From a virus, in IMG/VR virus record IMGVR_UViG_3300020154_000007, positions 1 to 45,267 of that record: DNA of 45,267 bases, one strand, 5' to 3'. Below are positions 1 through 45,267 of this stretch, piece by piece. Positions within the stretch are counted from its first letter, which is position 1. Each line of letters begins with the position of its first letter. The position numbers and the translations under genes were made by a program. The notes beneath the pieces are model-generated. The model did not search any database. It was not told the origin of the DNA and saw only the letters and a list, made by a program, of their open reading frames with translations.

Positions 1-625
1 AAACCGGTGCGCAGCGAATCTTGATCTGCACGCCGTACAGGCGCGGATTGCTCTCGCACTTCCGATCCAGATATTCCCACGTGACACCTCGTTCCTTGAG
101 AACGTCGTCTGCCTTCCCGATCTTGCGTAGGTTGGAAGCGCTGTTGGCGCCCCACACGAGAAACGAACACACTGCGTCGCGCGTCGACTTGAACGCTGAC
201 TGCAGGTTGTCGTCGTCGAGTTGTTTCAGGCCGAGCCGAATCCAGCTAATGTGTTGCACGCGCATGCCGTACCCAGCCGCGATGCACTGCGCGTAGCCAG
301 GCATGTGCAGGTTCATGGCTTTCCACACCATCTCCCGCTTGGCCTTGGCGGCGTCGGCGCGCTTGCTGCGACGGATCCGCTTCACGCCAAACGGGGTCCA
401 TGTTTTTACGTAGTACGTGTCGTTCGTCGCGTTGTAGGTGAACGATTCGAAGTAGATCGGCAGCTGCAGCGTGTGCGTGTTCGTTCGCGGATCGAACTTG
501 TGGTACTGCGAGACCAGGCACTTCGGCCCGTTCTTCCGCTTCAGCTTCGGCAGCTCCTTGCCGGTGAGCACGCGCCGATAGTCGGCAGCGTTCTCGCGCG
601 GGATGTGGTTGAGGATGCGAGTCAT
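1..625 (-). CDS. rusA: RusA-like Holliday junction resolvase, copy 1 (3' end off the contig)
   Basis: The frame reads open from an ATG at 625 to the contig edge (208 residues, no stop), so the C-terminus is missing. It matches the complete homologue at 44416-45006, sharing the start (MTRILN, IPRENAADYRRVL) and the acidic motif LDDDNL at residues 136-141. That motif is typical of RusA-family endonucleases, which cleave four-way junctions during replication and recombination. A segment around residues 60-95 is longer and unlike the second copy. The ATG overlaps the upstream stop by 4 bases (ATGA), which fixes the start. It is last in the leftward replication operon on this side of the contig. 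Confidence 0.8.
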   Translation of the reverse strand, partial: MTRILNHIPRENAADYRRVLTGKELPKLKRKNGPKCLVSQYHKFDPRTNTHTLQLPIYFESFTYNATNDTYYVKTWTPFGVKRIRRSKRADAAKAKREMVWKAMNLHMPGYAQCIAAGYGMRVQHISWIRLGLKQLDDDNLQSAFKSTRDAVCSFLVWGANSASNLRKIGKADDVLKERGVTWEYLDRKCESNPRLYGVQIKIRCAPV

Positions 626-918
626 CCCGCGAGCCCCCGCTCCCTGATGAAGTCGCCGAGCGTGATGAGCGGCTTGCCGCACTGACACGGCAGCACGTCC
701 CAGGTCTCAGCCCCGAGCGACGTGCGCGCCACGAGCTGCTGCTGGCGCGGCTGATCGCAGCGCTTGCAGTCCACCTGTCCGCACAGGCTCTCGACACGCG
801 TGCTGATGTCGCCGATCTCGAGGTGCGGGGCGCGCAGCACGGTCGTGCGCACGATTGGGCGTAGCGTCTTGGGTCGCGCGTCGTGCAGGACGTCGCGCAG
901 CTCTGCGGCGGCGCTCAT
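622..918 (-). CDS. Small Cys-rich, zinc-ribbon-like protein, copy 1
   Basis: A 98-residue protein of unknown function. Its C-terminal half holds Cys clusters (CGQVDCKRC, then LPCQCG about 30 residues later) that look like a zinc ribbon. It sits between the helicase-proximal small gene and rusA, overlapping both neighbours by 4 bases, so it is probably co-translated with replication proteins. A nearly identical partial copy lies at the right end of the window. Its position beside a junction resolvase suggests DNA or protein binding during replication, but this is inference. Confidence 0.7.
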   Translation of the reverse strand: MSAAAELRDVLHDARPKTLRPIVRTTVLRAPHLEIGDISTRVESLCGQVDCKRCDQPRQQQLVARTSLGAETWDVLPCQCGKPLITLGDFIRERGLAG

Positions 919-1070
919 CGCTCGGCCTCCGCGATGCTCTTCAGGAGACGCTTCACGAGCGCTTTCGCCTGTTCGGCGGTCATCTCGATGTAGTGGTCAG
1001 ACTGCTCGATGATCAGCCGCGGACCTGACTGGTAGTACATGACGGCCACCTTTGGCGCCGGCTTCCTCAT
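915..1070 (-). CDS. Hypothetical 51-residue protein
   Basis: A short reading frame between the helicase and the zinc-ribbon gene. Its ATG at 1070 overlaps the helicase stop (ATGA) and its own stop overlaps the next ATG, the same coupling used throughout this operon. The sequence starts MRKPAPKVAVMYY and ends in a charged helix rich in Ala, Lys and Glu. No family recognised. The perfect tiling with both neighbours is the main evidence that it is translated. Confidence 0.6.
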   Translation of the reverse strand: MRKPAPKVAVMYYQSGPRLIIEQSDHYIEMTAEQAKALVKRLLKSIAEAER

Positions 1071-2380
1071 GACAGCTCCCCGCTGAACGTCGTGGTCGGA
1101 GCGTCGAAGCGCATGCGCACGATGCCCGTGTCGCCCTTGCGGTTCTTGAGGAACACGGCCTCAGCCGCAGTCTTGTCCGCGTTCGCGTCGTAGACGCACT
1201 CGCGGTGCAGCCCGATGATGCGATCAGCATCGCGCTCGATCTGACCGCTCTGCGCGATGTCGCTCATCACGGGGCGCTTGTCGCCGCGCTTGTCGGAGTC
1301 GCGGTTGCTCTGCGAGAGCACGACGAAAGGCACGTCCAGCTCGCGCGACAGGAGCTTGAGCGCGGTCGCGATGTCGCCGATCTCCTCGAAGCGCGACTGA
1401 TAGCGCTTCCGCATGCGCATCAGCTGCAGGTAGTCGATCGCCACAAGGTCAAGCTGACCCTTGCGCTTCATGGCGCGGCACGTGTTGGCGAGATCTTCGA
1501 GCGTCAGGCCGGCGCAGTCGAAGATGTACAGCGGGATGTCCGACAGCATGCCGGCGCGGTTGACCAAGTGCGTCGCGGTGTCGGCGCTGAGCTTGCGCGC
1601 GAACGCCTGCACGGGGATGCGCGCGTCCTGCGAGAGCACGCTGAGGCCCACGTCCAGCTCGCTCATCTCGTACGAGAACACCGCCGTGTGCAGGCCGGCG
1701 ACCGCGTTGTTGCGTGCGATCTGCAGCGCGAACGACGTCTTGCCGATGCCCGGGCGAGCCAGCACGATCGCGAGCTCGCCGGAAGCGAAGCCGCGCCAAG
1801 GCAGCGCGCGGTCCACCGGATCGATGCCGCTCGGCGCGACGATGCGCGGCGTGACCGGCCGCTCGGCGACGATCTCCTGGATCGCTAGGTCCAGCACTTC
1901 GCCAAGTCGACGCCCTGCTCGCTTCTGCCGCCGCCCCGCTAAGGCGGCTGTGAGCCTCTCAGAGGCGCGTTGCAGAAACTCGTTCGGGTCGTGCGTTGCC
2001 GCCGACTCCAGGCCCCACGCGCCAACGTCGAGGCAAGCGCGCGCCAAAGTGCGAGCCTCGGCCAGCTGGCGGAGCCGCTCGACTGCGCCCTCGTACTCTT
2101 CGAGCGAGAGCATGGTCAGCTCGTACGCGGCTGCGATGAACTCGAGGATCAGCTCCGAGCCGCTCGACGCGCTCGTAAGTGTGGCCAGGTCGAAGTTCTG
2201 CCCGGCGTCGCGGTGCAGTCGAGCGATGCCCTCGAACACGGCGCGCGTGCCGTCGGCGTAGAAGTCGCTCGGCAGGAGCTCGTCGACAAGTAGCTGCCGG
2301 TGCTCGGCGAAGTGGAGCGCGAGGTTGAGCACCTTGCGCTCGAGGTGATGGTCGTGTGGCAATCCGATTCGTTCTGACAT
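1067..2380 (-). CDS. dnaB: Replicative DNA helicase, DnaB family
   Basis: A 437-residue protein with the DnaB layout. The N-terminal helical domain covers about residues 8-110, followed by a linker and a RecA-like ATPase from about 180. Walker A is RPGIGKTS (209-216) and Walker B DLVAIDYLQL (311-320). The DnaB signature VVLSQSNR comes at 353-360, followed by the QSGQIERDAD region. It would form the hexameric 5'-3' helicase at the phage fork. It follows the putative initiator gene directly. The 23-base gap holds the CAACCAACCAGGA leader motif, whose AGGA serves as ribosome-binding site for the ATG at 2380. Length is slightly short for the family but all core motifs are present. Confidence 0.95.
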   Translation of the reverse strand: MSERIGLPHDHHLERKVLNLALHFAEHRQLLVDELLPSDFYADGTRAVFEGIARLHRDAGQNFDLATLTSASSGSELILEFIAAAYELTMLSLEEYEGAVERLRQLAEARTLARACLDVGAWGLESAATHDPNEFLQRASERLTAALAGRRQKRAGRRLGEVLDLAIQEIVAERPVTPRIVAPSGIDPVDRALPWRGFASGELAIVLARPGIGKTSFALQIARNNAVAGLHTAVFSYEMSELDVGLSVLSQDARIPVQAFARKLSADTATHLVNRAGMLSDIPLYIFDCAGLTLEDLANTCRAMKRKGQLDLVAIDYLQLMRMRKRYQSRFEEIGDIATALKLLSRELDVPFVVLSQSNRDSDKRGDKRPVMSDIAQSGQIERDADRIIGLHRECVYDANADKTAAEAVFLKNRKGDTGIVRMRFDAPTTTFSGELS

Positions 2381-2387
2381 TTGCGTG

Positions 2388-2401
2388 TTCCTGGTTGGTT
2401 G
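2388..2401 (-). promoter_or_regulatory. CAACCAACCAGGA leader motif before dnaB
   Basis: On the minus strand CAACCAACCAGGAA lies 7 bases before the helicase ATG. AGGA is a normal Shine-Dalgarno core. The CAACCAAC extension is shared with several other genes in the window (near 5.9, 42.0, 42.5, 42.7 and 44.25 kb), so this is a family of leaders and not an isolated site. Confidence 0.7.
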
Positions 2402-2404
2402 AGG

Positions 2405-3241
2405 TCAGAGCAACTTCATGGGTTGGTGCGCGGACGGGACGACCTCGGCAGCGCGCAGCTGCTGCCGACCGTTCGCGTATTGCTGTTTCTGCGCTGCGTG
2501 CTCCTGCTCGCTGAGCAGGTGCGAGTGCCAAAGGGAGTCGACGATGCGCTTCGGGTTGAGCGCGCGGAGCTTCTTCCCGTGCACCGAGCTGGCTCGGAGG
2601 TTGGCCGCGACCGTCGCGCGTTCCTCGGCCGACTGCTTGCCGATGAACTCGTAGGCGGCAGACGCGGACGGGATGCTGGCCACGTCCTTCTGGACCAGCT
2701 CTGCGTACCAGGCCCGGCCGATCTTCTCCGCCGCCGTCACCACCGCATACGGCACTGCAATGCCAGGCAAAGCAGAGGGAAGCACAGCAGAGTTAAGAGT
2801 GACGCTCGCGTGACGGTCCGTGACGGCCGTGATTTCGCGTGACGATTGCGTCACGTCTCGTGACTCCGGCGTCACGTTTTGTGACGGCTCTGCCATAGCT
2901 TGGCTACGGCGCCGTTCCCGGTACTCCTTCGCGCGTTGCTTGTCCGACTTCACGCACTCCTGCGCTTCGAGGAAGCGCGGAGCCACGAGCAGGTCGTCGT
3001 GCGCCTCGATGACGCCCCTGTCGAACAGCTGCGGCAGACCGACCTCGACGACATCCGGCGGCAGCTCGGTAGCGAGCGCTACCGCTTCGTCGGGCTGGAG
3101 GCCCTCAAGGTCGAGGACCCCTGCCCGGTCAAGCTTGCGAAGCAAGAGCGACCATACACAGCGCGCCTGCCAGTTGAGCCGCTTCCAGGTCATCGTGTCG
3201 CGCGTGTAGACGCGGACATAGCTCTCGTTCGCAAAGTCCAT
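2405..3241 (-). CDS. Putative phage replication initiator (lambda O-like arrangement)
   Basis: 278 residues, first gene of the leftward replication operon and directly upstream of dnaB. The N-terminus (about 1-95, with TWKRLNWQARCVWSLLL) looks like the winged-helix start of phage initiators and DnaD/DnaT-like loaders. A basic stretch KQRAKEYRERRRS follows at 101-113. Residues 119-149 form a Ser/Thr/Val linker encoded by the iteron-like DNA repeats at 2799-2886. The C-terminal domain (about 155-278) may contact the helicase. The start at 3241 has an AAGGTGA ribosome-binding site about 9 bases upstream. The function rests on gene order and the internal repeats. I did not recognise a specific family. 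Confidence 0.65.
   Translation of the reverse strand: MDFANESYVRVYTRDTMTWKRLNWQARCVWSLLLRKLDRAGVLDLEGLQPDEAVALATELPPDVVEVGLPQLFDRGVIEAHDDLLVAPRFLEAQECVKSDKQRAKEYRERRRSQAMAEPSQNVTPESRDVTQSSREITAVTDRHASVTLNSAVLPSALPGIAVPYAVVTAAEKIGRAWYAELVQKDVASIPSASAAYEFIGKQSAEERATVAANLRASSVHGKKLRALNPKRIVDSLWHSHLLSEQEHAAQKQQYANGRQQLRAAEVVPSAHQPMKLL
2799..2886 (-). repeat. Iteron-like TGACG array inside the initiator gene, candidate replication origin
   Basis: Nine hexamers of GTGACG or its near variants start at 2799, 2810, 2820, 2829, 2839, 2850, 2860, 2871 and 2881. Most are GTGACG; 2829 is GTGATT, 2860 is GTGACT, and 2850 and 2871 read GTCACG, the opposite orientation. Steps are 9-11 bases (mean about 10.25), so the sites fall on one face of the helix. 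Lambda carries its origin iterons inside gene O in the same way. The function as origin is inference; the phased array is directly visible. Confidence 0.65.
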
Positions 3242-3477
3242 GCGATGTAGTCACCTTGTCATACAAACGTATGCTTGTTAGATCGTGGGTGGGCGAGCGC
3301 GGCAAAGCCGCACGTCGTGGCAGTCGGGTGCTTCACCGCGCTCGGTACGTAAGCCACCGCACAGCTGGCTGACCTACCCAGCACGTCGCCGCTCGCATTG
3401 GCTACATTTCAGCCTGCGGGGCGTTGTGGGGGAAACCACTACAAGAGTATTAGTCTACGCCCATGAGCAGACATGGG
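3242..3477. promoter_or_regulatory. Control region between initiator and XRE regulator, with two inverted repeats
   Basis: This 236-base gap lacks a convincing gene. It holds CATAC-AAAC-GTATG at 3260-3273, just upstream of the initiator start. It also holds CCCATG-AGCAGA-CATGGG at 3460-3477, directly after the XRE stop codon, and a GCGGC-AAA-GCCGC hairpin at 3299-3311. A leftward -10-like TAATAC (3452-3447) follows the second repeat, without a clear -35. The region probably contains the leftward replication promoter and its operators. Exact sites are not proven. Confidence 0.45.
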
Positions 3478-3702
3478 TTAGCCACACCAGTCGAGCGGCG
3501 TGATCGGGTCACCGAGCGCCTTTGTGATGCGATGAAGCGCGCAGGCAATGGGGGTTGCCGGAACGCGCGCAACGCGGGGATCGTCGGCTTCGTACCGACG
3601 AATCGCGGAGCCGCTGCAGCCAACCTTCGCCGCCAGCTTCTCCGGAGACAGGCCGTGCTCCTCGCGGAGCCGTCGAAGCCTCTCCTTTGCAGATCTCTTC
3701 AT
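3478..3702 (-). CDS. XRE/Cro-type helix-turn-helix regulator
   Basis: 74 residues from the ATG at 3702; a TTG at 3720 would add six residues but has no better ribosome-binding site. The N-terminal half (RLRRLREEHGLSPEKLAAKVGCSGSAIRRYE) is a classic XRE helix-turn-helix, without a C-terminal dimerisation or protease domain, so it resembles Cro or a minimal repressor. It is transcribed leftward toward the replication operon. Its start lies only 18 bases from the start of the divergent regulator, so its promoter must lie inside the neighbour's coding sequence. A half-site TGTCAGA at 3761-3767 matches the operator family seen elsewhere. Confidence 0.8.
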   Translation of the reverse strand: MKRSAKERLRRLREEHGLSPEKLAAKVGCSGSAIRRYEADDPRVARVPATPIACALHRITKALGDPITPLDWCG

Positions 3703-3720
3703 GGACAGGAACTGTGACAA

Positions 3721-4314
3721 ATGGACGAGATGCCGTCAAGCGCCTTGTACGAGATCGTTCTGTCAGACTTCCAGGCCGTGCCAACCAGGACACCGATAGA
3801 CAAAGAGAAGCTCGTGGGACTGCGCTTCTCGTACCTAATCAAGCAACAGTACGACCTAGCGGTCGCTGCCGGAAAGAAGCATGGATTCTATGAAGAGATG
3901 GCCGCCGCCATTGGATGCAGCGGGTCACTGCTCCATAAATGGAAAGACCCGGAGAAGGTAAGAGCCGGGCTGATCGAAAGAGAATCGATCAACGCGAAAA
4001 TAATACAGGGCGTGCGAGAAGCATTTCGCATAAGCTCCGAATACTTCTTCGTGAACGCAAAAGACCTACCCAATCACGTAGTTCTTGCGGACGGCTCAAC
4101 GCGGCTCACAGAGCCCGACGAGGTAGACTGTCGCGCTCCGATATTCGACCTGACGCGAAAGCGTGATCAGCTCGACACGGCAGCGCGCAAGCAGATCTCC
4201 GAGCACGACGAGCGCCTGCTTGCTGTTGAGGCTGAGAACCGACAGCTCAAGGCTCAGAACGAGCGGATCCTGCAGCTACTTGAGCGCTTAGTCGGAACGT
4301 CAGCAGTGCGTTAG
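3721..4314 (+). CDS. HTH regulator with C-terminal coiled coil (repressor or CII-like)
   Basis: 197 residues. A central helix-turn-helix (about 56-84, YEEMAAAIGCSGSLLHKWKDP) is followed by a middle region and a heptad-rich C-terminus (about 150-190, LLAVEAENRQLKAQNERI) likely to form a coiled-coil dimer or tetramer. Its order relative to the XRE gene resembles a phage immunity region. The ATG at 3721 has AGGAA about 10 bases upstream. A strong terminator follows the gene, so it is transcribed separately from the early operon downstream. It could be the lysogeny repressor or a CII-like activator; the sequence does not decide. Confidence 0.7.
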   Translation: MDEMPSSALYEIVLSDFQAVPTRTPIDKEKLVGLRFSYLIKQQYDLAVAAGKKHGFYEEMAAAIGCSGSLLHKWKDPEKVRAGLIERESINAKIIQGVREAFRISSEYFFVNAKDLPNHVVLADGSTRLTEPDEVDCRAPIFDLTRKRDQLDTAARKQISEHDERLLAVEAENRQLKAQNERILQLLERLVGTSAVR

Positions 4315-4334
4315 CATTACGCGTCGTTACAAAC

Positions 4335-4370
4335 TCCCGTGGCCGCCCTGAGCGACCACGGGATTTTTTT
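4335..4370 (+). terminator. Rho-independent terminator after the HTH regulator
   Basis: An 8-bp stem TCCCGTGG (4335-4342) / CCACGGGA (4356-4363) is followed immediately by seven T residues. This is the cleanest intrinsic terminator in the window. It insulates the regulator gene from the early operon that starts at 4429. Confidence 0.9.
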
Positions 4371-4380
4371 CGTCCGCAAG

Positions 4381-4450
4381 TCTGACGTTTGTGTTGACGC
4401 ACGCCGAGACCTCTGACATACGGTCTATATGACTGTGACGAATGTCAGAG
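4381..4450 (+). promoter_or_regulatory. Rightward early promoter with TCTGACA-type operators
   Basis: A -35 box TTGACG (4394-4399) is 17 bases from a weak -10 CATACG (4417-4422). The -10 overlaps CTCTGACAT (4411-4419), whose exact complement ATGTCAGAG occurs at 4442-4450. A third related sequence, TCTGACG, lies at 4381-4387, upstream of the -35. The same TCTGACA/TGTCAGA words form perfect palindromes at 13120 and 42730. This looks like a repressor-controlled early promoter. The predicted transcript would begin almost at the ATG at 4429. Confidence 0.6.
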
Positions 4451-4713
4451 ATGAGGTTCGAGTCGGACAACCGTGTGACTTCACGTTGCGCGAATACACC
4501 TTCAACGACCTGGACCACTACGGCGAGGACGCCGGCCGGTTGTTCGCTGAGTCGTTCGAGGAAGCAGCCCAGCTGTGGGCGCTGGAGAACCTCGACGCGG
4601 GCGAGAGCCGTCTCTTGAAGGTGTGGGATCGCGGCGAGGCTCGCGACTGCCGCGTCGAGCGCGAGGGCAACAGGGCGACGGCCGAGACCTTCACCGCTGA
4701 GTGGTGCGGCTGA
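4429..4713 (+). CDS. Hypothetical early protein, 94 residues, possibly leaderless
   Basis: First gene of the rightward operon. The protein is acidic (FNDLDHYGEDAGRLFAESFEEA) and has no recognised domain. There is no Shine-Dalgarno sequence before the ATG, and the nearest promoter would put the transcription start at or next to the start codon, so a leaderless message is plausible. The stop overlaps the next ATG (TGATG), which supports the reading frame. First genes of phage early operons often encode host-takeover factors, but nothing here shows that directly. Confidence 0.6.
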   Translation: MTVTNVRDEVRVGQPCDFTLREYTFNDLDHYGEDAGRLFAESFEEAAQLWALENLDAGESRLLKVWDRGEARDCRVEREGNRATAETFTAEWCG

Positions 4714-5012
4714 TGGACTCGATCTTCGAGATCGATGCGTTCGCCGAGATTGCGGCGCAAGAGCCGCCGACGCGCGAAGGCGTGATGGTTGCGCTCGCAG
4801 CGAGCTTCGCAGCGCAAGCAGTCCGCAGCCGTCCGCGGCGTGACGCCATCGTGCGCGCCTTCGCGAAGATTCCGGGAGCGTACGCCGCGCGCCCGCATGA
4901 CTTCGAGGCGTTCCGCCTCGGGTGGATCGCTGAGTACCGCGCGCTCGGTGGCGAGTGCTCGGAGCCGGAGACGTTTTTCAACGTGCTGACGAGCGGCCAG
5001 CGCGCCGCGTGA
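4713..5012 (+). CDS. Hypothetical early protein, 99 residues
   Basis: The ATG at 4713 shares its A with the preceding TGA. This coupling favours it over the GTG at 4701. The protein is Ala-rich and mostly helical by eye (VMVALAASFAAQAVRS), with aromatic residues toward the end. I recognise no family. It is followed 11 bases later by the next gene with its own strong ribosome-binding site. Confidence 0.6.
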   Translation: MDSIFEIDAFAEIAAQEPPTREGVMVALAASFAAQAVRSRPRRDAIVRAFAKIPGAYAARPHDFEAFRLGWIAEYRALGGECSEPETFFNVLTSGQRAA

Positions 5013-5023
5013 GGAGGGGAACC

Positions 5024-5245
5024 ATGGGACTCATCGGATACGAATACATGCGCGGACAGGTGGATCTCGCCTGTCTTGACGCCATGAGCGGCGACCACGA
5101 GGACTATCGCCTCTGCTTGGCGTTCGGCGTGCCGTGCGTCTCGGCTGCCATTCATCAGATGTTCGAAGCGAACGGTGCGGCCGCGTGGGAAGGCCGCGAG
5201 CGAGAGACGAGAGACGAGCGCTATGCGCGTTGGGGGATCGCATGA
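5024..5245 (+). CDS. Hypothetical early protein, 73 residues
   Basis: Start chosen at 5024 because GAGGAGGGG lies just upstream, one of the strongest ribosome-binding sites in the window. The sequence (MGLIGYEYMRGQVDLACLDA) has no recognised motif. Its stop overlaps the next start in an ATGA arrangement, so the two are likely translated together. Confidence 0.65.
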   Translation: MGLIGYEYMRGQVDLACLDAMSGDHEDYRLCLAFGVPCVSAAIHQMFEANGAAAWEGRERETRDERYARWGIA

Positions 5246-5484
5246 GCAAGCGCAACCTAGAGCGCGTCTCGGTTGAGATCGGTGGCCTGAAGCTTGGGCT
5301 ACGGGTCGAGCCGGAGGTGATGCTCAAGCTGATCAGCGCAATGCAGGAGTACTACGTGGCGAACCGGATCGGCAGCCCAACCGGCAAGGCGCTGATCGCG
5401 TGCGACGAAGCTTTCGACAAGCTCGTCGACAACATTCGCGAGTCCGCGCAGCAGCACGCGCTCAAGGTCATCAGCAAGAGCTGA
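5242..5484 (+). CDS. Hypothetical early protein, 80 residues
   Basis: Begins at the ATG overlapping the previous TGA. The protein starts MSKRNLERVSVEIGGLKLGL and has a helical C-terminal half (FDKLVDNIRESAQQHALK). No family recognised. Its stop codon is the first element of the intercistronic stem-loop that follows, so termination here may feel or affect that structure. Confidence 0.65.
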   Translation: MSKRNLERVSVEIGGLKLGLRVEPEVMLKLISAMQEYYVANRIGSPTGKALIACDEAFDKLVDNIRESAQQHALKVISKS

Positions 5485-5535
5485 GCGCTGGCGCTAGGCC
5501 GCTGACGGCGGCACTGCGCGAGCGCTCAAGCTCGA
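5482..5535 (+). ncRNA. Stop-codon-linked intercistronic stem-loop, copy 1
   Basis: The element starts on the TGA stop of the upstream gene. Outer stem TGAGCGCT (5482-5489) pairs with AGCGCTCA (5521-5528). An inner 4-bp stem GCGC/GCGC and a hairpin GCCGC-TGACG-GCGGC lie inside. The 3' part (GAGCGCTCAAGCTCGA) can instead fold as CGAGC-loop-GCTCG. Copies 2 (5827-5889) and 3 (42594-42537, minus strand) keep this architecture with compensating base changes. Role unknown; a cis-acting RNA controlling processing, stability or reinitiation is inferred. Confidence 0.6.
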
Positions 5536-5547
5536 TGGAGACACACC

Positions 5548-5829
5548 ATGGACGAGATCGATATCAGCAAGATGGATAAGGCCGATGTGCTGGTAGCGCT
5601 GTATGGCCGCGCCCGAGCGCAGGGGATGGGCATGTTCCACTACACGCCAGAGCCGCTCACGCGCGAGGAAGCAACCGAACTGCTCGAAGAGTCCAAGTAC
5701 TTCGACTACCTGCGCGGCCGCGTGATGAAGGTCAATCTGGCCAGCGACCAGCTGCGAACGGGTCTCTACGACCGTGACAACGGGAAAGGTGCAGCAGAGG
5801 AAGCGCTGCGCGAGGCCGGGCTGCTCTGA
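5548..5829 (+). CDS. Conserved phage-type hypothetical protein, 93 residues
   Basis: Acidic protein containing YFDYLRGRVMKVNL followed by LYDRDNGKGAAEEAL. I recognise this pattern from small conserved phage and prophage proteins of unknown function. It sits between two copies of the intercistronic RNA element and overlaps the start of the second with its stop codon. The leader from the first copy supplies TGGAGA as a modest ribosome-binding site. Confidence 0.75.
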   Translation: MDEIDISKMDKADVLVALYGRARAQGMGMFHYTPEPLTREEATELLEESKYFDYLRGRVMKVNLASDQLRTGLYDRDNGKGAAEEALREAGLL

Positions 5830-5889
5830 GCGTTGGCACTGATGCGCCGCAGCTGCAAGCGGCGCCGACGTGCGAGCGCTCAAGCTCGA
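5827..5889 (+). ncRNA. Stop-codon-linked intercistronic stem-loop, copy 2
   Basis: Starts on the TGA stop of the upstream gene. Outer stem TGAGCGTT (5827-5834) pairs with AGCGCTCA (5875-5882), with one G-T wobble. The inner stem is GCAC/GTGC and the hairpin is GCGCCGC-AGCTGCAA-GCGGCGC. Inner-stem and hairpin sequences differ from copies 1 and 3 while pairing is kept. The element leads straight into the CAACCAACCAGGA motif and the start of the lipoprotein gene at 5917. Confidence 0.65.
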
Positions 5890-5908
5890 ACCAACCAACC
5901 AACCAGGA
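5889..5908 (+). promoter_or_regulatory. Extended CAACCAACCAGGA leader motif
   Basis: A CCAA repeat (four AACC units) runs into CCAGGAAAA, 9 bases before the ATG at 5917. It is the plus-strand match of the leader before 44249, which also ends AACCAACCAGGAAAA. AGGA is the ribosome-binding core; the repeated AACC is unusual and shared across the genome. Confidence 0.7.
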
Positions 5909-5916
5909 AAAGACAC

Positions 5917-6513
5917 ATGGAAACGATCAACATGAAGCAGGCACGTAGCATCTACCGCCGAGACCACGGACGGTACGGCTCGTTCCGCGAGTTCGCGCGG
6001 GAGTTCATCGGCGGAGCGTTCCTCGGCAAGCTCGCCGAGCAAACGCCGGTCGGAAAGCTGGCACGAATCATCAGCGCCGCCGCGGTGGTGTTCATGGTGG
6101 CGTGCGCGCCTGTCGACCAGCCGCTCGGCGAAGAGGCCGGCCCGCAAGCCGGCCCGCAAGCCGGCAGCGCTGCTGTTGAAGCAAAGTCAGAAGCGCTGCT
6201 GGCGGCTTCACCTTGTTACACAGCGCAAATCAACGCCATCAAGGCGAAGATGGAAGGTCCGCTGTACTACTGCGCGTCAAGTCAATGGACCTTCGATGGC
6301 TGGAACCTGCGTAACGGCGACTGCAGCTTGACCTCGGCCTATGGCGTATGGATTCCAGCAGCGCGGGGCAACGGCGCCTCTACATGTTCCTTCAGCGTCA
6401 GACGCTTAGACGATGATGGTAACCCTTCGGGCTATTGCGCTTGGAAGCTGGGCACCGTGAACGCTTCAGGCTCAAGCGTCACGATCACTAACGACGTCAA
6501 CAGCTGCTGGTGA
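5917..6513 (+). CDS. Putative secreted lipoprotein or membrane-anchored protein
   Basis: 198 residues from the ATG at 5917, chosen because of the leader motif upstream; an in-frame ATG at 5833 would read through that element. A hydrophobic stretch at about 50-65 ends FMVAC, a plausible lipobox. It is preceded by an unusually long, charged N-terminus of about 45 residues. After Cys come a low-complexity linker with a repeated GPQA unit and a Cys-rich Trp/Tyr-containing domain (YYCASSQWTFDGW). It looks like a surface protein inserted among early genes, possibly expressed in lysogens or for superinfection exclusion. That role is inference. Confidence 0.6.
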   Translation: METINMKQARSIYRRDHGRYGSFREFAREFIGGAFLGKLAEQTPVGKLARIISAAAVVFMVACAPVDQPLGEEAGPQAGPQAGSAAVEAKSEALLAASPCYTAQINAIKAKMEGPLYYCASSQWTFDGWNLRNGDCSLTSAYGVWIPAARGNGASTCSFSVRRLDDDGNPSGYCAWKLGTVNASGSSVTITNDVNSCW

Positions 6514-6564
6514 ACGCTGCCCCGTGGCCGACAGCTCGCGCTGAAGGCCACGGGCAAGCGAATC
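6511..6564 (+). ncRNA. Intercistronic hairpin on a stop codon (variant)
   Basis: Starts on the TGA of the lipoprotein gene. Perfect stem CCCGTGGCC (6521-6529) / GGCCACGGG (6546-6554), extended by CGCT/AGCG outside a small internal loop. No T-run follows, so it is not a standard terminator. It resembles the three homologous elements in position and first bases (TGAACGCTG) but lacks their GAGCGCTCAA segment. Confidence 0.5.
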
Positions 6565-6580
6565 ACACAGGGAGGAACCA

Positions 6581-6787
6581 ATGGACTCTGACGAACATCA
6601 GCGCTGGCTTCATTGTAGGTGCGACGCGTGCAAGCGCTTGGACGAGGTCGCGCACTTGCCGCTGTACTGGAATGAACTGTTCGAGGCCACTAAGCACGAG
6701 TGCCCGAACTACTCCGCCTCGTTTCACGAGGTTCCCGCCGCCGCGCCCGACGAGAGGCAGATCGATCTGTTCGAGGTGAAGCCGTGA
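6581..6787 (+). CDS. Small Cys-rich hypothetical protein, 68 residues
   Basis: Start at 6581 with a strong GGGAGGA ribosome-binding site 7 bases upstream. The N-terminus has HCRCDACKRLDEVAH with a further Cys in HECPNY, a likely zinc-binding arrangement. No known family. Its stop overlaps the GTG start of the next gene. It is one of many Cys-pair miniproteins encoded by this phage. Confidence 0.65.
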   Translation: MDSDEHQRWLHCRCDACKRLDEVAHLPLYWNELFEATKHECPNYSASFHEVPAAAPDERQIDLFEVKP

Positions 6788-7032
6788 GCGGCTTCAAGAC
6801 GCGCAGCGTTGGCGATGTGCCTGCGCCGACCATCAACATGAAGGATGCAATCGAAGGAGCCATCCCGGTCCTGCGAAAGGCAGTGATCGAAGGCGAGAAG
6901 CTTGGACGCGACGCCGAGCGCGCAGCGGTCGTGAAGTACCTGCGGCTTCTCGCCAAGTCGTTCGACAACGGCGGGCACAGCGCATTGCTGCAAGCCGCGT
7001 TTGACCTCGAACATGGGGCGCACGTCAAATGA
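6784..7032 (+). CDS. Hypothetical protein, 82 residues, upstream of the exonuclease
   Basis: GTG start at 6784 overlapping the previous TGA (GTGA). Largely helical (AIPVLRKAVIEGEKLGRDAER) with no recognised motif. Its stop overlaps the exonuclease ATG, placing it in the recombination cluster. It may be an accessory factor, but the sequence does not show this. Confidence 0.6.
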   Translation: MSGFKTRSVGDVPAPTINMKDAIEGAIPVLRKAVIEGEKLGRDAERAAVVKYLRLLAKSFDNGGHSALLQAAFDLEHGAHVK

Positions 7033-8015
7033 CCATCGAAGTCGACAGCGAAGGATTCATGACGGGCATCGGATCGGAGACGCCGTCGCAGTACCACACC
7101 GATCCGTGCAAGCACCCGAGCCTCAGCGCGCACACAGCAATGCGTCTGCTGCGCTGCCCCGAGGATGTGATGCGCACGCACCCGAAGCTCGGCGGCTCGC
7201 GCCATCAGCGCGAGTACACGGACTCCATGGACAACGGGAACCTGATCGACGCACTGCTCACGGGCGCGAAGTACGTGCCGAGCGCGAAGCAGTCGCACGC
7301 AGCGCTGGGCAAAAACGGCAAGGAACTAGGCTCGGTCGAGTACGAGACGTTCGGCGATCTCGTGATCGTGGACGCGGACGCGTGGCAGTCGAACAGCGCG
7401 AAAGAGATCCGCGAGCTCGCGCGCGACCAGAACAAGACGCCGATCCTGCGAGCAGACTTCGTGTCGCAGTACGGCAAGGTGCCCGAGTATCTCGCGCGCT
7501 TGGAGCTTGCCGGCGTGACGCTCGAAGGCGTGCAGACGCAGGTCCCGATCTATTGGGTGGAGGAGTCGAGCACGGGGCAGCGCGTGCAGTGCCGCGGGCT
7601 GCTCGACATCGTCGACGACATGGAGTGCCCGGAAACCGGCGAGGATTGCGGCGTCGCGATCACCGACCTCAAGACGGCGGCGGACATCAGCGACAAGGGC
7701 ATCGCGCGCTCGATCTTTCAATACAACTACCACGTGCAGGGCGCGGTCTATCAGCGCGGGTACCACAAGGCGACGGACGTCGTCGCGCGCGTGCGCCTCG
7801 CGTTCCTTCGCACGTCGCTACCAGCTGCACGCGCTGATTGGCTGGGCGAGACCTGGCTGCAGTTCGGCGCGTTGCTGTGGGAGCGCGCCGTCGACATCTG
7901 GGCCGAGTGCCTGAGCACCGGCTACTGGCCCGGCCACGAGCTGCGCTCGGAAAGCATCGTGCCCGAGCCCTACATGCTCCAAGACATGAAACGCCAGCTG
8001 GGGATCGAAGAATGA
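7029..8015 (+). CDS. RecE-like PD-(D/E)XK exonuclease
   Basis: 328 residues. The nuclease core is visible as GLLDIVDD (D193) and ITDLKTA (D213-x-K215). It is followed by YNYHVQGAVYQRG, the Q/Y helix of the RecB/RecE/YqaJ-type fold and close to the DUF3799 exonuclease-VIII group. Such enzymes resect double-stranded DNA 5'-3' to expose 3' single strands for annealing. It overlaps an ATPase of Sak4 type downstream by 4 bases, forming a phage recombination pair. ATG at 7029 overlaps the previous TGA. Confidence 0.85.
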   Translation: MTIEVDSEGFMTGIGSETPSQYHTDPCKHPSLSAHTAMRLLRCPEDVMRTHPKLGGSRHQREYTDSMDNGNLIDALLTGAKYVPSAKQSHAALGKNGKELGSVEYETFGDLVIVDADAWQSNSAKEIRELARDQNKTPILRADFVSQYGKVPEYLARLELAGVTLEGVQTQVPIYWVEESSTGQRVQCRGLLDIVDDMECPETGEDCGVAITDLKTAADISDKGIARSIFQYNYHVQGAVYQRGYHKATDVVARVRLAFLRTSLPAARADWLGETWLQFGALLWERAVDIWAECLSTGYWPGHELRSESIVPEPYMLQDMKRQLGIEE

Positions 8016-9034
8016 CCAGACAACACAGACACGCACCAGCCGTCGCCGAAAATCTGCCGTTCTCGTTCGCCGTGAATGGGTATGCAGGCGCTGGCAAGTC
8101 CTACACCAATCTAGCGCTGCTGACGGGTGTCGCGCGCGCCATGGGTCCAGGCGTCGAAGTCTGGAACATCGACACGGACAACCGCTCGCAGGAGTACGCC
8201 AAGATATTCCCGCATCAGCGCTACCACATGGAGCCGCCGTACTCCCCGGCCGACTTCAAGAGCGTGATCCAATACTGCTACGAGCAGGGCGCGCGCGTGA
8301 TCGGCATCGACTGCATGAGCGACGAGCACGCAGGCGAAGGCGGCGTCCTCGACATGCGGGCCAAGAACCCCTCCAAAAGCCTCAGCGCTTGGACTCCGAT
8401 CAAAGAGGAGCGCAAGAAGATGGAGCGCTACATGCGCAAGCTGCGCGACGAGTGCGGGGTCGTGTTCGGGCTGACCTACCGCGCAGACGTGAAATACAAG
8501 CCCAAGTCCGACGACGAGAAGGTGCGCGAGCAGACCGAGGGCAAGCCGAAGGATCCGACGGACCACCAGTGGGATATCGAGTCGACGTCCGACCTGCCGT
8601 TCTTCTGCTCGCTGCGATTCCTGCTCCCGGCCGGCAGCGACGGCGTGCCGCTGCTCAAGCCCACGACGGCGCAGGAGCGCATGCTGGTCAAGACAACGCT
8701 GACGTTTGAGCCGTACCTCAAGACGATCAAGCAGCTGAACGTCGACGTTGGACAGCGGCTCTACGAACTGGCGAAGGGCTCCGCGCGCGCGAGCTCGGCG
8801 ACGCAGCAGCCACGCGTTCCGGGGCGCGGCCCGAACTTCCACAAGGACTATCCAGGCGCCAAAGGTCCTGTGAACGCAGCGAGCGCGGCCGAGCGGGTTG
8901 CTTACCTTGAATGGCTCGTGGGTATCGGCGGCAGCGGCGAAGCGTTCGAGAACCACTGCGCCTACGTGCAGAAGCTGATCGAGGACGACATGGCTGCAGA
9001 GGCTGAGCGCGCGCTCGAGGGAGCGGCAGAATGA
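8012..9034 (+). CDS. Sak4-like RecA-fold ATPase (probable single-strand annealing or recombination protein)
   Basis: 340 residues from the ATG at 8012, which overlaps the exonuclease stop. Walker A is GYAGAGKSY (23-31), Walker B VIGID (96-100), with NIDTDNR between. This fits the AAA_24/Sak4 group of phage RecA-like ATPases that often neighbour exonucleases. A long Lys/Glu-rich insert (about 150-185) and an Ala-rich C-terminus follow the core. With the upstream nuclease it would pair single strands during phage recombination. The specific Sak4 assignment is by pattern and context. Confidence 0.75.
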   Translation: MTRQHRHAPAVAENLPFSFAVNGYAGAGKSYTNLALLTGVARAMGPGVEVWNIDTDNRSQEYAKIFPHQRYHMEPPYSPADFKSVIQYCYEQGARVIGIDCMSDEHAGEGGVLDMRAKNPSKSLSAWTPIKEERKKMERYMRKLRDECGVVFGLTYRADVKYKPKSDDEKVREQTEGKPKDPTDHQWDIESTSDLPFFCSLRFLLPAGSDGVPLLKPTTAQERMLVKTTLTFEPYLKTIKQLNVDVGQRLYELAKGSARASSATQQPRVPGRGPNFHKDYPGAKGPVNAASAAERVAYLEWLVGIGGSGEAFENHCAYVQKLIEDDMAAEAERALEGAAE

Positions 9035-9336
9035 CAGCCGTTTGCTATCACTGCGGCGATCGACCTGCGAGCTGCTATGGCGCGTACGAAGGCTCCGAGC
9101 TGGCAGCGGGCGCGTGCGACATCTGCTGCGGCCACGGAAACGAGGATGGCTGGTGCATCCAGATTGCCGACATGCTCGAGCGCGAGACGCTCGTGCAGGA
9201 GGTCATCGCGGCGCACGCGGCGTGCAGCGCCCTGGCGTCGCCATGGTCTCCAAGTGAGCGCGCGCAGCGGCAGCGCCAAGAGGCCGGACTACGCCTCAAG
9301 GACGCGCTCGACAAGCTCTCGGAGTTCAAGCCATGA
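9031..9336 (+). CDS. Zinc-ribbon-like protein, 101 residues
   Basis: The N-terminus contains CYHCGD, then CDICCGHG and WC within 43 residues, consistent with one or two zinc knuckles. The C-terminal half is a charged helix (ERAQRQRQEAGLRLKDALDKL). Start overlaps the previous TGA (ATGA). No family identified. The position suggests a DNA-recombination accessory. Confidence 0.7.
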   Translation: MTAVCYHCGDRPASCYGAYEGSELAAGACDICCGHGNEDGWCIQIADMLERETLVQEVIAAHAACSALASPWSPSERAQRQRQEAGLRLKDALDKLSEFKP

Positions 9337-9464
9337 AGAACCTACGCATGCGCTTCTGGCTGCTCTGCGCTGACGCGCTCGTGAGCGTCGGCAAGTTCGG
9401 CTCGCGCCCGTACAACTGGTGCATCGAGCGCGCTTCTGACTGCGTGGACTGGAGCGAGCCGTGA
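9333..9464 (+). CDS. Hypothetical 43-residue protein
   Basis: ATG at 9333 overlaps the previous stop, and its TGA overlaps the GTG start of the next gene. The peptide begins MKNLRMRFWLLCADAL, giving a short amphipathic or weakly hydrophobic N-terminus, and ends CVDWSEP. No function recognised. The tight tiling supports translation. Confidence 0.5.
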   Translation: MKNLRMRFWLLCADALVSVGKFGSRPYNWCIERASDCVDWSEP

Positions 9465-9916
9465 GCAGGGCCGCGCAGATCGAGCCGTGGGCCACGCTGG
9501 ATGACGTCGAGCGCGTAACGGGGTTCGCGCGGACGAAGTGCACCGAAATCATCAAGCATCACCTTGGCGGCTTCAAGCCGTCAGGGTCGAAGGCGTGGCG
9601 GTGTACGTGGCGGGCGCTTCGTGAGTACAAGAAGGCCCAGGAGCAGGGGATCCCATGGCAAAGCACCGACTTCCAGTCCACTCACGACCAAGCAAAGGCG
9701 GCAGATACTGGATCTGCTACGTCCGCACGCCGGACGGACGCAGACTGCAGCGAGCGCTCCACATCCGAGACGACGGGAGCAAGGAATCAGAACGAGCAGC
9801 AATCGCCGCCTACTGGCAAGAGCAGAGCCGCGTCACTGCTGGAACAGAGACTCGACGCAGCAAAACGCGCACGCTCCGGAGCGCCCTCAAGGCGCTCGCC
9901 GAAGCCAAGGAAGTAG
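9461..9916 (+). CDS. Excisionase-like HTH protein overlapping the integrase gene
   Basis: 151 residues, GTG start overlapping the previous TGA. The first 70 residues look like an excisionase/MerR-type winged helix (LDDVERVTGFARTKCTEIIKHH, then SKAWRCTWRALREY). The remaining 80 residues are Ser/Thr/Ala/Arg-rich and low complexity, and overlap the integrase gene by 262 bases in another frame. Lambda xis and int also overlap, but far less. The tail may be unconstrained, with the integrase frame dominant there. A role in directing excision is inferred from fold and position. Confidence 0.6.
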   Translation: MSRAAQIEPWATLDDVERVTGFARTKCTEIIKHHLGGFKPSGSKAWRCTWRALREYKKAQEQGIPWQSTDFQSTHDQAKAADTGSATSARRTDADCSERSTSETTGARNQNEQQSPPTGKSRAASLLEQRLDAAKRARSGAPSRRSPKPRK

Positions 9917-10785
9917 ACGAGCAGACCGAGCACTCGCAGGAGAAGGTCACGAGCGCGGGGAAAGCGCTGGAGCTGTTCTTCGGCGATCAACACGACATCG
10001 GCAGCATCACGACGGAGGACCTCGTTTCGTTCGCCGCCGAGCGCAAGAAGGTCGTTGAGAACATCACGATCAAACGAGACCTACAGGTCTACTCGCAGGC
10101 GTGCGCAGCTGTTGGCGTCACGCCTGCGAAGCTGCCTGGCATCGGCAGCATCCAGGCGAAGCCGCAAGAGCCGTTCACGCTCGACGAAGTTCGGCGCTTC
10201 ATGCTCGCGACCACTCCACACGGCAAGCTGCTTGCGTATTGCTTGCACTTCCTCGGGCTTCGCAACAGCGAGACGCGCAAGCTCGCCGAGCCCGACTGGG
10301 CAAACAAGCGCGTGTGGTGCGAAGGCACCAAGACCAAGCACTCGAAGCGCTGGGTGTATCCGCCCGACGAGATGTGGGAGTACATGGAAGCGATGCGCAG
10401 CGTCGGCGAGTGGCGCGGCTGGCCGAAGCTCGGCAAGCAAGGCGTCGAGAGCTTTGTGAAGCGCACGAGCGCGCGCGCTGGGCTCGGGCATCGACACCCG
10501 AACGACTGCCGCGGAGGCTTCGCCACAAGGCTTGCAGCTGCTGGCGTCAACGCAGCACTCCGCGGCGCGATCATGGGCAACAGCGAGCAGACGCAGAAGA
10601 TTTACTCGCAGCCTCACCTGCTCGATCAGGAGCTGGCTGATGCATCGCGGAAGCACCCGCGCATCAGGCCGAAGCCGTGCACCGCGGATGCATCACAGGA
10701 AGCGGCACAGGCAGCAAAAACGGCAGTAGGCGGAACGGTTACGGCGCTGAAATCACTACGGAAAGGCGAGGATTCTGCTGATTGA
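9655..10785 (+). CDS. int: Tyrosine recombinase / phage integrase
   Basis: 376 residues. The N-terminal arm-binding region is GGRYWICYVRTPDGRR; a core-binding domain lies at about 85-160 and the catalytic domain follows. Catalytic residues visible: R203 in GLRNSE, lysine of TKTKHSKR (227-231), R286 in NDCRGGFATRL and Tyr317 in KIYSQP. The usual His of HxxR is Asn283, and the His/Trp of the LGH motif is Asn309 (MGNSE), two unusual substitutions. The C-terminal 60 residues are basic and Ala/Thr-rich. It should integrate phage DNA into the host. No attP could be identified. Confidence 0.85.
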   Translation: MAKHRLPVHSRPSKGGRYWICYVRTPDGRRLQRALHIRDDGSKESERAAIAAYWQEQSRVTAGTETRRSKTRTLRSALKALAEAKEVDEQTEHSQEKVTSAGKALELFFGDQHDIGSITTEDLVSFAAERKKVVENITIKRDLQVYSQACAAVGVTPAKLPGIGSIQAKPQEPFTLDEVRRFMLATTPHGKLLAYCLHFLGLRNSETRKLAEPDWANKRVWCEGTKTKHSKRWVYPPDEMWEYMEAMRSVGEWRGWPKLGKQGVESFVKRTSARAGLGHRHPNDCRGGFATRLAAAGVNAALRGAIMGNSEQTQKIYSQPHLLDQELADASRKHPRIRPKPCTADASQEAAQAAKTAVGGTVTALKSLRKGEDSAD

Positions 10786-10833
10786 GCGAGCAGCCATCCA
10801 TACCCTTCGAAAAAGCAACCATTGGGGAAAACT

Positions 10834-11088
10834 ATGTCGGAACAACACGTTACGGAAGCAGAAAAGTCATGCATCGCGGATGCACCAAAACCCAAGAGCC
10901 TTGGCCAAGTCGGCTATGAAGCAATGGTCTCAACGGCCGGACTTGGGAATGATTTTCCTGGACATGAATTGTCCTTGCGCTGGGAGAATCAGCCGCCGCT
11001 CGTCCAAGCCTCGTGGGAGCTGATCGCGCTCGCGATCACGCAGCGCGTCGTCGACGACATTCGCGCCAGCCTCGGGGTGAAGCTGTGA
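10834..11088 (+). CDS. Hypothetical protein, 84 residues
   Basis: Start at the ATG at 10834 with GGGGA upstream; a TTG at 10822 would overlap that site. The protein has a Cys in the N-terminal third and a helical C-terminus (WELIALAITQRVVDDIRASL). No recognised family. The 48-base gap after the integrase is a possible attP location but shows no diagnostic feature. Confidence 0.6.
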   Translation: MSEQHVTEAEKSCIADAPKPKSLGQVGYEAMVSTAGLGNDFPGHELSLRWENQPPLVQASWELIALAITQRVVDDIRASLGVKL

Positions 11089-11966
11089 GCGCCGACGAGA
11101 CTGCATGTGATGTCTGCGGATACTGCCCTCGGCAGGACGACATCGCCGATGAGCTGACCAACATCTCAACCCAAAGCGTAAAAGTGACCAAGCTGCTCGC
11201 CGAACTCGTCGAAGCAGTGCGAGCGCTGAAGCCGGCGCCGATCGAACCGCCCACCGCGTACATCCAGTACTTCAAAGAGAGCGATGTCATCGAGCAGCTA
11301 CGCAAAAAGCTCGAGTGCATCCGAGTCCAGAGCGAGGCGCGCGGCGACAACCTGGGGCGAGCACAGGACGAGATCGAGCGCCTGCAGGCGAAGGTCGCCG
11401 ACGACGCGCTGACCATCGCTGCGCTGAAGGATGAGGCTGGTCGTGCAACCGTGAAGATCGGAAGCCTCAGCGCAGAACTGAACCGCGAGCGCGATTCGCG
11501 CAGCATCCAGTGGAATCGCGCGGAGCAGTTGCGCGCTGAGAACGAGCAGCTGAAGGAAAACGCATCGGCCACCCTCTATCACGAGGCGCTCCGGCTGAAA
11601 GCGGAGAACGAGTCGCTGAAGCGCGACGCAGTAGACCCGCTCTACAGGGCGGCGCTGTCCGACCGCGCACGGCTCGCTGACGAGAAGGCCGAACTCAAAG
11701 CGGAGAACGAGCGGCTGCGCGCTGAGAACGCTGAACTGAAGGCTGAGATCAAGCAGGCCGACCGCATGACGATGGAAGCGCGGATGGCCAAGGAGGAGCA
11801 GGACGCCGAGCTGAAGTGCTTCCGCGAGCGCGAGCACAAGGTGGACGCGTTGCTCTTCGGGGCAGATGGATGCGCGACGGTGCTGGAGAAGAATCGGGAG
11901 GTTCGTAGTGCGCAGCAGCTTCGCGCGGACATCGCCGCCGTGCGCGACTTCAAGATCGACGCTTAG
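11085..11966 (+). CDS. Coiled-coil protein with N-terminal Cys motif, 293 residues
   Basis: GTG start at 11085 overlapping the previous TGA. The N-terminus has CDVCGYC, a small metal-binding or redox motif. Most of the rest is continuous heptad-like sequence rich in Glu, Lys, Ala and Arg, with repeated LRAEN/LKAEN units (about 150-250), predicting a long coiled coil. A smaller protein at 40582-40998 has the same RAENAEL plus Cys-pair design, so the two may be related. Function unknown. Confidence 0.65.
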   Translation: MSADETACDVCGYCPRQDDIADELTNISTQSVKVTKLLAELVEAVRALKPAPIEPPTAYIQYFKESDVIEQLRKKLECIRVQSEARGDNLGRAQDEIERLQAKVADDALTIAALKDEAGRATVKIGSLSAELNRERDSRSIQWNRAEQLRAENEQLKENASATLYHEALRLKAENESLKRDAVDPLYRAALSDRARLADEKAELKAENERLRAENAELKAEIKQADRMTMEARMAKEEQDAELKCFREREHKVDALLFGADGCATVLEKNREVRSAQQLRADIAAVRDFKIDA

Positions 11967-11970
11967 GCAC

Positions 11971-12010
11971 TCAAGCTGTGTGGCGCTAAGCGGTAACGCA
12001 CACAGCTTGA
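11971..12010. ncRNA. Perfect 12-bp stem after the coiled-coil gene
   Basis: TCAAGCTGTGTG (11971-11982) pairs perfectly with CACACAGCTTGA (11999-12010) across a 16-base loop. It starts 4 bases after the stop at 11966. No T-run follows on either strand, so it is not a typical terminator. It may stabilise the message or control the last gene of the operon. Confidence 0.5.
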
Positions 12011-12044
12011 AGTCGCGTTCGTTCCGTGGATCGGTAGTGCCAAT

Positions 12045-12236
12045 ATGACCGCCGACCAAATCCAGCAGAAGAAGAAGCAGCGCATCGATTCAATCAAAGC
12101 GCTGTACGACGAGTACGCCAAGCACACGAAGGACGCAGCCGGACACCTCGTCATGGCTCACGTGCTAAAGGATCTGACCGACCAGATGCGGGAGTCGCAA
12201 CACAAGCTCGAGAACGCGCTCGCCAGGCTGAAATGA
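12045..12236 (+). CDS. Hypothetical helical protein, 63 residues
   Basis: Last gene of the rightward operon. It is very charged (IQQKKKQRIDSIKALYDEYAKHTKDAA) and probably all-helical. There is only a weak ribosome-binding site upstream of the ATG. It ends 22 bases before the convergent stop of the leftward operon, with no terminator between them, so antisense transcription across this junction is likely. Confidence 0.55.
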   Translation: MTADQIQQKKKQRIDSIKALYDEYAKHTKDAAGHLVMAHVLKDLTDQMRESQHKLENALARLK

Positions 12237-12258
12237 CGCCGGAGACCGCGCCCGCGCG

Positions 12259-12567
12259 CTACTTCGGCTTGGCCAGGGGCTGGCCGAGCGCCGTGGCGCG
12301 GCGGATGTCCTCGGCGCTGACGGCTCGGATCTCCTGCGTTGCCACAGGGTTGAAGAATCTGGCGGGGTGCCGGCTTGCTGGCGGCGGAGGGGGGACCTTC
12401 GCCGCCGCACACCGTTCGGCCACCATGCGCAGCGCGACGCTGATCGAGGCGTTGAGCTGCCCGAGCTCGGTGCGCGTGAGTGTGCGCCCGTGCGCCGACT
12501 CGATCGCGAGCGCGGCTTGCTGCACCGCGCCCGAGATGAGCAGCTCTAGCTCTTCGCGGCTGATCAA
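12259..12567 (-). CDS. Hypothetical protein, 102 residues, end of the lysis-like cluster
   Basis: ATG at 12567 overlaps the stop of the membrane-protein gene upstream (ATGA). The N-terminal half is helical (EELELLISGAVQQAALAIESA); a run of five prolines near residue 62 separates it from a basic C-terminus. No family recognised. Its place as last gene of a three-gene cluster with two membrane proteins suggests a lysis or membrane-related role. Confidence 0.6.
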   Translation of the reverse strand: MISREELELLISGAVQQAALAIESAHGRTLTRTELGQLNASISVALRMVAERCAAAKVPPPPPASRHPARFFNPVATQEIRAVSAEDIRRATALGQPLAKPK

Positions 12568-12794
12568 GCGACGCTCTTTCGCTCCACGATCATGGTGACT
12601 TCGCTCGGTGCGTAGTCACCGATGCGGCGGAACAACTGGCTGCCGCCGAGCACTCCGCCGAGGATCTGCACCAAGTGCAGCCAGGGCTGAGGGATCAGCT
12701 GATCGAGCCCCGGTGCTTCAGCCACCCCGACCAGAATCGCGCCAACGATCACCAGTGCAGCCTGCAACGTCTTCGGGTTCATACTCGGTTTCAC
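12564..12794 (-). CDS. Putative holin-like membrane protein, 76 residues
   Basis: Two hydrophobic stretches, LQAALVIVGAILVGVA (about 10-25) and LHLVQILGGVLGGSQ (about 39-53), flank a short polar loop, and the C-terminus is charged. Size and layout fit a small phage holin with two membrane segments. It is sandwiched by 4-base overlaps between a spanin-like gene and a hypothetical gene. The recognised endolysin is far away at 43.3-43.9 kb, so the holin call is tentative. Confidence 0.5.
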   Translation of the reverse strand: MKPSMNPKTLQAALVIVGAILVGVAEAPGLDQLIPQPWLHLVQILGGVLGGSQLFRRIGDYAPSEVTMIVERKSVA

Positions 12795-13075
12795 CTGCGC
12801 CTCCGTCGTCTCACAGTCACCGCGCCTACGTGATCTTCCACACGGCTTATCCGCAGTTCGATCTCGTGCCGGCGCTCAACGTCTTTCGGGTCGCCGCGCT
12901 CGAGTTCTGCGACTCGCTCACGCAACGAAGCGACCTCTGTCGTCAACTCAGTGAGCTTTGCCAGCTGATTGGCCTGGCGCTCTTCGACGACCACAAACCG
13001 CGTCCACACTGCCGCTACGGCTCCAAGCACCGCCAGACCTATGGACGCGTGCTGGGCAATCGGGCTTTCGGACAT
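12791..13075 (-). CDS. Membrane-anchored coiled-coil protein, possible inner-membrane spanin
   Basis: 94 residues: one N-terminal transmembrane segment (IGLAVLGAVAAVWTRFVVV, about 12-30), then a coiled coil (LAKLTELTTEVASLRERVAELE) and a basic arginine-rich tail. Rz-type spanins and some holin-associated proteins have this topology. It is the first gene after the operator-bearing promoter region at 13109-13134, so the lysis-like cluster may be separately controlled. Confidence 0.55.
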   Translation of the reverse strand: MSESPIAQHASIGLAVLGAVAAVWTRFVVVEERQANQLAKLTELTTEVASLRERVAELERGDPKDVERRHEIELRISRVEDHVGAVTVRRRRRR

Positions 13076-13108
13076 GACACATAACCGAGTGCCTGAAACC
13101 CGTAACCT

Positions 13109-13134
13109 GCCTAACAGTTTGACACGTGTCAGAT
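13109..13134 (-). promoter_or_regulatory. Palindromic operator and promoter-like site before the lysis-like cluster
   Basis: TGACACGTGTCA (13120-13131) is a perfect 12-base palindrome within TTTGACACGTGTCAGA. On the minus strand it is followed after 5 bases by TTAGGC, a -10-like hexamer, without a clear -35. The palindrome at 42733-42744 has the same spacing to TTAGAC. It overlaps the 3' end of the tail gene, as expected for an internal promoter. A plus-strand -35-like TTGACA is also embedded. Confidence 0.55.
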
Positions 13135-14223
13135 CTGCGCGCTACTCGATACCCATGGACCGTGGGGCGTCGCCGCTCCGAGCGGCGGATTCGTCCAACC
13201 AGCCTGCAGCAGTGGAAAGACTACGCCTGTGCCCGCGAGCGTGATCGATGCGTTCATCTCACCTGCTGCGACCTTTGTGAGTCGTGGCGCACCTGAGAGA
13301 ATGACGCTCGCAGTCAGAGCGCCTGCAACATTGACAATGGAGCCTGTCGCGCCTGTCATAGTCAGGCTTGCAGACAGTGCACCGGCTGCGTTTTTCCAGA
13401 GCTCCGGAGCGCCTGCGAGCGTGGCTGTGGCAGTTAGAGCACCGGCTGCGTTGTGAGTCAGCGACGGGGCGCCCGCGAGTGTTGCGGTAGCCGTTAGAGC
13501 GCCCGCGCCTGCTCGGATGAGATTGGGCACAGCCGCCATGCTGACGGCTGCGGACATAGCGCCGGCAACGTCCACCTGCCCGCTGTCGAGCTGGCCGGGA
13601 ACGGTTTGGGAACCCGGCACGGGGTCGCCCGAGATAGATGACAGCGTGTGCCCGTTGCTGGAGCTGTCGGCCAGCTGGTCAGCGTTGTCAAACTGCCACC
13701 ACGCATGCACGAAGGCTGTTCCGTGCTGCGGCGTCCAGTACGCTATTTCGTCCGCCAGCTCCCCAGCACTCAGCGCGTACCCTTCCCAAAGCTTGCACTG
13801 GCCTATCTCGTAATCAGTACCACTGCCGAACTCGCCAAACTCACAGAGCGTATAGTTTAGTGTTGTGTTGACCGATGTAGCTTGCGCTACCTGCGCCCCG
13901 TCCACGTATGCAGTTACGGTGCCTGCAGAGTCATCGTAAACCATCGCGACGTGGTACCACTGCCCCGTACTAAAGCTGTGCGCGTGGTTTAGGATGTCAC
14001 TGGTGCCGTTCCCGCAACGAAACCGTATAACTTGCCCGGCATCATGACCGATGGAAGTCATGTGACCTGCGTCGTACGTTCCGTCGCTCATGAAGAAGAT
14101 GTCGCCGCCACCACTGCCGTACGTGTGGAAATAAACCCAACCGCACATCGACCAGTCGCCAGCCGAGTCGAGCGCGATGATGCCCTGGTCGTACTCAAAG
14201 CCTGAGTTGTAGCGGCGGGTCAT
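13129..14223 (-). CDS. LamG/concanavalin-like tail protein with C-terminal repeats
   Basis: 364 residues. Residues about 1-190 match a LamG/concanavalin-type jelly roll (SMCGWVYFH, GQWYHVAMVYDDSAGTVTAYVDG, DYEIGQCKLW), usually a carbohydrate-binding fold. From about 215 to 335 there are about six imperfect units of roughly 20 residues (AAGALTATATLAGAP-like). A final segment is rich in Pro and Gly. As a distal late gene beside the tail fibre, it is probably a receptor-binding or fibre-tip protein. Confidence 0.75.
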   Translation of the reverse strand: MTRRYNSGFEYDQGIIALDSAGDWSMCGWVYFHTYGSGGGDIFFMSDGTYDAGHMTSIGHDAGQVIRFRCGNGTSDILNHAHSFSTGQWYHVAMVYDDSAGTVTAYVDGAQVAQATSVNTTLNYTLCEFGEFGSGTDYEIGQCKLWEGYALSAGELADEIAYWTPQHGTAFVHAWWQFDNADQLADSSSNGHTLSSISGDPVPGSQTVPGQLDSGQVDVAGAMSAAVSMAAVPNLIRAGAGALTATATLAGAPSLTHNAAGALTATATLAGAPELWKNAAGALSASLTMTGATGSIVNVAGALTASVILSGAPRLTKVAAGEMNASITLAGTGVVFPLLQAGWTNPPLGAATPHGPWVSSSAQI

Positions 14224-14231
14224 GCGTTACC

Positions 14232-14669
14232 TCACGCAAAGCTGAAGGTCAGCGAGCCTGCGGGGAAGTTGAGCGACTGCCCTGCAGTGATCTCTTGCCC
14301 GCCTCCGGTGATTGCCTCGGCTCCGAGGAAGTTCGCGGCTGCGCGGTTGGTGGCGTGGTTCCACAGCGCGTAATGCGTGACCGTGCCGAAGCCCGAGCCC
14401 TCTGCGGGACCGAACAGAAAGGCAACGCTGCTCACGAGCACACTCGGGCTTGCAGCTGACGCAGCCGCCCAATCGGCGGTGTCCGTTTCCTGCGGCGCGT
14501 AGCCTGTGCTCGACGTGCTGACTTCGTTGCTCGTCTGGCCGTCCACACCCGGGCTTGCCGTGTGCAGCGTCAGCCAGAACTCGCCGCCAGCAGTAGGTGC
14601 GCCTGTGAGCGAAGCCTTGCCGAAGATGTAGTCGAGGATGTTCTTCCGTGTCGTTTGGCCAAGTGGCAT
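14232..14669 (-). CDS. Phage tail fibre-associated protein, 145 residues
   Basis: Start chosen at the ATG at 14669 (MPLGQTTRKNILDYIFGKAS). It follows the pattern of a conserved phage family that begins with a short helix, then WLTLHTASPG, a GYAPQ-type segment and a C-terminus ending in FPAGSLTFSFA. Members sit next to tail fibre genes and are usually annotated as tail fibre or virion-associated proteins. It lies between the LamG protein and the large fibre. The exact role is unknown. Confidence 0.7.
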   Translation of the reverse strand: MPLGQTTRKNILDYIFGKASLTGAPTAGGEFWLTLHTASPGVDGQTSNEVSTSSTGYAPQETDTADWAAASAASPSVLVSSVAFLFGPAEGSGFGTVTHYALWNHATNRAAANFLGAEAITGGGQEITAGQSLNFPAGSLTFSFA

Positions 14670-14680
14670 TGCAATCTCTC

Positions 14681-17600
14681 CTAGTTCCCAGCGTCTTCGT
14701 AAAGTTCGCAGCCGCCCAAATACAGCGTGTGCGTCGCGCCAGTTGAGCGCATGAACACGTAAACGTAAGCGCCCTGAGGCACGTTCTCGGCAGACCAGAA
14801 GACATGGATGATTCCGGCTCCTGGAATGGTCTGCGGGTTCGTGCCTATGTTCGAGTTGTCCAACGTAATGTTGGTGCCTGACACTGTTGAGCCGGCGCCT
14901 TGAGCGCCGCAGGTCACCATGCATGTTGCTGTCATTCCAGACCAGCCAGGTTGCACGATGATGTCTGAGCCTGTGTCGCCCAACGAGTACGGGAACCACG
15001 CGTGCGCGTGGATCGTGCCGTTGAAGCCGTTGGCTGCTCTGTTGCGCGTGACGTAGCTGCTGCTCATCACTTGGACAAGCGTCGAGGTCAATGAGCCAGC
15101 AAAGCTCGCAGTCCCGATTGACCAGTACTTAGGCTGCATCGGGTCGCCCGCGACTTCGGGGTGGATGTAGATATCTCCCCAGTCGCTGGTCGCGAACAGT
15201 GAGTCGGCGCCGCCGGGTCTGTGCCGTGTCGCGTGCGTTGCGACGTTGACGGTGTTGTACGTACCCGCGCCTGTGATGTTGCCCGAGTCGTCGATCGTGA
15301 CGGCGCTTTGCTGCAGCTGCTTACCGCCCGTGCTGTCAAAGCGCACGACCCGGTTATCCGTCGAGCTCGCGATTCCGACCGCGAGGTTTGACCCCGAGAT
15401 GTTCCCGCTGTCGTCGATCGTGACAGCGGAGTTCTTGATCAGATATCCGGTCGTTCCGTCGAACCGCGCGATGCGATTGTTCGTCGCACCACCCGGACCG
15501 CGCACGAGCTCGTCAGGATCGCGCCCGTTGAGCGCGCCACTGATCGTCAAGTCGCCTACGCCACTGACGTTTCCGCTGTCGTCGATCGTGATGACCGACT
15601 GCTGAACGCCGGACGAATGCAGCGCCGTATCGGTCCGAACCAGCCGGTTGTCATTCGAGAAGCCGGCTGCGTTGCGCGCAACAGTGAATGTGCCAAGACC
15701 GGAGTCGAGCGCCGACGTGCCGCCTGTGCCGTTCCACGAAAGCAGATTGCCAGCAACGGAACTGCCTGGACCTGACACGAAGTTGGCGACTGTGCGTCCG
15801 CTAAGTACCGTGACGTTCGAGAGCGTAGTGCCGCTCAGAGTGACTGTGCTGCCGCCCTGGTAGATGGCTTTGCCTGTTGTGCCGTTGAAGCACGCGATTA
15901 CGTTGTGCGTTGAGCTTGCAGGCCCAGTCACGTCGCCTGTACCTGCGTCGCCAATCGTGTATCCGTTGATCGTGCCGACGCCTGTCATGTTGCCGCTGTC
16001 ATCGATCACAACAGCGCTGTTCTGAATCAGCTTGCCCGTCGTGGCATCGAAGCGCGCGACAGCGTTGTCGGTAGCGCTGGCTGGACCAGCGACGAAGGTG
16101 TCCGGGTCTCTGTCGTTCAGGTTGCCAGACAGCTCAAGGCCAGTAAGGCCGTACATAGTGCCGCTGATTATCGAGACGCCGCTGTCATAGATGGCCTTGC
16201 CAGATGAACCGCTAAACAGTGCGATGTCGCTGTCGAACGCGCTTGAAGGGCCGCGTACCCAGTTCGCAGGGTTTGTGCCGTTGAGCGTAGTAACGCCAGT
16301 GACCGCGCCTGCGTCGCTGACGATGACCACGCTGTCTTGGATGAGCTTGCCGGTTGCGCTGTCGAAACGCGCAACCGCGTTGTCAGTCGCCGAGGCTGGG
16401 CCGACCACGTCGCCAGACGCGAGCGCGCTGCCGTTGATGGTCCCCACGCCCGACATATTGCCGGAATCGTCGATCGTGATCGCCGACTGCTGGATCTGCT
16501 TGCCGGTAGTCCCGTCGTAACGAGCGATGCGGTTGTCGGTGCTCGTGTTCGGGCTGCTGACGATGTTGGCCGAGATGAGGCCCGAATCGACAAGCTCACG
16601 TCCGCCGCTGTCGGCGTACTCGGGCAGGTGCCCCGTGATGACTTCAGGCTCGAACGTGCGCACCACGTCGTTGACGTGAAGCAGCCCGTCGATGATGTCT
16701 CTGCCGCCAGTGTCAGACCAGATGGCCAGGTTGTACTGCACCGATTCTGCAGGCGTTGGCCCGCGCACGAAGTCGCCCCAGCCGCCGATGTCGTGGCCGT
16801 TGATCGTCGTGACGCCTGTGATCGCGCCCGCGTCGTCGATCAGCACCGAGCTGTCTTGCAGCAAGCGCCCCGTGGTCGAGTCCCATCGCGCGACTGCGTT
16901 GTCGGTCGCACTGCCGATCGCTGGACCATCCACCCACTGTGCGACGTCGCGCGTGTTCAGTGCGGTAACGCCTGTCACCTGCCCTGTGTCAGAGATCAAG
17001 ACCACGCTGTTCTGCACGACCTTGCCGTTGGTTCCGTTCCAGCGGGTGATCGCATTGTCCGTGCTCGTGCCGCTGTTCGTGACGACGTGATCGGCGATCA
17101 CGCCGCTGTCCACAAGCACGCGCCCTGTCGAGTCGCCGAACTCTGCGAGGTGGCCTGTGGTCACTTCCGCGGAGTTGTTCCGCACGATGTCGTTCACGTG
17201 CAAGCCGCTGTCTTCGATGCTGCGGCTATCGGTGCCCGACCAGATCGCCACGTGCGCGAGCGTCGTGCTGCCAACGGTCGGCCCGTCTACCCACTGCGCG
17301 ATATCGCGTGTGTTGAGAGCCGTAACGCCCGTGATGGCTCCCACGTCTGACAGCAGCACGAGCGAGCTCTGAATGAGCTTGCCCGTGACGCCGTCGTAGC
17401 GAGTGATCGCGTTGTCGAGCGCGCTTGCTGGCCCGACGACGTCGCCGTTGCCGTCGCCAGTGCCGATCGGGTTGCCGTTGATCGTGTTGACGCCGGTGAT
17501 GTTGCCGGTTTCGTCGACCAACACCGTGGAGTTCCGAAGCAAGCGCCCCGTCGTGCCGTCCCACAGCGCAATCGCTGTGTCCGTCGCTCCGCCGATGCTC

Positions 17601-17899
17601 GGGCCGTCCACCCATTGCGCGATGTCTCGCGTGTTGAGCGCAGTCACTCCGGTGACCTGGCCCACGTCGCTGATCAGCACGACGCTGTTCTGTATGATCG
17701 TGCCCGTCGTGCCGTCCCATCGCACGATCGCGTTGTCGAGCGTCGGAGGTACGCCGCTCACGATGTTCTCGGGCAGCTCGATCTCGGCGGTCGTGATGTG
17801 CTCGCCGTTGTAGTACAGAAACTGCAGCGCCCCGAGCGTTGAGATCGGGACGTCGATGTCGACGCCGTCTACGGTCGCGCGGATGTACTTGCGATGCAC
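14681..17899 (-). CDS. Large repeat-containing tail fibre protein
   Basis: 1072 residues, GTG start overlapping the previous TAG. After a short N-terminal domain, about 12 full and several degenerate units of roughly 40-50 residues recur. Each has a DNAI-R-DGTTGK-IQ-S core followed by VxIxDxGxxTGV and often ALNTRDIAQWVDGP. Near residue 890 comes HATRHRPGGADSL, a motif common before fibre tips, then a unique C-terminal domain of about 170 residues that may bind the receptor. It presumably trimerises. Internal repetition makes length variation by recombination likely. Confidence 0.85.
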   Translation of the reverse strand: MHRKYIRATVDGVDIDVPISTLGALQFLYYNGEHITTAEIELPENIVSGVPPTLDNAIVRWDGTTGTIIQNSVVLISDVGQVTGVTALNTRDIAQWVDGPSIGGATDTAIALWDGTTGRLLRNSTVLVDETGNITGVNTINGNPIGTGDGNGDVVGPASALDNAITRYDGVTGKLIQSSLVLLSDVGAITGVTALNTRDIAQWVDGPTVGSTTLAHVAIWSGTDSRSIEDSGLHVNDIVRNNSAEVTTGHLAEFGDSTGRVLVDSGVIADHVVTNSGTSTDNAITRWNGTNGKVVQNSVVLISDTGQVTGVTALNTRDVAQWVDGPAIGSATDNAVARWDSTTGRLLQDSSVLIDDAGAITGVTTINGHDIGGWGDFVRGPTPAESVQYNLAIWSDTGGRDIIDGLLHVNDVVRTFEPEVITGHLPEYADSGGRELVDSGLISANIVSSPNTSTDNRIARYDGTTGKQIQQSAITIDDSGNMSGVGTINGSALASGDVVGPASATDNAVARFDSATGKLIQDSVVIVSDAGAVTGVTTLNGTNPANWVRGPSSAFDSDIALFSGSSGKAIYDSGVSIISGTMYGLTGLELSGNLNDRDPDTFVAGPASATDNAVARFDATTGKLIQNSAVVIDDSGNMTGVGTINGYTIGDAGTGDVTGPASSTHNVIACFNGTTGKAIYQGGSTVTLSGTTLSNVTVLSGRTVANFVSGPGSSVAGNLLSWNGTGGTSALDSGLGTFTVARNAAGFSNDNRLVRTDTALHSSGVQQSVITIDDSGNVSGVGDLTISGALNGRDPDELVRGPGGATNNRIARFDGTTGYLIKNSAVTIDDSGNISGSNLAVGIASSTDNRVVRFDSTGGKQLQQSAVTIDDSGNITGAGTYNTVNVATHATRHRPGGADSLFATSDWGDIYIHPEVAGDPMQPKYWSIGTASFAGSLTSTLVQVMSSSYVTRNRAANGFNGTIHAHAWFPYSLGDTGSDIIVQPGWSGMTATCMVTCGAQGAGSTVSGTNITLDNSNIGTNPQTIPGAGIIHVFWSAENVPQGAYVYVFMRSTGATHTLYLGGCELYEDAGN

Positions 17900-19482
17900 T
17901 AGCGAGTGCTCCCGTATCCGAGCGCACGCCTGCGCTGCTCCTCCTCGTCGCCGTCGTCGACCACGAGACCCGAACCGATCAGCGCCGGCAGGTTGCGCAC
18001 AGCCCGCGAGTCAGCTGCGCCCGCTGTTACGCCATCGATTCGGCCAGCTGCGCCCGGAGCGCGCTGCTCGAGTGTGCGCGCCAGGTTCGCGAGCGCGTCC
18101 TGCCCACGTGGCGTGCGGAACGCCTGCACGATCTGGTTCGCGCTACCGCTCGCGAGCCCGCCAGCGAGGCCAGCGACAGCGCCGGCAGGCCCGCCGACCA
18201 TGCCGCCTGCAAAACCGGCTGCCATTCCGCCCGCTATGCCCGGAAGCGGGTTGAAGCCGACAGCTTCGCTCGCGCCGCGCTTGGCGGCGATCTTCTGGAG
18301 CATCGCGCGATCGCCGTACTGCTGGCGAAGGCCCCCGATCGACTCCATCGTCTCGGGCGCGGCGTCGCGCAGGATCGCGTCGAGCTCCTCTTTCGCGACG
18401 CGCCCCTGATCGGCTGCGACTTGCGCGCTCGCCCTGTCGGGGACCGCGCCAGCGTTGCCCGCATGGCCCTCGGCCTGCCACGCGCTCTTGCGCCCGACGA
18501 GCCCAAGGACGTCCTCGGGCGGCAGCTCTTGGCCGACGCCGAGGGCGCTCTCCTTCAGCGCTGTCCGGTAGCCGCGCTCTTGCGGTGAGCCCGCCTTGGC
18601 ATCAGCCCCCATTCTCGACAGCCGCTCTTGGATCTTCTGCCATGCGCCGGGCACGAGGTCGTTGGCGCCTTCGTCTCCCGCCTGCCGGTACGCGCCGCGC
18701 AGCTGGTCGCCAACGTCCTTCAGCTGCCCGCCGACCCAGTTGCCCTGTGCATCCTGCACGCCGAGCCGATCGGCTGCCTCGCCCGCGCTCTCGCCCCACC
18801 GCGGCGACGGGATGATCTCCTCGATCTTGGCGGCCAGCTCCTTGGGAATGGCGGCCACACCGAGCCGCTTGGCCAGCCCTTGCAGGTCAGCGCCGGTCAC
18901 GCCCTTGGCCACGAGCCGAGCCTTGTCGGCCTGGGTCCCGAGCCACTCTCCGGCGCCGCGAACGCTATTGGCCACCTTCCCGCCCACGCCCGCAATCGTC
19001 CCGGCCACGCTGCCGCCGAGCAGTCCGCCGCCGCCAGCAGCAAGCGCTGCGTCGCCGAGGTCGCCGCCTTCCGCGAGCTCGCGCACGCCGCCCTCTGCCG
19101 CGCCCTGTAGCGCCGCTCTGCCGGCGATGGCCAGCTTGCCAGCGCCCTTCACTACACCGCCGACCTTGTTGCCGATAGGCGAGAGTATGGCGCCGCCTAC
19201 GTCGCCGATCGTGGTCGCCGTGGGCGAGCGTTCGACAACCTTCTCGTAAGGCTCGGCTCCCAAGCCCTCAGCGATCGCATCGGACACGCCCCAAGTCGCG
19301 CCGTGCAGCGCTCCTCGAGCGCCGTCGCCGATCGCCTCGAGCGCGCCGCCGCCTTGGGCCGGCGCAGGACCCGCGTCCGCGAGCTCGAAGGCCACGCCGT
19401 CCGCCTTCATCTTGTCGACCGCGTCAGCTGGCACGCGATAGCGCCTGCCGCCGACCACGACGCGTACGGTTCCATCAGACAT
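17899..19482 (-). CDS. Putative internal virion / DNA ejection protein, Gly/Ala-rich
   Basis: 527 residues. A short N-terminal domain (VVVGGRRYRVPADAV) precedes a Gly/Ala-rich central region with hydrophobic stretches (VGGAILSPIG, LAAGGGGLLGGSVAG). Near 430-475 there is another glycine-rich segment (GIAGGMAAGFAGGMVGGP) of membrane-active character. Podovirus ejection proteins placed between tail-tube and fibre genes often look like this and form a channel through the envelope. No homologue is named; the call rests on composition and position. Confidence 0.6.
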   Translation of the reverse strand: MSDGTVRVVVGGRRYRVPADAVDKMKADGVAFELADAGPAPAQGGGALEAIGDGARGALHGATWGVSDAIAEGLGAEPYEKVVERSPTATTIGDVGGAILSPIGNKVGGVVKGAGKLAIAGRAALQGAAEGGVRELAEGGDLGDAALAAGGGGLLGGSVAGTIAGVGGKVANSVRGAGEWLGTQADKARLVAKGVTGADLQGLAKRLGVAAIPKELAAKIEEIIPSPRWGESAGEAADRLGVQDAQGNWVGGQLKDVGDQLRGAYRQAGDEGANDLVPGAWQKIQERLSRMGADAKAGSPQERGYRTALKESALGVGQELPPEDVLGLVGRKSAWQAEGHAGNAGAVPDRASAQVAADQGRVAKEELDAILRDAAPETMESIGGLRQQYGDRAMLQKIAAKRGASEAVGFNPLPGIAGGMAAGFAGGMVGGPAGAVAGLAGGLASGSANQIVQAFRTPRGQDALANLARTLEQRAPGAAGRIDGVTAGAADSRAVRNLPALIGSGLVVDDGDEEEQRRRALGYGSTR

Positions 19483-19485
19483 GGC

Positions 19486-20835
19486 TCACTGCTCCTCGTC
19501 TTCGTCGAGCACGCCGCCGTAGACGCTCGGATCGAAGCCCTGCGACTCCGGCACCTGAACGTTGCCGAGCCACGCGCCGAGGCTGCCTGCGTCGAGCGCG
19601 CTGCGCGCCTGTGTCTCCCGACCGGCAGCGCTCCGCTTGAGCTTTCCCTGGACGTGCTCGCGGGCCAGCTTCATCGCTGTCCGGAACTCCGACTCAGTAG
19701 CGTTCGGCTGCGCGCCGACTTGGATCTGGTAGCGCAGTTCCTCGCTGACCGGCCCAGCCGCGCCAGACTCCATGCGCTGCGAGAGGTCGGCCAAGCGGGA
19801 TTTGATCCCCGCCATGCGCTCGGCCTGCTTCGAGGTCGAGTCGCCGAGCGCTGCGCCGACTGTGTCTTTGGTGCGGCCGAGGAACGACCCATCGAACATG
19901 CCGACGCCGGGGATGTCCTTCCCCTCGGGGGCGAGCTTGTCAGCGCTGTCGAGCAGCTGCGCGAGGCTCTGCTCGTACTCGGTATCCTTGTTGTACTCGC
20001 GCGTCAGCCGAGCATCGACAGCCGGCTGCCTGGCTGCCGCGGCTTGCGCGCGCGCTTCGGCTTGGAGCCGCGCGCGCTCAGCCAGCGACGCGTTGTCGGC
20101 GTTGTTCAGTCCGGTTTGGTGCTGCCTGTTCAGGTCGTTTTGCTCGCGCGTGAAGTCCTGGCCAGCGCGGAAATGCGCCGCGCTCTGACCCATCTGCTGC
20201 AGCTGCAGCGCCTTCGCCTGCGCCATCTGCTCGCGCGTGAGGCCCTGGCTCAAGCCGAACTGCTCCTCCTGCACCTGACGCGACAGCTGGTTCTGCGCGA
20301 TCTGGTCGTCGTGGTCGTCGCGCCCAGCCTGGAAGGTGCGATCGGCGTTCGCCTGACCTTGCTGGGCCCCAGCCAGGTGCATCTCCTGGCCGATCTGATC
20401 GCCCAGCATTCGGCGATCTGACTCGAACCCTTGCCGGTCTGCGTTGCGCAGCTGCGCCATCTGCATTTCGCGATCGGCGAGCGCGCGCGGGCTGTTGTCC
20501 CGCCGCCACTGCTGCAGCTGATGGTTGCGCTGCTCGGTGCCGTGCATCGCGATCTGGCCGAGGTCCTTGCCCTTGTTGCCGAGCACGTTGAGCGCCATCG
20601 CGAGGATGGTTTTCCACTCGTTGGCCTCGGGCGCGGCTTCAGCTTCTACGGGCTTGCTAAAGCGCTCCGGCGCCGAGTACTGCATCTGCGACTGGCGCTG
20701 CATGAGGTCGCGCGCCTTCGACCACGGCCCGCCGCCATCGGCTGCCGGCGTTGGCTGTGGCGCCGCTGGCGTCAGGTTGGCTTGCGCAGCTTGACCGCTC
20801 AGCCACTGCTCGAGGTCGTCTTCGTCGTTTTGCAT
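19486..20835 (-). CDS. Putative internal virion protein, Gln-rich
   Basis: 449 residues, strongly enriched in Gln, Arg and Ala, with long predicted helices from about 60 to 270 (FRAGQDFTREQNDLNRQ). The start overlaps the upstream TAA (TAATG). It lies between two other large virion-type proteins, suggesting the middle member of a three-protein ejection set as in many podoviruses. No specific domain recognised. Confidence 0.6.
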   Translation of the reverse strand: MQNDEDDLEQWLSGQAAQANLTPAAPQPTPAADGGGPWSKARDLMQRQSQMQYSAPERFSKPVEAEAAPEANEWKTILAMALNVLGNKGKDLGQIAMHGTEQRNHQLQQWRRDNSPRALADREMQMAQLRNADRQGFESDRRMLGDQIGQEMHLAGAQQGQANADRTFQAGRDDHDDQIAQNQLSRQVQEEQFGLSQGLTREQMAQAKALQLQQMGQSAAHFRAGQDFTREQNDLNRQHQTGLNNADNASLAERARLQAEARAQAAAARQPAVDARLTREYNKDTEYEQSLAQLLDSADKLAPEGKDIPGVGMFDGSFLGRTKDTVGAALGDSTSKQAERMAGIKSRLADLSQRMESGAAGPVSEELRYQIQVGAQPNATESEFRTAMKLAREHVQGKLKRSAAGRETQARSALDAGSLGAWLGNVQVPESQGFDPSVYGGVLDEDEEQ

Positions 20836-23216
20836 TATAGACCCAGGTACCCGAGTAGGCCGACTTGCGAAAAGCTGCTGTCGAACTCTTGCTGATCCTT
20901 CTGACGTGCGCGTGCGGCGGCCTCAGCGTCTCTTGCGCGGCGATCCTCTTGATTGCTTTCGAACTCCGCGCCGCGAGCGCCGATCACGTCTGCGTCGATG
21001 TCGCGCTGTAGACGCGCCGTGCCGAGTCCGAACTCAGCGTTCGCGCGCCGATCCGCAGACGCGTCGCGCATCGCTTCGTTATCGCGACCCGTAACCCGAT
21101 CGACTCCTTCGACGTAGTCACGGTTCATCTGCGCTCCGGTGCGCGTGGTCTCTGCGTCGCGGCCCCATTGAGCCTCAGACGATCGCAGCCCCGCATCGGT
21201 TGCGATGCCCGTGCGCCGATCCTCGCCCTCTGACTGTCGGAACTGCGCGTCAGACATGTCAGTGCCGCGACCCCAGGCGCTGTTTTGCTCTGACTGCCTG
21301 AAGGTGTCCTGGAAGCGCGACTGGATGCCCTGCTGCTCGCTGTTGAACATGTTGATCGCGTCGTCGGCCGAGCGCAGCGCGTTCGCTTGGGTCGCCATGC
21401 CTTCGGTACCGCGCAGGCGCGCGTCACGATTGCCCATGCGCATCGCGTCGTCTGACGCGCGCATGCTGTTGACCATCGAGCCCTGGCCTTCGAGGCCCGC
21501 AAGCTGCCGATTCGCGTTGCTGTTGAGCATCGCGTCGTCTGCGTTGCGCATGTTCGTTGCCATGGCGCCCTGGGCGCGCGTGCCCTCGAACTCCAGCTGC
21601 GAGTTGTGCTGCCGCATCGCGTCATCACTCGCGCGCATGCTGTTGGCCATCATGCCAGCGCCCTGCAAGCCCTGCATTTGCTGCTGGCTATTGAACTGAC
21701 GCATCTGGTCGTCTTGCGAGCGCATCGTGTTGGCCTGATTGGCCTGACCCTGCACGCCTGCGAAGCGCTGCTGGTTGTTGCTGATCGCCATGCGATCGGC
21801 CGCGCTCTTCGTGTTGAAGTCGCGTTCGAACGACTGGTCAGCAATCGTGCTCGACATGTTGCCGTAGTTGACGAGCGCTTTCTCTGCGCGATCGACTGCT
21901 TTGGCGTTTGCGCCGAGGTCCTGCAGCGCGCGCGTGTTTGAAGCTTCCGCGCTCGACGCATTCAGATTCGACAGAGCCATCGTAGAGCCGCCCATACCGC
22001 GGCGCTCAAGCTCTCGATAGTTCGCGTCTCGCACTGACCGTTGCGACTGCTCTTGTGCAAGCCGGCTCTGCATGTACAGGAACCGTTCCGCATCGGTGAG
22101 CTTGGGGTCCATGCGGTCGCGGAACTCGCCGAGCGCCTCTTTTTGAGCCGCCAGTGCTTCAGCGTCCGCCGTTGCAGTCGCCGCTTGCGAGTCGAGATCC
22201 ATCGCACCACTCGCAAACTGCCCGTAGTCGTCATAAGCACCTTGCTGCATGCCCACGAGGCCAGCATCAGAGCTGACGTCGCGCGCGCCTGATGCGAAGT
22301 CTCCGAAGCCGGAGTAAACGTCCCGCTGCTGACCTACGAGCCCGGCGTCGCTGCTGATGTTGCGCGCGCCCGAGGCGAAGCCGCCCAAGTCGTTGTAGTT
22401 GTCCATCTGCATCCCAACAAACTGTTGGTTGCTGTGGACGTCGTTTGCTCCACTCGCCCAGCCGCCGAAGGCGTTGGCCACACCTTGCTGCTGACCGACA
22501 AGCCCCGCGTCGGAGCTGATGTCGTTCGCGCCGCTCGACCAGTTCGCGAAGTCACCGTACGCGGCCTCCTGCATGCCGACGTAGCGCTGATTGCTCTGCA
22601 CAGTCGGGTCGAAGCTGGTTGGCGTCAGCTGACGCATGCTGTTGTTCAGCGCGCCCAGCTGGGAGACGTTCGCGGCGTCGCGTGCGCTCGACTGCGCGAA
22701 GCTGCTGTTCATGTTCCCCAGCGTCTGCTGGTCCTGTGCGGTCGATCGCGCCGCCGAGCCTTGCAGGCCCTGGAACAGCCCAGCGTTGGCTTGCGTTGCG
22801 CTGTTGAACGCTGACCCGAGATTCTGCGTGTTGGTCGTGCGCCGCGCTGCATCGCTCGCCGCGCCTTCGCGCAGGGATTGGCTGTACGGGTCAAGCGCAG
22901 CCATCGCGTTGTTGCCCGACGTCTGACGAGCGTCGGCGACGTCTTGAAACGAATCGAAGCGCCGGCCGGACGCGCGCTCCAGCGCGTCCGCTGCGAAAGC
23001 CTCTTGGGCTGCCGCGCCCGTCGCGCCAGGCATGATCGGCTCGCCCATGTAGTCGGTCGCGCCCGAGTAGATATCGCCGAGGATCTGATTGCGTCGTCCG
23101 TAGAGCGCATCCTGCTCGGCTCGCCGCGCCTGTTCCGCGGCTTGCGCGTCAAGGAAGTCCGGCGTGCTTTGCCCGTTGAGCGCTGCCCACCAGTCGAGTT
23201 GGTCCTGTTCAGGCAT
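20835..23216 (-). CDS. Internal virion protein with two blocks of tandem repeats
   Basis: 793 residues. Block A (about 212-345) has five units of exactly 27 residues sharing VG-Q, FASGA and SSDAGL. Block B (about 480-630) has five units of exactly 29 residues sharing MRASDDAMR and NSQQQ-like segments. The rest is Gln/Ala/Asp-rich and helical. Such composition and position, just downstream of tail-tube genes, fit a DNA ejection protein. The regular repeat lengths suggest a rod or fibrous helical assembly. Unit number may vary between strains. Confidence 0.65.
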   Translation of the reverse strand: MPEQDQLDWWAALNGQSTPDFLDAQAAEQARRAEQDALYGRRNQILGDIYSGATDYMGEPIMPGATGAAAQEAFAADALERASGRRFDSFQDVADARQTSGNNAMAALDPYSQSLREGAASDAARRTTNTQNLGSAFNSATQANAGLFQGLQGSAARSTAQDQQTLGNMNSSFAQSSARDAANVSQLGALNNSMRQLTPTSFDPTVQSNQRYVGMQEAAYGDFANWSSGANDISSDAGLVGQQQGVANAFGGWASGANDVHSNQQFVGMQMDNYNDLGGFASGARNISSDAGLVGQQRDVYSGFGDFASGARDVSSDAGLVGMQQGAYDDYGQFASGAMDLDSQAATATADAEALAAQKEALGEFRDRMDPKLTDAERFLYMQSRLAQEQSQRSVRDANYRELERRGMGGSTMALSNLNASSAEASNTRALQDLGANAKAVDRAEKALVNYGNMSSTIADQSFERDFNTKSAADRMAISNNQQRFAGVQGQANQANTMRSQDDQMRQFNSQQQMQGLQGAGMMANSMRASDDAMRQHNSQLEFEGTRAQGAMATNMRNADDAMLNSNANRQLAGLEGQGSMVNSMRASDDAMRMGNRDARLRGTEGMATQANALRSADDAINMFNSEQQGIQSRFQDTFRQSEQNSAWGRGTDMSDAQFRQSEGEDRRTGIATDAGLRSSEAQWGRDAETTRTGAQMNRDYVEGVDRVTGRDNEAMRDASADRRANAEFGLGTARLQRDIDADVIGARGAEFESNQEDRRARDAEAAARARQKDQQEFDSSFSQVGLLGYLGL

Positions 23217-23889
23217 TTGCGATCCCGTAGTAGATGAACGTGTAACGAAGCACCGTCGGGTCTCCGATCGTCATGCCGTCGATCGAGCGGAGAAGCATGC
23301 GCGCGCCGTAAGGGACCGCATCGCAGCCAACACCGGAGCGGAAGTAGCGGGTGATGTCTGACGGCGCGATGATGCGACCGGCAATGACCGCTGCCGGCGT
23401 GAAGTTCGGCGGAAGCGGGATGAGCATCGGCTCGGTGTAGGGAGCTTCGAACTCGCCGATCACGAGCTCGCCGCGCGCGAACGTGCCGGGGCCGACTCCT
23501 CCACCCGTTGCGGGTCCGGTGCCAGTGCCGTCGCCGATGCCCGTTCCGCCCGTGCCGCGCGCCGCGTTCGGCTGCCGCCCGCCGCTGTGCCCGACAGGCC
23601 CACGAGGAGGCGCGAACGCGTCTGCGACCTCGCGACCGAGCGTGCCGACAGAGCGCGCAAGGAGCTCCATCGGGTTGTAGGCGCCGCCGCCCATCGACCC
23701 AAGCGGGGCGAGGTTCAGCGGTCGGCCATAGTTCGAGGGCATGCCCATCGGTCGACCGAAGCCGCCGAGCTGCGGCAACACGCGCGGCTGCATCTGCTGC
23801 ACAGCCGACTGCACCGCCAGCGCGGCCTTACGCACACGCCCCGGCCGGTCGCCGACTTGGATCAAAGCGCGCTTTGCACACGTGCTCAT
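23209..23889 (-). CDS. Putative tail or virion structural protein, 226 residues
   Basis: Start at the ATG at 23889, overlapping the upstream stop by 4 bases; longer upstream starts would run inside the preceding gene. The middle is Gly/Pro-rich and unstructured (GTGGTGIGDGTGTGPATGGG), while the C-terminal 80 residues look like a beta-domain (GELVIGEFEAPYTEP). It sits between the stabilisation-like protein and the repeat protein. No family named. Confidence 0.6.
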   Translation of the reverse strand: MSTCAKRALIQVGDRPGRVRKAALAVQSAVQQMQPRVLPQLGGFGRPMGMPSNYGRPLNLAPLGSMGGGAYNPMELLARSVGTLGREVADAFAPPRGPVGHSGGRQPNAARGTGGTGIGDGTGTGPATGGGVGPGTFARGELVIGEFEAPYTEPMLIPLPPNFTPAAVIAGRIIAPSDITRYFRSGVGCDAVPYGARMLLRSIDGMTIGDPTVLRYTFIYYGIANA

Positions 23890-26267
23890 GCTGCAGCTCC
23901 TCGCTTGTTGTGCGTCGTCTGCGTGCTGTGGTTGTTCGTGATCGCGCAGCCGAAGAACGTGTACTTGGTCGGCCCCTCGGGCGTGACGTAGCCGAGGCTG
24001 ATCGTGTTGCTGACTGCCGGCGCATCGGTCGGCACTTCCATCCAGCACATGGACAGTGAGAAGTCGGCCGCTGCGCCTTGCGCCACCGTGCTGATGCCCG
24101 CTTGAATCGCGCTCGGGACGTTGCCGCCCTCGTGCTTCTCAAGCGTGCGCTCCATGCCTTCCATCTCGTTACAGATGAACGTGACGGGTGCGCCGACAGC
24201 GCTCGCGTGGAAGTACCACTCCACCTCGATCCAGCGCTTCAGCGAGGACGGATCGCCGTCACTCGTCGGCTGCATGCGCACGATGCTCGTCTGATAGGTG
24301 TCTGCGCTCGCGCGCTTCACCTCGAGCACGCCGTCCACGAGCTCGGCCACGATGATCGGATACTGGAGGTTCGCGAAGCTGCTCGCGACCTCGTCTTCGG
24401 CGATGCGGACGCGCGACCACTTGTTCCAACGCGTGCTGTAGACGTACGCGTACGGGTCGCCGTCGAAACAGAAGTACACATCGCCGCTCGACTCGTCTGG
24501 GATGACGCGAGTCTTGTCATCCTGAGACCACTGCGCGCGGCCGGTGTCGCCGAGCGCCGCCGTGGAGATCTCACGCACCATTCCGCCCGCGTCGATCACG
24601 ACAGCGCCGTTGTTGCTCGCGCAGAAGACGTTGTCGCCGAGCCGGCAATAAGCCTTCGGCCCGCGCAGCAGGCACTGCGTATCGATCTGGTCCATGCCCC
24701 AATCGAAGCCAGCGCTCGAGCTTCCGCCTGTGCCGGTGAGCCGGTGAATGCCAAACTCGGTCCAGATCACCATGGCCTGCGACGTGGCGCATGCGGCGTA
24801 GACTTGTCCCTTGCCGACGAGACCAGCTGCGACGACAGCCTCGGGCTGGCCGTTCTCGGTCCACATCATGCCGTTCTTGCGGCGCGGGCGTGAGACGAGC
24901 TCTGCATCCTCCGAGAGCAACGGAAGCGGCGGGTTGTAGTTCTGCCCGTTGCTCGCGCGGATCGTGAAGTCTCCGAAGCCGGCGTAGTCGAAGCGGAAGG
25001 CGAAGCCGGTCGCGGGCTGCGTCCACTCGCCTGGTGTGTCGGGGTTCACGCGCGCGAGGTCGTCAACGTTGACGATCGTGGTGCTCGCGAGGTCGTCTGC
25101 CTGCCCGAGCTCGAACGTGTCGCCGTTTATCTCGACTTCGTCGGCGACCTCATCACGTGTTCCGATGCCCCAGGTGTCCGACCAGTCGTCGGTGAGCTGG
25201 CCCATGCCGCCAGCTGCGCGCGCGACGCGCGCGGGGGGCTCGGTGATGTCGAAATAGAAGGTGTACCCGCGATACTCCTCGATGACTCGCGCGATAGGCG
25301 GCGGGCGCTTCTGCGCGCTCGCACCCACAACACCTTGATTCGTGTAGAGAGCTTCACCGAGGGAAAGATCGCCGGTTGCTTCAGTCCACGTCCACGAGCT
25401 ACCGCCGCCCTCCGGAATCGTGAAGATGGAGGACATGTAGTAATCAGCCGTCGTAGACGTGCCTTGATCGTAATCCTCCGGCGTGTCGCCAGGAGCAGGC
25501 CGCGGGGTCTGATAGGTCCGGTAGACCTCGACCATGTCGCCGGGGAGCAGCTGCGGGTGTCCGGGGCGCTGGTAGACAGTGATCGAAAGGTTGCGGCGAT
25601 CAGCTTCTGCGTCTTCTTCTGCGTCGCCTTCGGCGAACGTCTGCACGGCTGCGCTTGGCGCCCCGGAGACCTCGTAGCAGTCTGGAAAGTGCCTTGTCAC
25701 CACTGCAACGGTGTGAGCTTGCTTCCCAGCGTGCAGCGCGCCCGCGCCTGTGCCGCTGATAGCTTCAGTGCTGATCGCCGGTGAGAACATGCCCGCGAGC
25801 CGCGGGACAAACTCATGGGCAAGGACCGGATCGAGGTAGTCGAACACCATCGGTCCGGTAGTCGTCGTTACAAACACGCGATCACGTGTGATCACCCAGT
25901 TGATGCGGCCGTCGATCTCGAACACGGCGCCATCGGGCGCGTACGCGTGCACAGCCTTTGTCCATGCGCTGATGCCGTGGTCAGTGTTGCGCAACCAGCG
26001 GTAGCCCCACTCGCCCGCCTTCTTGATCAAGAGCAGCGTCCACTTCGTTGGGAGCGGGATGATCTCCACAGCTTCGTAGTCGTCGTCGTCGCTGACGCTG
26101 GTGAACGTCGTGAACTTGGGCGCTGTCTCGTGCGAGCCGGCTGCGTTGTGCAGCACGCCGATGTCGACAAGCATCGCGCCAGGGCTGTACTGACCGAGCT
26201 TGTTCGGCGCAGTGATCAGCCCTTGCGGCTCGACGATGATCGGCTTCGACTTGGGCACTACGTCCAC
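23886..26267 (-). CDS. Tail tube / tail stabilisation-like protein (podovirus type)
   Basis: 793 residues, GTG start. The beta-rich sequence starts with a PQGLITAPNKLGQYSPGAM-type segment and contains AVVIDAGGMVREI and GDPYAYVYSTRWNKWSRV. This is the style of large podovirus tail-hub proteins such as P22 gp10-like stabilisation proteins or T7 tail tube B. It directly follows the head-to-tail adaptor gene, overlapping it by 10 bases. The placement supports a role in closing the connector and forming the short tail tube. Confidence 0.65.
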   Translation of the reverse strand: MDVVPKSKPIIVEPQGLITAPNKLGQYSPGAMLVDIGVLHNAAGSHETAPKFTTFTSVSDDDDYEAVEIIPLPTKWTLLLIKKAGEWGYRWLRNTDHGISAWTKAVHAYAPDGAVFEIDGRINWVITRDRVFVTTTTGPMVFDYLDPVLAHEFVPRLAGMFSPAISTEAISGTGAGALHAGKQAHTVAVVTRHFPDCYEVSGAPSAAVQTFAEGDAEEDAEADRRNLSITVYQRPGHPQLLPGDMVEVYRTYQTPRPAPGDTPEDYDQGTSTTADYYMSSIFTIPEGGGSSWTWTEATGDLSLGEALYTNQGVVGASAQKRPPPIARVIEEYRGYTFYFDITEPPARVARAAGGMGQLTDDWSDTWGIGTRDEVADEVEINGDTFELGQADDLASTTIVNVDDLARVNPDTPGEWTQPATGFAFRFDYAGFGDFTIRASNGQNYNPPLPLLSEDAELVSRPRRKNGMMWTENGQPEAVVAAGLVGKGQVYAACATSQAMVIWTEFGIHRLTGTGGSSSAGFDWGMDQIDTQCLLRGPKAYCRLGDNVFCASNNGAVVIDAGGMVREISTAALGDTGRAQWSQDDKTRVIPDESSGDVYFCFDGDPYAYVYSTRWNKWSRVRIAEDEVASSFANLQYPIIVAELVDGVLEVKRASADTYQTSIVRMQPTSDGDPSSLKRWIEVEWYFHASAVGAPVTFICNEMEGMERTLEKHEGGNVPSAIQAGISTVAQGAAADFSLSMCWMEVPTDAPAVSNTISLGYVTPEGPTKYTFFGCAITNNHSTQTTHNKRGAAA

Positions 26268-27166
26268 CCATGCTGGATCGGGAAGTGCTGCTGAACGCGG
26301 ATGCGCGGCCGCAGATGCTCGCCGAGTCGGATGAGCGCAGATTGCGCGGCGTTCTGCAGCTCGGCCGCGCGCTCGAGAAAGTCACGCTGCCGGCAGATCG
26401 GAACAGCAGTGATCGAGCCTACGAGCGAGTGGAACGACTCGGGGAGCTGCGGCCACTCGCTCTGATTCGCGACGCGCAGGTAGTCTCCCGGCTCGACGCG
26501 CTCGAGCGTGAAGTTCTCCGCGACCTGCACCTGCGTCGGGCTGAGCACTGTCATGGGAGCCTCAGCGACCGCGAGCTCGAAGTTGGCGCGCGGCTCGATC
26601 ACGTCGCACACGACGTTGCCGCTGATGGCTACGTCGCTCGGTTTCGAGACGGGCAGGCTCTCCACGATAAGCAGCCGCGTGTCAGCATCGACCGCGAGAA
26701 TCTTGCCTGTGGTCTGCGGATCCACGAGCACCGAGGGGCGCATGAGGATCTTGACCCGGAGCTGCGTGCCCTCGTACTTCGCGGCAGGCAGCAGATGGAT
26801 GTAAGAGCCCCGGATCGTGTAGCCGGTCGGATAGGCCGCGCGCCCATACTCGCGCATCCATTCCTGGTGCTCGGCTTCGAGCACGACACTGAGCGCCGCC
26901 CAGTCGCGCCCGTTGTGGGTGATGTCCACCTGCTCGATCGCAGGCACCGAGCGATGCGGCAGACGCACGCTCGCGTTGTTCACGGCCAGCGTGCGCGTGA
27001 ACGTGTGGTACCAGTAGCCCGAGCGCGTGCCCGCGATGATCGGCTCGATCACCTCGGACATGGTCCGGTTGAGCATCTGCAGGATGATCGCGGACGTGTA
27101 CTCAGTGCTCTGTGAGGCGAGCGTCGCTTCCTTGCGCGTCCAGGCGATTATCTCGGTGCTGTTCAC
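26258..27166 (-). CDS. Putative head-to-tail adaptor / tail tube A-like protein
   Basis: 302 residues. It starts with a helical region (MNSTEIIAWTRKEATLASQ) and continues with beta-rich segments (GYWYHTFTRTLAVNNASVRLP; YIHLLPAAKYEGTQLRVKIL). Size, position after coat-associated genes and before the large tail-hub protein suggest the ring that joins portal and tail in podoviruses. No signature motif is decisive. Confidence 0.6.
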   Translation of the reverse strand: MNSTEIIAWTRKEATLASQSTEYTSAIILQMLNRTMSEVIEPIIAGTRSGYWYHTFTRTLAVNNASVRLPHRSVPAIEQVDITHNGRDWAALSVVLEAEHQEWMREYGRAAYPTGYTIRGSYIHLLPAAKYEGTQLRVKILMRPSVLVDPQTTGKILAVDADTRLLIVESLPVSKPSDVAISGNVVCDVIEPRANFELAVAEAPMTVLSPTQVQVAENFTLERVEPGDYLRVANQSEWPQLPESFHSLVGSITAVPICRQRDFLERAAELQNAAQSALIRLGEHLRPRIRVQQHFPIQHGWT

Positions 27167-27543
27167 CGAACCATACCCCGCCGCGGGTCGTCCTCAGCGA
27201 GAGCTTGACCTTGGCCGCGCGCGTAGCCCGCAGCTGCTTGCTGCGTCTGCTGCGCTGGCCCGGGAACGCCGCCTTGCGGAGGCACGCCCGGCTGACCGAC
27301 TGGGCGCCCCGCTGACGGGTTTTGGATCGTGCCTGGGTCCATGCCACCCCAGGCTTGCTGCCCGAGCTGCTGCCCCATGCCTTGCAGCGCAGAGCGGCCT
27401 TGCTGCGCGAGCCAGCCGTTGCCCATGCCGCCCCAAGCTGCAGCGCCGGCTGGACCTTGCGGTTGGCCTTGCTGCGGAGGTGGTGCGCCCTGTGGTTGCT
27501 GCATCAGCCCGCGTTGCAGGCCGGGGAACATTGGTCCGGGCAT
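27163..27543 (-). CDS. Gln/Pro/Gly-rich virion-associated protein, 126 residues
   Basis: Low-complexity sequence dominated by Gln, Gly, Pro and Ala (QQPQGAPPPQQGQPQGPAG), probably disordered. It overlaps the adaptor gene by 4 bases downstream and the preceding gene by one base. Similar disordered proteins occur in podovirus structural operons as minor virion or assembly factors; nothing more specific can be said. Confidence 0.55.
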   Translation of the reverse strand: MPGPMFPGLQRGLMQQPQGAPPPQQGQPQGPAGAAAWGGMGNGWLAQQGRSALQGMGQQLGQQAWGGMDPGTIQNPSAGRPVGQPGVPPQGGVPGPAQQTQQAAAGYARGQGQALAEDDPRRGMVR

Positions 27544-27953
27544 CAGTAGCTCGCTTTCAACACGACGCTGTAGGTGCCGCCGCCGCTCGTGTAGTCGAAG
27601 ATCGGCACGACGTAGGGCGGCGGGTTCACGAAGCGAATCACGCCGCGATAGGTGCCGAGCGCCAGGCCCGCGGCTGTGTCGAGCTCGCCCGTTGCGGCGG
27701 CGTACGTTAGGGCTTCGTCAGCCGACACCGACACTAGCTCGCCGTCGGCGATTGCTGGCCACGATGCATAAGCGCCGTCATCTTCAACGTTGCCTACGAA
27801 CGTCACCGTGCTGAGCAAGTCAGCTGCCGAAGCAACGATCTTGAAGCCAACGAACAGCGCCAACGCGTGTGCGTCAGTGCACGCGATGACTTCACCGACC
27901 GCATCGCCTGCCGAAGCATCGAGCACAACCTTTGTGGACTTAGTTCTACTCAT
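27543..27953 (-). CDS. Putative head decoration or minor structural protein, 136 residues
   Basis: A beta-rich, Ala/Val/Thr-rich protein (VVLDASAGDAVGEVIACTDAHALALF; YVVPIFDYTSGGGTYSVVL). It lies two genes downstream of the coat protein. The compact beta character and location are compatible with a decoration or head-completion protein. Overlaps both neighbours. Confidence 0.55.
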   Translation of the reverse strand: MSRTKSTKVVLDASAGDAVGEVIACTDAHALALFVGFKIVASAADLLSTVTFVGNVEDDGAYASWPAIADGELVSVSADEALTYAAATGELDTAAGLALGTYRGVIRFVNPPPYVVPIFDYTSGGGTYSVVLKASY

Positions 27954-28315
27954 GCCATGTTCCTAAACTTGTCTTCGTCGTCCCAATCGCCACCCGCCCA
28001 ATCCATCGGCTTCATGGGTTCGGGGGCAGCTGCGGCTTTCGGCTCGGGGTCTTGCGACATCAGCGACACGCCGAGCTGTGTGAGCATCGGACCTGACACC
28101 GAGCGCGGTTTACTCGGGCCACCATCCATCCCGCTCATGGCGGTCTGCATGTAGCCCGAGTCACCCGCGCGCGATGCTCGTTTGTTCGCGATACTCGCGA
28201 GCGTTTGATCTAACTGCTGCTGCTGCGCGCGCTGATGCTGCTTGCGCGCCTCGTCGTTCTGCATCTTCGATGCAACGAGAGCCAGACCCAGCTTAGCGAG
28301 TAGCGGGAACGCCAT
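27950..28315 (-). CDS. Hypothetical protein just after the coat gene, 121 residues
   Basis: ATG at 28315 shares a base with the coat protein TGA (TGATG), which fixes the start. The N-terminus is hydrophobic (LLAKLGLALVASKM), followed by a Gln-rich helix (KQHQRAQQQQLDQTL) and a Pro/Ala-rich acidic tail. It may be a small virion component. No family identified. Confidence 0.6.
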   Translation of the reverse strand: MAFPLLAKLGLALVASKMQNDEARKQHQRAQQQQLDQTLASIANKRASRAGDSGYMQTAMSGMDGGPSKPRSVSGPMLTQLGVSLMSQDPEPKAAAAPEPMKPMDWAGGDWDDEDKFRNMA

Positions 28316-29595
28316 CAGGCAGCGTCCAGCGAATCGCCTGGTGAGACGATGTTCTCGACGAAGAAGTTGTGCCAGTTCTGTTCGCAGAACGGCGCTTGGT
28401 TCGAGTACATCACCGACTGACAGCCCGACTTGTCGATCAGCGGCGTGAGGAAGCCCTCGTTCAATCCCTTGATCGGACGCATCGTGTTGTCGGTCGTGCC
28501 GACGCGGTAGGCGTTCGCGGTGTTGGCGAAGTACATCGCCTGGCCCTGCTTCGCCATGTCCCACACAACCACGTCGATGTTGCCGGCCGGAGTCTCGAAG
28601 ATCAGGCGAGACTCGCCCTGCTTCTTCACGCCGCCCGAAGACGGGTCGCGGTTCTTGGCCGAGTACTCGTCGGCGAGCGCTGCGAACGCGGAGCCCGAGC
28701 ACATGATCTGCCCGCCGCTCTTGCTGCCGTTGTCTGCGATCAGCGCGCCCCACTCACGGATGAGCTTCAGCGTCAGCGGGCCGTTGGCCGCGTCGAACAC
28801 CGGAGTGCGGAACTGCGTGATCTCGCCGACGTCGACACCGAACAGCGTGCCGGTCTGCGTCTTCATGATCGCTTCCATGCCGATGCAGCTGTTTTGTCGC
28901 CAGCCCTTCGGCACGATCACGTCGTTCGCCTGCGGGGTAACGGCGGAGCCCGCTTTGTACAAGCGCACGTGCGTCTTGCGCTGAGTCGGCACGCCGAGCA
29001 CCTGCACGTCGCCGACGCGCAGCGTGGTGCCGTCTGACTGGTAGATGTCGATGAGCGCGTTGCGCATCGAGGGCCAGAGACCGCGGATGTAGCTCGCGCG
29101 CGTGAGGCGCACGTCGCGCGCGGTGGACAGTGCGCCGGCAGCCGTGGTGCTGATCACACCCCAGTTGCTCGCGAGCACCGAGCCGCCGCCCGGACCGTAT
29201 GCAAGCGCGCCGTCGCGATACAGCGAAGCGCCTTTGCCCTTCGCCTTCATCTTCAACGACATGATGTCGTTGTAAGAAGTGTCGCTTCCGTTGAGCGACG
29301 CGTACACGTCATCCCACGCGTACTGCGCGCGCATCATGATCGTGGAGCCGTCGAGCTCAGCGCGCTGCAACTCCGCGCCGATCGCAGCATTCAGATCGAA
29401 CAGGCCGCCTTGGCGCGAAGCCGTTTGGCCGTGCTCGAGGCCAGCCATAAAGCTGACTTGGTACTTCTCGCCGATCTTGGCTTTCTGCGTGAACGGCAGA
29501 AGCTCGGCGAGGGTGTTGATCTCTGGCAGGGCATCGAAGAACCCGCCGTACTTGGTCTTATAGTTCGCCAGCAGCGCCGGCGTGATCGCACTCAT
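28315..29595 (-). CDS. Major capsid (coat) protein
   Basis: 426 residues, the right size and place for a coat protein: after portal, scaffold and a small head gene. The N-terminus has an extended region (PALLANYKTKYGGFFDALPEI) followed by a mixed alpha/beta core. Segments such as GQIMCSGSAFAALADEYS and NIDVVVWDMAKQGQAMYFANT look like HK97-fold A-domain strands. It is preceded by an unusually long leader (about 225 bases) with a strong stem-loop, consistent with special control of the most abundant product. Confidence 0.8.
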   Translation of the reverse strand: MSAITPALLANYKTKYGGFFDALPEINTLAELLPFTQKAKIGEKYQVSFMAGLEHGQTASRQGGLFDLNAAIGAELQRAELDGSTIMMRAQYAWDDVYASLNGSDTSYNDIMSLKMKAKGKGASLYRDGALAYGPGGGSVLASNWGVISTTAAGALSTARDVRLTRASYIRGLWPSMRNALIDIYQSDGTTLRVGDVQVLGVPTQRKTHVRLYKAGSAVTPQANDVIVPKGWRQNSCIGMEAIMKTQTGTLFGVDVGEITQFRTPVFDAANGPLTLKLIREWGALIADNGSKSGGQIMCSGSAFAALADEYSAKNRDPSSGGVKKQGESRLIFETPAGNIDVVVWDMAKQGQAMYFANTANAYRVGTTDNTMRPIKGLNEGFLTPLIDKSGCQSVMYSNQAPFCEQNWHNFFVENIVSPGDSLDAA

Positions 29596-29822
29596 GTTGA
29601 GGCACCCAAAAGGAACGAGGTTTGGCGCTCGCTACTGGGTGGCTCTTGCTAGTCCGCTACTGGTTGCCGCCTACACGCAGGGTTGCCCGTGGGTCCTGTG
29701 CTCGTGTGATGCTGGTCTTTTGCGGTCGCTAGCTCGATGCTCGTTGGCTTGCATCGTTAGCGTTGAATCTCGGCCCGAGTGAGTCAACGCGGGCCGAGAT
29801 TTTTGGTTATTCAGTTTTTCGG
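29596..29822 (-). promoter_or_regulatory. Long leader of the coat gene with a 12-bp stem-loop
   Basis: This is the longest gap in the structural operon. A perfect stem AATCTCGGCCCG (29766-29777) / CGGGCCGAGATT (29790-29801) with a 12-base loop lies near its upstream end. A T-run follows it on the plus strand, so as an intrinsic terminator it would act on rightward (antisense) transcripts. On the coding strand it may tune mRNA ends or stability. I see no convincing promoter. Confidence 0.55.
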
Positions 29823-30107
29823 TTACGCTTCGTCCAGCTCGTAAGTCGCTTCGAACTCGTCCTTCGGGATCACGTCTGCGTGCTTGGGGATGACCGGAGG
29901 TCCGTCCACCTGCGCGACGAACACGACGTAGTCACCGACGACTGCGTCTTTCCAGCCGGTGAGGGTGCCGACCTTGTAGGTCTGCCCGGTCGTGATCTCA
30001 TCGATCGTGCCGTCAGCGATCAGAGTCGTGTACCAGGTCGGGGGCGAGCTTGCGCCCAGGGGATGCGCTTCCACTTCGAGGTCTGCGGTTCGGTTGTACG
30101 TGGCCAT
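29823..30107 (-). CDS. Small head protein, 94 residues, possible decoration protein
   Basis: Acidic, beta-rich protein (EVEAHPLGASSPPTWYTTLIADGTIDEI; TGWKDAVVGDYVVFV) between scaffold and coat genes. Phages often encode a capsid decoration or stabilising protein at this place. It ends shortly before the coat leader stem-loop. The decoration role is inferred from size and order. Confidence 0.55.
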   Translation of the reverse strand: MATYNRTADLEVEAHPLGASSPPTWYTTLIADGTIDEITTGQTYKVGTLTGWKDAVVGDYVVFVAQVDGPPVIPKHADVIPKDEFEATYELDEA

Positions 30108-30110
30108 GTT

Positions 30111-31319
30111 CTATCCTCGTCGCCGGTCCATGTCGGACCAGCGCATGCGTTGCGGCGCGGCGAGGTTGCCGCGCTGACCTTGTCCTGGTGCCGGACCTGT
30201 GCCGGTGAGCGTCGGCGGCGCGGTGCGCTTCGGCGGCTGCAGTCTCTTCACCGAGGGGTTCGCGAAGAGCTTGTCCACGCGCTGCTTCGCGTGCTGCACG
30301 AGCTGTGTGATCAGCTGCTTGCTGGGAACGCGCCCCAGTTGGATCGTCGGAGCTGTCCTCCAGGTGCCGTCCGGATTGCGTTCGCCCGCTGTCGCTTCCT
30401 CGAACACCTGGTCAAGCTCGCGAATGAACGCGGGGCTGCTGGACTCAGCATCGCTGATGCCGAGTGACTTGTACGTCTCGGGCAGCGCCTGAGTGATCGC
30501 GTCTTGAATGAACTTGACGGCAGGGGCCGCGGTGCCCTGCTCTTGCAGCTGCTGGCGTTGGAGCTCTTGCTGCTGCTGCTCCATGCGCTCGGCGCGGCGC
30601 TTCAGATAGAAGTTCTCGTCCTCGACCTGCTGCTGCGCGAGGAACTTCTGCTGTAGTGGCGGCGGCAGCTTCTCCAACGTCGCCATCTCGTTGATGTACG
30701 AGATGACCATCGACTTGAACGACTTCGACGCGCCCATCGCTCGCAGCGCGCGCAGTCCGACTTGCGGATCCTCGCTCTGCAGATCGATCGCGAGCTGCTT
30801 CATGCCGTTCTCTTTGCGATCCAGCGCGCGGTTACGCTCGGCTACCTCGGTCGTCTTCCGCTGGTAGTCGTTGTACATCAGGATGTTCTGCGGAACGTCC
30901 TTCAGGCGGATGGGGATCATCTCGCCCTTGCCGTTGCTGTCGTACCAGATGACCTTGTCGCCCATGAGGTCCATGGGCAGCTCGGGGCTGTCGAGCAGCT
31001 CCTGGTACTTCGCGGCGAGCTCAGCCTCGGGCGTCGCCTGCGGCGGCTCCTCGACCTGCGGCTCGGCAGGCTGCGCCTCCTGCGCCTCGACCTGCTCAAG
31101 GTCGATCATCTCCCCGGGCTCAGCTTGCGGCGCAGCGAACGGCTGCACGTCGCCGTCAGCGCGCGGAGGTGTCCACCCGTCGAGCGGCTGCAGCTTGCCG
31201 GGGACCTGTGCGTTGGTGCCGAGCTCGCTGATGCGGCGCGCTGTGCCGGGGTCGATCGCGCCGCCCATCGGCGAGCCGACGTCACTGCTGTTACCTGGTG
31301 CGTTGATCGCTTCGCTCAT
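30111..31319 (-). CDS. Scaffolding protein
   Basis: 402 residues between portal and coat, with typical scaffold composition. It has a Pro/Glu/Ala-rich disordered N-terminus (about 30-100), a long Gln/Glu-rich helical centre (RRAERMEQQQQELQRQQLQEQ, about 240-260) and a basic C-terminus (TGTGPAPGQGQRG, WSDMDRRRG). Scaffolds guide coat assembly, and their basic C-termini often bind coat. The ATG overlaps the portal stop by 4 bases. Confidence 0.75.
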   Translation of the reverse strand: MSEAINAPGNSSDVGSPMGGAIDPGTARRISELGTNAQVPGKLQPLDGWTPPRADGDVQPFAAPQAEPGEMIDLEQVEAQEAQPAEPQVEEPPQATPEAELAAKYQELLDSPELPMDLMGDKVIWYDSNGKGEMIPIRLKDVPQNILMYNDYQRKTTEVAERNRALDRKENGMKQLAIDLQSEDPQVGLRALRAMGASKSFKSMVISYINEMATLEKLPPPLQQKFLAQQQVEDENFYLKRRAERMEQQQQELQRQQLQEQGTAAPAVKFIQDAITQALPETYKSLGISDAESSSPAFIRELDQVFEEATAGERNPDGTWRTAPTIQLGRVPSKQLITQLVQHAKQRVDKLFANPSVKRLQPPKRTAPPTLTGTGPAPGQGQRGNLAAPQRMRWSDMDRRRG

Positions 31320-33499
31320 GCTGACTTCGCCTCCGCAGCTGGCGGCTGCTTCTTATCTTTGGGTTTGCCGTTGGGCGGCTTGCCTTCGGGCGCTGGCGGC
31401 TGCATCGCTGGATCGGCCGTGCCACCGGCTGACATGCCGAGCCGCGATTGCGCCTCCTGCAAGCGCATCTGGAACGTCTCCGCTGGATTGCCTGGGAGCA
31501 CAGGGGGCTCCGGATATCCGAGCACACGCGCGGCCACAGGCTCCTGCACCTGCAGCTGCTCGGTGTGTTGCTGGATGTGCAGCTGAAACCGCATGAGCAC
31601 CTGCGGGTCTGCACCGGGCTGCGCGCGGTACTCGTCGAACGCCGCGCAGTGGTCGACCGCGTGCGCATAGTGGTCGTCGAGCATGCTGGCCGTCACAGGC
31701 TCGTCGCCCGAGAGCAGCCACTCGTTCTCGATGCTGATCAGATTCTGCCGGCGTGAGTCGTTCTTCCCGTACTCGTCGTCGCCGCGCAGGATGAACTGGT
31801 GAGCCTTCGCCTTCTCGCGCGGATCCTCGATGTCCTTGGTGAGCTCGACGAGGCGGATACGGGCGAGCGCGCCGCGCATGGCGTCGGGGACAGCTTTGAC
31901 TACCAAGCGGCGGATCGTGCTCAAGTCCTCGGGCGAGAACGCGCGCGCGAGTGGTGCGCCACCCTTGCCAGCGATCTCGACGATGAACTCGACATTGCCG
32001 AAGTTCTGCATCAGGACGAGCGTGTCGTTCGCAATCTCCTGCTCGTGCTTGATGAGCTGCTGCATGGGCAGCGACAGGTTGCGAGCTGTGATCGCCTCGA
32101 ACACAGCCGCGTGCGCGCCGCTCGAAGTGTCCTCGATCTTGCCGCGCGACACGTCGCTCATGCCGCCGATGCGGGGTAGCGCTCCGAGCAGCTCCTCTTT
32201 GGTCGTCGCCGACCCTGCGGGCATCGCGTTGATCGGCAGCATCATGGGCGGCTGCGTGCCGCGTGGCCCTTCGAGCACGCGCTGACCGCCGCTCTGACCT
32301 TCGCCTGCAACCATCTTGGAGCCCGACTCTTGCCAGCGTACTTGCTTGCCGTAGTAGGCAATGTTCGCGAGCTCTGCGCTGCGTATCTGGTTCAGCGCTT
32401 CCTCGATCGGCGCAACGCCCGAACTGTCCGCGAACGACAGATAGCAGTCGGTGTACTTGTCGTTCAGGATGAGCCGCACAGGCAGCCGGCCAGCGGGTAG
32501 CGGGCATGCGCCCAGGTCGAGCGAGAGATCGCCCACGATGATCACGTGCCGGCCCTGCGGAATCTCGACCGAGTCGGCGTAGTAGAAGTGCATGATCACG
32601 CAGTCGCCTTCGTCGGCGCCGTACATGTCCTGCCAGAGGTTCAGCCGGTAGGGTTCGTACTCGTCGCGCGGGCTCTGCTTGAGGATCTCCTCGGCCATCT
32701 CCGGGAAGCGCGCTGCGAGCACGTAGAGATTCGTGCGCTCGAACGCGACCGCCCAGTTAGCCTTCGGTCCGATCAGCGGGTCGTACGCGAACATCGTCGG
32801 ATCGAGCGCGTCGCGGTACGGCGCGCCTGACTTGCCCGGGCGCTTCTGCTGGATCGTCTCGGGCACGACTTGGCCCTGATCGTCAGTGAGCGGGATAGGC
32901 TGCCCGTCAGGACCTAAGCGATCCTCGCCGTTGTCGTCCTTCGACGTCTTCGGCACGACCTGCCCGGCCTGCGGGTGGCCCTCGGGATAGGTCAGCTCGG
33001 TCTCGTACGTCTCGATCACCGTGTCGCCCTGCTTGGCATCCCAGCGCAGGTGACTCGCGCCTGCGCCGTACACGAACGTGATGCCAGCGAGCTCGACGAG
33101 CGTGGGATCGATGCGCTCGGCGTAGACGTAGTTGACCGCCTTCTCGCCGACTTCGCTGCCCATGACCGAGCGCGTCTGCCCGGTGCTTGTGATCACCTGG
33201 AAGCTGATCGGCTCGCTGAGCACGAACGCCATCTGCTGGCGGATGAGCGCGCGCATCTCCGGGACGTGGATCTTTACGTCCGGGTTCTTGCGCGTGCCCA
33301 GGTCGAGCATCGTGCTGTCAGCGCGCCCGAGGCCCTTGCGCCCCTTCTGCATGAAGTAGGTGTTGTACTGCTCGCGCCAGCGCGTCACGAGCCCTTGCTG
33401 CTCGCACGCCTCGAAGTAGCGCCGGACCTTCTTACGCACCTCAGCGGCGAGGTCGGGCCCCTGCTTCGTCGCCCAGTACTCAGATGCGATTAGCGTCAT
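31316..33499 (-). CDS. Portal protein
   Basis: 727 residues, podovirus portal size. It lies between the terminase cluster and the scaffold. The N-terminus has an amphipathic helical region (VRKKVRRYFEACEQQ) followed by a conserved-looking EMRALIRQQMAFVLSEPI. Later segments include PYRDALDPTMFAYDPLIG and a long helix (SLPMQQLIKHEQEIAND) of the channel type. A Gln-rich C-terminal helix and a Lys/Pro/Ala-rich tail end the protein. It forms the dodecameric DNA entry ring at one capsid vertex. Confidence 0.85.
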   Translation of the reverse strand: MTLIASEYWATKQGPDLAAEVRKKVRRYFEACEQQGLVTRWREQYNTYFMQKGRKGLGRADSTMLDLGTRKNPDVKIHVPEMRALIRQQMAFVLSEPISFQVITSTGQTRSVMGSEVGEKAVNYVYAERIDPTLVELAGITFVYGAGASHLRWDAKQGDTVIETYETELTYPEGHPQAGQVVPKTSKDDNGEDRLGPDGQPIPLTDDQGQVVPETIQQKRPGKSGAPYRDALDPTMFAYDPLIGPKANWAVAFERTNLYVLAARFPEMAEEILKQSPRDEYEPYRLNLWQDMYGADEGDCVIMHFYYADSVEIPQGRHVIIVGDLSLDLGACPLPAGRLPVRLILNDKYTDCYLSFADSSGVAPIEEALNQIRSAELANIAYYGKQVRWQESGSKMVAGEGQSGGQRVLEGPRGTQPPMMLPINAMPAGSATTKEELLGALPRIGGMSDVSRGKIEDTSSGAHAAVFEAITARNLSLPMQQLIKHEQEIANDTLVLMQNFGNVEFIVEIAGKGGAPLARAFSPEDLSTIRRLVVKAVPDAMRGALARIRLVELTKDIEDPREKAKAHQFILRGDDEYGKNDSRRQNLISIENEWLLSGDEPVTASMLDDHYAHAVDHCAAFDEYRAQPGADPQVLMRFQLHIQQHTEQLQVQEPVAARVLGYPEPPVLPGNPAETFQMRLQEAQSRLGMSAGGTADPAMQPPAPEGKPPNGKPKDKKQPPAAEAKSA

Positions 33500-33963
33500 G
33501 TCCAGCTCAGTTTCATCACTTGAGGCTTGGCCTCGCCCTTATCGATGTAGTCCAAGCGCATCGGCGTGAGCTGCTGGCCCATCGCCGCAAGGAAGCCCGC
33601 CACGTCGAGCAACAGCGGCTTCATCGGCCCTTCGCGCGTGTACTTCGGCTCCACCGGCGCGGTGACGATCATCTCGTCCATGAGCTCGTTGATCGGCCGC
33701 ATCTCGCTCTCGCGCACGCCGTCTTCGCGGCGGAAGTAGCGCACGGATGGCGTCTTGTTCGAGCGGTAGACCGCGCACACCTTGATCGCGCCTTGCAGCG
33801 AGAGCAGGTGAAGATTGTCGAACACGCGATCTTCGCTGATCGTCTTCGGCGCGTTCGCTTCGAGGAACTGCCGTGCGATCTGCGCCTCGACGCCATCGGC
33901 AGGGATGATCACCACGGTCGCCTTGTCGTTCAGCGCCGCGAGTTGCTTGTCAGTCAGTGCCAT
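33496..33963 (-). CDS. Hypothetical protein between terminase cluster and portal, 155 residues
   Basis: Mixed alpha/beta protein (ATVVIIPADGVEAQIARQFLEA; IKVCAVYRSNKTPSVRYFRRE). Overlaps its neighbours by 1 and 4 bases. No family recognised. The location suggests a packaging or head-assembly role without direct evidence. Confidence 0.55.
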   Translation of the reverse strand: MALTDKQLAALNDKATVVIIPADGVEAQIARQFLEANAPKTISEDRVFDNLHLLSLQGAIKVCAVYRSNKTPSVRYFRREDGVRESEMRPINELMDEMIVTAPVEPKYTREGPMKPLLLDVAGFLAAMGQQLTPMRLDYIDKGEAKPQVMKLSWT

Positions 33964-34205
33964 CAGAACTCCCTCTCTGCGAGCTTGTTGATCGTCGTCT
34001 GCTGCTGCTGGACGAGCGCTTCGAGCCCCGCGATCTGGTCGTTGTGCAGTTCGATCGTCTGCTCGTGGTTGGTCAGCACTTGCTCGTGCTGCTTGTTCAT
34101 CTCCTGCAAGCGGGCCGCTCGCAGCTGCACGAGCAGGCTCACGACGAACGCCGCGCTCGGCGGCACGGTCAGAGCCAGGATGCTGAGCACCCAGGTCCAG
34201 CTCAT
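33963..34205 (-). CDS. Membrane-anchored coiled-coil protein, 80 residues
   Basis: Start at the ATG at 34205, overlapping the previous stop. One N-terminal hydrophobic segment (VLSILALTVPPSAAFVVSLLV, about 5-25) is followed by a Gln/Glu-rich coiled coil (QEMNKQHEQVLTNHEQTIE). The same layout occurs in the gene at 12791-13075, so it may be another spanin-like or holin-associated protein, oddly placed inside the packaging cluster. Confidence 0.6.
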   Translation of the reverse strand: MSWTWVLSILALTVPPSAAFVVSLLVQLRAARLQEMNKQHEQVLTNHEQTIELHNDQIAGLEALVQQQQTTINKLAEREF

Positions 34206-34549
34206 TGCTGGCTCCGCAGCCACTGTTCGAACTTCTCCGCCATCTCGGGCGTCATCGTGCGCGTGACTTCGCCGTGCTGCTGGGTGTGCTCCTCCGGCAC
34301 CTCGATCGGTCGGCCGCTCGCCTCAGCAACGGCCGCGACGAAGCTGTCCGGCGCGTCTGCGTCCTCGACCAGCGTCACGATCTTGCCGTTCACCTGAACG
34401 TTCATGCGCTGTTGCGAGAACAGGATGAGCGCGCGCATGCGGCGAGGGCTGATGCGCACTTCCTTCTCGATGTGGAGTGCGGTGTTGGCCGCGTTGAGCG
34501 TGGACATCGTTTCGTCCACGAGCTGCTGTGTCAGTTGGTCTAGTGCCAT
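34202..34549 (-). CDS. Hypothetical protein after TerL, 115 residues
   Basis: The ATG at 34549 shares a base with the TerL TGA. Charged helical protein (VRISPRRMRALILFSQQRM; EEHTQQHGEVTRTMTPEMAEKF). No motif recognised. Tight coupling to TerL suggests a packaging-related role. Confidence 0.55.
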   Translation of the reverse strand: MALDQLTQQLVDETMSTLNAANTALHIEKEVRISPRRMRALILFSQQRMNVQVNGKIVTLVEDADAPDSFVAAVAEASGRPIEVPEEHTQQHGEVTRTMTPEMAEKFEQWLRSQQ

Positions 34550-36195
34550 CAGAAGAAGTCTCCTAACTCTGCGTGTGATTCGTCGTTCTCGTACACAACG
34601 TCGCCGACCCACGAGTCGCCGCTCTTGCCCAAGTGCTCGGGCGGATCGGGCAACACGTTCCAGTACGCGGGCCAGTTCCGCAGCGCGTACACACCGCACG
34701 CTGCAAGGTCGACGTGGCCGTAGAGATTGTGCTCAGCGAACTTCGTGTGTTGGTTGTTCCACTGCGCCGCGTTCATGTGCTTGTAGGTCTGCTCGGCGAG
34801 CGGGCCGAATGCGACGCGACCCTGCACCATGCGCGCGCGCGCGTTCTTGACCATTGAATCAACGAGGTCGTCCTTGGTCGTCGGCGAGACCGTGAGCCCG
34901 TAGATCGTGCTCAGGTCGTTGATGACCTGCAGCTGCGTGTCGCTGAAGCGGACGACCGGGTTGCTCTCCCACTGGTTCGTCTCGCTGTTCCAGTACTGCC
35001 AGGTGCTTAGCTCTTCACCCGATAGCCGCTGCGAGAGACTATGCAGACGCTCGGCCAGAGCCTCACATCGATCTCCCGCGAGTAGTGATCGCCATCCGCG
35101 CGCCCGTAGTTCGCCGCGAGAATCGTGCTCGTCTTCGAGGGGGATGCGAGCAAGTCGCGGATTCGGCGGTGTCCCGAACAGGTCATATTCACGTGCCGCA
35201 ACCACGGCAGCCACGCGCTCGGTATTGGGGTTGCTCTCTGCCCAGTCATCGACAAACACCACCTGTCCGCGCGTCACGTCGTAGACGCTGAAGCTCACCG
35301 CGAACAGGTGAATCTGTCCGGGGTCGAGCGTTGTCATTGCGAGCCCGTACTTCGGCAGCTCGTAGCTGCTGAGCCGCATGTGCTCGCCCACCTCGGGGAA
35401 CACCGTCTTGACGCGGTTGCGGACGCGCTTGCCGTAGTACTCGCGCTCGGTGTCCTCGGCATCGATCTCGCGCGCAGCGCTCAGGATCGCGTCCTTCTTG
35501 CGTTGGCTCAGCGCTGTGTTGTCGTCGATCGTCATGAACACGTACGCGCGACGCCGCTCGCACGAAGGCTTGAACACCACATCGAAGTCGTGGTCTGCGT
35601 CCTCGGGCGCTGAGCTCTCAAGGATGAGCGTCGGGTCGCGACCGCGCTGGAACTGCGGCTGAATCACACCGACGATGGTCTTGGCCAGCTTCTTCGGAAA
35701 GCCTGCTTCGTGGATAGACGCACCGTCGCAGCGTGGGCCGCGCAAGCCCTTCGGGTTCTTGTCGATGCCCACGAGCTTCAACACCGAGCCGTTGGGGAAC
35801 CAATAGGCCGCCTTCATGCCGCGGTGATGTTTGATGAACGTCGGTCGGATGTCGGCCGGCAGGTACTCGATGATCGTGTCGATGTTCGGGATGATGAACT
35901 CCGACAGGCTGACCTCTTCCGCGCACGCCATCAGGTACCTCGACCCTGGCCAGCGGACGCAGTCCTCAACGCGAATGAGCGAGGTCGAGAACGTCTTGCC
36001 GACCTGGCGCCCAGCGTCGAGCATCCAGCAGTTATAGAAGCCGTCGCCCTCGTACTCGTGCATGCGCGACTCGAAGTCGCGGTAGTGCTGATAGATGCGA
36101 GTCTCTTGGTGCTCGTCGAGCAACCACGAGAGATCGCCCAAGCGCGCGAGCTCGGCGGCATCTCGTCGGGACTGTTCGTCGAGCAGCTCAAGCAT
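34549..36195 (-). CDS. terL: Terminase large subunit
   Basis: 548 residues. Walker A is AGRQVGKT (61-68), the classic TerL variant, followed by an ATPase core with SRYLMACAEEVSLSEFI and LILESSAPEDADHD. The C-terminal nuclease domain has LDPGQIHLFAVSF and VVFVDDWAESNP, then SDTQLQVINDLSTIYGLTV, TKDDLVDSMVKNARARM and HVDLAACGVYAL. This protein drives DNA packaging and makes the headful or cos cut. It is preceded by a candidate small subunit and followed by connector genes. Confidence 0.9.
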   Translation of the reverse strand: MLELLDEQSRRDAAELARLGDLSWLLDEHQETRIYQHYRDFESRMHEYEGDGFYNCWMLDAGRQVGKTFSTSLIRVEDCVRWPGSRYLMACAEEVSLSEFIIPNIDTIIEYLPADIRPTFIKHHRGMKAAYWFPNGSVLKLVGIDKNPKGLRGPRCDGASIHEAGFPKKLAKTIVGVIQPQFQRGRDPTLILESSAPEDADHDFDVVFKPSCERRRAYVFMTIDDNTALSQRKKDAILSAAREIDAEDTEREYYGKRVRNRVKTVFPEVGEHMRLSSYELPKYGLAMTTLDPGQIHLFAVSFSVYDVTRGQVVFVDDWAESNPNTERVAAVVAAREYDLFGTPPNPRLARIPLEDEHDSRGELRARGWRSLLAGDRCEALAERLHSLSQRLSGEELSTWQYWNSETNQWESNPVVRFSDTQLQVINDLSTIYGLTVSPTTKDDLVDSMVKNARARMVQGRVAFGPLAEQTYKHMNAAQWNNQHTKFAEHNLYGHVDLAACGVYALRNWPAYWNVLPDPPEHLGKSGDSWVGDVVYENDESHAELGDFF

Positions 36196-36201
36196 TACTC
36201 G

Positions 36202-36486
36202 CTACTGTTTGTCGGCTCGCTTGGCGCGCAGTGCTTGCTGCAGCGCGTGGCGGCGGGCCGCTAGGTCATCAGCTGGCGTCACGCCCTCTGCGTTGGGGCC
36301 GCTTGACTCGGCTTCGGGTGCGCGCTCGAGCAGCGCGTCGATCACGCGCCACGCATCGGCAGAGCGCGTCTGCTGACCGCGTGCGACGACCTTGGAGCGG
36401 ATGGAGTCCGCGACCACGTTGCAAGCCTCCTCGGCCATCTCGCGCAGGCGCCGCTCGATCAGCTGCTTCGGCGTCTCGTCGCTCAC
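36202..36486 (-). CDS. Candidate terminase small subunit, 94 residues
   Basis: GTG start overlapping the previous TGA. Helical, charged protein (IERRLREMAEEACNVVADSI; AARRHALQQALRAKRADK). It lies directly upstream of TerL, with a 6-base gap. TerS subunits are small, helical and usually found here, but I see no clear DNA-binding HTH. It may simply be a hypothetical protein. Confidence 0.45.
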   Translation of the reverse strand: MSDETPKQLIERRLREMAEEACNVVADSIRSKVVARGQQTRSADAWRVIDALLERAPEAESSGPNAEGVTPADDLAARRHALQQALRAKRADKQ

Positions 36487-36788
36487 TCGCCGCGCTCCAG
36501 CCGCGCACGGATGCGCTTGGGGTCAGTGTCGTAGCCGCCAGCAGCCTCGGCCGCTTCGAGCGTGTCGTGGTAGCCGACGTACTCCGACTTGATGTGAGCG
36601 CAGATGCTGCAGAGGTGGAACTCGCTCTCGACTTCGACCGCCGCGTGCAGGTCGTTCACGAGGTTGGAGCTGCAGCGGTTCTCTGCGAAGTGGAACTCGG
36701 GGCACGGGTAGTCCGCCTCGATCTCATGGATGACCGTGAACGTGTGCTTCACGATGTGGAAGCGCTTGGGCTTTTGCTCGTCGCTCAA
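36483..36788 (-). CDS. Small Cys-containing protein, 101 residues (TTG start)
   Basis: TTG at 36788 overlaps the previous TGA, the same coupling as elsewhere, and no better start exists downstream of the preceding gene. The centre has CPEFHFAENRC and FHLCSICAH, a probable zinc site. Belongs to the block of small proteins preceding TerL. Function unknown. Confidence 0.55.
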   Translation of the reverse strand: MSDEQKPKRFHIVKHTFTVIHEIEADYPCPEFHFAENRCSSNLVNDLHAAVEVESEFHLCSICAHIKSEYVGYHDTLEAAEAAGGYDTDPKRIRARLERGE

Positions 36789-37150
36789 AGCGTCTTCTCC
36801 AGCTCGCCGAGCCAGAACACTCCGCGGCGCTCGTACTCCACACGCATGAAGGCGAGCACCTTCTCGGCGTCGAGCCTGTGCGCCCATGGGAACGTCGGCG
36901 TGTTGCGGCACGTCTCGCAGCGCTTGATGTAGCCCGGTGCGTGCGGAATCTCCTCGAAGCCGCGCTCCTTCAGATACTCAGCGGTTGCCTTCGCGAGCAA
37001 CTCCTGCAGCCCGTCCATCGGGTCTGCTTTGCCGCTGTCCAAGCGAAACAGGCAGTCGTATGAGATGCGCGTGCAGTCGTCGCAGTCCACGCGGCTTGCC
37101 TTCGTGCGCTCGATCACTTCCTTCGCGTCGTCGAGAGTGAGCTCCTTCAC
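36785..37150 (-). CDS. Small Cys-pair protein, 121 residues
   Basis: GTG start at 37150 overlapping the previous TGA. It contains VDCDDCTRISYDC near residue 20 and KRCETCRNTP near residue 80, likely two zinc-binding halves. The C-terminus is helical (AEKVLAFMRVEYERRG). No family named. Confidence 0.6.
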   Translation of the reverse strand: MKELTLDDAKEVIERTKASRVDCDDCTRISYDCLFRLDSGKADPMDGLQELLAKATAEYLKERGFEEIPHAPGYIKRCETCRNTPTFPWAHRLDAEKVLAFMRVEYERRGVFWLGELEKTL

Positions 37151-37527
37151 GCTACCTCCGGGTCCGGGTCGAAGTCGTAGGGGACTGCGTCCTCTGCCCC
37201 TGCGAGCTGTGCGCGTATGCTGTCCATCCTCGCCATGCGTTCGTTGTAGGTCAGCGAGGTCGGCTGTATGTACGGGAACGGCGGCAACGGCGGCTTCGAA
37301 TGACCCTGCTCGCGAATCGTCCGCGCCATGTCGCCGCATGCAGCCTGAGCGCGGAGCGAGACCTTGTGCCCATGCAGCGCGCGCCAGAACGTTGCGCCTG
37401 ACACTGGTGGGCTGAGCCGCTTGCGCAGCCGGTCAGCGTTCATGTGGGGCTTGGCGATCTCTTCCTTGAGCGTCGCGATCACGTCCGCGTCGAGCGGTGC
37501 CGAGCCTTGCGAGAGTGGGGGGCTCAT
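37147..37527 (-). CDS. Hypothetical protein, 126 residues, possible DNA-binding
   Basis: ATG at 37527 shares a base with the upstream TGA. The N-terminal half (IATLKEEIAKPHMNADRLRKRL, GATFWRALHGHKVSLRAQAA) has the rhythm of a helix-turn-helix; the C-terminus is Pro-rich. It could be a small terminase or regulator. The evidence is weak. Confidence 0.5.
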   Translation of the reverse strand: MSPPLSQGSAPLDADVIATLKEEIAKPHMNADRLRKRLSPPVSGATFWRALHGHKVSLRAQAACGDMARTIREQGHSKPPLPPFPYIQPTSLTYNERMARMDSIRAQLAGAEDAVPYDFDPDPEVA

Positions 37528-37685
37528 CAGCGACCCCCGTCCTGCTTGGCGCACTTGCGACACAGAAACCTGTCGCCGTGCTCGCGAACCTGTGCCGCTG
37601 GGTTCTGCACCTTGCAGACGTCGCAGGGAATCCACGCGGCGTAGAGCGCTCGCCTCAGGTCAAGACTGGTCTTGGCGTAGCTCAC
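37527..37685 (-). CDS. Zinc-ribbon miniprotein, 52 residues
   Basis: GTG start at 37685 overlapping the upstream TGA. A clear Cys4 arrangement, CDVC and CRKC about 20 residues apart, makes up most of the protein and fits a small zinc ribbon. Function unknown; one of about ten such miniproteins here. Confidence 0.6.
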   Translation of the reverse strand: MSYAKTSLDLRRALYAAWIPCDVCKVQNPAAQVREHGDRFLCRKCAKQDGGR

Positions 37686-37870
37686 GGCTCGCCCCCATCG
37701 CTGTCGAGCTCGCGCACGTTCACGCTCACGCCACCGCCCGGATGTGCGCGACCGCATGGCAGCGGCTCCTCGTAGACGTGGCAGCCCCCGAGCAGCACCA
37801 TGGCCACGCAGACGGCGCACCATACGAGCGCCATCGCGATGACCAGAACGTCGGCGGCTCGGCGGTTCAT
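37682..37870 (-). CDS. Small lipoprotein, 62 residues, possible outer-membrane spanin
   Basis: ATG at 37870 overlaps the upstream stop. Signal-like hydrophobic stretch (VLVIAMALVWCAVCVAMVLLGGC) ending in LLGGC, a good lipobox, at about residues 25-29. The mature part is about 33 residues and Pro/Gly-rich, the size and composition of small o-spanins. It lies near another lipoprotein gene (38058-38360). Spanin role is inference. Confidence 0.55.
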   Translation of the reverse strand: MNRRAADVLVIAMALVWCAVCVAMVLLGGCHVYEEPLPCGRAHPGGGVSVNVRELDSDGGEP

Positions 37871-38061
37871 GCACTCACCGCGACCGGCACTTCGGGCGGG
37901 AGGTACTTCGCCGCGTCGACCGTGTGCTCCAGCGCTTGCTCGAGCAGTCGGATACGACTGAGGCCGCTTGCGGTGCGCGAGCGTTCCCATGCGCTCTTGG
38001 CTTCAGCCTGATGCGCGGCCAAAAGCTCGGCGCGCAGTTCCTTTTCAGTCGGCAACTTCAC
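37867..38061 (-). CDS. Hypothetical helical protein, 64 residues
   Basis: GTG start at 38061 overlapping the lipoprotein stop upstream. Charged helical sequence (KELRAELLAAHQAEAKSAWER). No family recognised. It separates the two small lipoprotein genes. Confidence 0.55.
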   Translation of the reverse strand: MKLPTEKELRAELLAAHQAEAKSAWERSRTASGLSRIRLLEQALEHTVDAAKYLPPEVPVAVSA

Positions 38062-38360
38062 TCCTTCGTGCCCCCGTCGCGGATGACAGCGTCGATCTGC
38101 TCGGCGGTGGTCTTGGGCTCCGCGGCCTCCTCACGCAGGCGCTCGGCTTCGAGCTCTGCGGCGATCTCAGCCTCACGGTGCATGCGCTGGCGCTCGCGAT
38201 CCTCCTCGGCGAGCACGCCCTGCACGCACGCGGCGATCTTGAAGCCGGTCACTGTGTGCTGGGTTGCTGCTGCTTGATGCGCTGGCGTGCAGCCGCTGAA
38301 CAACAGGCCGAGCAGGGCACCACAGATGGCACTTCCGAATACGAGCACGGCGAACCTCAT
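38058..38360 (-). CDS. Lipoprotein with coiled-coil region, 100 residues
   Basis: ATG at 38360, overlapping the upstream stop. The N-terminal signal (FAVLVFGSAICGALLGLLFSGC) ends in LFSGC, a typical lipobox. A long charged helix follows (EEDRERQRMHREAEIAAELEAER). It would be anchored in a membrane with a periplasmic coiled coil. It could be part of a spanin pair or a virion-associated lipoprotein. Confidence 0.6.
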   Translation of the reverse strand: MRFAVLVFGSAICGALLGLLFSGCTPAHQAAATQHTVTGFKIAACVQGVLAEEDRERQRMHREAEIAAELEAERLREEAAEPKTTAEQIDAVIRDGGTKE

Positions 38361-38518
38361 GAGTCGAACTCCCACGCGAGCGAGTTAGCTCGGCGCATCC
38401 AGTACCGACGCTTAGCGGGCGTCTCCGCATTGGTGCCGCGACGCATGAACTCCTCGCGCTTGGCCTCGCGTTCGCGGTTGGTCTGCCGATTGAACTCGGC
38501 GAACCTCGGCTTGTTCAT
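38357..38518 (-). CDS. Hypothetical Arg-rich protein, 53 residues
   Basis: The ATG at 38518 is preferred over an upstream GTG at 38593 because it overlaps the previous stop (ATGA). The peptide is highly basic (NRQTNREREAKREEFMRRG) and might bind nucleic acid. No family recognised. Confidence 0.5.
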   Translation of the reverse strand: MNKPRFAEFNRQTNREREAKREEFMRRGTNAETPAKRRYWMRRANSLAWEFDS

Positions 38519-38850
38519 GAGTCGCTCCGCTTGGTCTCGGCAGCCTTCGATGTCGGGTAGTAGCCCTCGACGAAAGCCTTCGTCGGCGACCACGACTGAT
38601 AGCCGTCCTCGTAGACGACGAAGTACCCAGTGTCGTCGCCTGGCTTGATGCGCGCGGCGTAGTCCATGCCCAAGTGTCTCCGCGAGAACCGCGTGTCTTC
38701 GAACACGAGTTCAACGGCCAGCTGCTTGGGCTCGCCCTCGTCGGGGTCGCTCATGACCGGGACGATCTCGGCGATCTTCAGCGCGCGTACGCGCTTGTGA
38801 CTGACGTACTCGGGCATCGGCGTTGCGGCCGCGGCTTGCTCTGCACTCAT
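38515..38850 (-). CDS. Hypothetical protein, 111 residues
   Basis: ATG at 38850 overlaps the upstream stop. Contains a beta-rich centre (LAVELVFEDTRFSRRHLGMDYAARI, DDTGYFVVYEDGYQSWSP) reminiscent of small conserved phage proteins of unknown function. The final segment is charged. Confidence 0.6.
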   Translation of the reverse strand: MSAEQAAAATPMPEYVSHKRVRALKIAEIVPVMSDPDEGEPKQLAVELVFEDTRFSRRHLGMDYAARIKPGDDTGYFVVYEDGYQSWSPTKAFVEGYYPTSKAAETKRSDS

Positions 38851-39032
38851 GAAACGAGTTCCTCTCCCGAGTCCGCGTCGTCCGCGCTCGGCTTGTTGAC
38901 GGGTTTGCGGATCGGACTGGTGTCGAGCTCACAGCCCATGAGCTGCGGGCCCCACGGAATCGCCACTGCGCAGACGAAGACGCCAACGGTCGCGATGATC
39001 GTGGTCCGGGTCTTGCTCTGTCGCTTGGCCAT
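38847..39032 (-). CDS. Small membrane protein, first gene of the late leftward operon, 61 residues
   Basis: A basic N-terminus (MAKRQSKTR) precedes one hydrophobic segment (TTIIATVGVFVCAVAIP) and an acidic C-terminus. It also has MGCELD shortly after, so it could be a lipoprotein-like or single-pass protein. It opens the leftward late operon after a 255-base untranslated region. Confidence 0.5.
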   Translation of the reverse strand: MAKRQSKTRTTIIATVGVFVCAVAIPWGPQLMGCELDTSPIRKPVNKPSADDADSGEELVS

Positions 39033-39287
39033 GGCTTAGGGGCTCGCCCGACCAGCGCGGCCGACATGGCAGGGGGGACTGCTGCAACGCTGGCGGGCTA
39101 AGCCGAGCACCCGGTAGGGGGAGAGCGCTCGGTCACAGCCTGATTGGGCTGTGGTGTGGCGTCAAGGTCGAACGTGACATTTGTACTACTCAGACGCGCC
39201 TCAGCGAGCGCGGGGAGAGGGTTCGTGATTTTCGTCCCATACCAAAAACTGTCCTCTATTGGCCAAACTCTCAAGAGTGGCCGATAG
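39033..39287. promoter_or_regulatory. Late-operon leader/promoter region with tandem hairpins
   Basis: No gene seen. On the minus strand two hairpins lie in the leader: CCGAGCGC/GTGCTCGG (between about 39101 and 39132) and CACAGCC/GGCTGTG (about 39134-39153). A degenerate operator TGACATTTGTA sits at 39175. At 39262-39283 GGCC-containing arms surround ACTCT-CA-AGAGT, and TGGCCGATA is directly repeated to 39297. The late promoter presumably lies here, but I could not pick -35/-10 boxes with confidence. Confidence 0.4.
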
Positions 39288-39515
39288 ATGGCCGATAAAC
39301 CTCGACGCGATCTCAGATTTGACGGCGTGACGTATGTCCGGCTATGCGAAGGGGCATCGGTGCTTGGCGGGTCACTCCGCTCCCACCACGTCCCAAGGCA
39401 CTGCGGGTCCTGCTCCCGGCACGAGAGTGCGCTGAGTGCCTGCCTCCCTGGATTCAGGTCCCAGGGCGTAGCGGCGCCATACGCTGCGAGATCACTACCC
39501 GCGCATGGAGGATGA
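39288..39515 (+). CDS. Doubtful hypothetical protein, 75 residues
   Basis: Open frame starting at the ATG next to the direct repeat of TGGCCGATA. It contains HCGSCSRHESALSAC but lacks a ribosome-binding site and shows no strong codon bias. A second overlapping frame (39344-39565) has similar Cys content, so a frameshifted or decayed gene is possible. Stretch 39516-39651 holds nothing recognised. Confidence 0.25.
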   Translation: MADKPRRDLRFDGVTYVRLCEGASVLGGSLRSHHVPRHCGSCSRHESALSACLPGFRSQGVAAPYAARSLPAHGG

Positions 39516-39651
39516 AGAGTCCAAGGGGCGCGACCCGTTGCGAGCGGTCGGTACAGGCTGGGTAAGGGACGCTAGGACGCAGACGAGCTTTTGAGCCCCG
39601 GTCGCTCTTAGGTTTGGCTGCCGCATGGTCGCGCGCCCTGCTTCGCGGCGC

Positions 39652-39852
39652 CTAGCGCTGAGCTGGTGAGGTCCCGAAGACTGCGAGCTCATAACGCACG
39701 ACCGCAGCGTCGATCTCGCCTTCGAGGCGGTCCAGCTTGCGATCGATCTTGGCAAGCCAGCGCTCGTGGGCGGTCAGGCGCTTCGGTTTGGGCTCGCGCT
39801 TCCGCACCCAGACCTCAATGCCGTCCATGCGTCGGTCGTACGTGGCGCGCAT
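39652..39852 (-). CDS. Hypothetical basic helical protein, 66 residues
   Basis: Sequence RLTAHERWLAKIDRKLDRLEGEIDAA looks like a genuine charged helix or short coiled coil. No ribosome-binding site is obvious before either ATG (39852 or 39828). It is isolated between plus-strand features, in a region whose coding content is uncertain. Confidence 0.4.
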   Translation of the reverse strand: MRATYDRRMDGIEVWVRKREPKPKRLTAHERWLAKIDRKLDRLEGEIDAAVVRYELAVFGTSPAQR

Positions 39853-39892
39853 ACCGTCGATAGTGTCTGGGCCGCGCTCCAGCCTATGAGAT

Positions 39893-39904
39893 CAACCAAC
39901 CAGG
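39893..39904 (+). promoter_or_regulatory. CAACCAACCAGG leader motif, plus strand
   Basis: Same motif as before dnaB and several small genes. Here an ATG follows immediately (39905), so the AGG would be too close to act as a normal ribosome-binding site. The copy may be displaced or belong to a small leader frame before the lipoprotein gene. Confidence 0.5.
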
Positions 39905-40060
39905 ATGAACCCCTCAGCGGTGCACAGGCCCAGACCTGCCCGTTGTAAGGGATCACCCTGGCGTCACGCAATCGTTGCGTGCGATCTGTGCGCACGCGCC
40001 CCTTTCCCCAGGGGCTGCAGCTTCATGGTAAAGCGCGCTCCATGCTCAGACCACTCTTAG
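39905..40060 (+). CDS. Doubtful leader frame before the lipoprotein, 51 residues
   Basis: Open frame starting right at the leader motif and ending 16 bases inside the lipoprotein gene at 40042. This arrangement could couple translation of the lipoprotein, which has a poor ribosome-binding site. The peptide is basic with a CDLC pair and is otherwise unremarkable. Possibly not a real gene. Confidence 0.25.
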   Translation: MNPSAVHRPRPARCKGSPWRHAIVACDLCARAPFPRGCSFMVKRAPCSDHS

Positions 40061-40422
40061 CGCTTGCCGTCGCTGCACTTCTGATCAGCTGTGGTGACTC
40101 GGACGAGTCGTGCGGCTTCGAGGACGGGACCTATCTCTCGAACTCTCACAGGGTGAACGGGGACTGTCCGGACATGGAGACCAAGCTCGTGTCTCCCGGC
40201 AACGGGCCACCGAGCGAGTGCACGCAGTCGATCAGGTACGACGACGACTGCAACGTGTCCGTGACGCGCGATTGCGAGCTCGACGGCAATCGCGCCCGCG
40301 CAGTGATGAGCCTCGTGCCCCATGGCAACGGGTACGCCGGCAGCGTGCAGTACACGCTGCTCTCGCCGAACCCGCAGGTCTCATGCAGCGGGCTGTACAA
40401 CGTGACCTACACCGCCCAGTAG
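40042..40422 (+). CDS. Secreted lipoprotein, probable lysogenic-conversion (moron) gene
   Basis: 126 residues from the ATG at 40042. A clean type II signal peptide (MLRPLLALAVAALLISC) has lipobox LISC. The mature part has six Cys residues and a beta-rich pattern (YDDDCNVSVTRDCEL, GSVQYTLLS), suggesting disulphides in the periplasm or on the surface. It is the only confident plus-strand gene among leftward neighbours and ends one base before the convergent gene. Orientation and type fit a prophage-expressed surface protein. Role inferred. Confidence 0.75.
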   Translation: MLRPLLALAVAALLISCGDSDESCGFEDGTYLSNSHRVNGDCPDMETKLVSPGNGPPSECTQSIRYDDDCNVSVTRDCELDGNRARAVMSLVPHGNGYAGSVQYTLLSPNPQVSCSGLYNVTYTAQ

Positions 40423-40423
40423 G

Positions 40424-40585
40424 TCACTCGGGCTTGGGCTTGAGCGACTCCCTCAAGTCCTCGCGCACCCACTGGTCGATCTGGTCCAGCGGTCGGCGGT
40501 AGCACTCCCAGCAGAGGCCCTCTGTAGCCGAGCCTTCGGGAACCTGCTGTGTGCGGCCGCAGCTTGTGCACTTGCCCTCGATCAT
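40424..40585 (-). CDS. Zinc-ribbon miniprotein, 53 residues
   Basis: ATG at 40585 overlaps the upstream stop. CTSCGR and CWECYRR about 20 residues apart form a clear Cys4 zinc ribbon, and a charged helix follows. It resembles the miniprotein at 37527-37685 in layout. Function unknown. Confidence 0.65.
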   Translation of the reverse strand: MIEGKCTSCGRTQQVPEGSATEGLCWECYRRPLDQIDQWVREDLRESLKPKPE

Positions 40586-40998
40586 GTGCCCTCGGGCTTG
40601 GGGTGCTGCTCGAGCCACTCCTTGGCGGCGTCCACGGCTTCTATGTCGTCGTAGTCCTCGATCGCTGTGAGCAGGTGCGGCAGCGCCTCCTCGAACCACG
40701 CCAGCCTGGCCTTGAGCTCCTCGGTCTCGTCGACGATCGAGCAGGCGAAGCCGCAGTTCGAGCACAGCCCCTTGCCGGCCTTGCGCAGCTCCGCGTTCTC
40801 CGCGCGCAGGCGCTCCACCTCGGCTGCGACTGCTGACAGCTGCTCCTCCTGGTCTTTCACCTCGCGGTCGCGGTCGCCGATGATTGCCTTGTTCATCTCG
40901 TGGAACTCGAGCAGCGCCTTGATCGCTGGCTTGTAGACGCTCTCGTCGCCCACCTCGACCATCTCGCGGACCAACCGCTCTGCTTCGTCGCTGTTCAT
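40582..40998 (-). CDS. Coiled-coil protein with Cys motif, 138 residues
   Basis: Central coiled coil (EEQLSAVAAEVERLRAENAELR) directly followed by LCSNCGFAC, then another helix. It is a smaller version of the design seen at 11085-11966. An intrinsic terminator lies just upstream of its start, so it must have its own promoter or depend on readthrough. Confidence 0.65.
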   Translation of the reverse strand: MNSDEAERLVREMVEVGDESVYKPAIKALLEFHEMNKAIIGDRDREVKDQEEQLSAVAAEVERLRAENAELRKAGKGLCSNCGFACSIVDETEELKARLAWFEEALPHLLTAIEDYDDIEAVDAAKEWLEQHPKPEGT

Positions 40999-41016
40999 GG
41001 TGCCCTCACTTAAAGC

Positions 41017-41047
41017 AAAAGCCCCGAGGGACCATTCCCCCGGGGCT
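41017..41047 (-). terminator. Rho-independent terminator on the minus strand
   Basis: Stem AGCCCCG (41020-41026) / CGGGGCT (41041-41047), extended inside by GGG/CCC pairs. Reading leftward it is followed by TTTTGCTTT. It would end transcripts coming from the small-gene and lysis region to the right. Confidence 0.75.
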
Positions 41048-41089
41048 CACGCCATCTCACGAACGGGCTAGAAGCCCGGCGACTATACC

Positions 41090-41245
41090 TCAGCGCCCGC
41101 GAAAGTGTCGCAGCGCGCGCCGTAGCTCTTCGTCCTCTGCACCGTCAGCGAATCGGCCGAGCCTGCGCTCGAGCTTCTCCGCTCTGTCTCTGAGCGCCTC
41201 GTTCTCGCGCTCGTCCTTGGTCTTGGTCTTGCCGAACCATCCCAT
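41090..41245 (-). CDS. Hypothetical charged protein, 51 residues
   Basis: Start at 41245 set by a strong GGAGGA ribosome-binding site. The N-terminus (MGWFGKTKTK) is followed by a charged helix (ENEALRDRAEKLERRLGR) likely to be a short coiled coil. Last gene before the terminator. Function unknown. Confidence 0.6.
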   Translation of the reverse strand: MGWFGKTKTKDERENEALRDRAEKLERRLGRFADGAEDEELRRALRHFRGR

Positions 41246-41255
41246 GGTTGTCCTC

Positions 41256-41615
41256 CTAGTTCGCGCTGCGATAGCTCGCGCCCGAGTAGCGCGGTCGCTC
41301 TTGGCAGACCTCGCACGTCCTGTAGTCGTGCCCCGGCGCTTGCGTGTCGTGGATCTGGAGCTCGGTCCGCATGACCGGCGCCTCGCACATCTCGGGCGTG
41401 CAGCGGTACCGCATCCACTCCGACCCGCCGACAACGGGGCGCGGCGTTTCGAGCAGCTTGCGAGCCGCATCAATCTCTGACTGCTCGGCCACGAGCGCCG
41501 GCCGCGTAAACAGCGCGCGCCAAATCCACCTGAGCACCGCGACGCAAAACCACAAGAAAAGCATCACGCCGCCGAACGCCATCAGCAGCTCTATTTTGTC
41601 TCCCGAATCACGCAT
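41256..41615 (-). CDS. Membrane protein with cytoplasmic Cys-pair domain, 119 residues
   Basis: One transmembrane segment (LMAFGGVMLFLWFCVAVL, about 11-28) with flanking basic residues. The soluble part carries CTPEMC and CEVCQERP, likely metal-binding. A variant of the leader motif (AACAACCAATCAGGAA) precedes the ATG. A 196-base structured leader lies upstream. Confidence 0.6.
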   Translation of the reverse strand: MRDSGDKIELLMAFGGVMLFLWFCVAVLRWIWRALFTRPALVAEQSEIDAARKLLETPRPVVGGSEWMRYRCTPEMCEAPVMRTELQIHDTQAPGHDYRTCEVCQERPRYSGASYRSAN

Positions 41616-41811
41616 ACAAACGTTCCTGATTGGTTGTTGTGAAAGATGCGTACGCCGCCAACAGCTGCAGAGAGCAGGGTCCCTACTGCGTTTGGCGACG
41701 TGTGTGAGGTAGAGCGGGGCGGCCTACCCCCTACTAGACAGACCGCCCTCCCCCGCTATCCTCAACGCTCCGAGGGAGCGCTTTGGCGGACGCAGGAGCG
41801 TTCCGCAGCCC
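41616..41811 (-). promoter_or_regulatory. Structured leader between two small genes
   Basis: No gene seen. On the minus strand, starting at the TGA of the upstream gene, AACGCTCC can pair with GGAGCGTT. An overlapping GCTCC-CTC-GGAGC hairpin is mutually exclusive with it. A further stem, GGGCGGTC/GGCCGCCC, lies nearer the next gene. The leader ends with a variant of the CAACCAACCAGGA motif. Alternative pairings hint at a regulatory leader. Confidence 0.45.
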
Positions 41812-42012
41812 TCAGCGGCGGTAAGCCCAGCGGTTGAGTCGCTCTTGTTCGAGCAGTGAGAGCGGCTCATGTCGGCCGCACAGAGTCGCCTTGTCGGTTG
41901 GGTATCTGCAGCGCCGTACGTACGGACCGCGCGCCCAGAGTCGAGTTGCTCCGAGCACAGCGTCTACGCTTGCGGCGGTGCCTCGGGCGGCGCTTCCTTT
42001 GGTGACGAACAT
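41812..42012 (-). CDS. Hypothetical basic protein, 66 residues
   Basis: ATG at 42012, preceded by a perfect CAACCAACCAGGAGA leader. This rules out an in-frame start at 42072 that would read through the leader. It contains YVRRCRYPTDKATLCGRH, possibly a small metal or nucleic-acid site. Function unknown. Confidence 0.6.
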   Translation of the reverse strand: MFVTKGSAARGTAASVDAVLGATRLWARGPYVRRCRYPTDKATLCGRHEPLSLLEQERLNRWAYRR

Positions 42013-42016
42013 GATT

Positions 42017-42031
42017 GCTTCTCCTGGTTGG
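42017..42031 (-). promoter_or_regulatory. CAACCAACCAGGAGA leader motif
   Basis: Minus-strand motif close to the ATG at 42012. A stem-loop upstream (GCATTGGC...GCCATGC) includes GAGCATTGGC, the 5' word of the repeated intercistronic RNA element, suggesting a truncated copy. Confidence 0.6.
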
Positions 42032-42097
42032 TTGTGAACAGCAGCTGATGGCGGCATGGCCTGCAAAGCCAATGCTCGCCCGTGTCAGTGAGCGCCG

Positions 42098-42334
42098 CTA
42101 TTCCGCGGCAGCGCTCGCAGGCTCCGAGTCCTGATTCTCCCGGACCCTTCCAGCGAGTGAGAGCAGCGCGGCCAGCGGATTCGCCGCCTTGCGCCCTGGT
42201 TTTCCCGGCTCCGTGCCACCCATCCCCAAGAGAGCGAGATAGCTCAGCGCTCGGCGCGTAGCTTCCTCGCGTCCCTCTTCGAGCGTGGACTCTAGTTCGT
42301 CGTGTGACATGGCTTGCCAGTCGATCGTCTTCAT
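42098..42334 (-). CDS. Hypothetical protein, 78 residues
   Basis: ATG at 42334 overlaps the stop of the membrane micropeptide upstream. The N-terminus (MKTIDWQAMSHDELESTLEEGREEATRRAL) is acidic-helical; the middle is hydrophobic (LSYLALLGMGG) and the end polar. No family recognised. Confidence 0.55.
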   Translation of the reverse strand: MKTIDWQAMSHDELESTLEEGREEATRRALSYLALLGMGGTEPGKPGRKAANPLAALLSLAGRVRENQDSEPASAAAE

Positions 42335-42438
42335 CGTTTACCCCTGAGGAAGTAGTACCAGAACAGAATCCCGAGACCGAGCGGCGGACACAGGATCCCG
42401 ATCGCGACCCCTATCGCGATCGCGATGATCGTTTTCAC
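42331..42438 (-). CDS. Membrane micropeptide, 35 residues
   Basis: GTG start overlapping the previous TGA (GTGA). Nearly all hydrophobic (IIAIAIGVAIGILCPPLGLGILFWYYFL) with a basic C-terminus (RGKR). It fits a one- or two-helix membrane peptide. Too short for most gene callers, but its coupling on both sides supports it. Confidence 0.5.
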   Translation of the reverse strand: MKTIIAIAIGVAIGILCPPLGLGILFWYYFLRGKR

Positions 42439-42509
42439 GGGACAGCTCCCGCGTAGAACGCGCACACGAGCGCGCACGCCGCCATCAGCGGCAACATGTA
42501 TCTAGTCAT
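42435..42509 (-). CDS. Membrane micropeptide, 24 residues
   Basis: ATG at 42509 follows a CAACCAACCAGGAGA leader with good spacing. The peptide MTRYMLPLMAACALVCAFY is a single hydrophobic segment. Its stop overlaps the GTG of the next micropeptide. Small as it is, the leader, spacing and coupling make translation likely. Confidence 0.5.
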   Translation of the reverse strand: MTRYMLPLMAACALVCAFYAGAVP

Positions 42510-42516
42510 CTTCGTC

Positions 42517-42530
42517 TCCTGGTTGGTTGT
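42517..42530 (-). promoter_or_regulatory. CAACCAACCAGGA leader motif after RNA element copy 3
   Basis: Minus-strand leader 7-8 bases before the ATG at 42509. It lies directly downstream of the third intercistronic stem-loop, repeating the element-motif-ATG order seen at 5827-5917. Confidence 0.65.
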
Positions 42531-42536
42531 ACTGCT

Positions 42537-42594
42537 TCGAGCGTTGAGCGCTCGCAGACGGGGCCTCTTGCGAGGCCCTCACTGCCAATGCTCA
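42537..42594 (-). ncRNA. Stop-codon-linked intercistronic stem-loop, copy 3
   Basis: Starts on the TGA of the 30-residue membrane peptide gene. Outer stem TGAGCATT pairs with AGCGCTCA (one mismatch, one wobble). The inner stem is GCAG/CTGC. The hairpin GGGCCTC-GCAA-GAGGCCC is closed by a GNRA tetraloop. The 3' segment CGAGCG-CTCAA-CGCTCG can form an alternative hairpin. Same layout as copies 1 and 2, in the opposite operon. Confidence 0.65.
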
Positions 42595-42684
42595 GACGAA
42601 CAGCGCTGCGAGCGGGATGGCCGCTAGGATTGCGAACATCGGGCCGAGGACGAGGGTTCCGAGGATGTAGTCACCGAGTTCCAT
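42592..42684 (-). CDS. Membrane micropeptide, 30 residues
   Basis: ATG at 42684 follows CAACCAACCAGGGGAAA. Sequence MELGDYILGTLVLGP is followed by a hydrophobic stretch (MFAILAAIPLAALFV); one transmembrane helix predicted by eye. It is the first gene after the operator-promoter at 42723-42751. Its stop begins RNA element copy 3. Confidence 0.55.
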   Translation of the reverse strand: MELGDYILGTLVLGPMFAILAAIPLAALFV

Positions 42685-42694
42685 GTTCCGTTTC

Positions 42695-42707
42695 CCCTGG
42701 TTGGTTG
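42695..42707 (-). promoter_or_regulatory. CAACCAACCAGGG leader motif before the 30-residue peptide
   Basis: Minus-strand CAACCAACCAGG lies about 10 bases before the ATG at 42684, in the leader of the operator-controlled promoter. Confidence 0.6.
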
Positions 42708-42722
42708 CTGCGACTGACCAAG

Positions 42723-42751
42723 GTCTAACCTCTGACATATGTCAGAGTCAA
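42723..42751 (-). promoter_or_regulatory. Promoter with perfect 18-bp palindromic operator
   Basis: On the minus strand TTGACT (-35, 42751-42746) is separated by 17 bases from TTAGAC (-10, 42728-42723). The spacer is occupied by the palindrome CTCTGACATATGTCAGAG (42730-42747). A protein bound there would block polymerase. The same words occur at the early promoter (4381-4450) and before the lysis-like cluster (13120-13131). Confidence 0.7.
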
Positions 42752-42792
42752 CCCTCTTCAGCCGAGTTTCTTGCGTGCACCTCGCACAAACG

Positions 42793-43026
42793 TCATGACC
42801 GCCGCCGTCTGACCTCTTCGGGGCATAGCTCGTTCTGGCGCTGCACCCACTGCTGGCATGTGACGCACTTCATAAGCCCGCGGCCGTACGTGACCGTGTG
42901 CCAGAGTGTTAGATCGAGCGGATCGATCCGAGGGGTTCCCCTGAAGGCTTTGGCGATTGCAGCGCCGGCCTCGACCGCGCTGGGTATGAGGCCGATCACT
43001 TTTGCGATGATGGTCCAGATGCTCAT
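42793..43026 (-). CDS. Small protein with hydrophobic N-terminus and Cys motif, 77 residues
   Basis: ATG at 43026 overlaps the upstream stop. The hydrophobic N-terminus (MSIWTIIAKVIGLIPSAVEAGAAIA) is followed by KCVTCQQWVQRQNELC, a compact Cys cluster, and a basic end (RRRRS). Located next to the endolysin, it might be lysis-related. Not recognised. Confidence 0.55.
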   Translation of the reverse strand: MSIWTIIAKVIGLIPSAVEAGAAIAKAFRGTPRIDPLDLTLWHTVTYGRGLMKCVTCQQWVQRQNELCPEEVRRRRS

Positions 43027-43343
43027 GGCTTCCTCGGCAACTTCACGTCTTTGAAGATCTCAGCCGCGGACATGTGGACCTTGATCAGGTTGATTGCGCA
43101 CATGCGCCGCAACGTCTCGTCGTCTGCTGCGTCGATAGCCGCTTGGCTGATCTCCTCGCGGAATAGCAGCTGCAGCGTGAACACGTGTGTCACGCGAACG
43201 TGCCCAGGGTCGCCGACCCATAGGTGCACGTCGCAGCGATGGTCGATGTCTTTGAGCCCTTCGGGCTTGGTGTAGTGCTGCTCAGCCTCGCCGATGGCAT
43301 TCGCTACTCGCTGCGCCCACTTGTTGTCGTCGCCGAAGTTCAC
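43023..43343 (-). CDS. Hypothetical protein, 106 residues, between endolysin and micropeptides
   Basis: GTG at 43343 overlaps the endolysin TGA in the usual GTGA pattern, so it is preferred over a GTG two codons upstream. Mixed alpha/beta sequence (WAQRVANAIGEAEQHYTKPEG; VHLWVGDPGHVRVTHVFTLQL). No family recognised. Confidence 0.6.
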   Translation of the reverse strand: MNFGDDNKWAQRVANAIGEAEQHYTKPEGLKDIDHRCDVHLWVGDPGHVRVTHVFTLQLLFREEISQAAIDAADDETLRRMCAINLIKVHMSAAEIFKDVKLPRKP

Positions 43344-43927
43344 GGCCACACCCCGATCTCAAAGTGCATGTCGTCTCGCGACTTGCCCGACCAGTCTGCG
43401 CCGCACACGATGCCTGCATCCCAGATGGTTCCCGCTGGCGTCTCGACCTCGACGCGCACGAGCCGAGCGCATTCGATCACGCGATGCAAGCTGCCCTCGG
43501 TGCCAGCTGCAGCGCCGGGCTTGCCCATCGCATTCCAGCGAGCGTTGAGGTCAAGCGCTGTACCGCGCGAGTGGTTGGACAGCACCTTGCCCCACGCGTT
43601 CTTTGACGGCGCATTGCCTGCAGGCATGTCCGCGCCGCGCTTGAGCCTCGCGACAAACGACCCGTCAAACGTGAGGATGTCTTTGTCGGCCTGGCGATAG
43701 CTCATGTGCTCAAGCCACGCGTCGAACACGTTGAGCGCGTGCTTGTGCACCATCGCGACCTTGCCGCCGGGGATGATGAGCTGCCGCAGGTTCGCCGCTC
43801 GCCACGACTGCGGCACGAGCACCCGTCCCTCGTCGTCGACCGTGAAGTCGAGCGGGAAGCGCGCGGTGCGCTCCTCGTACGTGAGCTGACGCGGCCGGTC
43901 CGCTGGCTTGGTTGTTAGTTGCTTCAC
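43340..43927 (-). CDS. Endolysin, M15-type peptidase
   Basis: 195 residues, GTG start. The C-terminal half shows the M15 zinc peptidase signature: SNHSRGTALD (His119, Asp126) and DDMHFE (His188, Glu190), with the intervening WNAMG. M15 phage enzymes cut peptide bonds in peptidoglycan stem peptides. The N-terminal half (about 30-90) carries VPQSWRAANLRQLIIPGG, typical of this phage lysin group. No signal peptide, so it would need a holin; several tiny membrane proteins are encoded nearby. Confidence 0.85.
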   Translation of the reverse strand: MKQLTTKPADRPRQLTYEERTARFPLDFTVDDEGRVLVPQSWRAANLRQLIIPGGKVAMVHKHALNVFDAWLEHMSYRQADKDILTFDGSFVARLKRGADMPAGNAPSKNAWGKVLSNHSRGTALDLNARWNAMGKPGAAAGTEGSLHRVIECARLVRVEVETPAGTIWDAGIVCGADWSGKSRDDMHFEIGVWP

Positions 43928-44073
43928 TTCATTCGCTCCGGTTTGATTCCATGCTTACGCGCGACTGCGCGTGCTCTGTGCTCGTCTGCTTCGTTCCAGT
44001 CCTCGCCGCGCTCGATTGCGCGCTTCATGCGGCGCGTGTGTTTGGCGAGCCAGAGGTCGGCCCAGAATCCCAT
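43924..44073 (-). CDS. Hypothetical basic helical protein, 49 residues
   Basis: ATG at 44073 shares a base with the upstream TGA, and its TGA overlaps the endolysin GTG. Sequence MGFWADLWLAKHTRRMKRAIERGEDW is amphipathic with an aromatic N-terminus. No function recognised. Confidence 0.5.
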   Translation of the reverse strand: MGFWADLWLAKHTRRMKRAIERGEDWNEADEHRARAVARKHGIKPERMK

Positions 44074-44249
44074 CAGCGGTCACTCCGCCGCTTGCCTCTG
44101 CCTCTATTGACGTCGATCAGATCGCCGACGTCGCCGTAGTGTTTGGTCACACGCTGCGTGTCTCCGGGCAGGGCGTAGCCGCTGCGCAGACGCTCTAGCG
44201 ATTTCTTAGCGATGGACTCTTCGTGTTTCTTTACGAGCCAGCTGATCAT
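44073..44249 (-). CDS. Hypothetical basic protein, 58 residues
   Basis: ATG at 44249 preceded by an AACCAACCAACCAGGAAAA leader almost identical to the one before 5917. Sequence MISWLVKKHEESIAKKSLERL is charged and helical, and the C-terminus is Arg-rich. The strong leader motif supports expression. Confidence 0.6.
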   Translation of the reverse strand: MISWLVKKHEESIAKKSLERLRSGYALPGDTQRVTKHYGDVGDLIDVNRGRGKRRSDR

Positions 44250-44419
44250 GTGTTTTTTCCTGGTTGGTTGGTTCCGTTATCGTTCGATCGCTCTAGCCGC
44301 TGCAGCGCAGCGACCATGAGACTTGAGAACTCTCTGCCTGCGTTGAGCGCGCCGGTCCCGTAAGCGCGCAATCCGCACGCGTCTAGCTCGTCGGCGAGCT
44401 CGCGCAGCGCGTTGATCAC
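44246..44419 (-). CDS. Hypothetical helical protein, 57 residues, whose 3' end encodes the leader motif
   Basis: GTG at 44419 overlaps the RusA stop (GTGA). Helical sequence (INALRELADELDACGLRAY; REFSSLMVAALQRLE). Its last residues, TNQPG, are encoded by the CAACCAACCAGGA motif that serves as ribosome-binding site for the next gene. That suggests the motif was kept even at the cost of coding freedom. Confidence 0.5.
   Translation of the reverse strand: MINALRELADELDACGLRAYGTGALNAGREFSSLMVAALQRLERSNDNGTNQPGKNT
44257..44272 (-). promoter_or_regulatory. AACCAACCAACCAGGAA leader motif inside a coding sequence
   Basis: Minus-strand copy with three AACC units, 8 bases before the ATG at 44249. It lies within the last codons of the 57-residue gene, so it serves both as coding DNA and as leader. 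Confidence 0.65.
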
Positions 44420-45006
44420 TCGGACGAACGCGGCGCGCAGTGCAGAATGAGACGTACTCCGTAAAGCCTCGGGTTGCTCTCGCACTTCTGCTGCCGGTAA
44501 CTCCATCTGACCCCTCGCTGTTTCAGAATGTCGTCTGCACGTCCGATCTGCCTGATGTTCTCGTCGCACTCGTGGCCCCATACGAGGAACGCACACAGCG
44601 CGTCGCGTACGGCTTTGAACGCGGCGACGAGGTTGTCGTCGTCGAGCGCTCGCTGGCCGATGCGCACGAACTCTATGTGCGTGACTCGCAGGCTGATGCC
44701 TTCCGGTATGCAGCGAGCGAACGTCGGCATGTGCGTATGCATCACGCGCCAGACAAGCTCGCGCTTCTCTTTGACCCAGCGAGCGCGCAGCTGCGCCGGT
44801 GTACGTCCTGCGTTGTACTCCGCGGTGCGGAATGCGATCGGCAGCTGCAGCGTGTGCGTGCTCTTGGCGGGGTCGAACTTATGGAACTGCCCGACGTACG
44901 CTTTGACCGGCTGCTTGCGCTTCAGCTTCGGCAGGTCCTGTTTATTGAGCACGCGCCGATAGTCAGCCGCGTTCTCGCGCGGGATCGCGTTGAGGATGCG
45001 AGTCAT
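44416..45006 (-). CDS. rusA: RusA-like Holliday junction resolvase, copy 2 (complete)
   Basis: 196 residues from the ATG at 45006, overlapping the upstream stop (ATGA). The acidic motif LDDDNLVAAFKAVRDAL (121-137) with downstream DD residues is the RusA endonuclease signature. It is clearly homologous to the partial copy at 1-625, with near-identical first 20 residues but much divergence later, including a shorter region around 60-80. On a circular genome these would be two alleles of one locus or a true tandem duplication. Confidence 0.85.
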   Translation of the reverse strand: MTRILNAIPRENAADYRRVLNKQDLPKLKRKQPVKAYVGQFHKFDPAKSTHTLQLPIAFRTAEYNAGRTPAQLRARWVKEKRELVWRVMHTHMPTFARCIPEGISLRVTHIEFVRIGQRALDDDNLVAAFKAVRDALCAFLVWGHECDENIRQIGRADDILKQRGVRWSYRQQKCESNPRLYGVRLILHCAPRSSE

Positions 45007-45267
45007 CCCGCGAGCCCCCGCTCCCTGATGAAGTCGCCGAGCGTGATGAGCGGCTGGCCGCACTGACACGGCAGCACGTCCCAGGTCTCAGCCCCGAGCG
45101 TCGTGCGCGCTACGAGCTGCTGCTGGCGCGGCTGATCGCAACGCTTGCAGTCCACCTGTCCGCACAGGCTCTCGACACGCGTGCTGATGTCGCCGATCTC
45201 GAGGTGCGGGGCGCGCAGCACGGTCGTGCGCACGATTGGGCGTAGCGTCTTGGGTCGCGCGTCGTGC
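45003..45267 (-). CDS. Small Cys-rich, zinc-ribbon-like protein, copy 2 (5' end off the contig)
   Basis: The reading frame is open to the right edge, and the visible 87 residues match the complete copy at 622-918 with only a few substitutions. The same Cys clusters (CGQVDCKRC, LPCQCG) are present. DNA identity to 622-886 is very high: four differences in about 280 bases, none in the last 126. This suggests recent common origin or an assembly overlap. Confidence 0.75.
   Translation of the reverse strand, partial: HDARPKTLRPIVRTTVLRAPHLEIGDISTRVESLCGQVDCKRCDQPRQQQLVARTTLGAETWDVLPCQCGQPLITLGDFIRERGLAG

Follow-up and report, generated by a model that had tools for sequence, protein, structure and literature searches.

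What is the sequence that opens on a stop codon, folds and ends just ahead of the next start codon at three places in one phage genome, and what might it do there? The genome, which we call the window, is the whole 45,267-base IMG/VR virus record IMGVR_UViG_3300020154_000007 (positions 1-45,267), and an earlier note on it had proposed that stem-loops at 5482-5535 (+), 5827-5889 (+) and 42594-42537 (-) are three copies of a candidate new cis-acting RNA. Genes were called with a home-made predictor.

A stop-codon-linked element in three copies

The three copies are real and lie exactly where they had been placed. The first (W1, 54 nt, 5482-5535, +) occupies the gap between ORFs 5242-5484 and 5548-5829; its 5' arm UGAGCGCU (5482-5489) opens with the three bases that terminate ORF 5242-5484, an inner stem with an apical hairpin is predicted by folding at 5491-5519 (GCGC at 5491-5494 pairing with GCGC at 5516-5519), and an invariant 3' arm AGCGCUCA at 5521-5528 is the partner of the 5' arm in what we call state A. 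In state B, an alternative 3' hairpin, CGAGC(GCUCAA)GCUCG plus a conserved A, takes up 5519-5535. The second copy (W2, 63 nt, 5827-5889, +) lies between ORFs 5548-5829 and 5917-6513, with the alternative 3' hairpin and conserved A at 5873-5889, and is followed at 5890-5916 by an unstructured leader, CAACCAACCAACCAGGA, with an SD before the ATG at 5917. The third (W3, 58 nt, 42537-42594, -) has a hydrophobic 30-48 aa ORF upstream (stop 42594-42592) and ORF 42509-42435 downstream; its alternative hairpin, CGAGCG(CUCAA)CGCUCG plus A at 42537-42554 (-), is longer through an extra C, and a CAACCAACCAGG leader with an SD at 42518-42529 (-) precedes the ATG at 42509.

In each window copy base 1 is the T of the TGA that closes the preceding ORF, as the note had said, and an SD with a start codon comes after the element. 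The common 3' end, GAGCGCTCAA plus GCTCGA, was likewise found in all three, the third reading GAGCGCTCAA(C)GCTCGA with one additional C, and the exact GAGCGCTCAA occurs at three sites in the window, all within the element copies. Two of the three lead into CAACCAACCAGG leaders, again as described. Compared with dinucleotide shuffles, the RNA folds give z = -4.5 (W1), -3.6 (W2) and -4.4 (W3), and the copies sit in opposing early operons, those at 5482 and 5827 on the plus strand and that at 42594 on the minus strand.

Two further features of these operons were observed. The terminal TGA of the next gene after W2 in the same operon also opens a strong hairpin (6511-6566, +; TGAACGCTG...CAAGCGAATCA, z about -5), which resembles a diverged relative of the element but is without the GCTCGA tail. 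The CAACCAACCAGG(A) leader stands ahead of many window start codons, with 11 matches at up to two mismatches against 1.7 expected (sites at 2401-, 5896+, 41636-, 42034-, 42529-, 42707- and 44270-), and may serve this phage as its own sequence for translation initiation or ribosome standby.

A family of 12 copies in eight phage records

Nine further copies were found, giving 12 in eight metagenomic phage records, and by gene content the carriers represent at least five unrelated lineages (the window with G2 and G306; G5; G6; G7; and G305). G2 has two copies, a scan for the 3' core only gave copies in three more phages plus a second copy in one of them, and a final scan with the full consensus gave three extra records. 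The consensus is 5'-UGARCNYU-[inner stem + apical hairpin]-CGAGCGCUCA-N(1-3)-GCUCGA-3', 51-70 nt in length (on the reverse strand, TCGAGCN{0,3}TGAGCGCTCGN{20,50}ARNGYTCA). Invariance of the 3' block is partly ascertained, since the block itself served to find most of the copies in records other than the window and G2; the window copies were not found in this way, and the final A of GCUCGA is kept in all 12, among them three copies whose search pattern did not require it.

In a covariance model of the outer and inner stems the 12 copies score 34-45 bits (W1 45.2, W2 43.5 and W3 38.8, W1 having helped to build the model) and the next match in 525 kb scores 17.7; as the model was built from the 12 copies their scores hold by construction, and it is the gap between them and the next match that is informative. 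When the carrier records were searched with relaxed settings, no half-diverged versions appeared. No Rfam model was matched by the element (E up to 5 around W1 and W2, 2 for the whole window and 0.5 for L093-L096), nor, in the window and L093-L096, any of the self-cleaving hammerhead, HDV, pistol, hatchet and twister-sister classes. BLAST against isolate phages and plasmids gave weak partial matches only. The bacterial search was effectively limited to 284 Myxococcota genomes, with two matches to the 3' core, about equal to the reversed control, and 398 Pseudomonadota genomes, with none to the full pattern; a larger bacterial-genome scan was uninformative, its pattern carrying GCGAGNNGCTCAA where the real copies have one base, and its matches were chance or coding matches. 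Several other pattern matches (e.g. L068, L101 and L106) are also chance, inside coding sequence.

A new cis-acting RNA family between phage genes is thus well supported, and the original proposal holds: the element has no Rfam match, nine more phage copies at the same kind of junction and a covarying inner stem. Few cis-acting RNA families are known as common to unrelated DNA phages, and this one is marked by an exact sequence tied to stop codons.

Neither the window terminase nor its presumed major capsid protein, so named from gene order, has a relative among GenBank phages. In IMG/VR we found a single close relative, G1 (terminase 78% identical), the more distant G2 (capsid-like protein 58%) and a third, G306, linked through common structural genes, whilst a search with the exonuclease gene gave zero relatives. 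The nearest relative, G1, is without the element, and its junction homologous to that of W3 reads TGAGATAACCA-GGGGCTTCGGCCCC-TAACCTAACTGGAG, a plain hairpin. G1 start codons have TAACCTAACTGGAG-like leaders. The window gene order is circularly permuted relative to G1, and a 300-bp duplicate of 94% identity lies near both record ends (533-832 and 44914-45213). Both genomes have a strong hairpin in the gap before the capsid-like gene (window 29593-29825, -; G1 9616-9836, -), of differing sequence (AATCTCGGCCCG... in the window, GTAGCGCCCTGGTG... in G1).

Conserved bases and two exclusive folds

The note had also held that both stems keep pairing whilst their bases change, and the two stems behaved differently. 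For the inner stem the claim stands, with nine double-change cells in the 12-copy alignment against 1.9 in shuffles, and the signal drops strongly when the inner-stem partner is slid; within the window copies, two-sided changes occur only in inner-stem pairs 3 (G-C/A-U) and 4 (C-G/G-C). Compensatory change in the outer stem was not borne out. Its 3' arm reads AGCGCTCA in each window copy and in 12/12 overall, whilst the 5' arm drifts, with a one-sided C-G to U-G change and an A.C mismatch in W3 among the window copies. Over the family, both G2 copies have A at position 4; at position 6 all four bases occur opposite an invariant C, with pairing in 5/12, and position 7 is a pyrimidine in every copy, facing G. 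The 3' hairpin CGAGC/GCUCG is invariant in all copies, so covariation neither supports nor refutes it; its stem is kept as the linker varies (A, C, G, T, AC or AAT) and the loop length shifts.

The outer stem of state A and the 3' hairpin of state B overlap, and each of the 12 copies can form either. In computed folds state A is preferred in 11/12 (G5 prefers B), and when bases 1-15 are withheld from pairing, in imitation of a ribosome standing on the UGA, every one of the 12 folds into state B (P = 0.80-1.00), whilst the SD is mostly unpaired in both. The suggestion of two exclusive states is supported by these folds, with the CGAGC/GCTCG alternative present in every copy. The other option raised, a pseudoknot of UGARC/GCUCA with CGAGC/GCUCG, scores well as pairs; we judge it unlikely as a full pseudoknot, its third loop having only 1-3 nt to span a 5-bp helix, which makes mutually exclusive folds the likelier arrangement.

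Junction position and Twister-P5 neighbours

All 12 copies are in sense orientation at gene junctions, just ahead of an SD and start. In 8/12 the stop codon coincides with element base 1, in the remainder it is no more than about a dozen bases away, and the next start codon is 13-28 nt beyond the element end. In G2, G6b, G305, G306 and G307 the element follows gene 1-3 of a run that opens at a divergent region. The flanking genes are small and unrelated from phage to phage, and hitchhiking with a gene cassette was dropped on this ground. No protein family common to all carriers was found, so any trans factor would be host-encoded or absent, and a phage-encoded partner was dropped as an explanation. 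An intrinsic terminator was rejected, no U tract lying 3' of any of the 12 copies, as was a boxA/nut site, whose U run is absent. Strong intrinsic terminators were observed elsewhere within the early gene runs of the window, at 4331-4371 (+) and about 41020 (-).

Two carriers hold Twister-P5 ribozymes (RF02684) in the next junctions. In G305 a gene precedes the element (66082-66141), after which come a second gene, a Twister-P5 (66424-66475, +; L123:6424-6475; 52.1 bits), a third gene and another Twister-P5 (67074-67129, +; L123:7074-7129; 50.2 bits). In G6 one gene separates the element (65288-65234) from a downstream Twister-P5 (64940-64886, -; L113:4886-4940; 39.0 bits). All three ribozymes are above the Rfam cut-off. 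Among 31 records tested, Twister-P5 above cut-off was confined to these three in 2/8 carriers, with 0/22 in unrelated non-carrier virus records (p about 0.06) and none in G1; none was found in 189 Myxococcota genomes under stricter filters. If a Twister could fall in any same-strand gap, its adjacency to the element has p about 0.001 overall, with chances per record of roughly 0.013 (G305) and 0.067 (G6), the G305 figure being approximate because its second Twister follows the last gene of the run, outside the counted gaps. The element shares with Twister-P5 a length of about 55 nt, a structured form and a place between the stop codon and next SD/start of phage genes, with Twister-P5 occupying the junctions directly downstream of it in G305 and G6. 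It is unlike Twister-P5 in sequence and fold, and no copy in the window or L093-L096 reached the RF02684 gathering score, though the true neighbours were found.

Processing between cistrons as the proposed explanation

From the computed family, its sequence constraint, junction position, inner-stem covariation, two folds and Twister neighbours, we infer a new cis-acting RNA that separates the cistrons of a polycistronic early mRNA, with a probability of about 0.42. The RNA would be cleaved at the gene junction and the neighbouring cistrons parted, either by the element itself, as a new small ribozyme class, or by a conserved host nuclease at a structured cut site; both are favoured in view of the Twister-P5 ribozymes at the junctions that follow the element in two carriers. 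Upstream translation may choose the fold. Message processing of this kind is the most economical account of an element that acts at the RNA level, on the sense strand, bound to junctions, with no common phage partner and with Twister neighbours in the same slots. Its more specific form, a new class of small self-cleaving ribozyme that stands next to or replaces Twister-P5 in unrelated phages and whose fold is gated by the ribosome at the stop codon, we consider rather unlikely.

Known small ribozymes have conserved core bases that are unpaired, and against the cleavage reading the conserved bases of the element are mostly in arms able to pair. Also against it, Twister neighbours occur in just 2/8 carriers, and G1 has a plain hairpin in place of the element at the homologous junction. 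Intercistronic RNase III sites of T7 and lambda are similar hairpins between early genes, adjoining stop codons and start regions; the element differs in the fixed 3' arm sequence common to unrelated phages, a feature not known from the RNase III sites. Phage genes and other ribozymes tend to have self-cleaving ribozymes close by, and pistol, hatchet and twister-sister were discovered through such neighbourhoods (PMC4604425, PMC10085705). The element is likewise a small phage-associated RNA in such a neighbourhood, and differs from these classes in having no Rfam match and conserved bases mainly in pairable arms; it is a candidate ribozyme. The reason phages keep such ribozymes between genes is called unknown in the literature (PMC10085705), and the element bears on this question; it offers a short list of RNAs open to cleavage testing in one experiment. 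Should it prove to be something other than a ribozyme, the element would remain a compact signal found widely at junctions, necessarily read by a host factor or by the RNA itself.

Alternative explanations

The main rival to cleavage is a translation-controlled switch, in which an idle upstream gene would leave the RNA in state A whilst a ribosome ending on the UGA would give state B near the standby site/SD, tuning downstream translation or reinitiation. The preference for state A in 11/12, the shift to state B under the 15-nt mask in all 12, the stop codon at or near base 1 and a 3' hairpin stem kept across linkers of 1-3 nt all fit this. However, the SD is mostly unpaired in either state, pairing alone leaves the fixed bases of the 3' arm and 3' hairpin, which show no compensatory change, unexplained, and UGA pairing in other gaps is not above shuffles (12 observed against 9.7 expected), a figure on which we also rejected the idea that these genomes commonly hide UGA within hairpins. 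A ribosome-gated switch thus fits the two folds and not the fixed sequence, and we hold it as a doubtful explanation.

An element acting in DNA, either a protein-binding site (the palindrome GAGCGCTC, ideal-lac-operator-like or stoperator-like) or a boundary for inter-phage recombination, would account for the fixed 3' block, the recurring GAGC/GCTC half-sites and copies scattered over non-homologous gene junctions. GAGCGCTCA is the core of the ideal lac operator. The spacing of the half-sites differs by 0-2 nt (GCTCA to GCTCG 1-3 nt) and is not fixed as in a DNA operator, the inner stem covaries as paired RNA, every copy is in sense orientation, there is no promoter room between stop and SD, and the carriers have no phage regulator in common. 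The DNA-level explanation therefore covers the fixed sequence but not spacing, orientation or covariation, and is improbable, although GAGCGCTCA recurs in papers on LacI operators (PMC3922697).

Processive antitermination of the HK022 put kind, in which nascent RNA binds RNA polymerase and early terminators are read through, is very improbable: put is a cis-acting phage RNA of two stem-loops that needs no phage protein and lies in both early operons (PMC9378689), and the element matches it in the early-operon position of the window copies, the two adjacent hairpins of state B and the five records with the element after gene 1-3 of a run from a divergent promoter region, but it sits at single junctions with stop-codon overlap, intrinsic terminators lie downstream in the same gene run for 1/12 copies (W3) and just one or two genes follow several copies (G5, G6a, G305).

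Cleavage or processing between cistrons is the reading we favour, and two observations on carrier genes are added. Related proteins occur in three carriers (G006 23104-24552, G007 47040-48380 and G306 5776-7458; none found in the others), that of G006 matching PHROG 850, an RNA-binding protein. The gene after element G6a (G006 64970-65212; L082 downstream ORF) codes for a peptide whose leader resembles those of class I lanthipeptides (NF038153, scoring slightly under the cut-off), so that this phage contig may carry a RiPP precursor.
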